Assembly: GCF_024343775.1 (NCBI RefSeq)
Contig: NZ_RJUF01000185.1
Span: 1 to 64,000, forward strand
DNA length: 64,000 nucleotides
Source of the DNA: Lacihabitans soyangensis
GTDB taxonomy: Bacteria > Bacteroidota > Bacteroidia > Cytophagales > Spirosomataceae
Direction of reading: 5' to 3'
Made by a program: the position numbers and the translations under genes. Below, in pieces: positions 1-64,000 of this stretch. The notes beneath the pieces are model-generated. The model did no database searches. It was not told the DNA's origin and worked only from the letters and a program-made list of their open reading frames with translations. Position 1 is the stretch's first letter. Each line of letters begins with the position of its first letter.

Positions 1-21
1 AAAAATTCAGAGAAAGGCTAA

Positions 22-3000
22 ATGAGCAAAATTACAGACGTTTTAAAAGAAAGAATTTTAGTTTTAGATGGTGCCATGGGTACCATGATTCAACGATATA
101 AACTTACAGATGAAGATTACAGAGGAGAAAGATTCAAGGACTTTCCACACGATATAAAAGGCAACAATGATTTGCTTTCGATTACTCGTCCAGACGTAAT
201 CTTGGCCATACACAAAGAATATTTAGATGCTGGGGCAGATATCATCGAAACCAATACTTTCAGCGGAACTACAGTGGCCATGGCCGACTACCACATGGAG
301 GATTTGGTATATGAAATCAACTTTGAAGGTGCAAAAGTGGCACGACAAGCCGCTGACGAGTACACAAAAGTCAATCCGGCCAAACCAAGATTTGTTGCTG
401 GTTCCATGGGTCCAACTACGAAAATGGCTTCTCTTTCTCCAGATGTGAACAACCCAGGCTTTAGAGCTATCACTTTTGATGAACTGTTGATAGCATTCAA
501 GGAGCAAGTAAATGCCCTCATTGACGGTGGAGTGGATTTGTTATTGATAGAAACCGTAACAGATACATTAAACTGCAAGGCAGCCATTTATGCTGCCACA
601 GAGGTAATTGATGAGCGAAAACTCATCGATCCGAGTTTCGAAATGCCTATAATGGTATCAGGAACCATCACCGATCAATCTGGACGCACACTTACAGGAC
701 AAACCTCCGAAGCTTTTTACAATTCGGTATCGCATGGAAACCTCATGTCTATCGGTCTAAACTGTGCCTTGGGTGCAAGGGCCATGAAACCCTATTTGGC
801 GGAACTATCACGAGTAGCCGATTGTATGGTGAGTGTTTATCCAAATGCTGGGTTGCCCAACGAAATGGGCCAATACGACGAATCACCGGCTTATATGGCC
901 GAGCAAGTTCGCGAATTCTTAGAAGAAGGATATGTAAACATTTTGGGTGGATGCTGCGGTACAACACCAGATCACATCAGAGAATTTGCAAAAATAGCGG
1001 GTGAATATGTTCCAAGGCAACCTAAAACCATTGAACCTCATTTGAGATTAAGTGGCTTGGAACCAATGACTTTAACCAAAGAACTTGGTTTTGTAAACGT
1101 AGGTGAAAGAACCAACGTCACGGGATCCAAGAAATTCCTGAGATTGATAAAAAATAGACAGTTTGAAGAAGCACTCTCGGTAGCACAAGACCAAGTAGAA
1201 GGTGGGGCAAACGTGATAGACATCAATATGGACGAGGGTATGTTGGACGGGATAGAGTCTATGACGACCTTCTTGAACCTCATTGCCTCCGAGCCCGAGA
1301 TTTCGAAAGTACCTATCATGGTTGACTCTTCAAAATGGGAGATTATTGAGGCTGGTTTGAAATGTGTTCAAGGTAAAGGGGTTGTAAACTCCATTTCACT
1401 TAAAGCTGGTGAAGAAGAATTTATCCGTCAGGCAAACATCGTTAGAAAATTCGGAGCAGCTGTAATCGTCATGGCTTTTGATGAAGCAGGACAAGCGGAT
1501 ACTACCGCCAGAAGGATTGAAATAGCCAAACGCTCTTACGATATTTTGGTAGAAAAAGTAAACTTTCCACCGCAAGATATCATTTTTGACCTAAATATTT
1601 TCCCAGTTGCGACTGGTATTGAAGAACACAAAATCAACGCGATTTCATTCTTTGAAGGCACAAAATGGGTGAAAGAAAACCTTCCTCATGCACACATCAG
1701 TGGGGGTGTAAGCAATGTATCTTTCTCTTTCCGTGGAAATGATAAGGTAAGAGAGGCCATTCATTCTGCTTTTCTGTACCACGCCACGCAGGCAGGAATG
1801 GACATGGGAATCGTAAACCCAAGTATGTTAGAAGTTTACGACGACATTCCGAAGGACCTTTTGGAGGCAGTTGAAGATGTACTTCTGAACAGAAAAGAAG
1901 ACGCAACAGAGCGTCTCTTAGATATGGCTGAGAGCCTTAAAGGCAGCAGCAAAGAAACCGAAACAGTAGCCCAGGAATGGAGAAGTTATCCACTCGAAAA
2001 GCGTATTGAACATGCTTTGGTTAAAGGTATTATCGAATTCATTGACGAAGACATGCAAGAGTCTTTGGAAAAATATCCCGTGCCTTTGCATATTATCGAA
2101 GGTCCTCTGATGGACGGCATGAACGTGGTTGGGGATTTGTTTGGTTCTGGAAAAATGTTTCTCCCACAAGTGGTTAAATCGGCGAGGGTGATGAAAAAAG
2201 CTGTCGCCTATCTCCTACCAGCTCTTGAAGCCGAAAAACTAAAAAGTGGCGACTTGAGTACAAACAACGGAAAAGTATTGCTCGCCACGGTGAAAGGCGA
2301 TGTGCATGATATTGGAAAAAACATTGTGGGGGTAGTACTTGCCTGCAACAATTACGAAATTATTGATATCGGGGTGATGGTTCCGGCAGAGAAAATTCTT
2401 GAGGCTGCCGTCGAACACAATGTTGATGCCATCGGTTTGAGTGGTTTGATAACACCGTCGCTTGACGAAATGGTGTATATGGCCAAAGAAATGGAGAAAA
2501 GGGGAATGAAAATTCCACTACTCATCGGAGGTGCAACCACCTCAAGAGTACATACGGCTGTTAAAATCGACCCTTACTATTCTGGGCCAGTTGTACATGT
2601 TTTGGATGCTTCCAAGTCAGTTCCCGTAGTGAGTAATTTGTTGAGCAAGGAACTTTCAGAGAATTACGTTAGAGAGGTTAAGGCTGATTATGAGCGTTTT
2701 AGAGGAGATTATGAAAGTCGTCAAACCGCCAAAGCTTACATCAGAATCTCGGAAGCCCGCCAGAATAAACTGAAAATAGACTGGGAAAATACCCAAATCA
2801 CCAAGCCTAAATTCCTTGGAACCAAGGTTTTTGAAAACTACAGCTTGAAAGAAATTGCAGAATTTATAGACTGGACGCCATTCTTCCAATCTTGGGATTT
2901 GCATGGACACTACCCAAAAATATTGAAGGACGAAGTAGTTGGTATTGAAGCTCAAAAACTCTACGACGACGCCCAGGTGATGCTGAAACAAATCATCTCC

Positions 3001-3777
3001 GAAAAATGGCTAAAAGCCAATGGTGTGGTAGGTTTCTGGCCGAGTAATGTTGAAAACGACGATACTCAAATTATCTATGGATTTGAAAAACAAGATGAAG
3101 GGCATACAAGTTCGTGTTCAAATCTAGCCCACGACCATACGGTTTACAAAGCAAATACACAGCAAACTTTGGCGAAATTTCAACATCTAAGACAGCAAGG
3201 TAAAAAAGGAGAAGGAGTACCGAATATTTCTCTAGCCGACTTTATAGCTCCAGTTTCAGTAGGAAAAACTGACTATTTTGGAGGATTTGCGGTAGGTATT
3301 TTTGGAGCTGAAGACCGTGCAAAAGCCTTCGAGGCTAATCATGATGATTACAATTCTATCATGCTGAAAGTATTGGCGGATAGGTTTGCCGAAGCATTTA
3401 CCGAACTTTTACACAAAAAGGTAAGAACAGATCTTTGGGGCTATGCCAACGCAGAAAGTCTTAACAATGAGGAAATTATAAAAGAAAAATATCAAGGTAT
3501 TAGACCAGCCCCAGGATATCCTGCTTGTCCCGACCATACCCTGAAAACCGATTTATTTAAGCTTTTGGATGTAGAAAATACAATTGGCGTCACACTAACC
3601 GAAAGCCTTGCCATGTGGCCAGCCTCAGCTGTTAGTGGTTTTTACTATTCGCACCCACAGTCCAAGTATTTCGGATTAGGAAAAATAGAAAAAGACCAAG
3701 TGGAAGACTATACCAAAAAACGCGGAATAGCGATTGAAGAGGCCGAAAGGTGGCTAAGTCCTGCCTTGAATTATTGA
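22..3777 (+). CDS. metH: Cobalamin-dependent methionine synthase
   Basis: Transfers the methyl group of 5-methyltetrahydrofolate to homocysteine through enzyme-bound cobalamin, in the cytoplasm. All four MetH modules are visible in 1251 residues (E. coli has 1227). The homocysteine domain ends in the zinc motif [10 protein letters not shown] near residue 310. The pterin domain follows, starting around [11 protein letters not shown]. The cobalamin cap and Rossmann domain carry DVHDIGKN, with D760, H762 and G765 as the base-off DxHxxG signature. The C-terminal reactivation domain carries [13 protein letters not shown] near residue 1165. The start follows AGAAAGG. The 21 bases before it read K-N-S-E-K-G-stop in frame, which could be the tail of an upstream gene outside the window. 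A hairpin terminator follows. Identification is secure. Confidence 0.98.
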
Positions 3778-3841
3778 GTTTGGAGCCTATTTTCGAACAC
3801 AGATGACACAAATCTGACTGATTTTCACAGATTATATTTAG

Positions 3842-3870
3842 AAAAGCCCTGAGTGATTGGGGCTTTTTTT
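3842..3870 (+). terminator. Intrinsic terminator after metH
   Basis: AAAAGCCC pairs with GGGCTTTT around a 10-nt loop and runs into seven T residues, 65 bp after the metH stop. This is a classical rho-independent terminator. Confidence 0.8.
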
Positions 3871-3987
3871 ATTAGGTTTATTTCCAAATTTTATTTTCTT
3901 TTTTAGATTTTTTTATGATTTTAAAACAAAAAATTCACTTTTCCACTAACTTACATTCACATTTATTTCAACCAAAAAAACAAAAAC

Positions 3988-4617
3988 ATGAAAAAAACTA
4001 TTTCAATGGCCACATTGGCTGTTATTTTAACCGTTTTAATGGGCTTTCTAGCAAAAAAGCCGAAATGGGTTTCTTTATTTGATGGTAAAACCCTAAATGG
4101 CTGGAAAGTTGGAGAAAATGCCGCTTCTTTTAAAGTAGAAGATGGTGCAATAGTAGTCAATGGACCTGTAGGCCATTTGTTTTATGATGGTGCCGTAGGC
4201 AATCATGATTTCAAAAATTTTGAGTTTAAGGCAAAAGTAATGACTATGCCAGGCTCCAACTCTGGGTTATATTTCCATACCAAATATCAGGAGAAAAGCT
4301 GGCCCTCAAAGGGTTACGAAGTACAAGTAAACAATTCACACACCGACTGGAAACGCACCGCAAGCCTCTATGATATTAAAGATGTGAAAGAAACCTACGT
4401 CACTGATAATGTGTGGTATACGGAGACCATCATTGTACAAGGTAAGCGAATCATTACCAAAATAAACGATAAAGTAGTAGTAGATTATACCGAACCTGAC
4501 AAAATTGACCAATCAAAAGGTAGAAAACTGAGCAGTGGAACCTTTGCCATTCAAGCTCACGATCCCAAAAGCAAGGTTTATATAAAAGACATCATGGTAA
4601 AGATTTTGCCAGATTGA
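3988..4617 (+). CDS. DUF1080 (3-keto-disaccharide hydrolase-like) secreted protein
   Basis: The 209-residue protein has an N-terminal hydrophobic segment (about residues 4-22). The family opening WVSLFDGKTLNGWKVG follows directly, then a single concanavalin-like beta-sandwich ending in FAIQAHDPKSKVYIKDIMVKIL. DUF1080 proteins are abundant in Bacteroidota and Planctomycetes. Some act on 3-keto-glycosides, but for most the substrate is unknown. It is monocistronic here, closed by a bidirectional hairpin shared with the convergent lipoprotein gene. Family assignment is strong; enzymatic role is inferred. Confidence 0.88.
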   Translation: MKKTISMATLAVILTVLMGFLAKKPKWVSLFDGKTLNGWKVGENAASFKVEDGAIVVNGPVGHLFYDGAVGNHDFKNFEFKAKVMTMPGSNSGLYFHTKYQEKSWPSKGYEVQVNNSHTDWKRTASLYDIKDVKETYVTDNVWYTETIIVQGKRIITKINDKVVVDYTEPDKIDQSKGRKLSSGTFAIQAHDPKSKVYIKDIMVKILPD

Positions 4618-4626
4618 AACAAAAAA

Positions 4627-4657
4627 AGACTCTTCGATTAATATTCTCGAAGAGTCT
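4627..4657. terminator. Bidirectional terminator between convergent genes
   Basis: A perfect 11-bp inverted repeat (AGACTCTTCGA / TCGAAGAGTCT) has a 9-nt loop. It is flanked by an A-run on the left (a T-run on the minus strand) and a CTTTCTTTT tract on the right. It can therefore end both the DUF1080 gene and the minus-strand lipoprotein gene. Confidence 0.85.
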
Positions 4658-4682
4658 CTTTCTTTTAAGTTATAGTCTAGAC

Positions 4683-5096
4683 TTATTTTTCTTTTTTATC
4701 TAAAATTGCTCCAACACCCAAACCAACTGCTGCACCTGTGGCACCTCCAACCAATGCACCTTTGCCTCTTTTTTTAGAAACAACCGCTCCAGCCACCGCA
4801 CCTGATGTAGCACCGATAATCACCCCTTTTTTCTTATTCGACCATTTCTTTTTTGCTGGTTTCGATTCGACCGAATTATTGTTACCAGTGCTGTTTCCGC
4901 CAGATGACACAACTGCTGCTTGTTCTTGTTTTGCCTCTTCTTTTTCTACCGTCGATGTTTGATTTTCGGCATTAATAGAATCAGCATTTATAGTAGGTGT
5001 GGCTATTTCAACGGCTGCTGTTTTGGTTTCTTTTTTCGGATTGGTACAATTTGCAAATATCACACTGACCGTTAAAAATAATGCTAGTTTTTTCAT
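4683..5096 (-). CDS. Glycine-zipper lipoprotein
   Basis: The 137-residue protein begins with a lipoprotein signal (lipobox ending at C17). A low-complexity linker rich in Ser, Thr, Glu, Ala and Gln follows (about residues 20-75), then a basic stretch KKKWSNKKK. A C-terminal glycine zipper (about residues 88-130) has repeated GA/GG steps such as GAVAGAVV and GGATGAAVGLGVGAI. Such YMGG/glycine-zipper tails insert into or associate with membranes. It is likely an envelope lipoprotein of unknown role. Confidence 0.75.
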   Translation of the reverse strand: MKKLALFLTVSVIFANCTNPKKETKTAAVEIATPTINADSINAENQTSTVEKEEAKQEQAAVVSSGGNSTGNNNSVESKPAKKKWSNKKKGVIIGATSGAVAGAVVSKKRGKGALVGGATGAAVGLGVGAILDKKEK

Positions 5097-5518
5097 GATG
5101 GTAATTTGTTTAGTGATTTAAAATATTACTACTTTTCTGGGCAAATACGCCACATTCTATTTTTCCTCAATGGGAGAAATATTCGAATTATCTACGCAAA
5201 AATAAGCACTTAGGCCCAACAAATTATCACCCTAAAAAATAGTCTTAAAATATAAAAATCACTTTTAAGCCAAATTTAATACCTTAAAAAATATCATAAA
5301 TACCTAAAAAACAATGACTTCTGAATAGAAATCCAATACTTCTTAAAACAAACATTGAGAAATTACAAAGCGAAATTTTAAGGGAAATTTAATTAAGATC
5401 CTTCTTATTTTAAGGTCTGTTTAATAGGACAAGGCTCTCTTCCGTTTTTTTGGTAAATTCTCAGACTGAGGAATCCATTCTTTATTGAAATCTTTTACTT
5501 GATATAATTAATTGACCG
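5097..5518. other. AT-rich intergenic stretch
   Basis: Very AT-rich spacer between the lipoprotein start and the katG terminator. It must hold the lipoprotein promoter, but I see no convincing ORF, RNA gene or repeat in it. Confidence 0.5.
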
Positions 5519-5548
5519 AAAAAAAAAGTGGCCTAGAGACTAGACCAC
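5519..5548 (-). terminator. Intrinsic terminator after katG
   Basis: Read on the minus strand, GTGGTCTAG pairs with CTAGGCCAC (9 bp, one G-T wobble) around a 3-nt loop and runs into nine T residues, 29 bp after the katG stop. Confidence 0.88.
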
Positions 5549-5577
5549 CTAATGAAACATATAAATCTTAATAAAAA

Positions 5578-7974
<2,397 letters not shown>

Positions 7975-8913
7975 ATGACCATAACGCAGTTAGGATATAT
8001 TCTTGCACTTGAAAAGCACCAAAGTTTTGTAGAAGCCTCGAATTTTTGTAATATTTCTCAGCCGGCATTGAGTATGCAGGTCAAGAAATTGGAGGAGCAA
8101 TTGGGTGTTGAAATATTCGACCGAACCAGCACACCCATCAAAATAACCAGCATCGGACAAGAGGTTATCAACCAAGCCAAACACGTTTTTAAAGAATATA
8201 AACAGGTTTTCGAAATCATTTCGGAATACAAAGATGCCATTAATGGAACATTAAAACTGGGTATTATCCCAACCGTTTCGCCATATTTGTTACCTCTTTT
8301 TTTGAAGAGTTTCGAAGAGAAATACCCAACTTTGAATATTGAAATAGAAGAACTTACTACTCAAAACATCGAGGAAAAACTTCGAAACGGAAGCTTGGAC
8401 ATGGGTATTTTGGCCACTCCTCTTCATCAAAGCGATTTGATGGAGGAACATTTATATTACGAGGAATTGGTAGCTTATGTTTCAAAGGAAAATATGCTTT
8501 ACTCCAAAAACTATATTTTAAGTAAAGAACTAGACCTTAACCAACTTTGGTTGCTCGAAGAGGGACATTGTTTGAGAAATCAGATAGAGAATTTCTGCGA
8601 ACTCAAGCAAAAACAAAACAAAAACTCACAGTTGAAACTAAAAACTGGAAGCCTAGAAACGGTAATAAAACTTGCGGACAATTACGCGGGAATGACGCTT
8701 TTACCAGAATTGGTCATTCATGATTGGCCGGAAGAGCAGTTAAACCACATTAGACATTTCTCTGGAGAAAAACCGATGAGAGAAATTAGCATCATTACCG
8801 AGAAGACCTATAAAAGAAATGCCATCCTGCAGGCCTTGAAATCTGAAATCTTTCTTCATTTACCAAAAAAAATAATCGAAAACACTTCCCGAAGCCCATT
8901 GAAAATCAATTAA
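7975..8913 (+). CDS. oxyR: Hydrogen-peroxide sensor OxyR (LysR family)
   Basis: LysR-type activator of peroxide-defence genes. The winged HTH occupies about residues 1-60 (SFVEASNFCNISQPALSMQ), followed by the linker helix and a two-lobed effector domain. The redox cysteines fall at C199 (EEGHCLRNQ) and C208 (NFCELK), the same numbers and spacing as E. coli OxyR, so thiol-disulfide sensing is expected. It is divergent from katG, its likely main target. Its last four bases (TTAA) overlap the stop of the convergent DUF1501 gene, so there is no room for a separate terminator. Confidence 0.95.
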   Translation: MTITQLGYILALEKHQSFVEASNFCNISQPALSMQVKKLEEQLGVEIFDRTSTPIKITSIGQEVINQAKHVFKEYKQVFEIISEYKDAINGTLKLGIIPTVSPYLLPLFLKSFEEKYPTLNIEIEELTTQNIEEKLRNGSLDMGILATPLHQSDLMEEHLYYEELVAYVSKENMLYSKNYILSKELDLNQLWLLEEGHCLRNQIENFCELKQKQNKNSQLKLKTGSLETVIKLADNYAGMTLLPELVIHDWPEEQLNHIRHFSGEKPMREISIITEKTYKRNAILQALKSEIFLHLPKKIIENTSRSPLKIN

Positions 8914-10337
8914 GCTTTTTTCTCCAACAAATCCGTGGCCACTTTGCCTTTTCCATCAGGCGTAGTGTAAAATGGCCGTTTTTCTATTTCATAATTGGTA
9001 TCAGGAGAAATACCCAAAGCATGATAAATGGTTTGATGCACTTCAGCTATTTTTATAGGTTTTTCGATGGTTTTACATGGTCTTTCGTCAGCAGTTTTAC
9101 CAAAAACACTCCCTTTTTTTACGCCTCCACCAAACATCAACATAGAACACCCATCGGTGAAGTGTCGATGCATACCGTAGTTTTTGATGTCCTCTATCAC
9201 ATCGGGCTGATCTACTTGATCCAAAACCCTTAAATCAGGACGACCTTCCATGAGCATATCTCTACTAAATTCGCTGGCCAAAATCACTAAAGTTTTGTCC
9301 ATCCTTCCACTTTCATCCAAATCCTTAATTAGCTGAGCTATTGGAGCATCTATCATTTTTTTCATACCCACCAATCTCGTATGACCGTTTTCGTGTGTAT
9401 CCCAACCCTCAAAAGGAACATATTCGGTCGTAACTGTAATGTATCTCGCTCCTTGCTCAATCAATCTTTTGGCCATCAAACAGCCTAAACCAAACTTTCC
9501 GGTATTATAGATATCGTATTTCTCTTTCGGTTCTTGGCTTAGGTCGAAGGCCTTGGCCTCTGGTGAGTTTAAAAGAATGTATGCCTGCTCCATCGAACGT
9601 TTCAAGGATTCTTTTTGGTAATCGCTTCCAAACTCACCCATGGCCGATTCTTTCACGAGTTTTTCATACAATTGATTGCGACTTTCGAATCTCTTTTGCG
9701 ACATTCCCACAGGTGGTCGAACGCTGTCTAGTCCCTTGGTTGGGTCGGGAATCATGAATGGTCCGTACTCACTTCCTAAAAAACCTGCACTGTGAAAAGC
9801 CTTAAGTTCTTCACCCTCACCCACATCAAAACGCTGACCGATGTTGATGAACGGAGGAATTACCTCATTTTTAGGTCCTAATTCCTTGGCTATCCAAGAA
9901 CCCAAATGCGGAACGACTACTGATTGTGGCGGTTCATAGCAGGTGTGCCAGTTGTATTGATGACGGGTATGTAAAATATGTCCCAAATCGGCAGCCACAT
10001 AAGAGCGAATGACAGTTCCTTTGTTCAATATCTTGCCAATTGACTCTAAGCCTTCCGAAAAATGAACGCCATCTAAAGCTGTAGGCACAGACTTAAAGGT
10101 ACTCAAAACACTATCAGAACGCATTCCTTTGCTAAATGGCGTGTATTTTTTCGGGTCGAAGGTTTCGGTATGGGCCATTCCTCCAGCCATAAAAAGTACA
10201 ATAACTGCGTCTGCCGTGGCATTACTCTCGTTTTTCACACCACATGAAGTCAACAATTGGCTAATAGGACTACCAATGGCCATTGTGGCGATAGTAGCTG
10301 CACTTTGTTTAAGGAAATCTCTTCTGTTGTTATTCAT
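8910..10337 (-). CDS. DUF1501 protein with Tat-like signal
   Basis: The 475-residue protein starts with RRDFLKQSAATIATMAIG, a twin-arginine signal followed by a hydrophobic core. The mature part has the alkaline-phosphatase-like layout of DUF1501: IVLFMAGGMAHTETFDPK, TRHQYNWHTC, and a C-terminal LMFGGGVKKGSVFGKTAD. DUF1501 genes typically pair with PSD1 cytochrome genes in Planctomycetes and Bacteroidota, exactly as here: the PSD1 gene lies 72 bp upstream on the same strand. The substrate is unknown; a sulfatase or phosphatase relation is a fold inference only. Confidence 0.9.
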   Translation of the reverse strand: MNNNRRDFLKQSAATIATMAIGSPISQLLTSCGVKNESNATADAVIVLFMAGGMAHTETFDPKKYTPFSKGMRSDSVLSTFKSVPTALDGVHFSEGLESIGKILNKGTVIRSYVAADLGHILHTRHQYNWHTCYEPPQSVVVPHLGSWIAKELGPKNEVIPPFINIGQRFDVGEGEELKAFHSAGFLGSEYGPFMIPDPTKGLDSVRPPVGMSQKRFESRNQLYEKLVKESAMGEFGSDYQKESLKRSMEQAYILLNSPEAKAFDLSQEPKEKYDIYNTGKFGLGCLMAKRLIEQGARYITVTTEYVPFEGWDTHENGHTRLVGMKKMIDAPIAQLIKDLDESGRMDKTLVILASEFSRDMLMEGRPDLRVLDQVDQPDVIEDIKNYGMHRHFTDGCSMLMFGGGVKKGSVFGKTADERPCKTIEKPIKIAEVHQTIYHALGISPDTNYEIEKRPFYTTPDGKGKVATDLLEKKA

Positions 10338-10344
10338 ATTTTAT

Positions 10345-10385
10345 TTTTTCTCGCAAAGACGCCAAGTCGCCAAGAAACATAAACT
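10345..10385. repeat. Bacteroidota-type intergenic GACGCCAAG/GTCGCCAAG repeat
   Basis: The gap between the PSD1 and DUF1501 genes contains two near-identical units, AAGACGCCAAG and AAGTCGCCAAG. This wording recurs in intergenic DNA of many Bacteroidota genomes (from memory, not searched). Function unknown. Confidence 0.4.
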
Positions 10386-10409
10386 CACTAGTCCTTAAGC
10401 CATTTATTT

Positions 10410-12851
10410 TTAATAAATTAACTGAAACTCAGGTAAAAGCAAAACCGCCCAAAACAAGTCTTGAATTTGCTCAATACTTGGATTTTCATCCATGGCAGAT
10501 TGAGCGGTTTTCATTTCTGAATTGTTTGGAAGCCGGCCCAAGGCTTTGCTGAATAATACTCTTATGATTACATCTCGAGTTTTAAACTGAGCCTTCCAAT
10601 ATTTAGCTCCTCTTGCCAGAACATTCGTTAATCTTTCGCCATTGGTCAACTCCAAGGCTTGCAATAAGCTGGCTTGGCTATCTCTGCTCGTGGAAACCAC
10701 TTCCCTATTTGGTCTACCCAAGGCCGTCAAAAAAGCATTATTAGCCACCAAAGAGGCCCTTGCAAAAGCAGGTTTTAGAATATTGGGCTTTGTACCAGTG
10801 TATTTCAAATCTTTTATTGTAAAAATTGGTGTAATAATCTGACTAACAGCATCAGAAAACTGCTCCGCAGATAATCTCCTGCGGGCCATAGCTCTGAAGG
10901 TATAAGAATTGTCGTAGAGGAGATTCGTACTTTTTACACCCTCTGAAGGCATTTGGTAAATCTTGGAAGTAGCAATGAGGTAAATCAGCTCCTTGACGTC
11001 GTAATTTTTCTCTACAAAATCTGAAGCCAGCCAATCCAATAAATCCTGCGACCAAGGTTCATTGTCCATTTCGTCGGGAGACTCCACAATACCTCTACCC
11101 ATCATTTGCTTCCAAATTCTATTCACCACAGTCCTGTAAATTCTACCATTTTCAGGTCTTACTAAAAGATTAGCCATTTGCTCCATTTTTTTCGCCCTAG
11201 AAGCTGTAGAATCTATATTTCCGAAATTCTGCCAAAGAAGCCGTGTATCAGCAAACTTGCCTGTTGGTTTGTCACAGCGGTTAATTTCTAGCCGTTCTTC
11301 TGCAAAAATATTGGCAAAAGCATACGCATCCTCAAGTTTCCAATCGCTGATGAAGCTATCATGACATGAGGCACATTTAAGATTTAATCCCAAAATCACC
11401 TGACCCACATTTTGAGCCGCCTGCATTTCTACCCGCTGACTGGCATTGATAGTTCCCCGCCATTGAATACCCTCTACAAAGCCCTTAGAAGGTTCTTTCG
11501 GCGAGAGCAATTCCTTGGCAAACTGGTCATATGGTTTATTTTGCTTTATAGACGTATATAGCCAGTCCGTGATATTGTAACGGCCGTTGGTGATATAGCC
11601 AGGACCTGTGTAATCGTTCCTGAGTGCATCGTTCCAAAAAGTTAACCAATGTTGTGTGTATTCCTCATCTTGTGCCAAAAGTTGCTTTATCAAGGAAGCT
11701 CTTTTGTTCGGATTTTGATCTTTGGAGAAAGCAATAATTTGAGATGCTGTGGGCAAAAGCCCAACGATATCCAAATAAGCCCTTTTCAAAAAAATCCGAT
11801 CATCTACTTTTGGTTTCCACTCAATTCGGTTTTGTTTAAAATATTCATTCACCCATAAATCAATCGGATTTTTCAAATCGCCGGTTGGAGTCGGCAAAAT
11901 GGGTTTTCGGGGTTCCATTTTGGCCACTCTGAATAACCTAGGTTGTAACGAGCCCTCAGGCCATGGAGCTCCTTTTTCTATCCAAAAAATAATCAGTGCT
12001 ATTTCATCCTCATTCAATGCTTTACCTTTGGTAGGCATAGCATCTTTATGGTTTCTAGGGAGTTTTATTCTACGAACCAATTCACTGTTTTCAGGCTCGC
12101 CTCTCACAATTACTTTTCCGTGTTTTCCAACCTCAAAAGCAAATTCCTTCTGATCTAATCTGAGTTTACCCTCTTGTTTGTTAGAGCTATGGCATTTGTA
12201 ACAATTATGTGCAAATATTGCTCTCACTTCACCTACCAATTTTATCTGATTTTCAATGGAAAGGCTATCTGTATTCATACTCAAAAGACTACTTTTATCA
12301 GAGGTTGCCTTTGGTTCTGAAAAACTAAAGTAATCATCCCCATGTGTAAGTGAGCCACCATAATGCCCAGTAAAAATGACAGCAAGAGAAGTGGCAAACA
12401 ATGAAAACCTGTAAACGGAAATCTTGGAGTTTTGTTTCTTTTTCAACACCAACCAATGAAGCCCCAGAGTTATCAAACTCAAAATCGCGGTGCTAAAGCC
12501 TCCCCACTGATGCAAGTCTAGGGTATCGCCCGAAATTTCCTCATTTTGAGCTAAAACATATCCAAAAATAGCTGAGAATACAGCTGAAATACCTCCAATA
12601 ATTATGGCCAAATGGATTGACGGTCGATACTTTGAGTTAAAGTTTTTGAAAGAAAAAACCTCTAAAAGAGTTGCCAACAGCAATATGGCAATCGGGAAAT
12701 GAACCAACACAATGTGGAATCTACCAATGAATTGCATAAAGTCAAATCCACCTTCTACTTGAGCCACATCCTGAGCTAAAGCCTGAGAATAAGCCAAACA
12801 AAAAAATAGAAAAGTACCCCCAAATTGGCCTCCAATGATTTTAGATGGCAT
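10410..12851 (-). CDS. PSD1/DUF1549-DUF1553 cytochrome c protein with N-terminal membrane domain
   Basis: The 813-residue protein has three parts. About residues 1-190 hold a signal-like segment and four or more hydrophobic helices around FHIVLVHFPIAILLLATLLEV, resembling the DUF2231-type membrane module. About residues 200-310 are a planctomycete-type cytochrome c domain with haem motif CYKCH (C217, C220, H221). Residues 330-813 are the DUF1549/DUF1553 (PSD1) region with a second CASCH motif (C493, C496, H497) and a tail ending LFWAVLLLPEFQLIY. It is probably membrane-anchored, facing the periplasm, and linked to an unknown oxidation together with the adjacent DUF1501 protein. Confidence 0.88.
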   Translation of the reverse strand: MPSKIIGGQFGGTFLFFCLAYSQALAQDVAQVEGGFDFMQFIGRFHIVLVHFPIAILLLATLLEVFSFKNFNSKYRPSIHLAIIIGGISAVFSAIFGYVLAQNEEISGDTLDLHQWGGFSTAILSLITLGLHWLVLKKKQNSKISVYRFSLFATSLAVIFTGHYGGSLTHGDDYFSFSEPKATSDKSSLLSMNTDSLSIENQIKLVGEVRAIFAHNCYKCHSSNKQEGKLRLDQKEFAFEVGKHGKVIVRGEPENSELVRRIKLPRNHKDAMPTKGKALNEDEIALIIFWIEKGAPWPEGSLQPRLFRVAKMEPRKPILPTPTGDLKNPIDLWVNEYFKQNRIEWKPKVDDRIFLKRAYLDIVGLLPTASQIIAFSKDQNPNKRASLIKQLLAQDEEYTQHWLTFWNDALRNDYTGPGYITNGRYNITDWLYTSIKQNKPYDQFAKELLSPKEPSKGFVEGIQWRGTINASQRVEMQAAQNVGQVILGLNLKCASCHDSFISDWKLEDAYAFANIFAEERLEINRCDKPTGKFADTRLLWQNFGNIDSTASRAKKMEQMANLLVRPENGRIYRTVVNRIWKQMMGRGIVESPDEMDNEPWSQDLLDWLASDFVEKNYDVKELIYLIATSKIYQMPSEGVKSTNLLYDNSYTFRAMARRRLSAEQFSDAVSQIITPIFTIKDLKYTGTKPNILKPAFARASLVANNAFLTALGRPNREVVSTSRDSQASLLQALELTNGERLTNVLARGAKYWKAQFKTRDVIIRVLFSKALGRLPNNSEMKTAQSAMDENPSIEQIQDLFWAVLLLPEFQLIY

Positions 12852-12978
12852 TAAATTGTATTTATAGGTTGAATAAAATTCTAACTTTCTATAGAAAGAA
12901 AGATTTCAACTACAATTTAGGTTTTTAAAATTTATTAAAAAATATTCGGTGGGATAATTTTGGCAAAAATTAGCCTAT

Positions 12979-14370
12979 TTATTTCTCAAACTTCAATTTC
13001 AATACATTCTCTCCTACTTTTTTGCCCATTTCTTGACCTTTGGTGAGGGCCTCTCTGAAATGTATGCCGCCGTAAAGTCTCGAAATACTGGTTTCATTGG
13101 CAGATTCCCAAAAACTGTTGAACTTTTTAGGCTCACCTACCCAGTATTTGGAATAATCTGTAAAACCCACATTTTCACCTAAAAGATTGGTTAAAATTGT
13201 AGCCATTGTGGCGGATTGCACCGAATGCCCCGATGGAAACTCTGGGAAGGGTGGCGTTAGAATAGCTGGTTCCCACTTAGAATCTATGTATTTTTTGATG
13301 TATGCACCTGGGCGAATCAAGTTGTGTTTGTATTTCGACTTCCAGGCCGCTATCATGGCGTCGTTTAGTCCTAAAGTCAACGAAACATACAGTTTTGCTG
13401 AAGAGTCTATTGAAACTGGATTGGTCCTTAGGAGTTGAGTCAAAATGGAGACCGAATGGCCCACAGCTGTATAAGTAAAAGTAGCAGCATCGTCCCAAAA
13501 GTTGGCAATATTCATTTTATCAGAACCAGCCGTCACTTCTTTTGAAGTATTATACACTTCCAAGGCATCTTTATAAAACCTAGAGTCTTTGTATTTGGAA
13601 AACTCAAAGTCGGGCTTAATATCAAAGTCGGTCTGATTCTCGGCTATGAAAGTGCGATTTAATCCCCATTTTGGGTGAAGTGGGCCCGTATTTTCCAAAT
13701 CAGCCACCCGATTGATTTCAAAACACGACTCGCAAGAAGGAAGCTTATAGTTCAGATCATAACTTCTAAAAAGTGCATTTTTTCCGCCATCTTTGGCTGC
13801 GTATTTTAGAACCATTTCGGCTATCGAAACCCCATAATTTTTTGATTTCAGGATAGCCAATTTTGACTGGCCTGCCGAAAATTTCGCATCAACAGAGTCT
13901 TTTAAGGCGGCAATTCGCTCCATCCAAATAAAAGGAGCTGCCACAAAAAACTCATCTACTGTCGTAAAAATGGCATTATTCAGAGCTAATTCTTTTATAA
14001 AATCAACACTATCGGTTTCGAATTCTTTTGGTTTTTCAAAACCTTGCAATTGACCCGATAACGAAGCTCGCTTTGAATAGGCCGGTAAAATAGACTCATA
14101 GGCCGCCAAATTGATGTAGGCCATAGAACGTGCTGCCACCAAAGGTGTATAACCAGTGGTCTGTTCTATCAAATCCAATATCAACAAATGCCATTTAACC
14201 TGTAAGTCTGAAGTGGTGAAATCGTAATTTTTGGCTGGCAAAGCGGTTTCGCTTAAAATCAATTGGGTGGTGTTACCTGCCTGAAATTCTCGTCGAACAG
14301 GTACTTGACCGAAGCTTAATTTTGCAACAAAAAATAGTAATATTGCAAAATAGATTTTATCCTTGTTCAA
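12979..14370 (-). CDS. Vanadium-dependent haloperoxidase / PAP2-like secreted protein
   Basis: The 463-residue protein has a signal peptide ending near SFGQ. The vanadate/phosphate pocket of the PAP2-haloperoxidase superfamily is complete: K-x6-RP in KYKHNLIRPGAYI, PSGH in FPEFPSGHSVQSA, and S-R-x3-G-x-H in SRLYGGIHFREA. The superfamily includes haloperoxidases and acid phosphatases, and these motifs do not decide between them. The gene lies 127 bp upstream of the PSD1 gene on the same strand and is divergent from polA (63 bp). Confidence 0.85.
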   Translation of the reverse strand: MNKDKIYFAILLFFVAKLSFGQVPVRREFQAGNTTQLILSETALPAKNYDFTTSDLQVKWHLLILDLIEQTTGYTPLVAARSMAYINLAAYESILPAYSKRASLSGQLQGFEKPKEFETDSVDFIKELALNNAIFTTVDEFFVAAPFIWMERIAALKDSVDAKFSAGQSKLAILKSKNYGVSIAEMVLKYAAKDGGKNALFRSYDLNYKLPSCESCFEINRVADLENTGPLHPKWGLNRTFIAENQTDFDIKPDFEFSKYKDSRFYKDALEVYNTSKEVTAGSDKMNIANFWDDAATFTYTAVGHSVSILTQLLRTNPVSIDSSAKLYVSLTLGLNDAMIAAWKSKYKHNLIRPGAYIKKYIDSKWEPAILTPPFPEFPSGHSVQSATMATILTNLLGENVGFTDYSKYWVGEPKKFNSFWESANETSISRLYGGIHFREALTKGQEMGKKVGENVLKLKFEK

Positions 14371-14433
14371 AATTTACGTATTTTGATTTTTTATTTAAAG
14401 CCGAATTTAATCATTGTCTCATAATTACTACTC

Positions 14434-17241
14434 ATGCGTTCTAAAAAATTATTTTTGCTCGATGCCATGGCATTGATTTACAGAGCCCATTTTGCTTTTA
14501 TCAAAAATCCAAGAATAACCTCAACAGGCGTGAATACAAGTGCTGTTTTTGGGTTTACCAACACCATGCTCGAGGTGATAAAAAAAGAAAAACCAACGCA
14601 TTTTGCCGTTTGTTTTGACACCAAGGCTCCTACTTTTAGGCATATAGATTTTCCTGAGTACAAAGCCCAAAGAGAAGCTCAACCTGAGGATATAACCACT
14701 GCCATACCTTTGGTAAAAAGACTGGTAAAGGCCATGAATATCCCATTGATAGAACTAGATGGTTTCGAGGCTGATGATGTGATTGGAACTTTGGCGAAGA
14801 AAGCTCCAAAAGACGAATTTGATGTCTTTATGTACACCCCTGATAAGGATTATGGCCAGTTAGTAGATGAGCATATTTTCTTGTACAAACCGGCATTTTT
14901 AGGAAATGGCATAGAAGTTATGGGTGTTCCTGAAATATTGGCGAAATGGGAAATCAGCAGAATTGACCAGGTAATTGACATGCTTGGGTTGATGGGTGAC
15001 AAAGTAGATAACATTCCGGGCATACCGGGTGTGGGAGAAAAAACGGCGGTAAAATTACTCCAAGAGTATGATTCTATTGAGGGTATATTGGCGAACGCTG
15101 ACAAAATACCGAATAAAATCGGGGAGAAAATTAGAGCTGGAAAAGAAAGTGCTTTGATGTCAAAACATTTGGCTCGTATCGAAATAAATGTACCTGTCGA
15201 ATTTGACGAGGAAGACCTCAAGATGTGTGAACCGAATACGGAGGAACTTTCAGCACTTCTTGATGAGTTGGAGTTTAGAACCTTGAAAACGAGATTGATC
15301 AAATCTGACGGCAGTAACCAAGACCTCAATAAACCAGAGACTAAAGACAAACCAAAAGCAGAAACCAATCAAATGTCGCTTTTTGGAGCTACTGAGGAGG
15401 AAGAAGTGGAAAAAGAAGTCAAAGAAAAAGATACTATTAACTCGGTCGTACACGATTATTATTTGATAGAAGGCAAAGAACAAAGAGCCGAATTGATAGA
15501 ATATTTAATGGCTCAAGACGAGATATGTTTTGACACAGAAACCACAGATGTTGATGCCATCGATGCCGAGATCGTCGGACTTTCATTCGCTTACCGAGCA
15601 AAAGAAGCATTTTATGTACCTTGCCCACCGCGTTTTGAAGAGGCAAAAGCGGTTTTGGAAGAATTCAGGTCAGTGTTTGAAAATGAGAAAATCATGAAAA
15701 TTGCTCAAAACCTGAAGTACGACTTGACCATTTTGAGCAATTATGGCATCGAGATCAAAGGAACTTTATACGACACCATGCTGGCACACTATATTGTGGA
15801 GCCGGAGCAAAGACATGGTATGGATTATTTGGCGATGAATTATCTCAACTACGAGCCGGTAAGTATAGAAACCCTGATAGGAGGCAAAGGCAAAAAACAA
15901 GGAAACATGCGAGATGTGCCGTTGGAGGCCATTAAAGAATATGCGGCTGAAGATGCTGACATTACGCTTCAGCTCAAAACCATTCTCGACAAAGAACTCA
16001 AAAAAACCAGCCAAGAAAAGTTGTTGTACGAAGTCGAAGTACCTCTGGTAAGTGTTTTGAGCAGTATGGAGCGTGAAGGGGTAAAACTTGACGTGCAAGC
16101 CCTACAAGATCTTTCAGATACTCTTCACAAAGATTTGGTGATTACTCAGTCAGAGATTTTTGAAATAGCTGGAATGGAATTCAATGTTGGTTCGCCCAAA
16201 CAATTGGGAGAGATTCTTTTCGAGAAAATGAAAATAGATGAGAAGCCTAAGAAAACGCCAACGGGTCAATATGCTACGGGTGAAGATGTACTGAGCAATT
16301 ACGAAGCCGAGCACGAAATCGTGAAGAAAATCTTAGATTTTAGGGAATTGAGCAAATTGAAGAGTACGTACGTAGAAGCCTTGCCACAGTTGATTTCGAA
16401 GAAAACGGGAAGAATACATACTTCATATAATCAAGCAGTTACAGCAACTGGACGTTTGAGTTCAACCAATCCAAACCTACAGAATATTCCGATAAGAACC
16501 GAGCGAGGACGTGAAATACGTAAGGCATTCATTCCACGTGATAGCGATCATTTGATACTTTCTGCCGATTACTCTCAAATAGAATTACGGATAATGGCAG
16601 CCTTTAGCGAGGACGCAAGTATGGTGGAAGCCTTTAACCAAGGCATTGATATTCACTCCACTACAGCCGCAAAAGTATTTGGTGTAGAATTGGCGGATGT
16701 CAATTCTGACATGCGTAGAAAGGCTAAAATGGTAAACTTCGGTATCATTTATGGTATTTCGGCTTTCGGTTTGGCTCAAAGATTGGGTATTCCGAGAGGT
16801 GAGGCAAAAGATATCATAGACGCCTATTTCACACAGTTTCCAAACGTGAAAACCTTTATGGACGAATGTATCAATAAAGCCAGAGAAACAGAATACGTTG
16901 AGACCATATTAGGTAGAAGGAGATATTTGAGAGATATCAACTCAAGAAACCAAACCAATAGAGGTTTTGCAGAAAGAAATGCTATAAATGCACCTATTCA
17001 AGGTTCGGCAGCCGATATGATAAAAGTGGCGATGATAAATATCCACGATTTTATGAAAGCTGAAAAGCTAAAATCAAAGATGATATTGCAGGTACATGAC
17101 GAATTGGTTTTTGATGCTCACATTTCAGAAATTGAATATCTAAAAGAAAAAGTGGATTATTTCATGGTAAATGCCATTCCGATGAAAGTGAAGATAGAAA
17201 CAGGCATAGGAGTTGGTAAAAACTGGCTGGAGGCACATTGA
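14434..17241 (+). CDS. polA: DNA polymerase I
   Basis: Repairs and fills DNA gaps and removes Okazaki primers. The 935 residues give three domains. The 5'-3' exonuclease (about residues 1-290) has GFEADDVIGTLA and the helix-hairpin-helix GIPGVGEKTAVKLL. The 3'-5' exonuclease has an intact Exo I motif, FDTETT with D367 and E369, so proofreading is probably retained. The polymerase has motif A SADYSQIELR (D712), motif B RRKAKMVNFGIIYG and motif C QVHDELVFD (D889). Residues 300-345 form a charged linker rich in Glu and Lys. A strong terminator follows. Confidence 0.98.
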   Translation: MRSKKLFLLDAMALIYRAHFAFIKNPRITSTGVNTSAVFGFTNTMLEVIKKEKPTHFAVCFDTKAPTFRHIDFPEYKAQREAQPEDITTAIPLVKRLVKAMNIPLIELDGFEADDVIGTLAKKAPKDEFDVFMYTPDKDYGQLVDEHIFLYKPAFLGNGIEVMGVPEILAKWEISRIDQVIDMLGLMGDKVDNIPGIPGVGEKTAVKLLQEYDSIEGILANADKIPNKIGEKIRAGKESALMSKHLARIEINVPVEFDEEDLKMCEPNTEELSALLDELEFRTLKTRLIKSDGSNQDLNKPETKDKPKAETNQMSLFGATEEEEVEKEVKEKDTINSVVHDYYLIEGKEQRAELIEYLMAQDEICFDTETTDVDAIDAEIVGLSFAYRAKEAFYVPCPPRFEEAKAVLEEFRSVFENEKIMKIAQNLKYDLTILSNYGIEIKGTLYDTMLAHYIVEPEQRHGMDYLAMNYLNYEPVSIETLIGGKGKKQGNMRDVPLEAIKEYAAEDADITLQLKTILDKELKKTSQEKLLYEVEVPLVSVLSSMEREGVKLDVQALQDLSDTLHKDLVITQSEIFEIAGMEFNVGSPKQLGEILFEKMKIDEKPKKTPTGQYATGEDVLSNYEAEHEIVKKILDFRELSKLKSTYVEALPQLISKKTGRIHTSYNQAVTATGRLSSTNPNLQNIPIRTERGREIRKAFIPRDSDHLILSADYSQIELRIMAAFSEDASMVEAFNQGIDIHSTTAAKVFGVELADVNSDMRRKAKMVNFGIIYGISAFGLAQRLGIPRGEAKDIIDAYFTQFPNVKTFMDECINKARETEYVETILGRRRYLRDINSRNQTNRGFAERNAINAPIQGSAADMIKVAMINIHDFMKAEKLKSKMILQVHDELVFDAHISEIEYLKEKVDYFMVNAIPMKVKIETGIGVGKNWLEAH

Positions 17242-17268
17242 ATTATTAAAATTTTTGATTCAGATTTT

Positions 17269-17303
17269 AAAAGAGGAAAGCGGACACGTCTTCCTCTTTT
17301 TTT
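17269..17303 (+). terminator. Intrinsic terminator after polA
   Basis: AAAAGAGGAA pairs with TTCCTCTTTT (10 bp) around a 12-nt loop and continues into a T-run, 28 bp after the polA stop. Confidence 0.85.
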
Positions 17304-17335
17304 ATTGCGTATTATTTCAAAAATACCCTAAAACA

Positions 17336-17437
17336 GTGACCATCGTCATAGGAATATTCACGATTGTTTTGGTCATTTATATTGAAATGAAGAAAAAGAA
17401 AAAAGGCATTCTCAATATAAATAATGAAAGATTTTAA
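17336..17437 (+). CDS. Possible small single-helix membrane protein (GTG start)
   Basis: A 33-residue frame reads a clean transmembrane helix (TIVIGIFTIVLVIYIE) followed by a basic tail (MKKKKKG). It ends by overlapping the first 14 bases of the next gene. The frame has no ATG before the helix; GTG at 17336 is the nearest plausible start, with only a weak upstream site. It may be a real translationally coupled micro-protein or simply an open frame. Low confidence. Confidence 0.25.
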   Translation: MTIVIGIFTIVLVIYIEMKKKKKGILNINNERF

Positions 17438-17888
17438 AACTCTGAACCTTTGGCCGTACAAGTTCAAAAAATGGTCTATTCCATTGATTATAATTGGAAT
17501 AGCGTTTCTTACAGCATACCAAAAAGGCATTAAACCCGAGTGGGGGAATATCAAAGTTTTTGCTGTGGCTAGCACTTATCTCGAAAACCGGTTTCTTCAA
17601 ATAGTACAAACCAACTTAATGGATGAAATAGGTTTTGTCTGTTTGATGTCAGGAATTGGGTTGTTGATTTTAACACAAGAAATTAACGAAAAATTAGTCT
17701 TTAATGAATATCGGCTTAGAGCATTTATAATCGCTTTGAAAATAACACTGGGTATATGGTTGGTTAGTTACCTTGTTCTTTTTGGCTATATTATTTTCCC
17801 TGTTTCAATGCTCATGTTCCTTATTTTTCTAGTCGTTTATTATGCATCTTTTAGATATCTCAAAAGCGAACTTTATTTTAAAAACTAA
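17424..17888 (+). CDS. Hypothetical membrane protein
   Basis: 154 residues with three or four hydrophobic segments: about 18-33, 68-84, 100-125 and 126-145. The N-terminus is charged and the C-terminus is basic and aromatic. I do not recognise a family. It lies 11 bp upstream of a lipoprotein gene on the same strand, so the two are probably co-transcribed from a promoter after the polA terminator. Confidence 0.65.
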   Translation: MKDFKTLNLWPYKFKKWSIPLIIIGIAFLTAYQKGIKPEWGNIKVFAVASTYLENRFLQIVQTNLMDEIGFVCLMSGIGLLILTQEINEKLVFNEYRLRAFIIALKITLGIWLVSYLVLFGYIIFPVSMLMFLIFLVVYYASFRYLKSELYFKN

Positions 17889-17899
17889 ACAATAAAATT

Positions 17900-18535
17900 A
17901 TGAAAACTAAACTAGTTTTGGTCTCTGCCCTACTTTTTTCAACCATAAGTTCTTGTGACTTAATTGAATCCATAAAGCCCAATGGCGACCTCGGTGGAAC
18001 GCAGTCGGCAATGGGTGAAGTCGGGAATACCTTTAGTTTGGGTACGATTTCGGGCATAAGTTCTGCTACAGCGGAGGTAAAAACCTTAAATTCTGGCATA
18101 AGTACCATTACTGCTTCTGCCACAATTTCAGATCCAACCCTATTGACCATAGCGAAAAATATCCCTGACCTCATCGTTGATGGAAACAAAGTGAGCGTTA
18201 CCAAAAAATATAGAATTACCGACGAAGGAATTCAAAATGTTTATGAGGATGGAAACTTCACACTCGTAAAATACAGCGATAAAGTGGGTCAAAAATACAC
18301 ACACAAAGTAGATGGAAAAACTGTGACAAGAGAAATAGAATATATCTCGACAGACAATGAGTATCCTTATGGTTTTATGGAAATAAAAGTCATGAAAATA
18401 GCCGAAACAGGAAGAGGAATAGCTGGAGTTTCCAAAATAGAATACATTACCAATCACAAATTTGGTTTGGTTGGATTTAAAACGTATTTCGAAGATGGAA
18501 GTTCTAAAGAGGTGCGGTTTTACAGCAAAGTTTAA
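17900..18535 (+). CDS. Hypothetical lipoprotein
   Basis: 211 residues with a lipoprotein signal and lipobox cysteine C19 (STISSCD). A Ser/Thr/Gly-rich spacer follows, then about 140 residues of predicted beta-strands with many charged residues, ending KTYFEDGSSKEVRFYSKV. No recognised family. It is probably co-transcribed with the preceding membrane protein gene. Confidence 0.7.
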   Translation: MKTKLVLVSALLFSTISSCDLIESIKPNGDLGGTQSAMGEVGNTFSLGTISGISSATAEVKTLNSGISTITASATISDPTLLTIAKNIPDLIVDGNKVSVTKKYRITDEGIQNVYEDGNFTLVKYSDKVGQKYTHKVDGKTVTREIEYISTDNEYPYGFMEIKVMKIAETGRGIAGVSKIEYITNHKFGLVGFKTYFEDGSSKEVRFYSKV

Positions 18536-18540
18536 AGCAA

Positions 18541-18583
18541 AAAAGCTCCGAATACATGAAAATTGCCTTCGTGCATTCGGGGC
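18541..18583 (-). terminator. Hairpin terminator for the 18.6-19.4 kb gene
   Basis: GCTCCGAAT pairs with ATTCGGGGC (one wobble), with a second inner pairing CATGAA/TTCGTG. On the minus strand the stem runs into six T residues. It lies in the convergent gap and may also help end the plus-strand lipoprotein gene. Confidence 0.7.
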
Positions 18584-18597
18584 AAATTCAAATCTTT

Positions 18598-19362
18598 CTA
18601 CTTCGTAAGTGTTAATACCACACGACTTTTTTCAACCCCATTTTCTTCCAAAACCAACTCAAAGCTATCTTGGTCGCAGTTTTCACAGGCTTCTTGATTG
18701 AGGATGGTATATTTCCAATTGTTATTCGTAAAAGTCCAAAAAGTAGAGCCCATGGTACCTTCATGCACCTCCTCCCCTTTTAATATTACCAAATCAGGTT
18801 TTTGGCTAATGGGCTTGCCTTTGCTCCAAGATGCATAGCGGAGGTCACCATTCTGAAGTCTATCCACACGCACCATCAGATTTTTTGACTTACCAACAAA
18901 AACATTGCTCTCCCATTGGTTTACCGAAGGATGAATAACCGATTGAATCATTTTCGTTAGCGACTTTTCTAAAGACATTTCCTTTTCTGAAAAATAATTT
19001 ATACTTACTATTCCAGATTCGTCGTACCAGATTTCACCATGAAAAACATCTCCAACCATTCCATATAAGCCATTTTTCACGAAAACTTCCTTCTGATTGA
19101 ACTTAGGAACCAACTTCTTGAATTTGGCATCAAAAAGATTAGGATAATAAGCCACAAATTCCTTGGCGTTTTTAATGTTTGGTATTGGATTAGGCCTTTG
19201 AAGTGGATAATTAACAAATTTGGCCAATTCTGCAGCCTTATTTTGGTTTATCAAATTCAGAATCTTTTTACCCAACACTAAACCAGCTTTCGGGTCTTGG
19301 GCAAACGTTTGATCAGAAAAAAGCAATAGACCAAGCCAAAAAGCAACAAAAATTCTCATCAT
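18598..19362 (-). CDS. Hypothetical secreted protein
   Basis: 254 residues with a signal peptide (hydrophobic core about 4-18, cleavage near TFAQ). The mature part has an alpha-helical first half with an NTF2-like feel (ILNLINQNKAAELAKFVNYPL, VGDVFHGEIWYDESGIVSINYF). The C-terminal half is beta-rich with a CENCDQD cysteine pair that could form a disulfide. I do not recognise a named family. Single gene, closed by the hairpin beyond its stop. Confidence 0.65.
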   Translation of the reverse strand: MMRIFVAFWLGLLLFSDQTFAQDPKAGLVLGKKILNLINQNKAAELAKFVNYPLQRPNPIPNIKNAKEFVAYYPNLFDAKFKKLVPKFNQKEVFVKNGLYGMVGDVFHGEIWYDESGIVSINYFSEKEMSLEKSLTKMIQSVIHPSVNQWESNVFVGKSKNLMVRVDRLQNGDLRYASWSKGKPISQKPDLVILKGEEVHEGTMGSTFWTFTNNNWKYTILNQEACENCDQDSFELVLEENGVEKSRVVLTLTK

Positions 19363-19433
19363 CGATACAAAAATTAATGGTGCAAATTACTATAAAATTT
19401 AGCCTTCAGAATTTTTTGCTCGCAAAAATCATA

Positions 19434-19471
19434 ACAAAAAATGCCATTCTTGAAAATTCAAAAATGGCATT
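19434..19471 (-). terminator. Long hairpin terminator after the cytochrome c gene
   Basis: AATGCCATT pairs with AATGGCATT, and inside it TTGAA pairs with TTCAA across a two-base loop, with a single mismatch between the arms. On the minus strand it is followed by a six-T run. Strong rho-independent terminator. Confidence 0.88.
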
Positions 19472-19493
19472 CTTTGTAAAATTTAACCTCAAA

Positions 19494-20090
19494 CTACATC
19501 TTATCTGGTGTGATTGGAGCCGGTACAACGTTTTTAACAGGTTTTAAACTTTTCAGATACATAAACATGGCATGTGCATCCTCGTCCTTGATGTTTCTAT
19601 AATTCTGCCAAGGCATCGGGGGTAGCAGCATTCTTTCAGAATCCAGACCTTTGTATCGACCTTCTTTAATAGCTTTTTTGAATTGTTCCTCCGTCCAGTT
19701 CCCAATTCCAGTTTCGTCGGGTGTTATGTTGGCCGCAAAAGTGACTCCCCACGGGCCCGCACCCGCGGCGAGATCGGGGTAAAAGACCGCAAAGCCCTCT
19801 TTAATTTTCTTTTCATCAAACTTGACAATTGGCCGATCCGAAGGATAACCCGATAACAAAAGCTCTTGAATGACTTCAGGTCCATTGGGACCCATTTTTT
19901 TGGGAGAGTGGCAGTCATTACAACCCATAATTCCAACTAAATATTCGCCTTTTTTCACTACATCTTCAGGGCGTTCCTCCGCTTCTACGACTTGTTCAGC
20001 GGCTTGTTCTTGTTTTGAGCTACACGAAATGGAATAAAAGGCAATGCTTGTACAGAGCAAAATTGCCAAAGGGTAAAATTTTCCTTTCAT
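19494..20090 (-). CDS. Monohaem cytochrome c lipoprotein
   Basis: 198 residues with a lipoprotein signal (lipobox C23), a Gln/Glu-rich linker and one class I cytochrome c domain. Haem is attached at CNDCH (C57, C60, H61), and LLPPMPW supplies the likely axial methionine. The spacing resembles the c-type subunits of membrane alcohol/aldehyde dehydrogenases, but no dehydrogenase is adjacent. It is probably an envelope-anchored electron carrier. Single gene with its own terminator. Confidence 0.85.
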   Translation of the reverse strand: MKGKFYPLAILLCTSIAFYSISCSSKQEQAAEQVVEAEERPEDVVKKGEYLVGIMGCNDCHSPKKMGPNGPEVIQELLLSGYPSDRPIVKFDEKKIKEGFAVFYPDLAAGAGPWGVTFAANITPDETGIGNWTEEQFKKAIKEGRYKGLDSERMLLPPMPWQNYRNIKDEDAHAMFMYLKSLKPVKNVVPAPITPDKM

Positions 20091-20299
20091 TTTCAGGGGT
20101 TTAAAAGTGAGTCAATTAGGGACGGCAGATTTCATGGCTCTACCATTTCGGATTCAATTTTATACAAAAAGAAAATATTTACCACTTAATTAATTAAAAA
20201 TCTGGGTAATTTTTTATCGAGCGTAATTTTTAAGCCGAAAATCAGATACATAAATCATAATAAGCTTTGTAATATCTTAAAAAAGAACAGTTAAGAAAC

Positions 20300-21439
20300 T
20301 CAGTTCTGGTTTTGAGACTTTACCCATTCAATGATTATAGGATATAAGTCGGGGATAGTTTCTCCTTTACTCTTGTTGCTGTATAGGTCTTTTAACTCCT
20401 TGTAGAAATCAGAAAATCGATAATACTTCCTACGGTTCTCCATTAAAGAAATCCTTGCATTTTCTATAACTTTTTGATCTTCAGGGCCAAATTTATCCAT
20501 AGTATAAAGCAAGTAAACCGCATGAGTCATATACTCATTAAAAACTTTATAACCAGTACTATAATTACCTTGACCTGAATTCAACTTTAGCCATTTTGAC
20601 ATATTCTCACTACCCATAATGACATTCAAATCATCCTTAAACCTGTCGCTAACTGGGTTGACGTAATTGTGATCTATTTCGGTCATAATTATGCCCGTGT
20701 ATCTGCCTCGATTTTGTGCGGTATTTGTCTCATAATCTCTGGCATCTGCCACCCACATAACGCACTTTTTACCTCCTCTAGCATTAAACCTCCGTGTAAA
20801 ATGAACGCCTCCCATCAATGGACTCACCACAATATCATAAAAATCATATCTCGCAGGAAATTGCTCCTCCAACCATCTTTGTTGTTGATCAACTTCAGAG
20901 AAGGCTCTTACCTTTTCTAAATTTTGCTGATAATATTCAGAATGATCCTGGTAAAAACCCTCAAAGTTGGTTTCTTTGGCAAATCGAGTAAGATCTTTCC
21001 TTTTGATATTTTTGGAAATGCTGTATTGCAGTCTATGCATTAAAGGATATTTAAAATCTCTTCTAAATTTTCCCTTTCGCCATTCGGTATTATATGCCAA
21101 ATGGAGGTTGTGCCGATAAATATTGGCTGATTCCTTTAGCGATTTGTTGAGTTTCTGAACCAAGGGATGCGACCGATACTTACCAAAATAAGCCATAACA
21201 TCTTGATAATAAACGCCCTCTGAATCAATGAGTAGTTTATGAATATTTTCGTTACCCGCATAAATACTTGTGTCGGTAAGTGCAAACAAAATGTGCATCA
21301 GTTCATAGGACTCAGGGCAGGTATAAGTGGTGTTCAAATGCTTTACCGTAACCTCACCTTTTGAAGTTTGGCACGTACTTTTGTGAGAACTAAAAACAAA
21401 AAAAAGTAATACTGAGAACAATTTAAAAACACATTTCAT
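20300..21439 (-). CDS. DUF4932-like secreted protein (metallopeptidase-related)
   Basis: 379 residues with a signal peptide ending near residue 23. The region starting YELMHILFALTDTS matches my memory of the Bacteroidota DUF4932 family. A motif TEIDHNYVNP (E254, H257) sits where a zinc-peptidase HExxH would be expected, but Thr253 replaces the first histidine. It may be an inactive relative or use another ligand. It lies 23 bp downstream of a minus-strand membrane protein gene, so they may share a transcript. The family call is tentative. Confidence 0.6.
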   Translation of the reverse strand: MKCVFKLFSVLLFFVFSSHKSTCQTSKGEVTVKHLNTTYTCPESYELMHILFALTDTSIYAGNENIHKLLIDSEGVYYQDVMAYFGKYRSHPLVQKLNKSLKESANIYRHNLHLAYNTEWRKGKFRRDFKYPLMHRLQYSISKNIKRKDLTRFAKETNFEGFYQDHSEYYQQNLEKVRAFSEVDQQQRWLEEQFPARYDFYDIVVSPLMGGVHFTRRFNARGGKKCVMWVADARDYETNTAQNRGRYTGIIMTEIDHNYVNPVSDRFKDDLNVIMGSENMSKWLKLNSGQGNYSTGYKVFNEYMTHAVYLLYTMDKFGPEDQKVIENARISLMENRRKYYRFSDFYKELKDLYSNKSKGETIPDLYPIIIEWVKSQNQN

Positions 21440-21462
21440 TGAATATCAATTATTTATAATTA

Positions 21463-22050
21463 TTAAAATAGGTACAGTTCAGTTTTTTTAAACCTCAGAC
21501 CAGGGTCATTAATCTCCGTGGTTTCAAAAATGAAATTAATTAAAGAGAAAGTGCCTTCATACACCTTCAACTGGCTATATACCGTCATACCCAGTAGTTT
21601 CCATTGTAGAATTCCATGAACCGTGTATTTGAGCATATTGTGGTTATTTACAGTTTTGTATTCAACATTTTGAACCTGCCAATTTAAACCCGAAACCAAT
21701 CCTACTAAGCCAGAATAATCAGTAAGTTCAACTTGTCCATTGCCTTTATCAGAAACTAGGACGTTCAAGTGAATTTGTGTCAAAAGTCCGTTTTCCAATT
21801 CAATTCTCTTCAAACCAGAACCTTGCGGCAAATTACTGCCCGTTACTACCTTACGATTTTCTTGATTGATGGAAACAATATTTTTTTTATGTTTTTTGGG
21901 GGAGGTCATAAATGACAGTAAACCAAAAATAAAAACTACTAAGGCAAAACCACTTAAGTGTTTAATACCTAAAAGAATAACCTTGAAGCCTACAAAAATA
22001 AAATAAAGAAATAATCCGATATTGAGCAAACTCCAGAAAAACATAGTCAT
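21463..22050 (-). CDS. Hypothetical membrane protein
   Basis: 195 residues with two N-terminal hydrophobic helices (about 4-22 and 34-48) and a basic loop SPKKHKK. The soluble C-terminal domain is beta-rich (about 60-195) and probably outside the membrane. No recognised family. The ATG two codons later (MFFW) could equally be the start. Same strand as, and 23 bp from, the DUF4932-like gene. Confidence 0.6.
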   Translation of the reverse strand: MTMFFWSLLNIGLFLYFIFVGFKVILLGIKHLSGFALVVFIFGLLSFMTSPKKHKKNIVSINQENRKVVTGSNLPQGSGLKRIELENGLLTQIHLNVLVSDKGNGQVELTDYSGLVGLVSGLNWQVQNVEYKTVNNHNMLKYTVHGILQWKLLGMTVYSQLKVYEGTFSLINFIFETTEINDPGLRFKKTELYLF

Positions 22051-22434
22051 GTTGATAGCAATGGTTTAAGAAGGTGATTTTGAATTATTGTGAAATATTA
22101 AAAGCAAAATCGAAATCTATGATAGTAAACGCACAAAAAATTTAAAAGAAGTTCAAACAAATAATTATTGAGAACAAGTTGGCCAACGAGATGACATTTT
22201 ATGAAGCGAGAATGTTTCCAATTAATTATAACCATGCCAAACTAGTTTATACAATAGAAGGAAGAATGATAATTAATTTTGAAAAAATAGCAGCCCTAAG
22301 TATTTCACTATACATTGTGATTGACTTTAACTCGAAAAATATTACTTTTCTACTATTTCTTTGTTGATTTTTAATTTTTTGAATGAAAAAAAAGTTAAAA
22401 ATATTTTTTGTCCTGAAAAAATATTTTCATTTAC
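22051..22434. other. AT-rich divergent intergenic region before the DAC operon
   Basis: 384 bp between a minus-strand membrane protein gene and the first ORF of the carbon-accumulation operon. It must hold two outward promoters. A 62-codon open frame here has no family resemblance and I treat it as chance. No RNA gene seen. Confidence 0.45.
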
Positions 22435-22821
22435 ATGCTGAAAAAGAACGCAAGATTGGAAAGATTTAAGAAAATATTGGTTTTATCGTTACTTTTTGTG
22501 CTAGGAATTGGCACTTTGAGTGGCTTTGCTACCAATTATTTTTCTGATTCAGAAGATTCAAATTCGCCAACTTATAACCAAAACAAAGAGGAACATCATC
22601 TAGATAAATTCATTTTGGCTGTGGCCGAAGTGGAAGAAATAGAGGAAGAAACAGGTGATGAAAAACATGACCTTTCCTATCTAATTCCTCTAGCTCAACA
22701 AAACTTCTTAAATTTCGTAGGTAGGAACGAAGTTCGCACCGTTCGAATTTCTTTTTCTTTATCGCACCGGTACACACGGAAATTATCCCTTGTTTATTTG
22801 TTTAGAAATATTCGAATTTGA
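22435..22821 (+). CDS. Small hypothetical protein at the head of the DAC operon
   Basis: 128 residues with a basic N-terminus and one hydrophobic segment (about 14-32, ILVLSLLFVLGIGTLSGFA). A strongly acidic middle follows (EVEEIEEETGDE), then a basic, Arg-rich C-terminus. It precedes dabA by 80 bp on the same strand. It could be a membrane-anchored accessory protein or a leader. I recognise no family. Confidence 0.55.
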   Translation: MLKKNARLERFKKILVLSLLFVLGIGTLSGFATNYFSDSEDSNSPTYNQNKEEHHLDKFILAVAEVEEIEEETGDEKHDLSYLIPLAQQNFLNFVGRNEVRTVRISFSLSHRYTRKLSLVYLFRNIRI

Positions 22822-22824
22822 GAG

Positions 22825-22860
22825 TAATGTAAAACAGGACCTCATGGCCTGACTACATTA
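22825..22860 (+). promoter_or_regulatory. Intercistronic hairpin before dabA
   Basis: TAATGTA pairs with TACATTA and, inside, CAGG pairs with CCTG, giving a two-part stem. It starts four bases after the stop of the small ORF and ends 41 bp before the dabA ATG. No T-run follows, so a processing, stability or attenuation role is more likely than simple termination. Confidence 0.5.
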
Positions 22861-22901
22861 AACGCTAACTATCTGTTAGACAAACTCTTAAATTTTGATA
22901 T

Positions 22902-25406
22902 ATGAATTCAAACCATCATATGGCTGGATTTGATGAACAACATTTGTTGCATCTATTACAGCATTATTTACCGGCACAAGCCCCATTGAAGGACTTTGTG
23001 CATCACAATACCTTGCATGGGTTTCAGCACTTGTCCTTCCCAGATGCATTGAGAACCGCAAGGACGATTTTCGGTTATAAAACTTCCTTATCTCTTGATG
23101 AATATCGGATTTTTTACTCCGAAGGAAAAATTTCCGAAAGTGCTATTTATCAAACCATTATAAAAGATAAAGGAGAAAACTATCTCGAATTTTGGTTAGA
23201 AAACCTCAAAAACAAGAACTTCGACAACGACACAGAGGCGAGAATAGGGGCTGTTAGAAACCATTGGAAAGAAGTCTATCAAATCGATTTAGACTCTATG
23301 GTTCAGCCGATTTTGTTTCGGCTTTTGTGTTCTTACCTGGACCAAGGCATAGCCATTTGGAGGTTTCCCTTGGAGAAAAAAGGCTTTCTCGAATCTGTAT
23401 ATGAACTCGAGAAAAACGGATTATTCTCGATATTTAAAACCGATAGAATCCGAAAATTATTTCTCTCGAAGGAATTCTCGCTTTCAGGCCTTTTGGAAAT
23501 GCTTGTTGGAGACGAAAGTCTTTACGAACAATATATATTTGACCAACAATTTTCGCATCAAGGATGGTCTGGAATGGTTTCGGTCATAGAGACACTCCCA
23601 GAAACATTGTTGGAAACTAGAAATATCTCTCTTCTAGATCTAATTAAGCTAGAATGTTTCTTAGAACTGGATGCCATAGAATCAAGAATGGGCAAAAAGT
23701 GGAAATCTATAGGTAAAAGTATTATCCATAAACCTATTTCATTGTTTTCAGAAGTCCCTCAAACAGAGTACTTTGAAACTTTAAATCTTTGGCAAAAGGC
23801 ATTTGAGTGGACTTATTACGAACCAGTTTTACATGGTCTGCAGGAAAACAAGAGAGAATACCAGACCCCACAAGCGTTCCAAAAAAGTTTCCAGGCCATG
23901 TTTTGTATCGATGATCGGGAATGCTCATACAGGAGATATCTTGAAGTTTTAGATTCCAAATGCGAAACTTTCGGCACACCTGGTTTTTTTGGTGTTGAGT
24001 TTTTCTTTAAACCCATTGAAGGGAAATTTTATACCAAAGTCTGTCCAGCACCTGTCACTCCCAAGTTTTTGATAAAAGAAGAGGGGAAGGAAAGAAAAAT
24101 GGAAGTAGACGCCCATTTCTCAAAACACAGCCACAATTTCATAAGTGGTTGGCTTATAGCCCAAACGCTTGGATTTTGGTCGGCTTTCAAACTTTTTCTG
24201 AATATTTTCAAGCCTTCCATGGGCCCAATGGTAAGCCATTCGTTCAAACACATGGACAGTGGCTCAAAATTATCCATCGAGCATGTAGGCGAATTTGAAA
24301 ATGACTTACAAGTAGGTTTCAAGATTGAAGAAATGGTGAACAGGGTGGAGAATGTTTTAAAAAGTATTGGTTTGGTGAAGGATTTTGCCCCACTTATTTA
24401 TGTAGTAGGTCATGGAGCGAGCAGTATCAATAATCCTCACTATGCAGCTTATGACTGCGGAGCGTGTTCGGGTCGTGCAGGATCTGTGAACGCTCGTGTT
24501 TTCTCAACCATGGCTAACAAAACAGAGGTTCGAGACCAGTTAGCATTGCGAGGTATTATAATTCCTGACGAAACTCGGTTTGTGGGAGCATTGAGAGATA
24601 CAACACGTGACGAAATCATGTTTTATGACATAGATACGCTTGACCATAATCATCAAACCTTACACAAAAACAACCTTACCAAGTTTGAAGAGGCCTCAAA
24701 AAGGAACTCTAAAGAGAGGTCAAGAAGGTTTGAGTCTATCAATACAGACTTGTCTATTGATGACATTCATAAAAAGATACTTCAACGCTCTGTTTCGCTA
24801 TTTGAGCCGCGTCCTGAGCTCAATCATGCCACCAATGCACTTTGTATTGTCGGAAAACGTGAACTTACAAAAGGTATTTTTCTAGACCGAAGGTCTTTCT
24901 TGAATTCTTATGATGCCAAAATTGACCCAGAGGGAAATCGACTATTGGGTATTTTGAATGCTGCCGTACCGGTTTGTGGTGGGATCAACTTGGAGTATTA
25001 TTTCTCAAGAGTAGATAATCAGAAACTAGGTGCTGGCTCCAAACTACCGCATAATGTGATGGGGCTTTTCGGGGTAGCCAACGGAATTGACGGTGATTTG
25101 CGACCTGGACTTCCCAATCAAATGATAGAAGTTCATGACCCAATTAGACTGTTGATGGTAATAGAGCAAAAGGCTGAAGTAGTGTTGGATGTAATAAAAA
25201 GAAATCCCGCTACCTATCAATGGATAGAAAACGGCTGGGTTTTGATAGCTACCATTGATCCTGTAAACTGTTCAATTTCGATTTTCGAAAATGGTGAAAT
25301 GGTGGAATATACTCCTCAGGATACTAAAATCGAGCAAATTACAGACTTAGGAAGCTTGGTAGAGAGTGGTATGGAAAATTTGGAAATTTATAAATATGAA
25401 GCTTGA
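22902..25406 (+). CDS. dabA: DabA, inorganic-carbon uptake subunit (DUF2309)
   Basis: Cytoplasmic, membrane-associated partner of DabB in the energy-coupled DAC system, thought to hydrate CO2 to bicarbonate in one direction. The 834 residues contain the beta-carbonic-anhydrase-like site: C335 and D337 in FCIDDREC, H504 in VGHGASS, and C519 in YDCGACSG. The spacing matches Halothiobacillus DabA (C351, D353, H524, C539), with the same 2-residue and 15-residue intervals. Its end overlaps or abuts the dabB start, implying translational coupling. Identification is strong. Confidence 0.95.
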   Translation: MNSNHHMAGFDEQHLLHLLQHYLPAQAPLKDFVHHNTLHGFQHLSFPDALRTARTIFGYKTSLSLDEYRIFYSEGKISESAIYQTIIKDKGENYLEFWLENLKNKNFDNDTEARIGAVRNHWKEVYQIDLDSMVQPILFRLLCSYLDQGIAIWRFPLEKKGFLESVYELEKNGLFSIFKTDRIRKLFLSKEFSLSGLLEMLVGDESLYEQYIFDQQFSHQGWSGMVSVIETLPETLLETRNISLLDLIKLECFLELDAIESRMGKKWKSIGKSIIHKPISLFSEVPQTEYFETLNLWQKAFEWTYYEPVLHGLQENKREYQTPQAFQKSFQAMFCIDDRECSYRRYLEVLDSKCETFGTPGFFGVEFFFKPIEGKFYTKVCPAPVTPKFLIKEEGKERKMEVDAHFSKHSHNFISGWLIAQTLGFWSAFKLFLNIFKPSMGPMVSHSFKHMDSGSKLSIEHVGEFENDLQVGFKIEEMVNRVENVLKSIGLVKDFAPLIYVVGHGASSINNPHYAAYDCGACSGRAGSVNARVFSTMANKTEVRDQLALRGIIIPDETRFVGALRDTTRDEIMFYDIDTLDHNHQTLHKNNLTKFEEASKRNSKERSRRFESINTDLSIDDIHKKILQRSVSLFEPRPELNHATNALCIVGKRELTKGIFLDRRSFLNSYDAKIDPEGNRLLGILNAAVPVCGGINLEYYFSRVDNQKLGAGSKLPHNVMGLFGVANGIDGDLRPGLPNQMIEVHDPIRLLMVIEQKAEVVLDVIKRNPATYQWIENGWVLIATIDPVNCSISIFENGEMVEYTPQDTKIEQITDLGSLVESGMENLEIYKYEA

Positions 25407-27276
25407 TATGGAATTAGTATTGCAGATTTTCATTCTAATCCCCCTATTTGGTTTCTTTTTGAGCCTTATCGTTCCAGAGACCAAAGAGGGATTTTTGTCG
25501 TGGATTGCTTTTGTAACTATCGGTATCCAGTTATTTCTAGCCATTGTTTATACTTTCGTTTGGCTTATCAAAGGAAGACCATCTGTTAATTTCAATACAG
25601 GAGATCTTTACCAAACAGAGGGTTATAGCTTCTTCTTGTCCTTTTATTTTGACAAAATCTCTGCCGCCTACTTATTGGTTGGAGGAATATTGGTCTCTTT
25701 GGTAACGAGGTTCAGCCGATACTATTTGCATAGAGAACCCGGCTATAAAAGGTTTTTCAATACGGTTTTGTTCTTTTATACAGGTTATAGCATTACCGTT
25801 TTGTCGGGTAATTTGGAAACGCTATTTGTTGGCTGGGAGATTTTGGGTATTTGTTCATTTCTACTTATTGCCTTTTACAGAAACCGTTATTTACCAGTTA
25901 AAAATGCGGTAAAAGTATTCTCCATTTACAGAATCGGCGACGTGGGTATCTTGTTGGCAATGTGGATGAGCCATCATCTGTGGCATGAAAACATCACCTT
26001 TCAAAAACTGAATAATTTTGAATTGGTGCATGAACATCTTCTGAGTCACTCTTCCACTGGCGTTTTTATAGCCATGATGCTTGTTTTAGCCGCGGCTGTA
26101 AAGTCAGCTCAATTGCCATTTTCGAGTTGGTTGCCCCGTGCCATGGAGGGTCCTACCCCATCAAGTGCCATTTTTTATGGCTCTTTGTCAGTGCATATTG
26201 GGGTGTTTTTGTTGCTTCGTACATTTCACTTTATTGAACAACAAACCTCTGTGAGGATTTTCATAGGCGTAATGGGATTAGTAACAAGTGTGGTAGCTAC
26301 CGGAATTGGAAGGGTACAGTCTTCTATAAAAAGCCAGATTGCTTACGGATCTATTGCTCAAATAGGGCTAATATTCATAGAAGTGGCCTTGGGTTTACAA
26401 AACCTAGCTCTTTTTCACTTTGCAGGAAATGCTTTTTTGCGTACTTATCAACTTTTGGTTTCGCCGTCTGTTGTTACTTACCTTATCAGAGAGCAATTTT
26501 ACAGATACTCACCGGATGATAAATCCATAGAGTCAAAATACCCAACAAAACTTGCTAACTCACTGTATATATTGTGTTTAAAAGAGTTCAATCTCGACAA
26601 TTTTATGTACAGTTACCTATGGAATCCAATGAAAGTACTTGGCAAAAAGATACATTTCTTAAGCCTGAATAAGCTCATTGCTTTCTTTGTGCCTGTGTAT
26701 TTACTGGGAATTGTTTTGTGGTTTTATCAGGCCAACTTTTCTGAAAAAATCATTCATATTCTGCCGATAGTTTTTTCAATTTTCGGTCTTTTGATGGTTT
26801 TAAAAGCCTTTACTGAAAGATTTAGAGCAAGAATGTCCTGGGTTTTGATTTTACTGAATCACGCTTGGGTAGCTCTGGCTATCTCTTTCAACGAGCATTT
26901 TAGCCTGAGCCATGTTTTCTTGTATTTAGGTGGCATTGTGATTATGGGTCTTTTGGGCTATTTTACTTTGCAAAGAATAAAAAACTTGGAGGGAAATATA
27001 GACCTCGACCGCTTTCATGGCCATGTTTATGAGCACCCAAGAATCGCCTTCGCATTTTTTATCGCCTGTTTGGGAGTGAGTGGATTTCCCATCACACCCT
27101 CATTTGTAGGTGAAGATTTGATTTTCTCTCACATTCACGAGGACCAAATTCTGCTGGCACTTCTGACTGCCTTGAGTCTAATAATGGATGGTCTGGCCAT
27201 CATCAGAATATTCGCTCGGGTGTTTTTCGGGCCTCATACCAAAACCTACCACGAGGTAGCTTATCGTTCGTCATAA
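25396..27276 (+). CDS. dabB: DabB, proton/cation-conducting membrane subunit (NuoL/MrpA-like)
   Basis: About 626 residues of mostly transmembrane helices, related to NADH dehydrogenase subunit 5. Antiporter-type features are present: WEILGICSFLLIAFY, KSAQLPFSSWLPRAMEGPTPSSAIFYG and the lysine/histidine residues of the channel. It couples cation flow to DabA. In-frame ATGs lie at 25366, 25396 and 25408; I prefer 25396 or 25408 because translation would then begin within or just past the dabA stop (25404-25406). The length is typical of DabB and shorter than NuoL. Confidence 0.92.
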   Translation: MKLDMELVLQIFILIPLFGFFLSLIVPETKEGFLSWIAFVTIGIQLFLAIVYTFVWLIKGRPSVNFNTGDLYQTEGYSFFLSFYFDKISAAYLLVGGILVSLVTRFSRYYLHREPGYKRFFNTVLFFYTGYSITVLSGNLETLFVGWEILGICSFLLIAFYRNRYLPVKNAVKVFSIYRIGDVGILLAMWMSHHLWHENITFQKLNNFELVHEHLLSHSSTGVFIAMMLVLAAAVKSAQLPFSSWLPRAMEGPTPSSAIFYGSLSVHIGVFLLLRTFHFIEQQTSVRIFIGVMGLVTSVVATGIGRVQSSIKSQIAYGSIAQIGLIFIEVALGLQNLALFHFAGNAFLRTYQLLVSPSVVTYLIREQFYRYSPDDKSIESKYPTKLANSLYILCLKEFNLDNFMYSYLWNPMKVLGKKIHFLSLNKLIAFFVPVYLLGIVLWFYQANFSEKIIHILPIVFSIFGLLMVLKAFTERFRARMSWVLILLNHAWVALAISFNEHFSLSHVFLYLGGIVIMGLLGYFTLQRIKNLEGNIDLDRFHGHVYEHPRIAFAFFIACLGVSGFPITPSFVGEDLIFSHIHEDQILLALLTALSLIMDGLAIIRIFARVFFGPHTKTYHEVAYRSS

Positions 27277-27308
27277 ATAATCGCCGAAAGGCATAAAAAA
27301 TAATTAAA

Positions 27309-28898
27309 ATGAATACAGAAAATAAAAAACTTAAAATTCCTTTAGACGGCTTGGCTGGACTTAAAGAGAACTTCTCAACCGACGCAATATCGGGTTTTAT
27401 CGTATTTTTACTTGCTTTACCGCTCAGTTTGGGTATAGCCAAAGCCTCAGAGTTTCCACCCATTATGGGTTTGGTTTCGGCCATTATAGGTGGTTTGGTG
27501 GTCAGCTTTTTTATGGGTTCAAGATTGACCATCAAAGGTCCTGCAGCTGGTTTGATAGTAATCGTCGCCGGAGCTGTAAATGAGTTTGGAGGTGGAGAAA
27601 CGGGCTGGCATTTGGCTCTAGGAGCTATGGTAGTCTCTGGAGTTATTCAGATATTGTTTGGTGTTTTTAAAATGGGCAAATTGGCGGACTTTTTTCCTCT
27701 TTCGGCCATCCACGGAATGTTAGCAGCCATTGGTATCATCATTATTGCCAAGCAAATACCCATATTGTTGGACATCAATCCTGCATTGCTCAAGGGTAAA
27801 GACCCGCTAGAATTGCTGGCCTCTATTCCTAACTTTGTAATGCACATGGATCCTAAAGCAACGTTGGTGGGTTTGGTGAGTTTCAGTATAATGATGATTT
27901 GGCCGCTTTTGGACAGTCCCATCAAAAAAATACCAGCTCCTCTGATGGTTTTAATGTTTGCTATCCCAGCCGAGCTGATGCTTGATTTCCAAACCACAGA
28001 GCCCGCTTATGCCTTGGTTCATATCGGTAATCTTTTGGAAAACATCAAAATAAATGTTGATTTTGGTGGATTTGCTCAAACGGGAGTTTTTATAAAATAT
28101 GTCATTATGTTTGCCCTAGTGGGTACTTTGGAGTCGCTTTTGACAGTTAAAGCTATTGACATGTTAGACCCTTTTAAGCGAAAATCAAATACCAACAAAG
28201 ACCTGATAGCCGTGGGTATAGGCAACACAATTTCAGCTATTTTGGGAGGTTTACCGATGATTTCAGAAGTGGCAAGGAGTTCGTCAAATGTAAATAACGG
28301 GGCCAAAACTCGTTGGGCCAATTTCTTTCATGGCTTCTTTATTCTGAGCTTTGTATTGTTGGCCTCGCACTTGATAGAGTTGATACCTAATACAGCACTA
28401 GCGGCTATGCTCATAACTGTAGGTATTAAATTAGCCCATCCACGTGAATTTATTCATACTTTCAAAATAGGCAAAGAGCAACTGGCCATTTTTTTGGTTA
28501 CGATTTTCTTTACTTTATTTGAAGACTTATTGGTAGGTATAGCAGCCGGTATGATCTTGAAATTAATCATTCATACTTATCATGGTGCTCCAATTTTGGC
28601 TCTTTTTAAAGCTCCAGTTGTAGTATCTTTTACTGACAATGAATATCTGGTTGAAATAGACAAAGCGGCTGTTTTTTCAAACTTTTTGGGCATTAAAAGC
28701 AAGCTGGAGGCCATTCCACCAGGTTTTAAAGTTATCATTGACCTCAAAAACACCAAACTCGTGGACCACTCCGTGATGGAGAGTCTTCATAATTTTGAGC
28801 ATGATTATACCGCACAGGGCGGCACTGTGTCTATAGTAGGCCATGAAGAACATCAGCCTGCTTCTAATCATGCCCTAGCAGCTCGATTTAAAAAATAA
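27309..28898 (+). CDS. SulP-family anion transporter with STAS domain
   Basis: 529 residues. The SulP membrane domain (about 25-430) opens with TDAISGFIVFLLALPLSLGIAKA and contains GSRLTIKGPAAGLIVI. A C-terminal STAS domain (about 440-525, VIIDLKNTKLVDHSVMESL) has a Ser in the loop that is phosphorylated in related regulators. SulP proteins carry sulfate, bicarbonate or other anions. Placement 32 bp after dabB suggests bicarbonate here, which is inference. Probable third structural gene of the DAC operon. Confidence 0.9.
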   Translation: MNTENKKLKIPLDGLAGLKENFSTDAISGFIVFLLALPLSLGIAKASEFPPIMGLVSAIIGGLVVSFFMGSRLTIKGPAAGLIVIVAGAVNEFGGGETGWHLALGAMVVSGVIQILFGVFKMGKLADFFPLSAIHGMLAAIGIIIIAKQIPILLDINPALLKGKDPLELLASIPNFVMHMDPKATLVGLVSFSIMMIWPLLDSPIKKIPAPLMVLMFAIPAELMLDFQTTEPAYALVHIGNLLENIKINVDFGGFAQTGVFIKYVIMFALVGTLESLLTVKAIDMLDPFKRKSNTNKDLIAVGIGNTISAILGGLPMISEVARSSSNVNNGAKTRWANFFHGFFILSFVLLASHLIELIPNTALAAMLITVGIKLAHPREFIHTFKIGKEQLAIFLVTIFFTLFEDLLVGIAAGMILKLIIHTYHGAPILALFKAPVVVSFTDNEYLVEIDKAAVFSNFLGIKSKLEAIPPGFKVIIDLKNTKLVDHSVMESLHNFEHDYTAQGGTVSIVGHEEHQPASNHALAARFKK

Positions 28899-28974
28899 TT
28901 CTCAAAAAAAACACTAATTTCGCCCTCATATTGAAAAAAGATGAGGTCGGAATTGGTGTGTAATCATAACAAAA

Positions 28975-29730
28975 ATGAAGAAAATAACGGTAATCTTTAC
29001 CGCCCTTCTAGGGCTTGTACTCAGCAATTCTTTTGCCCAAAAAAAAAGCCAAAACAACAATATTTGGCTGCATTATGTTGGCAAAAACAAAATAGCCAAA
29101 AAAACCTTTTTTACATTGGAAGCCACCATGCGATATGCCAATGGCTTTTCCGAAAAACAGCAATACTTTATAAGACCATCAATTGAATATCAAACAAATA
29201 AGCATCTGGCTTGGAGTGTCGGCTTTACTCACTACAACACTTTTGTTTATGGCAATCCTGCTCTAAATAAAAGGCCCATTCCTGAAAATCACATATGGAT
29301 TCAGGCAAATTTTACACACCAAATAGGAGATTTAAGAATTACGAATCGCCTACGTGATGAAAATCGCTGGGTGGGATTGGCAACAACAAATTCTACCACG
29401 GGTGAATTAGAAATCACTGATTACGCTTATCGTAATAGACTAAGGTACATGCCTCTTCTTACCTACCCAATCGTTAAAAAAGACAAAAAAACGCTCTTGA
29501 GTGCATTTGTAGGTGATGAGGCCTTTATAAATATTGGTAAAAAAGCCGGAGCTACTTTGTTCAATCAAAATAGAATTATTGCCGGTTTGGGGTACACATT
29601 ATCCAAGAGTAGTCAGGTACAGCTGAGTTTTATCCAGCAGCAAATCTGGAATTTTACGGATACCATAGAAGAAAGTAATCCTACCTTGCGTATTTCTTAC
29701 CTTTCCAATCTGGACTTTAGTAAACATTGA
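28975..29730 (+). CDS. DUF2490 outer-membrane beta-barrel protein
   Basis: 251 residues with a signal peptide (cleavage near NSFAQ). The mature part consists of alternating amphipathic strands (for example YFIRPSIEYQTN, LAWSVGFTHYNTF, LRYMPLLTYPI, VQLSFIQQQIWNF). DUF2490 proteins are predicted outer-membrane barrels. It lies 76 bp after the SulP gene, same strand, and is likely the last gene of the operon, possibly passing anions or small solutes across the outer membrane. Confidence 0.82.
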   Translation: MKKITVIFTALLGLVLSNSFAQKKSQNNNIWLHYVGKNKIAKKTFFTLEATMRYANGFSEKQQYFIRPSIEYQTNKHLAWSVGFTHYNTFVYGNPALNKRPIPENHIWIQANFTHQIGDLRITNRLRDENRWVGLATTNSTTGELEITDYAYRNRLRYMPLLTYPIVKKDKKTLLSAFVGDEAFINIGKKAGATLFNQNRIIAGLGYTLSKSSQVQLSFIQQQIWNFTDTIEESNPTLRISYLSNLDFSKH

Positions 29731-29739
29731 ATTTAAATT

Positions 29740-29770
29740 TTGAAGACCAGCGAAATTGGTTAGTCTTCAA
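29740..29770 (+). terminator. Stem-loop after the DAC operon
   Basis: TTGAAGAC pairs with GTCTTCAA and CCA pairs with TGG inside. It starts 10 bp after the DUF2490 stop but lacks a long T-run, so it may be a weak terminator or 3'-end protector. Confidence 0.5.
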
Positions 29771-29784
29771 TTCAAAAGATAAAA

Positions 29785-29853
29785 ACCTCTAAAACTCTCT
29801 TATTTAATCTTAGAAAGTTCTCTAATTTAAATATAAGCATGAGTTTTAGAGGT
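29785..29853. repeat. 69-bp near-palindromic hairpin element
   Basis: Perfect 13-bp terminal inverted repeats (ACCTCTAAAACTC / GAGTTTTAGAGGT) enclose 43 bp that also folds, with TTAGA/TCTAA and CTTATTTAA/TTAAATATAAG pairings. The whole unit can form one long hairpin. The rest of the gap (29854-30080) shows nothing recognisable. Confidence 0.65.
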
Positions 29854-30080
29854 AATTTTAGCTAATTTTAAATTCGTCTGATTTTTAAAGAACTTAGAAT
29901 CATTTTTCAAATCGATAATTCTTCCCCGCACCTTGAGAATAATATTTTAACCTACCCAAGCCTAAAAATGAATGTCTTGGCTTTAGTAGAATATCTTAGT
30001 CCGAATTCTTTTAAAGTACAATTAGGTGTAGTACTTACTAGACCTTGATTGCTTAATTAAACTTTACTGATCAGCGTGCT

Positions 30081-32327
30081 TTACTTCACCTGATATTCGT
30101 CTTTGGGCCACATATCTGTATTAACATCTTTATTATCAAGAAGTTTACCATTCTGAACAACTTTCAAAGTGTTCAAGAAATTACTCATAATCACCTTGGC
30201 ATCGATATTAGCTCTTTTGTAAAAATCTAACGTAAAAGGATCATCAAATCTTTTGAGAATGGTTTCTCTATCAAAGTTAAGGGGAGATTCCGAGCCGATA
30301 AAAAGCGATTCCTGAATTTCGTAGACATACGGAAAAACCGCACCAAAACTATGTTTGATTCGTTCAGTCGGGGCCCAAGTGACCGCTATTCCCCTAGGTT
30401 TTAGTTTTGACTTCAGTAGACTGAAATATTCTACGGAATACAGATTTCCTGCAAAAGATGACCTAGGGCGGAGAGCATCGGCTTCCAGAACATCATACAA
30501 CATTTCAGAACTCTGAATATCCTTTCTTCCATCCTCCAACTTTAAGTTCAGCCTTTTGTCGTTCAAAATTAAATATGCCGAACTGTCTTTTGTTCGTTTT
30601 ACATATTCATAAAGCACATTAGGCTGGCTTTTTATGACTTCCCAACAAACAAGCTGTTTGGTGTTGGTCCTTCCCGAAGCTCCATAAAGTGTACCCGCTG
30701 ACCCTAGTCCTATGATACCAATTCGCTCAGGGTTTGGATGAACAAAGGCCGGAACAGCACCTAGCATGATATGGAAATAATCGGTTCGCATTGGAAAATG
30801 ACTTTGCCCTAGACCGTTTATAAATACCGTCGACTCCGTTTCTCCAATTTTGATGGAAGACAAGGCAGTCTTATCCTCACTGAAAATGAATTTAGACTCT
30901 TCCCTCATACCTGAAACTACTTTCCAAAATTCTTGCTTTCCTGGCACTAAAAGTACCAAAACCAATAAAAAAAGGCTCAACAATACAGGATAAAGCCAAT
31001 TAATCAATCTTTTATACCAAAGAATTCCTATATATAAAAACCCTGTAAGAATCAATAATTTAAGAGTAAGTGAGGTGCCTAATATTTCGAAACCTATCAA
31101 GGAAGCAAACCAAGCCCCCGCGGTAGAACCGGCAATATTGATAAACTGTAGAGAACCTAACTTTTTCCCGACCAAAGAAAAATCGTTTTGGATGATGTTC
31201 TGAGAAATACTAAAACTGAAACCCATTATAAAGGTGGGTACCGACATCAAAAACACCGGAATGATAAACATGGTGGTCATTCTTAGCTTAAAACTCGGGA
31301 TTTCATCATAGCCTTCAAAAAAACCTCTGAGCGGTTCAAGAAAGCCTAGATTTTCAATAGAAAGATAAAGAATAACCATACTCAAGGCCACATAGGTATA
31401 CAAAACCGTTTGAACTCGGAGAAAAGTTTTAAGTTTACCACTTTTATATTTCTTATTGTATAAAACGCCCAACCAGGTTCCAATAGCCATCGAACCCAAA
31501 TAAATGGTCAGAATTATGGAGAAAGTCACTGCATAAGACTTCATCATGACATCTATCATCCTAAACCAGATAATCTCGAATGATATGGCCGTAAAACCAG
31601 ATATAAAATACTGAATCAACCAAAATTTGAAAGGAACATTTAGTTCTTCTTCAATTACCTTATTTGAAGGCAATTCGTTCACATCTTGTTGATTTTCAGT
31701 ACTCTTCCCATACAAACCAAAGATGAGAACAGACAAACCACAAAAGAAATTTAAAGCAGCAGCAACATAAATGGCGTTTTCAAAACCCATTTTTGGTATT
31801 AAGTAAAACGAAGTAACCATGGTGCCTATTGCTGCCCCGAGGGTATTGGTAAAATAAAGAAGGCTTATGAAATTACCTTGATTTCCGATGTTTTTGAAAG
31901 CCTTCGAGAGTAAAGGAAGCGAAACACCCATCAAAAATGTTGGTATTAAAAGCAAAAGAAATAAGGTAAGGTACAAGTAAATAGAACCCAACTGAAAGCT
32001 GCTATTGGCCACAAACATCCAATCATAGAAAAGGATTTTGCTAAAAAGAGCAAATACGCCGATGCCCACCTCAGCGGCGAAAAAATACAAGATGTGTTTG
32101 CCTTGTTTCAGGCGGTCAGAAAGATACCCACCAACCAAGTAGCCAATTCCTAAACCTGCCATAAATGCAGAGACTATCAAACTAATGTTGACCGAACTTA
32201 TACCTGTAAAAAAAGCTAGCCACCTTTGCCAAATAACCTGATAAACGAGAGCCGCGAAGCCCGAGAAAAAATAAATTGAAATTAAAAACAGGGATGTAAA
32301 ACTTTTACTTTTGGGAATATTATTCAT
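30081..32327 (-). CDS. MFS-like membrane protein fused to a spermidine-synthase-like domain
   Basis: 748 residues. About residues 1-460 hold 12 or more hydrophobic helices in two blocks starting FFSGFAALVYQVIWQRWLAFFTG and FISGFTAISFEIIWFRMIDV. These two openings resemble each other, suggesting internal duplication. Residues 480-748 form a Rossmann methyltransferase/spermidine-synthase fold with IGIIGLGSAGTLYGA and VCWEVIK. The aminopropyl-transfer acidic motifs of SpeE are not obvious, so polyamine synthesis is doubtful. Such fusions are common in bacteria but uncharacterised. Single gene. Confidence 0.82.
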   Translation of the reverse strand: MNNIPKSKSFTSLFLISIYFFSGFAALVYQVIWQRWLAFFTGISSVNISLIVSAFMAGLGIGYLVGGYLSDRLKQGKHILYFFAAEVGIGVFALFSKILFYDWMFVANSSFQLGSIYLYLTLFLLLLIPTFLMGVSLPLLSKAFKNIGNQGNFISLLYFTNTLGAAIGTMVTSFYLIPKMGFENAIYVAAALNFFCGLSVLIFGLYGKSTENQQDVNELPSNKVIEEELNVPFKFWLIQYFISGFTAISFEIIWFRMIDVMMKSYAVTFSIILTIYLGSMAIGTWLGVLYNKKYKSGKLKTFLRVQTVLYTYVALSMVILYLSIENLGFLEPLRGFFEGYDEIPSFKLRMTTMFIIPVFLMSVPTFIMGFSFSISQNIIQNDFSLVGKKLGSLQFINIAGSTAGAWFASLIGFEILGTSLTLKLLILTGFLYIGILWYKRLINWLYPVLLSLFLLVLVLLVPGKQEFWKVVSGMREESKFIFSEDKTALSSIKIGETESTVFINGLGQSHFPMRTDYFHIMLGAVPAFVHPNPERIGIIGLGSAGTLYGASGRTNTKQLVCWEVIKSQPNVLYEYVKRTKDSSAYLILNDKRLNLKLEDGRKDIQSSEMLYDVLEADALRPRSSFAGNLYSVEYFSLLKSKLKPRGIAVTWAPTERIKHSFGAVFPYVYEIQESLFIGSESPLNFDRETILKRFDDPFTLDFYKRANIDAKVIMSNFLNTLKVVQNGKLLDNKDVNTDMWPKDEYQVK

Positions 32328-32474
32328 ATAGGTTTTCTGTATACTTACTTACAAAAGACCAAAATAGAGAATAATATTCTTAATTGAAGTTTTTCTTTTT
32401 GTTTTTTAATTAGATTATAATTGTAGTTCCTGCTATTTAGCCTATAATTGGGATATCGACATTTAAAAGCAACA

Positions 32475-33548
32475 TTATTTTATGACTGCATTTATTTTTT
32501 CCCAAAGGGATCTATCAAAACCCGAAACTGCAAAACTTGGGTTGGCTTTATCTGCGGCATCTCCCATTCGTACAACCACCATATTTTTGCTCGGAATCAC
32601 ATAGATTCGTTGATCCTCAGCACCCATGGCAGCGTACAAATCAGAAGGGGCATTCGGAATAAGCATACCAGGATACACCGTTTGAGAACTTGGCACCATG
32701 AAATTTGACTTACCATTTAACCACCACAAATAGCCATAAGAAGGATTTAAGCTTTGTGACGAACTTGTGCTCTCTTTCCAATATGTTTCATTCAAAATCT
32801 GTTCATCTTTCCATTTACCTTCGTTTAGGGCCAAAAGCCCGAACCTTGCCATACTTCGGGTATCACTATGGTAAATTTTAAAAATCAAGCCCATATTCCA
32901 TGAACCATCCATACCGATTTTGTCACTGAGTTTATTTTTGAAATAGGTCTCAAAATTTTGTTTACTTGCCGTGGCTATCACATCCATCAATTTCTGAAAA
33001 ACATTTCCATAAGCCCAGCGTTTTCCAGCATCGGCCACATAAGTAAGATTGGCTTTCGTGACCAGTTGTTTTTCATCGTCCAAACCGGAAGTCATGGTGA
33101 GCAAGTGTCTGGAGGTTATAAGATTTTCCTTCTCCAATGGCTCAACTGTCCAACCAGTACCCAAATATTTCGATGCTATGTCATTGATATTGAGCAGTCC
33201 TTCCTGCTGAGCAATTCCAGTTGTTGCGGCAACCAAGGTTTTACCTGCACTATTCCAAGCCCAAGAAGTCTTGGAAGTATGTCTATTAAAGTACTCCTCC
33301 ATCACGATACGGCCATTTACCAAAATCATGAAGGACTTAGAATTTTTCTCTTCCAAAAAATCCTTCAAAGGTTTCACCGCGGCCTCATTCCAACCCAAAC
33401 TCGCCGGGGAAGTAGTTTCCCAATTGTTACTTGTATTAGAAGGGAAATACATCTCGCCAGAGGGAGTTGTAGGCTCGGTGGAATTATCTGGTTTTTCGCA
33501 AGAAAAAAGCGTAAAAAGTAATATTGCAGTAAGAAATTGAGTTTTCAT
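32475..33548 (-). CDS. Serine beta-lactamase-like lipoprotein (class C fold)
   Basis: 357 residues with lipobox C17 (LFTLFSC). The penicillin-binding/class C signature is present: S100-x-x-K103 in NSAGKTLVAATTG and Y180-G-N182 in RWAYGNVF. Late in the protein, VVRMGDAADK stands where a KTG motif is expected, without a clear KTG. Such family members are usually esterases or peptidases rather than true antibiotic-hydrolysing enzymes. Single gene, oriented away from the Asp-box gene. Confidence 0.85.
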   Translation of the reverse strand: MKTQFLTAILLFTLFSCEKPDNSTEPTTPSGEMYFPSNTSNNWETTSPASLGWNEAAVKPLKDFLEEKNSKSFMILVNGRIVMEEYFNRHTSKTSWAWNSAGKTLVAATTGIAQQEGLLNINDIASKYLGTGWTVEPLEKENLITSRHLLTMTSGLDDEKQLVTKANLTYVADAGKRWAYGNVFQKLMDVIATASKQNFETYFKNKLSDKIGMDGSWNMGLIFKIYHSDTRSMARFGLLALNEGKWKDEQILNETYWKESTSSSQSLNPSYGYLWWLNGKSNFMVPSSQTVYPGMLIPNAPSDLYAAMGAEDQRIYVIPSKNMVVVRMGDAADKANPSFAVSGFDRSLWEKINAVIK

Positions 33549-33928
33549 AAACTATTTGTTTGGCTTTCAGATATTTCTTCGACAAAAATTCAGCCAAAAG
33601 GTTTAGTTAGCTTTCGTAATTTCTTATGATTCTATCGGCACACGGATTGTACGGAACGTTGTTCTTAGGCTTTTTTATTAGTTATACGTTTAATAGAACA
33701 CGGATGACACGGATCCTTTGGATCACGGATTTACACATTTAAAAAATTTCAAAAGAGAAATCATTAATAATCTGTCGTACAGATAAGCATTAGCCATTCT
33801 GCTTGCCAATTTACATTATGTTTAGTAGAACTTTTTACATTCAATTTACATATTTTTACTAAAGAAATTATTGTCGAATACTTTACACAAGTACTTTTAC
33901 CTCCATATTTCACGAAACCAATTTTACA
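33549..33928. other. Divergent intergenic region with a short ACACGGATGACACGG repeat
   Basis: 380 bp between divergent genes. At about 33697-33740 it contains an ACACGGATGACACGGAT unit followed by a GATCC/GGATC mini-hairpin and CACGGATTT. A weaker version lies after metH (about 3797-3832). The rest is AT-rich with no ORF of merit. Confidence 0.5.
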
Positions 33929-34909
33929 ATGAACACGCTAAAACTAAGTCTCCTAGTTATTTTTCAAATACTAGCTTTACTCTTTACAGGAAAGAATTTG
34001 ACCTGCGAGGATCCGATATTTCTAAATACCAAATCCAATGTGGCCAAAAATGTGATTTTTCAGTCGGTAGATTCTGGAAAAACTTGGCAAGATATCAGTA
34101 CAGGCTTACCGGCAAACTTAGAAAATACCGAACTTTTTGTGAATAATAATGGGCTTTATTTCTACTCGGAAAAGGAAATGTACCATCGAAATGCCAACGT
34201 GATGGCACCTTCCTGGAAAAAAGAATATGCTGTAAACAAACTAGGCAATGTGTCGGTGTGTAAGTCAGGACTGTATGCAGTTACCTATGGAGGGAAAATT
34301 TCAAAATTTGATTCTAAAACCCATATTTGGAGTCCAGTATTTACCAATTTTGGTAAAAGTACACTTCGAACCATATTTGAGACACAAAAAAATACTTTTC
34401 TGATTGGTACTGATGGTGGACTATTCAGATCAACCGATAATGGAAAAAACTGGAAAAACGTGCTTGAAGGCTGGGTTATTAAAGCTGTGGAATCGAAAGG
34501 TGTCTTAGTAGCTACGAGTCAAAAAGGTATAGTTCGGTCAACAGATGATGGAGCCACGTGGCAAAACGTTATCCATGAAGGGGGAGTTGGGATTGATGTG
34601 GCCATCATAAATGGAGGTTTTGCAGCCATCAGCTATAATGCCCAGTCAAAAACACGCAGAGTAAGAACCAGCTACGACACCGGCAAAACTTGGCAGGCCA
34701 TTGATGCCGGACTTCCTCCTCACGATTTAACAGCAAATATCTTGGAAGTGGACCATAACCTTTTCATTGGCCACCCCAAAGGAATTTACAAGTCCGCAGA
34801 TAAAGGAAAGTCTTGGACACTGATTTCACCCGCCATTGACGACAAAGTCTTTAATTTATACGTCTCAGGAAAAGCCATTTATGCCGTTCCAAGAGCTGGA
34901 GGTTGTTGA
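33929..34909 (+). CDS. Asp-box (BNR) beta-propeller secreted protein
   Basis: 326 residues with a hydrophobic signal region (about 5-22). At least five Asp-box-like repeats of the form S-x-D-x-G-x-(T/N/S)-W follow: SVDSGKTW, STDNGKNW, STDDGATW, SYDTGKTW and SADKGKSW. This is a compact BNR/sialidase-type propeller; whether it has an active site is not visible. The single gene ends in a strong hairpin shared with the convergent DUF885 gene. Confidence 0.8.
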   Translation: MNTLKLSLLVIFQILALLFTGKNLTCEDPIFLNTKSNVAKNVIFQSVDSGKTWQDISTGLPANLENTELFVNNNGLYFYSEKEMYHRNANVMAPSWKKEYAVNKLGNVSVCKSGLYAVTYGGKISKFDSKTHIWSPVFTNFGKSTLRTIFETQKNTFLIGTDGGLFRSTDNGKNWKNVLEGWVIKAVESKGVLVATSQKGIVRSTDDGATWQNVIHEGGVGIDVAIINGGFAAISYNAQSKTRRVRTSYDTGKTWQAIDAGLPPHDLTANILEVDHNLFIGHPKGIYKSADKGKSWTLISPAIDDKVFNLYVSGKAIYAVPRAGGC

Positions 34910-34926
34910 ATTGGTTTAAAAGCATA

Positions 34927-34959
34927 CTGTCCATAGTCCTGAAAACAGACTATGGACAG
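34927..34959. terminator. 12-bp perfect hairpin between convergent genes
   Basis: CTGTCCATAGTC pairs perfectly with GACTATGGACAG around a 9-nt loop, 17 bp after the Asp-box gene stop. Short T/A runs on either side make it a plausible bidirectional terminator. Confidence 0.7.
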
Positions 34960-35021
34960 GAATTTTCGCCGTACAACTTTGACAACTTAGTCCGCTTATG
35001 TTCAGATTTGTCTGAAAATAA

Positions 35022-36779
35022 TTATTTCACACCTTTAGCCCAAGTGTCCAACTTCGTTTCTAAAACAGCCAAAGGCAATCCGCCGTCTTTTAGCAATTGA
35101 TTATGAAAATCGGCAATATTAAATTTCTTTCCCAATTGCTTGGTGTACTTTGCCCTAAGCTGTATCAATTTAATAGAACCAACTTTATAGGCAGTAGCCT
35201 GGCCAGGTATAGCCATATATCTTTCTATTTCGGCTGTAGCGGCCGCCTCAGTAATGGGCTCATTATCAACCATATATTTTATGGCTTGTTCTCTTGTCCA
35301 TCCTTTAGCATGCATACCTGGGTCAACCACCAATCTAATCGCCCTGTGAATTTCGTCGCCCAGAGCCTTCATATACTGGTACGGATCGGTGTAAAGTCCG
35401 AGTTCCTTGCCTAGGCTTTCAGAATACAAACCCCAACCCTCAGAGTAGGCCGTAAAACTGCTATATCTCCTAAACTGTGGCAAGGCGTCATTTTCTCGCT
35501 GTAGCATAATTTGATAATGATGACCCGGCACGGCCTCATGAATAAATAAACTCTCCCGAACAGGCGTGCTGGCGGGATCAATGATCGGCACATAAAATAT
35601 TCCCGGCCTACTTCCATCTTTCAAGCCAGCATAGTATTGAGCCGCAGCCGAGGCAGCCCTGAAAGCCTCCGTTTGCCTTACTTCAAAAGAAGTTTTGGGC
35701 TTATACAAAAACAGTTTATTGAGGGTTGGCGTTATTTTGGCCTCAATCTCCCGATAGGCGTTCAATATTTCATCGGCAGTTTTATATGGGTAAAACTTGG
35801 GATCTGTCCGCATGTATTCAAAAAAAGCTTCTAAGCTACCTTCAAACTTTACCGATTTTTTAACAGCCTCCATTTCAGTGCGTATTCTTTTCACTTCTGC
35901 TAGGCCAGTACTGAATATTTCGTTGGCCGTTTTGTTGGTAGTGGTGATTTGCTTTAGGTTGTACTCATAAATCTCCTTTCCACCTGGTAAAGAGCCTATA
36001 CCGGAGCTACTACGAGTTTTGGGCAGATATTCGTTTTTCAAAAAATCAGCAAGTTTGGCATAAGTCGGCACCAATTTGTCCATAATTAGGGCTTTGTAGG
36101 CGGCGGTCATTGCTGTTTTCTGTTCTTCAGTAAAATCAGCGGGTAGGTTTTTGATGGGTCCGTAAAAAACAGATTTGCTCGGGTCTTCCACCACAAAGCT
36201 CTCCATTTGCTTGATGGTTTTTTCGGTTAAGAGTTTGGGTAAAACGTAGTTTTCTGCCATTCCTTTTCTGAAATAAACTATCGCACTATCGGCCCAGGCT
36301 GGTAATCGAGAAGCACGCTCGATCCAATTTTGGTAATCAAGATAAGTTTTAAATGGCTGAACTACACTGCCCGAACCATATTGAGCAACGGTAAGCGGCA
36401 CAGAATAAAATTGGTTAAATGGTATTCTATTGGTTTTTAAATCGTAGCCTTCAATATCCATATCGAGGCGATATTTGTAAATATCATAACTCAATCGGTC
36501 ATTTTCACTCAATTTACTTCGGTCATACTTGGCCAATTCTGCCTTATTTTTCAAAGCTATTTGCTTCAACTTGGCCCGATAACTGTCTGTAAACTCTATG
36601 GCCAGCTGGTTGTTGAATCGGTTGTCGCCAATATTGGTGGCATTAAATGGACTCAGTTGAATTTGCTCCTCAAACTTCGCCTCAAAAAAATCATTTAATG
36701 CCTTGTTATTTGGTATTTGGGCAATCAATTGAGTACTGACAAAGCAAATCAGAATAAAAAATGGGGATAGTTTTTTCAT
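35022..36779 (-). CDS. DUF885 zinc metallopeptidase-like protein
   Basis: 585 residues with a signal peptide ending near LIAQ. The DUF885 zinc motif HEAVPGHH (H414, E415, H420/H421) is intact. It is followed by the family's YSEGWGLYSESLGKELG, whose Glu is the likely third ligand, and AIRLVVDPGMHAKGW. The family is related to M32 carboxypeptidases and is common in Bacteroidota as secreted peptidases of unknown specificity. Single gene. Confidence 0.92.
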   Translation of the reverse strand: MKKLSPFFILICFVSTQLIAQIPNNKALNDFFEAKFEEQIQLSPFNATNIGDNRFNNQLAIEFTDSYRAKLKQIALKNKAELAKYDRSKLSENDRLSYDIYKYRLDMDIEGYDLKTNRIPFNQFYSVPLTVAQYGSGSVVQPFKTYLDYQNWIERASRLPAWADSAIVYFRKGMAENYVLPKLLTEKTIKQMESFVVEDPSKSVFYGPIKNLPADFTEEQKTAMTAAYKALIMDKLVPTYAKLADFLKNEYLPKTRSSSGIGSLPGGKEIYEYNLKQITTTNKTANEIFSTGLAEVKRIRTEMEAVKKSVKFEGSLEAFFEYMRTDPKFYPYKTADEILNAYREIEAKITPTLNKLFLYKPKTSFEVRQTEAFRAASAAAQYYAGLKDGSRPGIFYVPIIDPASTPVRESLFIHEAVPGHHYQIMLQRENDALPQFRRYSSFTAYSEGWGLYSESLGKELGLYTDPYQYMKALGDEIHRAIRLVVDPGMHAKGWTREQAIKYMVDNEPITEAAATAEIERYMAIPGQATAYKVGSIKLIQLRAKYTKQLGKKFNIADFHNQLLKDGGLPLAVLETKLDTWAKGVK

Positions 36780-37042
36780 AAGATATTATTTTTATGATTT
36801 TCGTGATTAAAAAATTCTGGAAGGAGAAAGGCAATCTAAACACTTTTAGAATAACTTTCAATCCAACCTTGAGCAATCATTATCTATTGCTCGAACAAGG
36901 TATAGCATCTAAACTAAAATACAAAATGCATGATATAGGCATAAATTTAAAAGGTGCTAACTCGGAACAAAGAAGTTTTTTTTTACTACTATTCGTTGGC
37001 GAAAATTAACATAAAATACTTCAAAGAAAAAAATTGTGTTCA
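36780..37042. other. AT-rich divergent spacer
   Basis: Spacer between the DUF885 start and the promoter of the GH43 cassettes. A 71-codon open frame here has no family resemblance, so I do not call it a gene. Confidence 0.4.
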
Positions 37043-37076
37043 TTTGACACTATTATAATTTATTCTATTAACTTTG
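37043..37076 (+). promoter_or_regulatory. Bacteroidota-type promoter of the first GH43 cassette
   Basis: TTTG (37043-37046) and TAACTTTG (37069-37076, an exact TAnnTTTG) are separated by 22 bp, matching the -33/-7 layout of the Bacteroidota primary sigma factor. Transcription would start about 70 bp before the lipoprotein ATG. Confidence 0.5.
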
Positions 37077-37154
37077 CTTCAGCTCTATTAAATCCGTCAC
37101 ATTTTTTCATCATAAATTTCAATTCATTTATTCAAAAATTATAAAAACAAATCT

Positions 37155-37889
37155 ATGAGTATTAGTCTCAAACAGTTGTTAATTACCACTTCTGTTGCTG
37201 CTCTTTTGGGCACTGCCTTGCAAGGGTGTAACTCCACCAAGCCCAAAATCAATAGCACCGTTGCCAAATCCGATACCACCCGCAGTATCGCTCCATTTTT
37301 TGTAAAAGCCACCAACAAAGTAAAAACGCCTGATAATGATGGCTTTATACAACGTTGGATGCTTTTGGAACCTATCAATAAGCCCAATCGAGGCAATACT
37401 GTTTTTACGGATAGCTATTTACGTGAAAATTTTACGAAAGAGTATTTTCCGAATCAGTTTGCCATCATGCCTACAGATGGTGAAAAAGTAAAAGCTGGAG
37501 AGCAAGAACTTACGTGGCATGCTTTAGAAAGCACCAATTTCAATGTAAAACTTTACTGTTTTGCCTATGGACTCAGAAAACAAGTTTACGGTGTTTTGTT
37601 CTGGGGAGTTACAGTAATTGATAGCCCTCGTGAAATGAAAAATGTACGCTTAGCAGTTGGTTCAAACTCAGCTTCGATGTGGTGGCTAAATGGCAAAGAA
37701 GCGGCACTACTTTCGGGCGATAGACGAATGGTTATGGACGATGTAGTTTCTAATCGCTTAACGCTCAATAAAGGTCGTAATATTTTACGAGGAGCAATTA
37801 TTAATGGTCCGGGTATGAGCGATTTCTGTGTTAGATTCTTAGACGAAAACGGCCAACCTATCAAAGACCTTTCTATTACTTGCGAGTGA
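37155..37889 (+). CDS. Secreted beta-rich lipoprotein, cassette copy 1
   Basis: 244 residues with lipobox C25 (ALQGCNS). The mature domain runs from GFIQRWMLLEP through SMWWLNGKEAALLSGDR to RNILRGAIINGPGMSDFCVRFLDENG. This looks like a jelly-roll carbohydrate-binding type fold, like accessory domains of Bacteroidota xylan or arabinan esterases. No catalytic motif is evident. It is paralogous over its whole mature length to the 39.6 kb gene, and each is followed by a GH43 gene (49 bp here), so the pair forms a repeated cassette. Confidence 0.7.
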   Translation: MSISLKQLLITTSVAALLGTALQGCNSTKPKINSTVAKSDTTRSIAPFFVKATNKVKTPDNDGFIQRWMLLEPINKPNRGNTVFTDSYLRENFTKEYFPNQFAIMPTDGEKVKAGEQELTWHALESTNFNVKLYCFAYGLRKQVYGVLFWGVTVIDSPREMKNVRLAVGSNSASMWWLNGKEAALLSGDRRMVMDDVVSNRLTLNKGRNILRGAIINGPGMSDFCVRFLDENGQPIKDLSITCE

Positions 37890-37938
37890 GAAATTATTTC
37901 TTAAAACTCAAAAACTTGATTTAAAAAATTAATTAAAT

Positions 37939-39390
37939 ATGAAATTGAATATAAAAAATATTGGCAAATTAGCCCTCGCCATAGGGTGTTTATCTGCCGA
38001 GGTAAATGCTCAAATCGGGAAACCATTTATTCATGACCCCTCTACCATAATGGAATCAGATGGTAAATACTACACTTTTGGTACTCGTGGCGGTGGTTTG
38101 GTATCAGAAGATGGCTGGACATGGAACCCTGGCGGTGAAAGACCAGGTGGTGGGGCTGCACCCGATGCCTTGAAAATTGGCGACCGCTATTTGATTGCCT
38201 ACGGTGCAACGGGTGGCGGCTTGAATGGTGGCCACAACGGTAAAATTTTGACAATGTGGAATAAAACCTTAGATCCAAAATCGCCTGACTTTAAATATAC
38301 AGAAGCCATAGTGGTGGCCTCCTCGGATGGAAACGAAGACTGCGATGCCATAGACCCGGGTTTATTGCTTGACCCCACCGATGGCAGATTATGGCTTTCT
38401 TACGGCACTTACTTTGGATTTATTCGCTTAGTGGAACTCGACCCCAAAACCGGTAAACGTGTCGAGGGAAACAAGGAAATAAACATTGCCATAGACTGCG
38501 AAGCAACGGCCTTGTTGTATCGTGATGGGTGGTATTATCTCCTGGGTACGCACGGTACTTGCTGCGATGGAGCCAATTCAACCTACAATATCGTTGTTGG
38601 TCGTTCTAAAAAAGTAACTGGTCCTTACTTAGATAACATGGGACGTGACATGCTAAAGGGTGGTGGCAAAATGGTCATGGGATCTGGCGGCGGCAGAGTA
38701 AATGGTGCAGGTCATTTTGGTCATTGGAAAATTGACGAGGGTGTAGAGAAAATGTCGTTTCACTATGAAGCGGATTTAGATATGAGCGGTCGTAGTGTTT
38801 TAGCCATTCGCCCATTGCTATGGAAAAACGGCTGGCCTGTAGGTGGTGAGCTTTTCAGAGAAGGAACTTACCAAATAGAGTCAGAACGACGTGGTTATGG
38901 CCTAGAATTAATTGTAGATTTTACCCGCATGCCTGGTGGTTTTCGTGGACCTCGCGATCCCAACGAACCGATTGTTAAGGTGGCCTCGCAAGAGCTTAAA
39001 GATGTAATAGATACCTGGCCAAAAGGAGAAATTGGGGTAAGAGCTGGCGATTACATAGCAAGACCCCATCAAAAATGGACAATTTCAGCGGTACCTGATG
39101 GAGGCGGGAATCCGGGTGGACCATATTATAAAATTGTGATTGCGGGTACAGAACGTGCTTTGGCAGCAACTGCAGATGCCGAATTGATCACAGTGCCGAA
39201 GTTTACAGGGGCAGCAGAACAGTTGTGGAGAATTGACCAACTGATTGACGGTACATACCGCATCATGCCAAAATTAATACCCAATTCTAACGAAAAATTA
39301 GCCTTGATTTCTTCAGGCGATAGTACGCCAACTTTGGGAAAATTTGATTTTAATAGCGATAATTCTAAATGGAATTTCAAGAATCAATAA
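37939..39390 (+). CDS. GH43 glycoside hydrolase with C-terminal lectin-like domain, copy 1
   Basis: 483 residues, signal peptide ending near VNAQ. The five-bladed GH43 propeller carries the expected acids: D33 in FIHDPST (general base), D139 in AIDPG (pKa modulator) and E188 in DCEATALL (general acid). Paired cysteines CC in GTCCDGANSTY are conserved in both copies. Residues of about 385-483 form a ricin-like trefoil (YYKIVIAG, EQLWRIDQ, LALISSGDS). Family 43 enzymes cleave arabinan or xylan side chains; the substrate here is unknown. Paralogue of the 40.4 kb gene. Confidence 0.9.
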   Translation: MKLNIKNIGKLALAIGCLSAEVNAQIGKPFIHDPSTIMESDGKYYTFGTRGGGLVSEDGWTWNPGGERPGGGAAPDALKIGDRYLIAYGATGGGLNGGHNGKILTMWNKTLDPKSPDFKYTEAIVVASSDGNEDCDAIDPGLLLDPTDGRLWLSYGTYFGFIRLVELDPKTGKRVEGNKEINIAIDCEATALLYRDGWYYLLGTHGTCCDGANSTYNIVVGRSKKVTGPYLDNMGRDMLKGGGKMVMGSGGGRVNGAGHFGHWKIDEGVEKMSFHYEADLDMSGRSVLAIRPLLWKNGWPVGGELFREGTYQIESERRGYGLELIVDFTRMPGGFRGPRDPNEPIVKVASQELKDVIDTWPKGEIGVRAGDYIARPHQKWTISAVPDGGGNPGGPYYKIVIAGTERALAATADAELITVPKFTGAAEQLWRIDQLIDGTYRIMPKLIPNSNEKLALISSGDSTPTLGKFDFNSDNSKWNFKNQ

Positions 39391-39584
39391 TTCATTGGTT
39401 ATAAATAGAAATCAATATTTATTCTAAAATCCATAGGGTTAAACAGAGTAACATTATTTTCGTAATTTTATATGTTTCGGTCTTGAGAAGCCAATTCTTG
39501 AGGCCGAAACTTCTGAATGTTTATCTAGGCAGAACTGCACAACTATCATTAGAAATCATAATTTCAACCTTAAAAAAATCGACG

Positions 39585-40337
39585 ATGAACAGAAAACACC
39601 CATCTGTAATGCGGGTTTTTATTTTTGCCCTTTTATCATGGTTAAAAATAAGCAGTAGTGCAGTTTTTGCACAAGGACCGGGCCCAAGACCTTCCCTCCC
39701 TCCTATTCCCATTAAAGGAGATACCACGCACACACTTACCAAGCATTTCACTCAGGCATCTTCAGAACCAAAAAAAACTGATGCCAAGGGATTTATCCAG
39801 CGTTGGCTTGTTCTCGAGCCCGTTAAGAAAAACATTGCTCGAAACAATATTATCACCGACAATTTTCTAAAAACGACTTTCTCGGCTGATAATTTCTCTA
39901 ATGATTACAACATGATTCCCAAAGATGGTGAATCCGTTAAAATTGGTGATCAAGACCTAAAATGGTATGCATTGGACAGTAAGACTTTCAATTTTAATTT
40001 ATATCATTTTACCTACGCCCTCAACAAACCTAAATATGGAATACTGGTTTGGCTGGTTACGGTGATCAATTGTACCGAAGATATTGAAAATGTAAGAATG
40101 TCTGCTGGCTGTAACTCAGGAAGCATGTGGTGGTTAAATGGTCAAGAAACAATGATTCTTTCGGGCGACAGAGACATGATAGCTGATAACGTCACATCTC
40201 CGCGAATCACTCTTAAAAAAGGTAAAAACATCATACGTGGGGCTGTGATTAACGGGCCTGGCATGGCCAATTTCGGAGTTCGTTTTATAGATGACAAAGG
40301 AGAACCTGTGAAAAACTTTACCATTAGTTACCAATAA
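39585..40337 (+). CDS. Secreted beta-rich protein, cassette copy 2
   Basis: 250 residues from the ATG at 39585. The frame is open further upstream, but starting here gives a good signal peptide (hydrophobic core about 10-27, cleavage near VFAQ). The mature domain matches copy 1 block by block (GFIQRWLVLEP, SMWWLNGQE, ILSGDRDM, INGPGMANFGVRF). Unlike copy 1 there is no lipobox; the signal ends FAQGPG, so this copy is probably soluble or periplasmic while copy 1 is lipid-anchored. The next GH43 gene follows after about 95 bp. Confidence 0.72.
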   Translation: MNRKHPSVMRVFIFALLSWLKISSSAVFAQGPGPRPSLPPIPIKGDTTHTLTKHFTQASSEPKKTDAKGFIQRWLVLEPVKKNIARNNIITDNFLKTTFSADNFSNDYNMIPKDGESVKIGDQDLKWYALDSKTFNFNLYHFTYALNKPKYGILVWLVTVINCTEDIENVRMSAGCNSGSMWWLNGQETMILSGDRDMIADNVTSPRITLKKGKNIIRGAVINGPGMANFGVRFIDDKGEPVKNFTISYQ

Positions 40338-40432
40338 ATTACCGTCGTTTTATTCTGAAAAAAATACTAGAATACAGGTATTATTTCAAAATGAGCGAAC
40401 ATAAAACCCTTGATTTTCATAAAACTAACGAT

Positions 40433-41875
40433 ATGAAAAAAAATAAAATAACCTTCATAATAAGCACATTGGCTTTGTCGATAGTACAATTCTCAATGGC
40501 ACAAATCGGCCGTCCTTTCATTCATGACCCATCAACAGTTGCCGAATGCGAAGGCAAGTATTATACATTTGGCACAGGTGGCGGCGGACTAATATCTAAT
40601 GATGGCTGGACATGGCACGGTGGCGGCGTAAGACCTGGCGGTGGAGCTGCACCAGACGTGATTAAAATTGGTGACCGCTATCTGGTAATTTATGGAGCCA
40701 CAGGAGGTTCTCCCAACCACAAAGGGGCAATTCTGACCATGTGGAACAAAACACTCGATCCAAAATCTCCCGATTTTAAATATTCGGAACCTATTGTGGT
40801 GGCTACATCAGACGGGTATGAGGAATGCGACGCCATAGACCCGGGTGTTATGATAGATCCCACCAATGGTCGCCTTTGGTTGACTTACGGCACTTACTTT
40901 GGCTACACCCGGCTGATTGAATTAGACCCAATAACGGGAGGTTTAAAAAAAGGAAATAAACCCGTAGATGTTGCAATAGTCTGTGAAGCAAGCACTTTAG
41001 TTTATCGCGATGGCTGGTATTATTTACTTGCCACGCATGGAAGCTGTTGCGATGGTGCCAATTCAACCTATAATGTGGTGGTGGGACGTTCGAAAAAAAT
41101 AACTGGCCCATATATGGACAATGTAGGCAGAGGTATGCTCGAAGGTGGAGGAAAAATGGTAGCGGCCACCAGAGGCGATTTGATAGGCCCTGGGCATTTC
41201 GGACATATTATTCTTGAAAAAGGCGTTGAAAAAATGTCTATTCACTACGAAGCTGATTTGGAGCAAGGCGGACGCAGTGTTTTAGGAATATTGCCAGTAG
41301 TTTGGAAAGATGGATGGCCTGTTGCGGGAGAAAAATTCAAAGAAGGCACATTTGAAATTGAATCAGTAAGAAGAGGGTACGCATTAGAACTAGCGGTGGA
41401 TTTTAGCAGAATGCCCAATGCTCCAAGAGGTTTTAATCAACCTAATACTGAACCGATTAAGCCTGTGCCTGCACTCAAATTAGAAGATGTGGCAAAAAAC
41501 TGGCCTTCAGGCAATATAAATCTAAGAATTGGCGATTATATGTCTCGACCACACCAAAAATGGACCATTACTGATGCTCCAGATTCGACAGGATATTTGG
41601 GTGGGCCATACTATAAAATTGTTTTGACCGGAACAAACCGAGCCTTAACTGCCACAGCTAATGCGGAAGTTATAACGTTACCAGAATTCACTGGCTCGCC
41701 TGAACAATTGTGGAGAATAGACCAATTAACTGACGGAACTTACAGAATCATGCCCAAAGCAGTACCTAATTCTAACGAAAAGCTTGCTTTGATCTCATCG
41801 GGTGATAGTACACCAACCTTGGGTAAATTTGATTTCAAAAGCGATAATTCTAAATGGAATTTTAGGAATCCATAG
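40433..41875 (+). CDS. GH43 glycoside hydrolase with C-terminal lectin-like domain, copy 2
   Basis: 480 residues from the ATG at 40433, which gives a normal signal peptide (cleavage near SMAQ); the frame stays open upstream to 40391. Catalytic acids are intact: D32 (FIHDPST), D136 (AIDPG) and E185 (VCEASTLV). It has the same CC pair and the same ricin-like C-terminus as copy 1 (EQLWRIDQLTDGTYRIMPK, ISSGDSTPTLGKFDF). Both copies look active, so the duplication may broaden substrate range or raise dose. Confidence 0.9.
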   Translation: MKKNKITFIISTLALSIVQFSMAQIGRPFIHDPSTVAECEGKYYTFGTGGGGLISNDGWTWHGGGVRPGGGAAPDVIKIGDRYLVIYGATGGSPNHKGAILTMWNKTLDPKSPDFKYSEPIVVATSDGYEECDAIDPGVMIDPTNGRLWLTYGTYFGYTRLIELDPITGGLKKGNKPVDVAIVCEASTLVYRDGWYYLLATHGSCCDGANSTYNVVVGRSKKITGPYMDNVGRGMLEGGGKMVAATRGDLIGPGHFGHIILEKGVEKMSIHYEADLEQGGRSVLGILPVVWKDGWPVAGEKFKEGTFEIESVRRGYALELAVDFSRMPNAPRGFNQPNTEPIKPVPALKLEDVAKNWPSGNINLRIGDYMSRPHQKWTITDAPDSTGYLGGPYYKIVLTGTNRALTATANAEVITLPEFTGSPEQLWRIDQLTDGTYRIMPKAVPNSNEKLALISSGDSTPTLGKFDFKSDNSKWNFRNP

Positions 41876-41966
41876 ATCTGTTGGGAGACGCAAACTAATA
41901 CTTGCATCTACACATCATATATCATTTTTGACTTAAAATTAATTCGGTAGCAATGCTGTTTTTGCC

Positions 41967-43388
41967 ATGAAATCTTTAAACCCACTCAAAATCCTCTTCC
42001 TATCATTTTTAGGGCTATTCATCATTATTTCTTGCTCGAAAGAAAAACTGGAGGATAGTTCACCAATACCACTTTTAAAAGATGTGGTACCGAAAATCAC
42101 CCCGAAAGGTACTGAAAAGTATCTGGCAAAAAACTCTGATTATGTTTTCAACCAAGAGGAAGTAAAAACTTATCAGCTCATATTAAGAGAAGCCGATTTA
42201 TCAAAACTAAACGCTGACCCTACTCGGGAAGAGTATGTAGAAGCGGCTTTGGTTTTCGAAGGCGACACCATTAGTCCTGTCGGTATTCGTTACAAAGGTT
42301 CGGTTGGGGCTTATTTGAATTGTTTGTCGGGTACAGATTGGTCGAAGCCTTCGGGTTACAAAACTTGTGTAAAGCTCAGTATGCAAATAAAAGTGAATTG
42401 GCAAGACCGAAAAGAACGTTTTTATGATTTGAATAAACTACAATTTCATAGCCAAAACTATGACAAATCGCAGCTTCGGGAGCGTTTGGGTTATTGGCTT
42501 TTTGCCCAGATGGGCGTACCTGCTCCGCGTTCAGTACATGCAAGAGTGGTGGTCAATGGACAACTTTGGGGGCTTTTTGGTTTAACAGAAGAAATCGACA
42601 ATCGTTTTGCCGAATATTTTTATAAAAACGGAAAAGGGGATATTTACAAGGAGGTGTGGCCGCTCAAACCGAATGGTGAAGTACAAACCAGTAAGGCATT
42701 GATCGATGCTCTAAAAACCAATGAGGATAAGCCTGATGTGAGTTTTATCAAAGAATTTGGTGGTGCTTTTGCTGCTTCAAATGCCAAAAATCCAATGGAT
42801 TCTGTTAGAAAATATATGGATGTTAATCAGATCATTTCATACTCGGTGGTTGACAGATTAATTCGCCACGACGATGGGCCATTTCACTGGTATTGCAATG
42901 ACTTGGCTTCGTGCTACAATCACAATTATTATTGGTTTGAAGACAAAAAAAACAGAAAAATGCACCTAATACCTTGGGATTTAGATGGAGCTTTTGAACA
43001 CGTGATCAGAAATGCCAATAATATTGTACCAATTGCTGACAAATGGGGAGAAATATCGAATAATTGTGGTTTGATAAATTTAGGAAATCCAACCTTTAAA
43101 CAGCGTTCGGCCGCTTGCGATAAACTTACAGCAGCATGGATGAGCTTCAAAACTGAATATTCTGATTTAAGAAAACATTTGCAACAAAATATATTATCTG
43201 ACGAAAAGACTATCAAACAAATGGATATATGGGCAAAGCAAATAGAGCCATTCATTAAAGAAGCTGACGTTTTTTATAATACAGGCATCACAAACGAATT
43301 TAACAAACGAGCCACTTCCGAAGCCACATGGAACTCAGCGGTAAATACATTGAAAAGTCAAGTTAGATTTGCCCGAACACAGCCGTAA
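41967..43388 (+). CDS. CotH-like protein kinase family lipoprotein
   Basis: 473 residues, lipobox C23 (IISCSKEK). The CotH fold is visible: RYKGSVGA, FHSQNYDKSQLRERLGYWLF, GLFGLTEEIDNRF, and the metal/ATP site NHNYYWFEDKKN...LIPWDLDGAFEHV. CotH proteins are atypical kinases known from spore coats and from secreted Bacteroidota proteins; the target here is unknown. It follows the second GH43 gene by 91 bp on the same strand, so it may belong to the same transcript. Confidence 0.85.
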   Translation: MKSLNPLKILFLSFLGLFIIISCSKEKLEDSSPIPLLKDVVPKITPKGTEKYLAKNSDYVFNQEEVKTYQLILREADLSKLNADPTREEYVEAALVFEGDTISPVGIRYKGSVGAYLNCLSGTDWSKPSGYKTCVKLSMQIKVNWQDRKERFYDLNKLQFHSQNYDKSQLRERLGYWLFAQMGVPAPRSVHARVVVNGQLWGLFGLTEEIDNRFAEYFYKNGKGDIYKEVWPLKPNGEVQTSKALIDALKTNEDKPDVSFIKEFGGAFAASNAKNPMDSVRKYMDVNQIISYSVVDRLIRHDDGPFHWYCNDLASCYNHNYYWFEDKKNRKMHLIPWDLDGAFEHVIRNANNIVPIADKWGEISNNCGLINLGNPTFKQRSAACDKLTAAWMSFKTEYSDLRKHLQQNILSDEKTIKQMDIWAKQIEPFIKEADVFYNTGITNEFNKRATSEATWNSAVNTLKSQVRFARTQP

Positions 43389-43580
43389 ACTAGGAAAATA
43401 GCTTAATTTTCAAGAATATATGTAATTCATCAATCAAACCATAGCCTTTGCACCGTAACTTGGCATGCTGGCAGCCATGGGTCGTTGGGGATTTTAACAA
43501 GGTAAAACCACACATTCAAAAAAGGTGTGGACAAACTATTTATTGCGATGGTACTTTAGATCTATTTTGCAGTCCGAAAA

Positions 43581-45731
43581 TCACTTTTCAAATACCGTTT
43601 TCTTTGCAATTTCGATGTCGTTGGCCACGACTGGGCGTAAAATGTGCCAATGAAAACGCAGGGCTTCGTTCTGTTCTTTGGTATTTCCTGCTTGTTCGGT
43701 AAAATGTACCAAGGGCATATCATTATAGATAGGTTTAGTGATTGCTATTACTTCATCCCAATACTTCAAAGCTCCTTCCAAATACTTGATTGCTTGCTGT
43801 TTATGATGCAAATCGCCATTGGTTCGGTAGGTTTGTAGGGCAATACCACCTTTAATTTTTTCGGCATAATACAAGCCCAAATACGCCCATGAGCGAATAT
43901 CTGCCACTTCATACATGAGGTTGTTGTTATTTTTGGTATTGATATTTTTTACCAATTCCAATGCTTTTCTGCAATCATTTTCCAACATTTCGGCCAAAAT
44001 GGGTGGCGTGACTTTCCCTGTTTCAAAACTTCCACCGGTGGTTTTTATTTTCACATAATCCGCAATCGAAACAAAACTGGGCTCGGTAACAGGTTGTTCG
44101 ATTTGTCGGATAATATCAATGTAACTAACTGTTTTATCTTTTAATGACAAAAAGCCTTCGCTGTACAAACTAAAATCCCAAGTAAAATCAAAAGACGAAG
44201 CCAATCTTAGCGGTGTTTTTCCTGCCAACGAACTGGCAGTAAGCAAGTTTTGTCCATCTTTTCCATATCTACGAGTAAATTCGGCTTGAAATACCGCATC
44301 GGGTGTGTTAGGATTGTAAAGCAATCTGCCCCACAATTTATAAAATAACCACTGACGCTCGAAGGCGTATTTCCAATCAACTTTGATATCAGATTTCGTA
44401 AAATAATCTTTAGCAGGAATATAGGTTTCCGAACCAATGGTATAGCCTCCGACATATTCTTGGCTATTTTCTTTGATATGGCTTCTAATGAAATCAGGAA
44501 CTCCCCACCTTAGGCAGAAAAAATCTTCATTCCGAGCCGTCCAAGTAACTTTGTAAGTTTGTGGTTTGGGTACAAAATAGGTATCAAAAAGCTTTCCTCC
44601 GTGTACTTTCACAAGCGTAGGCGTAGAATGTCCATGCGACCAATTGTATTTGAAATCCGCCCAAATTGGTTTTTCAATAAAATCCATCGTCCCTTCTTCG
44701 TCGATGGCCCTTCTTGTTAATCGCTCGGTTTCTATGCTCGTAGGCCCAAGTGAACCTACATTGCTCGAAAACGGTATGCGGTGAATCAATTTGCACTTTC
44801 TGCCCGATAGTCTCATACCCTCAATGATGGTTTCTTTCATCCAGTCTTCACGTTGCTGCGGCGTCATTCCGCCCATACCTTCGCCCAAGGTCAGACCAAA
44901 TCCTGTAAGTTCGGGATATTCTTGTAAAACTTGGGCTACACTTTCACGGGTGTAACGTTTGATGATGATTGAAGTATCGCCTTTTACAAAGTGGTGGTGT
45001 TCCAAATTATCCATCGCCACATTATGGGCTTTTGAAAATTCTGGACTCACAAAAATGTTGAAAGGCACTAAATAAGTTTCTATTTCACGCTCTTTGGCCA
45101 TTCGTAAAATACCATGAAAAAGCGTTTGCCATTCTTTCATTTCGGCATCAGAAAAAGGCGAAGCTTCGGGAAAGTTTTTGGCACGAATCATATACACATA
45201 GGGGTGTAAGTTCCAAAGGCTTAAGATATTAAAGCGATTTTCAGCCATCATGTCCAAAAACGCCTCCCAATATTTGATGTCTTTGCAGGTCTCCTGATGC
45301 AAATCTAAAGCATAGCTATGGCGGTAGGTATCGTAGGGTAAATCGAACTTTATTGTACGGTAGGGATATTTTGATTTTTCTTCAAAAGCCTTGATTTTAT
45401 CTAAACCAACACCGTTTCTTATATTTTCGCATACAGCCAGCGAGCCATATATCAAGCCACGTGTATCTCCTCCAACAATGCTAATGGTGGTTTTGTCGGT
45501 TAAAATACCAAAAGATTCAGGTTCATATTTACTGGCATCTATTTTTAAAGTAATCGTAAATTTTGATGTAGAATTTTTCATCGCATACCCTTTCTTACTC
45601 AGCGTTTTTTCGAGCATATGCATAGAATAGGCTGTTTTTGAAGCATCTAATGAAGAAATGAATTTAACTGATTGCGAGAAACCTATACCATGAAATGCAA
45701 AGAATAGGAATATGAAACAAAGTTTTTTCAT
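43581..45731 (-). CDS. Predicted secreted glycoside hydrolase (GH20/GH67-type N-domain plus TIM barrel)
   Basis: 716 residues, signal peptide ending near GFSQ. About residues 20-115 look like the beta/alpha N-terminal domain found before GH20 and GH67 barrels (ISIVGGDTRGLIYGSLAVCENI). The barrel follows (YWEAFLDMMAENRFNILSLWNLHPY, FGLTLGEGMGGM). Carboxylates in LTLGEG and in IGSETYIPAKD are candidate catalytic or substrate ligands. The layout resembles proteins I remember annotated as alpha-galacturonidases in Cytophagales, but I cannot confirm it. Convergent with the CotH gene. Confidence 0.7.
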   Translation of the reverse strand: MKKLCFIFLFFAFHGIGFSQSVKFISSLDASKTAYSMHMLEKTLSKKGYAMKNSTSKFTITLKIDASKYEPESFGILTDKTTISIVGGDTRGLIYGSLAVCENIRNGVGLDKIKAFEEKSKYPYRTIKFDLPYDTYRHSYALDLHQETCKDIKYWEAFLDMMAENRFNILSLWNLHPYVYMIRAKNFPEASPFSDAEMKEWQTLFHGILRMAKEREIETYLVPFNIFVSPEFSKAHNVAMDNLEHHHFVKGDTSIIIKRYTRESVAQVLQEYPELTGFGLTLGEGMGGMTPQQREDWMKETIIEGMRLSGRKCKLIHRIPFSSNVGSLGPTSIETERLTRRAIDEEGTMDFIEKPIWADFKYNWSHGHSTPTLVKVHGGKLFDTYFVPKPQTYKVTWTARNEDFFCLRWGVPDFIRSHIKENSQEYVGGYTIGSETYIPAKDYFTKSDIKVDWKYAFERQWLFYKLWGRLLYNPNTPDAVFQAEFTRRYGKDGQNLLTASSLAGKTPLRLASSFDFTWDFSLYSEGFLSLKDKTVSYIDIIRQIEQPVTEPSFVSIADYVKIKTTGGSFETGKVTPPILAEMLENDCRKALELVKNINTKNNNNLMYEVADIRSWAYLGLYYAEKIKGGIALQTYRTNGDLHHKQQAIKYLEGALKYWDEVIAITKPIYNDMPLVHFTEQAGNTKEQNEALRFHWHILRPVVANDIEIAKKTVFEK

Positions 45732-46164
45732 AGACTTTTATTGTTAATTTGTTTGGGGTTGAATATTGAGAAGACAAAACAACTTTATCCAAAGTTAATG
45801 TTAAAATTTGAAGTCTAAAGCAGAGTTTTGTACGAAATTATCAACTAACAGTAATCTGAAATTTGACCTTGATAGAAAGAGCCATTTTTTGGTAAACTAT
45901 CAATATTTTAAGCACTTTAATCTCTTTTTAGCTCCGAAGATGATTGAAGGCATCTAATTATTAATCGAACTTATTTTTTCAAATTACTGGTACAAAAAAG
46001 CAAGCTTTTTTACTCTTCCTTTTATCAGGTTATTCCTCAAGGATTTAAATGTAGCAATGACCTAGATTTTGTCTTTCAAATAAATGGTAGATTTAATTTT
46101 TCTGATGATTTAATAGGTTAATATAAGCTCGGAGATTACTTTAATTTTATAATTACATTACTCC
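45732..46164. other. AT-rich intergenic stretch
   Basis: About 430 bp between the divergent hydrolase and WYL-regulator genes. It must hold the hydrolase promoter. A small AAAAAAGC/GCTTTTTT palindrome lies near 45995-46011, otherwise nothing recognisable. Confidence 0.45.
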
Positions 46165-46180
46165 TGACATACCCTTGTCA
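46165..46180. promoter_or_regulatory. Inverted-repeat operator before the WYL regulator
   Basis: CCTGACATACCCTTGTCATT contains the palindrome TGACA-N6-TGTCA. The same palindrome with the same spacing lies before the DUF1761 gene (46923-46938). It is the likely autoregulatory binding site of the WYL protein encoded 36 bp downstream. Confidence 0.65.
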
Positions 46181-46216
46181 TTCATATTCATTATTTTGGC
46201 AAAAAATAAGAAAATT

Positions 46217-46915
46217 ATGCAGGACAATGAGACCAAACGCCTTTCACGGCTTGTCGCCATACTCACCAGTTTACAGTCCAAACGACTAATAACTGCTACT
46301 TTTTTAGCTGAAAAATTTGGTGTAAGTGTTCGAACCATCTACCGCGACATCAGAGCTTTGGAGCAAAGTGGCGTGCCTGTGATAACGGAAGATGGTAAAG
46401 GCTACACCCTAATGGAAGGTTACAAAATACCTCCTGTAATGTTCAGTGAAGCTCAAGCTAATGCCCTTATTTTAGCTGAGCAGTTGGTTTTAAAAAGCAG
46501 GGATAGTTCATTGATTAAAGATTACGCCGAAGCCATTGATAAAGTAAAGGCAGTTTTAAAGCAATCGGAGAAAGACAAAGCCAACTTACTTTCAATTCGA
46601 ACCAAATTCGCTAAGCTAAATAACTTTGAAATCAACAGCAACAACTTATCCGATTTACAAAATGCACTTACCAATTTTTTACTGGTTCAGTTTGATTACA
46701 TCAATGCTGAGGGCAAAGAAAGTAAAAGAACTGTGGAGCCATTTGCTTTATTGAACATACTGGAAGGTTGGTTATTAGTTGGTTTTTGCCGTTTACGAAA
46801 AGAATTTCGTTATTTTCGGTTGGATAGAATTCAAAAATTACAGATTCAACCAGAGAAATTCACCCCTCACAAAATGACACTTCAAGAATTTTTCGAAAAA
46901 TATCACAAGCATTAA
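46217..46915 (+). CDS. WYL-domain transcriptional regulator (YafY type)
   Basis: 232 residues from the ATG at 46217. The frame is open from 46175, but that start would sit inside the operator. An N-terminal HTH_11 winged helix (about 5-62, TATFLAEKFGVSVRTIYRDIRALEQSGV) is followed by a WYL domain (about 130-215, FDYINAEGKESKRTVEPFALL, GWLLVGFCRLRKEFRYFRLDRI). WYL regulators sense ligands or DNA damage and usually control an adjacent gene. The shared operator points to itself and the DUF1761 gene as targets. Confidence 0.9.
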   Translation: MQDNETKRLSRLVAILTSLQSKRLITATFLAEKFGVSVRTIYRDIRALEQSGVPVITEDGKGYTLMEGYKIPPVMFSEAQANALILAEQLVLKSRDSSLIKDYAEAIDKVKAVLKQSEKDKANLLSIRTKFAKLNNFEINSNNLSDLQNALTNFLLVQFDYINAEGKESKRTVEPFALLNILEGWLLVGFCRLRKEFRYFRLDRIQKLQIQPEKFTPHKMTLQEFFEKYHKH

Positions 46916-46922
46916 ATACCCC

Positions 46923-46938
46923 TGACATAAGGCTGTCA
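46923..46938 (+). promoter_or_regulatory. Inverted-repeat operator before the DUF1761 gene
   Basis: CCTGACATAAGGCTGTCATT, with TGACA-N6-TGTCA as in the regulator's own upstream site, placed 46 bp before the DUF1761 ATG. Outside the palindrome, both sites share CC before it, and a CATATT motif lies a few bases after it. Confidence 0.65.
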
Positions 46939-46984
46939 TTGGCTCATATTTACTTTGTGTCATCATTAATCAAATCGAAAAATT

Positions 46985-47407
46985 ATGTTACAAAAAATTT
47001 CAAAAATCAGTTGGATGGGTGTTGTACTTTCTCTAGTATTTTACTCTTTTTTGGGTTGGCTTTGGTTCACGGTATTATTTCCGAACCAATACGCTAGCAC
47101 CTTAGACAAATTAGGATTGATACCTGCAAATCCCGAACCAATATATCTTTATGGTCCCCCTTTGACAATTTTGCCAACTATCATTACCTCCGCTCTTTTG
47201 ATGGTTTTGCTCAACATCAGCTCCAAAAAAGCGGCTATGGAATTTGCATTTATCATAGGCTTGGGCTTTTTAGTCGCTAATACCTTTGATATTGCCATCA
47301 ACCCCAACATACCACATCCAATGGCTTATGGATTATTAGTTGGTTGTTTTCATATGGTTGGCATCTTTGTATCATGCTTGATATTGCAAGCATTGTCTAA
47401 AAAATGA
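46985..47407 (+). CDS. DUF1761 small membrane protein
   Basis: 140 residues with four transmembrane helices: about 10-32, 55-78, 85-105 and 115-136. The DUF1761 pattern is WMGVVLSLVFYSFLGWLWFTVLF near the N-terminus and HMVGIFVSCLILQAL at the end. Function unknown. It sits directly behind an operator shared with the WYL regulator. Its last 74 bases are repeated immediately downstream. Confidence 0.85.
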   Translation: MLQKISKISWMGVVLSLVFYSFLGWLWFTVLFPNQYASTLDKLGLIPANPEPIYLYGPPLTILPTIITSALLMVLLNISSKKAAMEFAFIIGLGFLVANTFDIAINPNIPHPMAYGLLVGCFHMVGIFVSCLILQALSKK

Positions 47408-47483
47408 ACTTAGTTGGTTGTTTTCATATGGTTGGTATCTTTGTGTCATGCTTGATATTACAAGCATTGTCTAAAAAATGAAC
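47336..47483 (+). repeat. 74-bp tandem duplication of the DUF1761 gene end
   Basis: Copy 1 (47336-47409) and copy 2 (47410-47483) differ at three positions (C/T, A/G, G/A). All three are third-codon positions that leave the DUF1761 amino acids (Gly, Val, Leu) unchanged. Copy 1 supplies the DUF1761 stop. Copy 2 supplies the ATG of the next gene. Confidence 0.95.
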
Positions 47484-48032
47484 AAGGAAGAAATAGAGCA
47501 TTTTTACCCAGAAACAAAACAGCATTGGCGTGAGTGGTTGGCGAATAACCACCTTCATAAAAATGCTGTCTGGCTTATTCATTTTAAAAAAAATAGTGGC
47601 AAACCATCCGTGGCTTGGACAGATGCCGTGGACGAAGCCCTCTGCTTTGGCTGGATAGATAGCAAAGCGGTAACCATAGATACCGATTCGTACAAACAAT
47701 TTTACACCAAACGAAAGCCCAAAAGCACCTGGTCACAAGTCAATAAAGACAAAGTTGAACGACTTATTGCTGATGGAAAAATGAAGGAAGCAGGCCTGAA
47801 ATGCATCGAAATTGCCAAACAAAATGGTTCTTGGACTATCCTCGACTGTATTGATGCTTTAGAAATTCCAAAAGAATTGGAATTGGCGTTTGCTAGTAAT
47901 GATGGTTCAAAGGAAAAGTTTGAAGCATTAAGTAAATCAAAGCGAAAGCTCATGCTTTACAATCTAATGGTGGCTAAAACAGAGGTTACTAAATCAAAAA
48001 GAATAGCTGAGATACTGGAATTGATAAAGTGA
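47478..48032 (+). CDS. YdeI/OmpD-associated family protein
   Basis: 184 residues. The YdeI-type N-terminus is WREWLANNHLHKNAVWLIHFKKNSGKPS, followed by the family signature VDEALCFGWIDSKAVTID and RKPKSTWSQVN. The C-terminal helical domain (about 120-184) has AFASNDGSKEKFEALSKSKRKLML. Proteins of this family are cytoplasmic and linked to stress or peptide resistance, with unclear biochemistry. The ATG lies in the second copy of the 74-bp repeat. ATGA there also retains the overlapped stop/start seen in copy 1. Confidence 0.88.
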   Translation: MNKEEIEHFYPETKQHWREWLANNHLHKNAVWLIHFKKNSGKPSVAWTDAVDEALCFGWIDSKAVTIDTDSYKQFYTKRKPKSTWSQVNKDKVERLIADGKMKEAGLKCIEIAKQNGSWTILDCIDALEIPKELELAFASNDGSKEKFEALSKSKRKLMLYNLMVAKTEVTKSKRIAEILELIK

Positions 48033-48068
48033 TGAGAACAAAGTATCCTTTTTTGAGAAGAGCCCTCT

Positions 48069-48512
48069 TTACAATTCTTTTTTGAGATAAATCATATCAA
48101 CCAATTGCACGCCTTCCTCGAAAATTGGATGGTCGTAATGGTCTGTGAAGAAATTCTTAACACGATGAGATCTTTGAAATCCACAATTTTCATAAAAACG
48201 CAAGGTTGAAGGGCTTTCTCCTGTGCCTACTTGCATTTCTTTGAAGTCTTTCTTGTAAAAATCACAAATGAAATTTATCAAGGCTATCCCATATCCTAGG
48301 CCTTGATATTTTTTATATGTGGCGATGTTTTTCAACTCACATTTTTCCTCGTTTATCTGCACCACCACACAGACACTTTTCAAATCAACGTCATACAAAG
48401 CCCACAAATCCCCCGCTAAAAGATATCTATCAATCATACTTTCTTGTTCGTCAGCCAATAGAAATAGATCTAGATACTGTTTCTTGTTTTCCGTTACTTT
48501 GAGTATTTGCAT
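48069..48512 (-). CDS. GNAT-family N-acetyltransferase
   Basis: 147 residues of a single GNAT domain. Motif A is [17 protein letters not shown], with the acetyl-CoA pyrophosphate loop Q-G-L-G-Y-G. The C-terminal strand region [16 protein letters not shown] is typical. The substrate is unknown. Convergent with the YdeI-family gene, 36 bp apart. Confidence 0.88.
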
Positions 48513-48561
48513 TGTTTATATTGGCAAAGGCTTCAAAAGGTACTTAGTTAATTCGTAGCTT

Positions 48562-50139
48562 TTAATTCTCTTTCAACTTTACATTCCTAAACATATAGGC
48601 ATTATCACTTAATCGAAGTGTTTTACCACTTGTGACTTTTACATTTTTTAAAATTACCTCTTTGGTGATTTGATAAGGGAATTTTTCTGAATAACGCTCA
48701 TCCTTCATTTCTGGGTTAAAATCCATAAAAATAGCTGGCCCTGAATAGGTTTCTGAAAGTTTGGAGTCATCAATTTTGAGATTTTCTATCAAAATATTAG
48801 CAGGCATAGTACATGGATATCCAAAATCATGTAAGCCAGAATTGTAGCCAGCTATGAGTTGAACCTTCTGTTGGACACTCTCTCGTGGAACAAAAAGACA
48901 ATCACGGATTATCAAATCACCATCCCAAGTGCTGCCATAATCACTTCTTAAATTCACTATACTCCCTCCTCTTATAACACTGTTTTCTACCAAAAAAGTA
49001 CCACTTCCTATGGCATTAATGCCCATGTGGCCCAAGGTTGAATTTCGTATGGTGGCGTTAGCAACTCCTTGATGGGCGTCAAATCGAGAAAGTTTACAGC
49101 CATCATACAATAGGTTTTTACAGAAATTCGAGCCCAATATTCCCCAATATTTGCGGTCCTCTATGTCGTTGGTTTGGGTACAATTGACAAAAGAAACATT
49201 TAAAGCTCTGTTAACCAAGAGGTCATAAGAACCCATAGAGACAGGTTTCCCAGCATTGCCTATGGTTTCGTAGGTTTTGTGACCCGTTAAAATGCAGTTT
49301 TCTACTTTTACAAAACAACATTCGCTAATATGTATAAAACCACCATAGGGAGCACCCTGCTCTCTTTCATCTACAATTTCATGATATAAGCCTGAAACAG
49401 TAACATTTGAACGTTTTATAGCCAAATTTCGACTGTAATAATTGTATTTAGAAGGCTCTCGATTGGCAATTGTTTTAAACCTCCCACCTGTTATGGTTAA
49501 CTTCTTTTCGTCTATGGGTAAAGCAGTTATGCTTGTAATTTTGTCAAAATCCCAAATAATCGGAGCAGACTGGTCAACTTGTCCGTTTTTACCAACCAAG
49601 AAAATATCTGTTTGGTCGCTACCATTATTTTGGTTCAGCCCAAAGCGAATGTAGTGTTTCACATTAGAATTTGTCACAGTTATTAGGCTGCGATGCCTTA
49701 GATTTAAATCAATTTTGGATTGGTTTCTCTTTAATGATAGAATACCTTCAACTTTCTGGGCCTTCATTTTAGAACTTACCAAAAAGACCGAACTGGTTCT
49801 GTTTGCCACGTTTGAATCATCAATTATAAAACTCGCATCACCAAAATCAGTGTCCGTTTGAATGATGGCTGTACGGTCCTTACTTCCAATATAATAAGTG
49901 GCACCATCATCGACTTTTACTTTGAGATTATGCTCATTGGCATAGGCATGAGCTGCTATAATGGCCTCGATATCGTCGGCTTTGCCATCACCCTTTGCAC
50001 CAAAATCACTGTATTTTACTGTTTTGGTTTTGATGATGGATTCTGATGATTCTTTAACTTTTATAGAAATTAAGGTTTCATGGCTCGTAAATAGATTACA
50101 CACAAAAAACAGAAAGTAGAAAAATTTCATAATCTTCAA
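48562..50139 (-). CDS. Secreted right-handed parallel beta-helix protein
   Basis: 525 residues with a signal peptide. The pectate-lyase-3 type opening YSDFGAKGDGKADDIEAI is followed by many short strand repeats (for example VTVSGLYHEIVDE, NATIRNSTLGHMGINAIGSGTFLVENSVIRGGS, DLIIRDCLFV). This indicates a right-handed beta-helix of the polysaccharide lyase/glycosidase type. Catalytic residues cannot be named by eye. It fits the polysaccharide-related genes at 37-46 kb. Single gene. Confidence 0.78.
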   Translation of the reverse strand: MKIMKFFYFLFFVCNLFTSHETLISIKVKESSESIIKTKTVKYSDFGAKGDGKADDIEAIIAAHAYANEHNLKVKVDDGATYYIGSKDRTAIIQTDTDFGDASFIIDDSNVANRTSSVFLVSSKMKAQKVEGILSLKRNQSKIDLNLRHRSLITVTNSNVKHYIRFGLNQNNGSDQTDIFLVGKNGQVDQSAPIIWDFDKITSITALPIDEKKLTITGGRFKTIANREPSKYNYYSRNLAIKRSNVTVSGLYHEIVDEREQGAPYGGFIHISECCFVKVENCILTGHKTYETIGNAGKPVSMGSYDLLVNRALNVSFVNCTQTNDIEDRKYWGILGSNFCKNLLYDGCKLSRFDAHQGVANATIRNSTLGHMGINAIGSGTFLVENSVIRGGSIVNLRSDYGSTWDGDLIIRDCLFVPRESVQQKVQLIAGYNSGLHDFGYPCTMPANILIENLKIDDSKLSETYSGPAIFMDFNPEMKDERYSEKFPYQITKEVILKNVKVTSGKTLRLSDNAYMFRNVKLKEN

Positions 50140-50439
50140 GGATTAGGATAAAATTATCATTCAAAGATAAAAATCTAAATTTAAGACATTAGCTTACAAA
50201 AAAACCATGTTTAGAGCATTTATTGACTTTAATAAAATCCCAACTAATAGACATTATTGAGTTAGTAGTTGTTTCAATTTTGATAAAAATGATTGTTCCC
50301 AAAAAGACACCCAATAAATGTCAATAAGCCAAAAATATTTCACTATTTTTATTCATTCATAAACTTCAATTCAGAAGTTTAGCCCTTAAACCAATTAACT
50401 TACAACCATTTCATAAACAAATAGACCATCTTAAATTCT

Positions 50440-50712
50440 ATGAAAAAACTCGCCTCTATCCTATTTATTTTCTTCTCTTTTTCCGCATTTTCACAATCTT
50501 TCCCAGAATTCCAACAAGGATAGCTCCTTATTTAAAATCTAAAATTTACAAACATTGTCCCTTTTAGAGAGGTTCGATCAGCGTGTGCCACTGGGGCCTA
50601 ATTAATGACCCACAAACTTATTAGAGCCGGGCTTTGGAAAACCGCAGACGCTTGTTACAAATAGAAGAATTTTTATCAGATGGATTGTTTAAAAGGAGCC
50701 CTGTTGTTGATG
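50440..50712 (+). pseudogene. Decayed 5' fragment of a sortilin-like propeller gene
   Basis: The first about 270 bases match the start of the intact gene at 55624. The signal peptide (MKKLASILFIFFSFSAFSQS) and FPEFQ are kept. An extra base, with CAACAAGGATAG where the intact gene has CAAAAGGATAGC, then brings in a stop after about 27 codons. More indels and stops follow (around 50557 and 50620). The match extends about 75 bp upstream of the ATG, so the duplication carried its promoter region. No 3' half is present here. Confidence 0.85.
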
Positions 50713-50993
50713 CTACAAAATCTGTTTCTCAACAGTAACATCAAAAATCACTTTTAATTTTCATTCAAATCTACATTTTTACCCAACATTTTTCATATCG
50801 AATATGAGTTCTTTCAATTTAATGGTTTTATTAAATTTAAGGTCAATGATAATTAAAATTACAATTTACACGGCCATAAATATTATTCTTACGTAATCAC
50901 ACTCATTTGATTTTTAACAATTTAATACTATTTTAGAGGATTATTTTTTATTAAATACAATAATAATCATTTCACATAAACCAGTGTTTAGGA

Positions 50994-51842
50994 ATGGAAA
51001 CACCGATGCATTATGTCAAAATTATTCCCCCAAGTGATTTATTAAAGGAATTTGTAAGGTATTTCATGCTTTTTAGAAGTAATATTCCTAATGATCTAAA
51101 ACCCATAGAATTTCCACTGCCACCTTCTCCCGAAAATTTTTTGTGTTTCTACGTAGAGAATGCGGCAGAACTCTACAATTCGATTAGCAAATCGAAAGAA
51201 AAACAATCGAACAGTGTAATTGTCGGTCCCAACGATAAACTTTTTCAAATCAAACTTCCTCATCGCACTTTTCTAATCCGAGTGATTTTACAACAAGGAG
51301 TCTTATCAAGAATACTTAAAATGCCCTTGACCGAACTTATTGATATAGACACTTTTGACAGTAATTATATTTTACCTGATATGCGAAAAGTAAATGACCG
51401 ATTATCTTTTGACTTAAGTGATATGGAGGCTATTGGTGTCATAGAAAATTACCTGAATGAAAAATTTCAAAAGGCTTCAAAACCATTGGCAATTGACACG
51501 GCCTTAAATCAATTGATACAATTTGAGGGGAGAATACGAGTTGATGACTTGGCTAAAATTTCAAATTTAAGTAACCGACAGCTAGAAAGACAGTGTTTAT
51601 ATAGAACCGGATACACCCCAAAATACATTGCCAGAATGGTGAGGTTTGTAAAAGCTTGGAATTTAAAAGAAAAATATCCAGAACTGTCTTGGACGAATGT
51701 TGCCTATCAGTGTGATTATTCTGATCAAGCCCATCTCATAAAAGATTTCAAACAATTTTCAGGAATTAACCCAAAGCAAGCACAATTCCATTTTAACAAT
51801 TTACCACTAGATTTACAAAACGACCTCCTATTTGAAAGGTGA
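50994..51842 (+). CDS. AraC-family transcriptional regulator
   Basis: 282 residues. The N-terminal sensor domain (about 1-165) is rich in beta strands and opens MHYVKIIPPSDLLKEFVRYFMLF. The C-terminal double HTH (about 175-275) has RIRVDDLAKISNLSNRQLERQC and WTNVAYQCDYSDQAHLIKDFKQFSGINPKQ. Its target is unknown; the alpha/beta hydrolase gene 318 bp downstream on the same strand is one candidate. Confidence 0.88.
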   Translation: METPMHYVKIIPPSDLLKEFVRYFMLFRSNIPNDLKPIEFPLPPSPENFLCFYVENAAELYNSISKSKEKQSNSVIVGPNDKLFQIKLPHRTFLIRVILQQGVLSRILKMPLTELIDIDTFDSNYILPDMRKVNDRLSFDLSDMEAIGVIENYLNEKFQKASKPLAIDTALNQLIQFEGRIRVDDLAKISNLSNRQLERQCLYRTGYTPKYIARMVRFVKAWNLKEKYPELSWTNVAYQCDYSDQAHLIKDFKQFSGINPKQAQFHFNNLPLDLQNDLLFER

Positions 51843-52160
51843 AACTGAATTAAATTTCAAATGTCGTTTTTTTACAATTTTTAGTCATTCACTGATCCCA
51901 ACTTTGTCAAAGAAAAATATAGCAGAGGAGTATCTTGACTTATGAGTTAATAAATTTCAGACTTATATTTTCCAATTATCATTCTAAAATATTCCAATTG
52001 GAGCATTATTCCTTTGTCAATTATTTAATCTAACAAACAATAGTCACCATACGAAATTCGAATTGAGATAGTCATATGGTTGAATAATAATCAATTCAAA
52101 CTCATGTAGTCAATTTTAACAATTTTCAAGTTTTGTAAACCTTTAAAACTAAATATTTTA
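51843..52160. other. AT-rich spacer before the hydrolase gene
   Basis: 318 bp, AT-rich. A CCAATTGG palindrome (near 52000) is the only symmetric motif. No ORF or RNA gene seen. Confidence 0.4.
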
Positions 52161-53489
52161 ATGAACAATTTAACCTTCAAGCTAATTTTACTTCTTGGAA
52201 CCTCGGCTATTGCACAAAATAAATTATTCGTTCCTCCACTCCCCGAAATGAGCTATGTTTCAGTAGTTGACAAATCGAAGTTTGTCGGCGACCGATGGAG
52301 TTTTATGGAGTCGGGGGCAAAAGATGCTCCTGTTATCATAGCCATGCACGGTTACGGCGGAAGCTCAGCCGATTGGCGGTATCAACTTCATGACCTTTCG
52401 GATACTTACAGAGTCATTGCATGGAATGCCCCGGGTTATATGTTATCGGATGAATTAAAAACCGACTACCCAACCTGCAAAGATTACGCCGATGCCTTAG
52501 CCGATTTTTGTAATGCCCTCAAATTAGACAAAGTACATTTGTTGGGCAATTCGTTCGGAAGCCGAGTATCGCAGTGTTTTGCCTACCATTATCCCGAAAG
52601 AGTCATAAAAATGGCTTTTGTGGGGCCATCAGCCGGCAAGAAAAACATAAGCTACGAAGAGCGTGAACGCTACGTAAATATGCGTTACGACCAAATCAAA
52701 GATGGTGCTTTTGCATTTACCAACAAAAGAGTTGAGGCACTGCTTGCCCCTAACACCTCACCCGAGCTCATCGAAATTGCTCGTCAGGGCATGAGAGGTG
52801 TTAGTCCACGGATGTTTATGCGTGGTACCAATTTTATGATGGCCGAGGACCATTTTCCCGAAAAAATTGCCACCAAAGCCACCATGCCAACTTTAGTGAT
52901 AGCAGGTACGGAAGATAAAGTCTCGCCGATTACCACCAACGCCGAACCTATATCGAAGGCTTTTCCGAATGTAAAACTTGAAATTTTGAAAGGAATCGGG
53001 CATCTGCCGCATTTGGAGGCTTATCAACAAGTCAATAAAATGGTTCGTGAGTTTTTTGGTGCAAATGCGAAAGCAAAATCCAATCAAAAAGCTTTCACCG
53101 ATTACGAAAAAAATGTGTATCGACAAATTGATAGTTTGATTCAATACCAAGAACAATTGGTCTTAAAACAAGATACTTTAGCGATGCGTGCTTTTTACCC
53201 CGATGACATGGTTATCACCAATCCTTTTGGACAAATGATAAATAAAGAAACTACGATTGCAAGAGTGAAGTCGGGCATTATCAAATACAGCAAATTTGAA
53301 AAAATAATCGAACATTTTGCCATGGAAGGCTCCAAAACTGCTATTGTAGCAGGTTTGGAAAAAGTTACGCCTACCCCCGATGCCAACCGAGCAGATGCAG
53401 GTAAACCTCATGAACGGAGATTTACCGAAATTTGGGTGTATCGTGATGGCCGTTGGCAGAGGCTGATTAGACATGCGAGTAATATTTAA
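52161..53489 (+). CDS. Secreted alpha/beta hydrolase fused to an NTF2-like domain
   Basis: 442 residues, signal peptide to about residue 19 (SAIAQ). The alpha/beta hydrolase (about 30-300) has the oxyanion loop HGYGGSSADW, nucleophile S131 in GNSFGS, acid D252 in GTEDKVSP and base H281 in GIGHLPHLE, a complete triad. Residues of about 310-442 form an NTF2/SnoaL (DUF4440-type) domain (YRQIDSLIQYQEQLVLKQDTLAMRAFYPDDMVITNPFG, ending EIWVYRDGRWQRLIRHASNI). The domain may recruit substrate or mediate dimerisation. The fusion is unusual. The glycine-rich gene follows 20 bp later. Confidence 0.88.
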   Translation: MNNLTFKLILLLGTSAIAQNKLFVPPLPEMSYVSVVDKSKFVGDRWSFMESGAKDAPVIIAMHGYGGSSADWRYQLHDLSDTYRVIAWNAPGYMLSDELKTDYPTCKDYADALADFCNALKLDKVHLLGNSFGSRVSQCFAYHYPERVIKMAFVGPSAGKKNISYEERERYVNMRYDQIKDGAFAFTNKRVEALLAPNTSPELIEIARQGMRGVSPRMFMRGTNFMMAEDHFPEKIATKATMPTLVIAGTEDKVSPITTNAEPISKAFPNVKLEILKGIGHLPHLEAYQQVNKMVREFFGANAKAKSNQKAFTDYEKNVYRQIDSLIQYQEQLVLKQDTLAMRAFYPDDMVITNPFGQMINKETTIARVKSGIIKYSKFEKIIEHFAMEGSKTAIVAGLEKVTPTPDANRADAGKPHERRFTEIWVYRDGRWQRLIRHASNI

Positions 53490-53509
53490 AGGATGATAAA
53501 TGTGATTTT

Positions 53510-54454
53510 ATGAAAAAGTTTGTGTTTTTATATTTTGTGATTTTTGGAGTAAATGGACAATCAGTTGTCATTGACCCCTCCAATGCCAATTCTAACATCG
53601 TCACCGCTACTGCTTCCAATAAAGCTGTGCAATTGCCAAGGGTAAACGATACCCAAAGCATCGCTAATCCTCAAATTGGGCAGATGATGTATAATATGGG
53701 TACTGCATCGCCTAACTATTACAATGGTAACAACTGGCAGAATGTATCGCATGGTAATCTGTACCAACTATTTCCAAAATCGCAAGTCTTTACACCTTCA
53801 AGTATAATTGAGGATGCACTTTCAAATAGTAAAGAAAGCTTCAATTTTCAGATTCCGGCTGGTGTAAAGAAAATATGGGTAGAGGCGTGGAGTGGTGGTT
53901 CAGGAGGTCAAGATTTTAGTATTTTATCTTCGTTAATAACTTTCTCAAATAGAAAGGGCGGAAATGGCGGTGGATATTTAAGTTTCATTTTAGATGTGGC
54001 GGAAAACCAAGTTTTGGGTATTTTGGTAGGGAAAGGCGGCAAAGGCTCAGCACTACAAATTCCTCCTTTTAGCGGAGGCGGTACGGACATAGTAAATTAT
54101 ACCAATGGTATCAATAATCCACCTCAGTTAGTCGCATCTGTTAATTCTAATAATTTCAGTCTGAATAGTAGTATTTATGCCATTAACTTAATCAGTTTTT
54201 TTCATGGAGAAAAGGGTCGCAATAGTACCTGGTCATACCAAAGATTTGAGAATGTGGACAGATTGGTTTTTTCAGGGGGCGATGGTGGAAAAAGTTACGG
54301 TAGTTTAGGTGGTGTGGGTGTACAATTTGATGCTTTGTATCCTTTGCTTGATGTATTGGAGGTAAATCATGGTGGTTTCCCGGGTGGAGGTGGAGCAATA
54401 GGAAGGGGATTTGGTGGGAATGGAGCCGGAGGGATGGTAGTCATCCGATATTAA
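53510..54454 (+). CDS. Glycine-rich secreted protein with tail-fibre-like N-terminus
   Basis: 314 residues, signal peptide ending near GVNGQ. Residues of about 18-82 (AVQLPRVNDTQSIANPQIGQMMYNMGTASPNYYNGNNWQNV) are the short head repeat usual in Bacteroidota surface proteins that end in a Peptidase_S74 domain. The rest is Gly-rich (GGNGGGYLSF, GGDGGKSYGSLGGVG, FPGGGGAIGRGFGGNGAGG). No S74 domain remains in frame, but a decayed one lies about 150 bp downstream. It is likely displayed at the cell surface. Confidence 0.7.
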   Translation: MKKFVFLYFVIFGVNGQSVVIDPSNANSNIVTATASNKAVQLPRVNDTQSIANPQIGQMMYNMGTASPNYYNGNNWQNVSHGNLYQLFPKSQVFTPSSIIEDALSNSKESFNFQIPAGVKKIWVEAWSGGSGGQDFSILSSLITFSNRKGGNGGGYLSFILDVAENQVLGILVGKGGKGSALQIPPFSGGGTDIVNYTNGINNPPQLVASVNSNNFSLNSSIYAINLISFFHGEKGRNSTWSYQRFENVDRLVFSGGDGGKSYGSLGGVGVQFDALYPLLDVLEVNHGGFPGGGGAIGRGFGGNGAGGMVVIRY

Positions 54455-54604
54455 AAAAAAATATTATTGACCAGTGTTTTCAAAAAAATAAGGTTATAAC
54501 TATCAGAATTTTAATTGATTTTAAAATGAAAAAGATCAATCCAATAAACCAATTATATTGTTTAATCTTTCCGGCGATTGTTTAATATAGTTGCCAAAAG
54601 ACTG

Positions 54605-55052
54605 ATCGGTCATTCGCTATCGGAGGGCATTCTTCTAACGCTATACCTCAGGTTGCCAATACCACAAACTATCAAATGATGATGGCTTTTCATAATTATC
54701 GGTTTTGGACCTAAAAATCAGGTACTTACGTTGATTTTGGATCAAACGGTCAGGTACTGCAACTGGAGCATATAATAACGTTTCAGATATTCGCCTTAAA
54801 AAAGATATAAAACCACTTCTATCCTCACTATCTAAACTAAACAAATTGAAAGGTTTCAATTATTATTGGAAAACCGATAGTTCTTCATCAAGTCTTAAAA
54901 CCGGCGTCATTGCCCAAGAAATCAAAGAGATATTCCCTGAATTAGTTCAAGAAGACGAAAAAGGAGTGTTATCGGTAAATTACATTGGTTTAATACCTCA
55001 TTTGGTTGAGGCTGTTAAAGACCAAAATCAGCAAATTCAAACTCTAAAATAA
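54605..55052 (+). pseudogene. Relic of a Peptidase_S74 (endosialidase chaperone) domain protein
   Basis: Split over three frames, the stretch reads GHSSNAIPQVANTTNYQMMMAF, RFWT then stop, SGTYVDFGSNGQV, and ATGAYNNVSDIRLKKDIKPL. The last part runs on in frame to KGFNYYWKTD, TGVIAQEIKEIFPELV, VNYIGLIPHLVEAV and QNQQIQTLK. This is a recognisable S74 trimerisation/autoprocessing domain. The upstream part carries at least one stop and two frameshifts, so it is a decayed C-terminus. The 68-codon frame at 54846-55052 is intact but has no N-terminal context. Confidence 0.8.
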
Positions 55053-55540
55053 GACAATCTTGAGCTTAAAGTTAAACGCCAGCTAAAACGATAATAAACT
55101 TAAAAACAATTAGATTCAATCTCTAACAAATTTCAATGAAATGATTACAATCAGTTCATTAACAATATCTTAATGCACTAAGATAGGTTTAAATTGTATA
55201 TATTTAACTGGGAGAATAATCATTCAAATTAACAATAAGGCAAGATTTATACCTGAACCATTGAGCCAACTTTAGAAATTGATAAATATCCAGATCGGTT
55301 CAAATAAAAACTCAATTTTATTTTCGAAAGAGATAAATCTTTACAAAAAAAATGACTTTAAAAGTAAATACAAGAATCGGACGAACTGGAGAATCATAAC
55401 ATTCTTGAATTGATTTTTATTCCAAATGGAATAACAAGAAAGAATAAACACATATTCTTAAGGAGAATTCACACAACTGACTGGATAGAAAAATGATTAG
55501 ACAAATAAGCCGTAAGACATTTATTTTAACTAAATTTATA
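55053..55540. other. AT-rich stretch with no gene
   Basis: About 490 bp of AT-rich sequence between the S74 relic and the promoter region of the sortilin-like gene. Only short direct AT repeats are seen. Confidence 0.45.
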
Positions 55541-55623
55541 AATTCAAAAATCTCAATTCAAAAGTTTGACGATTTAACCTATTTGTACATTATCTCAAAA
55601 ACAAACTGACCTTATACAAAAAC

Positions 55624-58600
55624 ATGAAAAAACTCGCTATAATACTTTTAATATTTAGCTCTTACACTGCATTTTCACAATCTTTTCCAGATTTTCAAAA
55701 GGATAGCTCCTTATTTAATAATCTAAAATTTAGAAACATTGGCCCGTTTAGAGGTGGCCGCTCAGTATGTGCTACTGGTGTGATTAATGACCCACAAACC
55801 TATTATATGGGAACCACAGGTGGCGGACTTTGGAAAACCAAGGATGCAGGTTATAATTGGAAAAATGTGTCTGATGGTTATTTTAAAACTGGGACTATAG
55901 GTGCCGTTGCTGTTGCCGAAAATGACCCGAACGTGGTGTATGTAGGCATGGGCGAACACGCACCTAGAGGTGTGATGACGAGTTTTGGCGATGGCGTATA
56001 TAAAAGCACCGACGCTGGACAAACTTGGAAAAACATGGGTCTGGTTAAAACCCAACACATATCTAGAATTGTAATTCATCCCAAAAACGAAGACATACTT
56101 ATAGTGGGTGCTCAAGGCCCTCTTCATGGACCGTCTGCCGAACGTGGCATCTTCAAAAGCACCGATGGTGGCAAAAACTGGACTAAAACATTATATATCA
56201 ACGAAACCACAGGCTGTAGTGAATTGTCTCTTGACCCTACCAATCCAAGAATCATTTATGCTGCCATGTGGGACCACGGCCGTAAACCTTGGGAAGTAAA
56301 AAGCGGTGGCCCTGGTAGTGGTTTATACAAATCTACTGACGGTGGCGACACCTGGGTGAAGTTAACAGAGGGCTTGCCCAAAATGCTTGGTAAAACCGCC
56401 ATAGCCATGTGCCCTTCAAACCCTCAAAAAGTGTATACACTCTTGGAGGCTGATTGGGAGAAAAATGAGGGTGGTCTTTATGTATCTACCAATGGCGGCA
56501 AAAAATGGTCTCTAGTAAGTGGCGACCACAGACTGATACAAAGATCGTGGTACTATATCGAGCTATTTGTTGACCCCAACAATGACCTAAATGTGTATGT
56601 GATGAGTGCTCCAGCTCTAAATAGCACCGACGGCGGTGTTACTTGGAATAGAATGTCGGGCACACATGGCGACTACCATGATTTGTGGATCAATCCTAAG
56701 AATAGCAAAAATATGATTATTGCTGACGACGGCGGTGCGGCGGTTAGCTTCAATGGCGGCGACACTTGGTCTCATCAAGATTTGGCCACTGCCCAAGCCT
56801 ACAGAATAAATACAGACAATATGGTGCCTTACAATATTTACTTTGGCCAACAAGACAATACCTCTGTAAAAATACCTTCATGGAATATCAACGGAAGCGG
56901 TATCGAACGTAAAGACTGGGAATATTCGGCAGGTGGCGAAAGTGCTTTTTTGGCTTTTGATGTAAACAATCCTAGATATGTTTTGGGTGGTAGTTATCAA
57001 GGAACTATCGAAGTATTAGACACTAAAAATAGAAGCTCCGTTAATGTGATGGCGGCCCCGATTCAATATTTGGGCAAAGATGCCAAAGACATGAAATACC
57101 GATTCAATTGGAATGCCCCTATCATTTGTAGTATTCATGACCCCAAGGTGTTTTACCACGGTTCACAAATGCTACTTGAAACCAGCGACCTAGGCAAAAC
57201 ATGGCGTGAGGCATCGCCTGATGTGACCAGAAACGAAAAGGCCAAACAAGGAAAAGCTGGAGTACCATTTACCAACGAAGCCGTAGGTGCCGAAAACTAC
57301 GGAACGCTAACCTATATTGCGGAATCTGCCCTAGAAAAAGGCGTAATTTACACAGGTAGCGACGATGGCTTGGTACAATTGACTACAGACAATGGCAAAA
57401 CTTGGAAAAATGTAACACCAGCAGGCCTAGAAGAATGCCAAATAAATGCCATCGAGGTTTCGCCCCATAGCAAATCAACGGTATATATTGCCACCAATAG
57501 ATACAAATTCAACGACCATAAACCAGGCTTTTACAAATCGACAGACTATGGTAAAACTTGGGTAAAAATAAACAACGGATTACCCGAAAACAGCATTTCT
57601 AGGGTTGTTAGAGAAGATAATGTTCAGAAAGACTTATTATTTGCAGGTACAGAAAATGCCCTTTACTACTCGACCGACGGCGGTAGCAACTGGAAAACCT
57701 TCCAATTAAACCTTCCCGTTTGCCCGATAACAGACTTGAAGGTTCACCAAAATGCCTTAATAGCAGGTACCTCAGGAAGGTCGATTTGGATATTGGATGA
57801 CCTGAATTTGCTAAGACAGTTGCTAAAAGAAACTCCAAAAAAACACAAACTATTTACACCTCAAAACCAATGGATTACAGGTAGTAGCAGTGTCATGAAT
57901 CAGTCCATAATAGACTTTAAGGGCGAAGGCCAAAGTGCGGGCATTAATCCTGCCACGGGTTTGGTGTTAAACTATTATGTATCAAAAACAGATTCGGTAA
58001 AGAAAATTAGTCTCAACATACTTGATAGTAATGGCAAAACGGTAAGAACCTTAAGCTCGGAGGCCAATCCAGACTTTAAAAGATACGATGGAGGCCCAAG
58101 TGCTGAGCCCAAACTTCCAAAAAACAAAGGCTTAAACAGGTTTGTGTGGGATATGCGTACCAATACACTACCTGGCATACCCGACGTGTATATCGAAGGA
58201 AGCTACCGAGGCTACAAAGTGCCCGAAGGCAAGTACCAAATACAATTGATCATAGACAAAGACACCCTAAAAACACAGACTGACTTGTTGCCACATCCAG
58301 AATTGAGCGAGGCATATATTGACAAAAAAGCCTATATTAATGCCATGGCTCAAATGCACGGCAACATCAAAGAAATGCATGAATTGATCAATGAACTCTA
58401 TAAAAAACAGCTTCAACTGAGCAAATTGAAAAGCACGCTTAGCAAAAAGGCTGCGGATCCAAAATTGATTGCGGCTGTAGATTCATTGGTAAAAGACCTC
58501 AGAACTTGGGACGAGGCATTGGTGCAACGTAAGTCAAAAGCCTATGATGACGTAGAGAACTTTCCTAATAAATTTACCTCAGACTATCTCTATCTCATCA

Positions 58601-58773
58601 ACCAAACCGAGAACGACTGGTATCGCCTAAATCAGCCCTCGATAGATTTGAGAAACCAAATGGACCCGCAATGGCAAGTCTTTAAAGAAAAAGGCCTCAA
58701 ACTCAAAAATGAGCGATTACCAGAACTCAACAAAAAACTTTGGGAAGCCAATTTTGGTGCGGTGTGGGAATAA
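55624..58773 (+). CDS. Secreted sortilin/VPS10-like beta-propeller protein
   Basis: 1049 residues with a signal peptide ending near TAFSQ. Many Asp-box repeats ([56 protein letters not shown]) spread over residues 60-720, as in the ten-bladed sortilin/VPS10 propeller. The C-terminal about 270 residues hold a beta-rich segment and a helical region rich in Lys and Leu, ending [11 protein letters not shown]. The function is unknown; such proteins are common secreted proteins of Bacteroidota. A decayed 5' copy and a 3' copy of this same gene lie elsewhere in the window. Confidence 0.88.
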
Positions 58774-58867
58774 GATTTGGGTTTAAAGAAGCATAATTTA
58801 AGATTAATAAATTTGGGCTTTAATTTTAAATGTTTTGGTTCATAATTCTCTTTGAGAAGTGAAATAA

Positions 58868-58904
58868 GGTAAGGTTTGATAGGCAAACTTTACCCTATTT
58901 TTTT
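58868..58904 (+). terminator. Intrinsic terminator after the sortilin-like gene
   Basis: GGTAAGGTTTG pairs with CAAACTTTACC (11 bp, one G-T wobble) around a 5-nt loop and is followed by CCTATTTTTTT, 94 bp after the stop. Confidence 0.85.
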
Positions 58905-58999
58905 AAAAAAATCATACCAAGTTTAAAAAAAATGATAAGAATGTATTCTTGTCGAATTTCTATTGGTAAAGAGGTATAAAGAGGCAAATTACTATTAAT

Positions 59000-59650
59000 T
59001 TATTTTCTAATTTTCTTATCAAATTTGTACTCTAAACCAAGATTTAATCCTATTGTAGGATCGAAATATTTTCTATTTATGTCTGATTTTGTATCATCAT
59101 AATTAATGGTTAAACTTGTATATCCTGCACCCATGCCGAAGTCTTGAAAAAGGTATAAATTTTGAAAAATTTTGCATTTGAAACCATAACCTATTGTACT
59201 TGCAAAAATAGATTTTTGAAAATCATAATTATTGAATTTTTGGTTGATTGAACCGTAAATGGGTGGATAATACCAAAATTTACCCTTATCAGAATTGTAA
59301 AAATAACCAAAGGTGTATTGAAAATAAAAATCAAATCTTTTACCCTTTGGATTGGGATTTCTTTGATAAACAAAGCTTATTCCATTTAACCATAATTCTT
59401 TGTCTGAAATGTCATTGTGAGAATTGTAATCAGTTTCAATTGGCTCCCCAAAAACGGGCCCAATAGCAAAATAACTTTTCCCTTTTTCAATTGACATATT
59501 TAAATTGTAATTGAATGAATCATTCACACTTAAAAGTCCAACACCTACCCTAAGCCCTAAAACTTTTTTTTTTGAGGTAGATTCTTTCTGTGCAGAGCAT
59601 AAAAAAGTCGTGAAAAATAAAAATGTAATTAAAATTTTGTTTTTTCTCAT
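59000..59650 (-). CDS. Hypothetical outer-membrane beta-barrel protein
   Basis: 216 residues with a signal peptide (cleavage near LCSAQ), then alternating amphipathic strands with aromatic residues (VLGLRVGVGLLSVN, KGKSYFAIGPVFG, RFDFYFQYTFGYFY, IFASTIGYGFKCKIF, FDPTIGLNLGLEYKF). It resembles small Bacteroidota outer-membrane barrels. I do not recognise a named family. Minus strand, single gene. Confidence 0.68.
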   Translation of the reverse strand: MRKNKILITFLFFTTFLCSAQKESTSKKKVLGLRVGVGLLSVNDSFNYNLNMSIEKGKSYFAIGPVFGEPIETDYNSHNDISDKELWLNGISFVYQRNPNPKGKRFDFYFQYTFGYFYNSDKGKFWYYPPIYGSINQKFNNYDFQKSIFASTIGYGFKCKIFQNLYLFQDFGMGAGYTSLTINYDDTKSDINRKYFDPTIGLNLGLEYKFDKKIRK

Positions 59651-59754
59651 TTTATAAAATATATCAATTGCGAATTTATTTTAAGGTTAAACTTCAGCTG
59701 GTAGCAAAACCGCAGCAATTTAATGATGATTTTATTTCCATCAAAAAGTATGTA

Positions 59755-59842
59755 AGAAAAAGGCCTTAAACTCAAAAATGAGCGATTACCAGAACTCAAC
59801 AAAAAGCTTTGGGAAGCAAATTATGGGGCGGTTTGGGAGTAG
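59755..59842 (+). pseudogene. Orphan 3' end of a sortilin-like propeller gene
   Basis: Eighty-eight bases closely match the last codons of the intact gene (58687-58773), with only a few differences. They encode [20 protein letters not shown] followed by ANYGAVWE and a stop, where the intact gene has ANFGAVWE. Nothing of the gene body is present upstream. It is a truncated remnant of another copy. Confidence 0.88.
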
Positions 59843-59867
59843 TTAATTTGTTTTATGATTTTAGAAC

Positions 59868-59931
59868 CTGCCAAGGCTTTTTTTTTTACATAATAAAGCG
59901 TTTTTGCCTTTATCTGTAAAGACCTTGGCAG
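59868..59931. repeat. 64-bp multi-arm hairpin element
   Basis: CTGCCAAGG pairs with CCTTGGCAG at the ends. Inside, TTTACA pairs with TGTAAA, and ATAAAG pairs with CTTTAT around a short loop. It can form one long hairpin. It lies 34 bp before the end of the glucose dehydrogenase gene and just past the orphan 3' fragment, so it may double as that gene's terminator. Confidence 0.65.
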
Positions 59932-59965
59932 CTATTTTTCAAACTTTTAATATTGCAGAACCTTC

Positions 59966-61474
59966 CTACAAAGCCCCATTTTTAAGCCTTATCAGTTTTC
60001 CATTTAGTTCATCAGAAAGAATAAAAAGCTTTCCAGCAGGGCTTTGGAGTACTTTTCTTATTCTTATTCGGTCGTTGGTAAATAATTCTTCCGCACTTTT
60101 TATGGTTTCACCTTCAACACTTAATCGCCATAGACTTCCTTTTGATAATCCTCCAACGAGTAAATTATTATTCCATGCAGTAAACTCATTTCCCGAATAA
60201 AAATGCAAACCAGTCGGTGCCACCGTTTGCATCCACGACCAAACTGGCTCGGTATAAACATTGCTTGCAATGGGTTTAGGTGCAAATTCAGCAAAACGAT
60301 ATTTTCCTGTTGTTTTCATCGGCCAACCATAATTTGCCCCAGCTGTTAGGACATTTATTTCATCGCCTTGATGTGTGCCGTGTTCGCTGAACCAAATTTT
60401 ATTGGTAGTTGCTTCAAGTGTTAAACCTTGTGCTGCTCTTATCCCGATGGCATAAAGTCCAGGCGTTGCTTTATCTCCAAAATTCGGGTTGTCATTTGGT
60501 ATTGTTCCATCAGAGTTTATTCGATAAATCTTCCCTCTTTTATCTGCTATATTCTGAGCTATTGGCAAAGCAGGCTCATCTTTTTCGTTAAACAGACGCT
60601 CGCCAATCGTGAAATATAGCTTTCCATCATTGCCAAAAATCATTCCGCCACCGTAATGCACCCGTTCGTAAGTATATGGTTCGGCCACAAAAAGTACCTT
60701 TATTTGCTTTAAAGACCCGTTTTCAAGTACAGATCTGATAATTTTAGTTGTTCTTCCTTTATCAGATTTGGCGGCATAAGACAGATAAACGAATTTATTT
60801 GTCTTAAAGTTGGGGTCAAGCAAAACCTCGAATTTTCCAGTATTATCGCCGAAACTACCAAGACTATCTTCTAAGTCGGTCGGGAAGCCTTGAATCTTTA
60901 TTTTTTCATTAGTCGTTAAATTTACTTTCAACAAATCGCCTTCTTTTTCCGAAATCAAAACTTCATCTTCTGACACAAAAGCAATGCTCCAAGGCCGTTT
61001 GAGTCCATCTAAAATGGTTTCTTTTTCTAACTGAATGGCATTTACATCAAAAACTCTATGCGGTGTTCGGGTCGAAACTTTATCGGCAATAAACCAACCT
61101 TCACTGGTTTTCATGAGGTTAAAATAGTCGGTAAATAAATCTCTGGCGGTGCTGATTTCTACTTTGGCACTACCCATGTTATTGGTAATATCGATGCTAA
61201 CTATGCGGGTGGTCAGATTGGCCGGTCTTTCGTGAGGTTTAAAAAATGAAAGGTATTGTGTTCTGGAATAATCTACAAATTTTCCATTATTATAATTTTT
61301 CAAGTGGCAGGAGGCGTGCATTGCTTTACCCACTTTGTTGGTATCTCCTGTTGCCCAGCCATCAAAATAGAGTTGTATCGTATTTTCGATTAATTCTCTT
61401 TCGGTGGGTGTATTTTGGGAAGATGCCGAGAAATAAAAGGCCAATAGACTTACAAACATGAATAGCTTTTTCAT
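59966..61474 (-). CDS. PQQ-type glucose/sorbosone dehydrogenase with N-terminal NTF2-like domain
   Basis: 502 residues from the ATG at 61474. The frame is open to 61528, but starting at 61474 gives a proper signal peptide (MKKLFMFVSLLAFYFSASSQ). About residues 22-135 are an NTF2/lumazine-binding-like domain (ERELIENTIQLYFDGWATGDTNKVGKAM, DYFNLMKTSEGWFIADKVST). Residues 150-495 are the six-bladed GSDH propeller (RPWSIAFV, HYGGGMIFGNDGKLYFTIGER, FSEHGTHQGDEINVL, GANYGWPM). It probably oxidises sugars in the periplasm, with PQQ supplied from outside since no pqq genes are seen here. Confidence 0.88.
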   Translation of the reverse strand: MKKLFMFVSLLAFYFSASSQNTPTERELIENTIQLYFDGWATGDTNKVGKAMHASCHLKNYNNGKFVDYSRTQYLSFFKPHERPANLTTRIVSIDITNNMGSAKVEISTARDLFTDYFNLMKTSEGWFIADKVSTRTPHRVFDVNAIQLEKETILDGLKRPWSIAFVSEDEVLISEKEGDLLKVNLTTNEKIKIQGFPTDLEDSLGSFGDNTGKFEVLLDPNFKTNKFVYLSYAAKSDKGRTTKIIRSVLENGSLKQIKVLFVAEPYTYERVHYGGGMIFGNDGKLYFTIGERLFNEKDEPALPIAQNIADKRGKIYRINSDGTIPNDNPNFGDKATPGLYAIGIRAAQGLTLEATTNKIWFSEHGTHQGDEINVLTAGANYGWPMKTTGKYRFAEFAPKPIASNVYTEPVWSWMQTVAPTGLHFYSGNEFTAWNNNLLVGGLSKGSLWRLSVEGETIKSAEELFTNDRIRIRKVLQSPAGKLFILSDELNGKLIRLKNGAL

Positions 61475-61497
61475 AATAAATTTGTTTTTCTGATGAG

Positions 61498-61520
61498 CGA
61501 AATGAAACCTTATCATTTCG
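61498..61520. promoter_or_regulatory. Inverted repeat before the dehydrogenase gene
   Basis: CGAAATGA and TCATTTCG (8 bp perfect, 7-nt spacer) lie 24-46 bp upstream of the dehydrogenase start, downstream of the AraC regulator gene. It could be an operator or a leader hairpin. Confidence 0.4.
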
Positions 61521-61584
61521 GTTTGCAAAAAAACATTGCACTTTTATTATGAAGGTACAAGAACCCAAATACAGTAGTACGGAT

Positions 61585-62646
61585 TTATAAATTTGGAGTA
61601 TTGGCTTGCTGATAGGCACTGGGCGTCATACCTTTTATCTTTTTGAAAGCGGCAAAAAATGTAGATTTTGCATTGAATCCTACTTCATCTCCCACGGCAT
61701 CAATGGTTAAATTGGTATTCTCGAGCAATATCTTGCAGGCCTCGTTGATTCGGTATTCATTTACAAAAAGTGTAAAGCTTTTCTCAATATTGTCATTCAA
61801 AAGTTGAGATAGCTGATGCCCCGTAATGTTAATTTCACTGGCGAGGTCGTTCACTTTCAAATTTGGATTTTTGAAGAGTTCTTTCTCGGTCATCACTCTT
61901 TTTAATTTGTTTATGATTAGCTCAATATCGTCGAAATTCAGCTTTTTATCGGCATATTTTTGGGTTGAAAATACCGATAAATCGTTTGTTTTTTTACGAT
62001 ATAGTAATATTAATATGACTAGATAAATGATTAGTGAAAACCATACTGCCCCACTGATATAGCTGCCTTTGGTGATGTTCAAAATAGACCAAACATAAGA
62101 TACAAAAAGTATAAATACCGCTCCGCAAATAGTGAGCAACCATTTTTCAAAAGGCTTTAAACTTTCTTTCTGAGTTATTTTTTTCAGAATAGGTATTAAC
62201 AAAAAAAACGAAAAAGCGATGTGAACGCCCCATTGCGAGTAAATGAGCGGAATAATGTAATTCCACCAAATTGGAGTAGAAGCCGAATAGGGGTAAATAT
62301 ATTCAACTATTAAAATGATGCAGAGCCACAAAAATATTAGCCAAATCCAAGATTTTGGTAGAGTTTTGATTTGTTTGGTTTCAGATTTTATATAGAAATA
62401 CAAAAACGGGCCAATAAAGAAACAAGCTGTAAGACCAAACTGGAGGTAGATTTTAGGTAGGTTATAATCAAAAAAATAGGCGACTGATTTACCTATCCTA
62501 ATGCTCAGAACCAACAACAAAGCTCCCAAAAAATAATTGGAAAGGTATTTTTTTGAAGAAAAGAAGATAAAGTAAATACCTAAAATAAAACCATTAAAAG
62601 CCCCTAAAGCACTAAAAAAGAATAATAACTTATCGCCAAAGCTCAC
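61585..62646 (-). CDS. Membrane-anchored AraC-family regulator
   Basis: 353 residues. About residues 1-215 contain seven or eight hydrophobic helices (for example LLFFFSALGAFNGFILGIYFIFF, YFLGALLLVLSIRIG, FGLTACFFIGPFLYFYI), a membrane sensor region. The C-terminal AraC HTH (about 250-350) has LKVNDLASEINITGHQLSQLLND and LTIDAVGDEVGFNAKSTFFAAFKKIKGMTPSAYQQ. This layout is common in Cytophagales one-component regulators. The downstream dehydrogenase gene (110 bp, same strand) is its likely target or partner. Confidence 0.9.
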   Translation of the reverse strand: MSFGDKLLFFFSALGAFNGFILGIYFIFFSSKKYLSNYFLGALLLVLSIRIGKSVAYFFDYNLPKIYLQFGLTACFFIGPFLYFYIKSETKQIKTLPKSWIWLIFLWLCIILIVEYIYPYSASTPIWWNYIIPLIYSQWGVHIAFSFFLLIPILKKITQKESLKPFEKWLLTICGAVFILFVSYVWSILNITKGSYISGAVWFSLIIYLVILILLYRKKTNDLSVFSTQKYADKKLNFDDIELIINKLKRVMTEKELFKNPNLKVNDLASEINITGHQLSQLLNDNIEKSFTLFVNEYRINEACKILLENTNLTIDAVGDEVGFNAKSTFFAAFKKIKGMTPSAYQQANTPNL

Positions 62647-62956
62647 TGTATTTGTACGGTTTTAATCAAAAGAAATTACAGAAGAAGTATGTACCTCAGC
62701 AATTAGCTAATTTTAGCTACTTAAATCAAGAAATACTACGTTTTATTTTTTTTTACACATAATTACTGGAGAGCCCCCACTTCTATATGAACATACTAGT
62801 TTAGTTCCAAACCCTAAATGGTAAATCTCTACGAACAAAGAGTAACGACCTTATAATTTGCATAAATGCTATTAGAAATACAAATTCTGAATTCCTAGCC
62901 ATTAGCGAAGCTTTCAGTTAATTGGCGGCAAGCTAATACATTCTTATGTTTCCGAT
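62647..62956. other. Spacer with no recognised feature
   Basis: 310 bp between the AraC regulator start and the end of the S15 peptidase-like gene, both on the minus strand. It must hold the regulator promoter. No ORF or structured RNA seen. Confidence 0.4.
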
Positions 62957-64000
62957 TCAATTTTTCCAAATAGGAATTTTAATTACACTGTCATTGTGCC
63001 ATTTTATTTGTAGAGGTTCACCTGCGTCTTTTATTGTTTCGTCTACAACTTCTTTTCCTGAACCATAATTGATTATTTCAAATGGATGCTTATTGATGTT
63101 AAGCAAAATTACAAGGCGACTTCCTTTGCTTATTTTTTTGCTTACAAACCGAGTTATTTCAAAAGGAATGTTTTCTTTTTTATTAGCTTTCAGAAGTTGT
63201 CGTTTTGAGTTGTTTTTGGCATAACTTGCTCTACCTATATACCTTGTAAGATAAAAATATTTACCATCAGGCATTAGTTCAAATAATGCTAAAGACACGT
63301 CGATATCCTTTTTATTGATAGTAGCAAAGAGATTACCTGTAAATGACCCATTTATTTCAAACTCTTTTTGAAAAGGTTCTGTTGAAAATAGTAATCCATT
63401 GCTGGCCTCTAATGAATCAAAAATGATATTTGGAATGAAAAAATTATTTTCACTTTCCCTATCCTTAAAATCCACTATTTGATTTTCAAATGCTTTCTTT
63501 TTAGGTCTTTTTGAAACAAGCGATGTTCTGTCTAAATATAAAGCCAAAGTATCATTATTAATTGCTCTTAGATTTGGCTTGTGTCTCCATTCGTTTGTAC
63601 CCATAACCTGAAAATTTACTTTGTCTTTTAGTAAATTTGGCTTGGGTTTATCTTTTAAAATCCAGTCCAACCAATCGTATGCTAACTCTCTCATGCTCAC
63701 GTTTGCCACATTGTCTATTTCATAACCCATTAAATTTTTGGAGGCTCTGTTTTGCCCACCACGATGGTCGTAAGGCCCAATTACAATATAATGATTTGCT
63801 GATTTGTTATATTTGTTATGTAATTTGAAATACTCTAAGGCTGCAATCTGAGCACCATCATAATACCCAGTTGTTGATAGCACAGGGATATTTATTTTTT
63901 CATAATCTTGTTGGTTGGGTACCATAGATTTCCAGTATGAATCATAAGAGGGATGTTCCAACCATTTTTGAAATATGGGATTGGGAATTCCGACTAAACT
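62957..64000 (-). CDS. S15-family (X-Pro dipeptidyl-peptidase/CocE-like) hydrolase, partial
   Basis: The frame is open to the window edge (SLVGIPNPIFQKWLEHPSYD), so the N-terminal part, including the catalytic Ser region, lies outside. The visible part has the alpha/beta hydrolase end with NIPVLSTTGYYDGAQ (acid Asp) and VIGPYDHRGGQ (base His). A jelly-roll beta-sandwich C-terminal domain (about the last 190 residues) follows. This is typical of S15/CocE esterase-peptidases. A TTG at 63961 could be read as a start but is internal. It lies upstream of the AraC regulator, same strand. Confidence 0.85.
   Translation of the reverse strand, partial: SLVGIPNPIFQKWLEHPSYDSYWKSMVPNQQDYEKINIPVLSTTGYYDGAQIAALEYFKLHNKYNKSANHYIVIGPYDHRGGQNRASKNLMGYEIDNVANVSMRELAYDWLDWILKDKPKPNLLKDKVNFQVMGTNEWRHKPNLRAINNDTLALYLDRTSLVSKRPKKKAFENQIVDFKDRESENNFFIPNIIFDSLEASNGLLFSTEPFQKEFEINGSFTGNLFATINKKDIDVSLALFELMPDGKYFYLTRYIGRASYAKNNSKRQLLKANKKENIPFEITRFVSKKISKGSRLVILLNINKHPFEIINYGSGKEVVDETIKDAGEPLQIKWHNDSVIKIPIWKN

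Follow-up and report, generated by a model that had tools for sequence, protein, structure and literature searches.

The window considered here is the whole 64,000-nucleotide stretch of Lacihabitans soyangensis DNA that was analysed, and it contains adjacent dabA and dabB genes followed on the same strand by genes for a SulP transporter and an outer-membrane beta-barrel. The question is whether these genes make up one uptake system for dissolved inorganic carbon, and in what form their grouping recurs in the Bacteroidota.

Genes of the operon and their host

According to the ORF listing, five genes follow each other on the plus strand from 22435 to 29730: a gene for a small exported protein (SML), dabA, dabB, a SulP gene and a DUF2490 barrel gene (Table 1). 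The dabB ORF is listed as 25366-27276, with an ATG at 25396 or 25408 as a likelier start, so that dabB would begin within the very end of dabA or right next to its stop. The other intergenic distances are 80 bp before dabA, 32 bp before the SulP gene and 76 bp before the barrel gene. The ORF coordinates and Pfam matches thus bear out the sequence-only reading, which had described adjacent dabA and dabB with SulP and DUF2490 genes downstream at these last two distances. The promoter candidate in Table 1 was judged against TAnnTTTG, which we take to be the Bacteroidota consensus.

Table 1. Features of the operon, in window coordinates.
Feature	Position	Strand	Evidence and remarks
Possible Bacteroidota-type promoter (TTG, 20 bp, TATTTTTTG)	22379..22410	+	24 bp 5' of first gene; relaxed pattern only, AT-rich stretch; weak
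SML, small exported protein, 128 aa	22435..22821	+	ORF; relatives at same place; dN/dS
dabA, class B, 834 aa	22902..25406	+	Pfam DabA PF10070; zinc site intact (C335, D337, R339, H504, C519)
dabB, NuoL/MrpA-like membrane subunit	25396..27276	+	Pfam Proton_antipo_M; match to DabB2 chain 9rd0_B
SulP anion transporter, clade II, 529 aa (E275, E320, R323)	27309..28898	+	Pfam Sulfate_transp; tree
DUF2490 outer-membrane beta-barrel, 251 aa	28975..29730	+	Pfam; AlphaFold model; Foldseek

DabA matches PF10070 with an E-value of 2.5e-218, and DabB matches both Proton_antipo_M (E 8e-43) and DabB2 (E 1.1e-30). The five DabA residues of Table 1 align, in the same order, with C351, D353, R355, H524 and C539 of DabA2 (PDB 9rd0), described in the passages of the structural paper as the zinc ligands and Asp-Arg dyad (PMC13144422). 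C335, D337, H504 and C519 had been named from the sequence beforehand, all four correctly. The window has the two sequence hallmarks of a DAC, a PF10070 protein with a Cys, Asp-x-Arg, His, Cys site and an adjoining NuoL/Mrp-like DabB; the functional hallmark, CO2 hydration driven by a gradient, with rescue of a CA-deficient host, is predicted from them.

Full-length DabA sequences of the kind found in the window all group together (83/83) in a Bacteroidota clade, here called class B, and keep the active-site residues, with the Arg in 82 of them. Their identity to class A is 24-28%, a range that for the window DabA takes in DabA from other phyla as well. Their gene order is dabA-dabB, against dabB-dabA in every one of the 26 class A loci that this phylum contributes. 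A score of 400 bits was used as the dividing line between the two classes, and a midpoint-rooted tree later supported this division (0.93). The DabA alignment covers 83 of 86 class B loci, the DabA genes of L055, L094 and L100 being cut or internally shortened; L167, a DabA fragment of 145 bits, was left out of the class tables, and L052 and L057, on the same contigs as L036 and L035, out of all counts. With the DAB2/DAC of chemolithoautotrophs, as far as the passages on it go (PDB 9rd0; PMC13144422), the window system shares the five active-site residues, a NuoL-like DabB and adjacent genes. It differs in its low DabA identity, in its linked SulP and barrel genes, in its host, where no RuBisCO match was found, and in gene order, which is dabB-dabA in four plasmid records as it is in class A.

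The SulP protein matches Sulfate_transp (PF00916) with an E-value of 1.2e-61. Its STAS match (E 0.078) does not reach the Pfam threshold, yet the alignment to 5da0 and 9iar runs on through the C-terminus as far as residue 511-512, so that it has the domain order, Sulfate_transp then STAS, of the SulP (SLC26) family. With the NCBIfam BicA model, whose cut-off is 880 bits, it scores 130.6 bits, and it is no closer to BicA than to other SulP proteins: 84 bits for 6ki1, 80 for 9iar, 77 for 5da0 and 74 for 7lhv, the chains of BicA, SLC26A11, SLC26Dg and SULTR4;1. At the aligned BicA positions, presumably the substrate and Na+ sites of BicA, it has Glu275 for Asp and Glu320 and Val321 for Ala-Thr. 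Both results count against the uptake reading below. Glu275 and Arg323 align with a Glu and an Arg of the plant and human chains 7lhv and 9iar. In the SulP tree (52 ORFs kept, those of 480 aa or less dropped; L077 left out of alignment A2), Glu320 is present in 44/44 members of the operon SulP clade and Val in 8/8 of the CA-type clade.

SulP-CA bicarbonate carriers were reportedly described by Felce and Saier in 2004. The operon SulP has the fold of BicA (6ki1) in common with them, but belongs to another clade and is without BicA's aligned residues. A SulP gene paired with beta-carbonic anhydrase does occur in this genome, on another contig, and this second SulP belongs to one of the two clades that are linked to dabAB. 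A beta-carbonic anhydrase is thus already in the genome, which we count against the uptake reading below, and besides DabAB there is a further gene set for inorganic carbon. The lack of signs of autotrophy, first remarked on for the window, extends to the whole genome in that no match to the RuBisCO large subunit was found, while PEP carboxylase is present.

Linkage of SulP genes to class B dabAB

A SulP gene lies between -3.8 and +9 kb from dabA in 49 of the 86 class B loci, 45 times on the same strand, but in none of the phylum's 26 class A loci. It stands directly after dabB in 30 class B loci and directly before dabA in 7, and two SulP clades are involved. These counts come from related, not independent, loci and from a SulP model seeded from dabAB-linked genes, which also finds CA-linked SulP. 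The linkage spans contigs named Lacihabitans, Flavobacteriales, Crocinitomicaceae, Chitinophagaceae and Saprospiraceae. Relatives too carry dabA, dabB, SulP and DUF2490 as a group, and this makes the grouping more than chance. In 7 of the 86 loci a beta-CA gene belongs to the same gene run.

When the 37 class B loci with no SulP in range are considered separately, 8 are cut by a contig end, 2 have a SulP gene further off, and 27 have full flanks and none. From these 27 follows that DabAB can stand without SulP. Within the family, 54 of 222 genomes have a SulP at least 70% identical to that of the window; DabA is present as well in 47 of these, within 6 kb of the SulP gene in 39. The 7 genomes with no DabA match, and the 8 with DabA elsewhere (clearly so in G048), speak against the uptake reading.

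Among the literature titles and abstract openings searched there was no report of a dabAB-SulP linkage; the likeliest places, Desmarais 2019 and Schmid 2021, lie outside that search, and absence from print is not claimed.

The outer-membrane barrel and the small first gene

The last gene product scores 142.4 bits against the DUF2490 model PF10677 (cut-off 29.8; E 1.7e-41), and its AlphaFold model has 11 strands at a mean pLDDT of 82.9, so that a predicted beta-barrel fold joins the family match expected of the TC 1.B.81 putative porins. AlgE, NanC and Omp32 are among the best Foldseek matches, at TM-scores of 0.21-0.51 and 9-14% identity. DUF2490 has been listed among the putative porins, as a family whose function is not established (PMC4827864).

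A recognised barrel, which may be DUF2490, OprB or a member of an unnamed porin family, adjoins SulP in 26 of the 49 SulP-bearing class B loci. With these barrel models none was found in the 37 loci without SulP, nor in the other 23 with it; since genes beside SulP supplied the seeds for the models of OprB and of the unnamed porin, other barrels in SulP-less loci may be missed. In L162, SulP and DUF2490 form a pair whose strand is opposite to that of dabAB. Inspection by eye shows the unnamed porin after an alpha-CA gene (L208; alpha-CA by Pfam) and after a stand-alone SulP gene (L210) as well. Its members in L053, L102, L037 and L210 have no Pfam match, that of L053 no PDB match, and scores against the NCBIfam selenite-operon porin ExtI are sub-threshold (34 and 58.9 bits, cut-off 150). 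That the barrel is always DUF2490 was rejected, since three families fill its place. The present genome has 7 DUF2490 matches, 6 over cut-off; this multiplicity counts against the uptake reading, and so do the 23 SulP loci with no recognised barrel.

SML is a selected, fast-evolving exported protein. It has a hydrophobic, signal-peptide-like N-terminus, an acidic middle and the C-terminus LFRNIRI; dN/dS is 0.16-0.53 in 9 of 13 pairs, 0.10 in one and undefined in three, the mark of purifying selection. No match over cut-off was found in Pfam or NCBIfam, and in the AlphaFold model (mean pLDDT 54) the N-terminal helix alone is confident. When members were held out with their whole blastp cluster, a profile recovered 20 of 33 at E <= 0.001 among 5449 ORFs and missed 13, with the window protein at 2.9e-5, scores that shared composition may help. 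Relatives, whose counts are lower bounds (at most 20 candidates per genome were scored), also head RND-efflux, SulP-CA, alpha-CA, porin and receptor operons; in L191 and L201, Pfam confirms HlyD, ACR_tran and OEP for three proteins of the efflux systems. The notion of SML as a DAC subunit, or as specific to inorganic carbon, was therefore rejected.

The co-occurrence in relatives that the sequence-only reading had led one to expect thus holds for SulP, phylum-wide, and is mixed for DUF2490, whose place other barrel families may take. By HMM calls the exact five-gene set is one of several arrangements, found in 6 of the 86 class B loci if the window is counted. What stands of the proposed module is the intact DabA site, the genome with PEP carboxylase and no RuBisCO match, the SulP linkage and the way in which barrels track SulP; on the other side, SML is not DAC-specific, DUF2490 is not the fixed partner, DabAB is not the sole carbon set, and membership varies.

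Function of the operon

We hold it to be moderately probable that DabAB, SulP and the barrel are encoded by an operon for the uptake of dissolved inorganic carbon, in a member of the Bacteroidota that is probably a heterotroph, and the gene content suggests a complete uptake kit. To see how it would work, consider the two forms of the carbon. The class B DabAB would use an ion gradient to hydrate cytoplasmic CO2 to bicarbonate in one direction only. Bicarbonate itself would be carried inward across the inner membrane by SulP, whose transport site probably includes Glu275 and Arg323, and the barrel would let anions through the outer membrane as the entry for SulP, while gaseous CO2 needs none. 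Under CO2 shortage the bicarbonate would then supply PEP carboxylase and other carboxylases, an anaplerotic role. SML would be a general kind of exported protein that heads cross-envelope transport operons, perhaps acting in envelope assembly or operon regulation, not in carbon chemistry. Of all this, the genes, their active-site residues, the linkage and the purifying selection are observed, while the substrate and direction of SulP, the selectivity of the pore, the coupling to ions and the role in the cell are inferred.

Known heterotrophs offer partial likenesses. MpsAB of Staphylococcus aureus is a DAC in a heterotroph that serves ordinary carboxylation, in some Firmicutes with a CA gene next to mpsAB, but the passages on it mention no SulP or outer-membrane gene (PMC6689103, PMC8552792). 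For Schleiferia thermophila, also of the Bacteroidetes, anaplerotic inorganic-carbon uptake was proposed in a passage that lists PEP carboxylase, carbonic anhydrase and a putative bicarbonate transporter, as a likeness to the present genome; the transporter there is Na-dependent and comes with proteorhodopsin, and no DAC is mentioned (PMC4148732).

Suppose, on the other hand, that DabAB is the sole inorganic-carbon device, and that SulP carries sulfate or another anion and shares the operon through need under the same conditions. The likeness of Glu275 and Arg323 to 7lhv and 9iar, the lack of a BicA-like site and the 37 class B loci with no SulP in range agree with this. We nevertheless find it unlikely, in that one of the two dabAB-linked SulP clades is the one whose member here adjoins beta-CA, and in that the linkage survives reordering, with SulP before or after dabAB, or with a porin or CA gene between. 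More improbable is that the genes are mere neighbours with no joint function: order and membership do vary, and SML relatives head unrelated operons, but there is little room for this explanation beside the 49/86 against 0/26 loci and the spread of the linkage over the contig names given above.

SulP proteins include exchangers. The operon might then serve internal pH or membrane potential instead of carbon supply, with SulP working outward or in exchange to balance charge, acid or excess bicarbonate from DabAB. This we regard as quite improbable, since an outer-membrane barrel and co-occurring CA genes fit uptake better; mpsAB, although first known for generating membrane potential, complements CA-deficient E. 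coli (PMC6689103).

Returning to uptake, a wider proposal can be made, as yet tentative and to be held with some reserve. Bacteroidota that do not fix CO2 for growth may possess an envelope-spanning inorganic-carbon module, in which CO2 is handled by a DAC clade of its own and bicarbonate by a dedicated SulP clade, recognisable by Glu320 next to Arg323 of the anion site; an outer-membrane anion porin matched to SulP would come from any of three barrel families. The literature passages cited here place DACs mainly in autotrophs and Firmicutes. If true, the proposal would show how heterotrophic Bacteroidota secure bicarbonate for carboxylation at low CO2, would provide a clean system in which a CO2 pump and a bicarbonate carrier can be tested as a pair, and would hint at what DUF2490, a porin family with no other name, does in the cell.

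The DabA class and its active site

All five genes that the sequence-only reading had placed here are present in the ORF listing of the window, at the positions claimed and on one strand. Domain searches match DabA, the Proton_antipo_M membrane subunit, SulP and DUF2490 in the operon, and the small first protein has no above-cut-off match in Pfam or NCBIfam. When the window DabA is aligned with DabA2 of DAB2 (9rd0), the same five active-site residues stand at the aligned positions: C335, D337, R339, H504 and C519 correspond to C351, D353, R355, H524 and C539, described in PMC13144422 as the zinc ligands and the Asp-Arg dyad. The alignment confirms the residues named from the sequence alone, i.e., all of these except R339.

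The operon and its flanking genes in the window
Feature	Position	Strand	Content
Operon	22435-29730	+	small exported protein (128 aa), dabA, dabB, SulP, DUF2490 barrel
Flank	20300-21439	-	DUF4932 protein
Flank	30081-32327	-	MFS-like membrane part fused to spermine-synthase-like domain

PF10070 occurs in 105 of the 222 genomes of the host's family and in 30 of 392 sampled Bacteroidota genomes. Wide flanks were taken from 64 of the 104 other family genomes, spread over genera, and from all 28 matches outside the family; with 17 further named loci, and after removal of two duplicates and one fragment, this gives 112 loci with a scorable DabA, window included, which split into 86 window-like loci (class B) and 26 of another class (class A). 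All 26 class A loci run dabB-dabA, as do the four plasmid records read for other phyla; class B loci run dabA-dabB in 83 of 86 cases, the remaining three being cut. Class B is monophyletic, with support 0.93, in a FastTree rooted at the midpoint that holds 83 full-length class B, 26 class A and four other DabA sequences. The window DabA shares 42-77% identity with class B, 24-28% with class A and 24-26% with the four other sequences, and among the aligned tree sequences the zinc ligands and Asp are conserved in 113/113 and the Arg in 112/113.

Directly upstream of dabA, six class B loci (L093, L098, L101, L104, L105, L180) have a gene that was assigned by eye to an ArsR-like regulator; these loci show no SulP. 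In genus g8, presumably Dyadobacter-like, loci L094 and L100 (genomes G059 and G095) encode a shortened DabA of 517-532 aa, in which both ends are kept and the entire middle with the zinc site is missing; it adjoins a shortened DabB (317 aa), near Aminotran_5 and XdhC genes. Since comparison of the two loci gives dN/dS values of 0.20 and 0.14, this non-catalytic mini-DabAB seems to be maintained. The N-terminal piece of DabA occurs in 11 g8 genomes, ten of them also with a C-terminal piece, and G061 has an internal stop.

SulP carriers and outer-membrane barrels

Between -3.8 and +9 kb of dabA, 49 of the 86 class B loci carry a SulP gene (same strand in 45). It is immediately 3' of dabB in 30 and immediately 5' of dabA in seven; the remaining SulP loci include ones where a barrel or a beta-carbonic anhydrase (CA) gene intervenes. 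Eight of the 37 class B loci with no SulP in this range are shortened by a contig end, 27 have full flanks, and two (L037, L050) have SulP about 7 kb upstream. In class A, SulP, the listed barrels, beta-CA and the small gene were all unseen within the stretch fetched (0/26 loci). Of the 222 family genomes, 54 have a SulP that shares 70% identity or more with that of the window. A DabA is found in 47 of these, within 6 kb in 39 and elsewhere in eight (about 10 kb off in G169, on another long contig in G048, the rest mainly on contigs that are short or broken); the family-wide search gave no DabA match in the other seven.

The 52 SulP sequences in the tree fall into clade I (n = 8), with the host's CA-linked SulP, and clade II (n = 44), with the operon SulP; both clades occur beside dabAB. 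Glu275 and Arg323 are conserved in 52/52; Glu320, three residues N-terminal of Arg323, is present in 44/44 of clade II and replaced by Val in 8/8 of clade I. A long form (736-773 aa; L037, L039, L050, L161, L162) has about 200 additional C-terminal residues; searched in L050 and L162, these match no Pfam family. In seven loci (L043, L044, L046, L047, L049, L067, L164), beta-CA, SulP and dabAB form a single run of genes, a more complete cluster for inorganic carbon.

A barrel, either DUF2490, OprB or an unnamed porin (a family without a Pfam name), adjoins SulP in 26 of the 49 loci that have this carrier, against 0 of 37 recognised in the other class B loci over the same range. L037 and L050 have the unnamed porin outside the range, near their distant SulP. 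SulP and DUF2490 are paired on the strand opposite dabAB in L162, and the porin is 3' of SulP, both upstream of dabA, in L040 and L102. Read by eye, the unnamed porin follows a dabAB-distant SulP in L210, an alpha-CA (PF00194 by Pfam) in L208 and the small gene alone in L199. Because the barrels track SulP in these ways, the pore appears to be a partner of the SulP carrier rather than of DabAB. Of the dabAB-SulP-DUF2490 set proposed earlier, the SulP linkage stands, but the DUF2490 place is also taken by OprB or the unnamed porin. The predicted model of the window DUF2490 is an 11-stranded barrel, whose top Foldseek matches are AlgE and NanC, at low TM-scores. Since DUF2490 matches at seven places in the host genome, this family must also serve other purposes.

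The small first protein

The protein that heads the operon in relatives is about 104-132 aa long; its N-terminus is hydrophobic, its middle is acidic, and its C-terminus reads, for example, LFRNIRI, LYCSLKLHC or IRCIKI. Profiles built without the tested member's entire blastp cluster, and scored among 5449 ORFs, recovered 20 of the 33 members with E <= 0.001 and missed 13. From dN/dS in 13 pairs (0.16-0.53 in nine, undefined in three, and 0.10 in one with near-saturated dS), the small gene looks translated and under selection; in L035 and L036 its start would be a non-ATG codon. By HMM it heads 36 of the 86 class B loci, 35 of these being training rows. Visual inspection adds similar ORFs in nine further loci (L044, L047, L077, L148, L158, L159, L161, L165, L166), L040 has a relative heading SulP (E 0.002), and candidate ORFs of 119-138 aa occupy this position in L046, L049, L164 and L181. 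The window's own is the sole host match at E <= 0.001, the second having E 0.017.

The small family occurs in at least 57 of the 222 family genomes, and 20 further places were fetched for neighbour reading. The next genes are RND-efflux parts in nine (by Pfam in L191 and L201, by eye in L192, L193, L197, L200, L202, L203 and L207), SulP-CA in L205 and L206 and SulP in L210 (all three by HMM), a porin in L199 (by eye), an alpha-CA in L208, a barrel receptor in L204 and, by eye, L209, and of no clear assignment in L194, L195, L196 and L198. In L208 the small-gene relative, alpha-CA and unnamed porin are consecutive, and its genome, G131, also carries a class A dabB-dabA. The small protein is not specific to the five-gene module first suggested; it accompanies operons for cross-envelope transport in general.

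Host genome and proposed mechanism

Lacihabitans is a member of the Spirosomaceae, and the nearest named DabA relatives, from Lacihabitans sp. CCS-44 and CS3-21, are 77% identical to the window's. One DabA and two SulP genes are present in the host genome, which comprises 5.65 Mb in 198 contigs and is 99.9% complete. Its single beta-CA (PF00484) adjoins the second SulP, on contig C4, so that the dabAB operon is not the cell's sole inorganic-carbon gene set. PEP carboxylase is found, and the search for the RuBisCO large subunit gave no match in this genome, which makes the host a probable heterotroph. PMC10880623, PMC8552792 and PMC4148732 already describe DAC in a heterotroph, SulP in the inorganic-carbon toolkit, CA genes beside Firmicutes DAC and anaplerotic carbon uptake in Bacteroidetes. 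Within the literature searched, three things seem new: class B as a separate clade, its linkage to SulP of two clades, and the pairing of barrels with SulP.

That the operon SulP is BicA is ruled out by a score of 130.6 bits against the NCBIfam cut-off of 880 and by differing residues at aligned sites; with BicA set aside, it probably couples transport as other SulP proteins do. In rival readings it could be a sulfate carrier in the same regulon, or an exchanger that balances DabAB; from its gene company, i.e., DAC, beta-CA and alpha-CA, we infer bicarbonate. With bicarbonate carriage by SulP, an outer-membrane anion pore would make sense, since CO2 needs none. By analogy with the ion-gradient-driven one-way CO2 hydration proposed for DAB2 in PMC13144422, DabAB would most likely hydrate CO2 in one direction, driven by an ion gradient, and SulP would supply extra bicarbonate uptake, of use at high pH and when CO2 is scarce.
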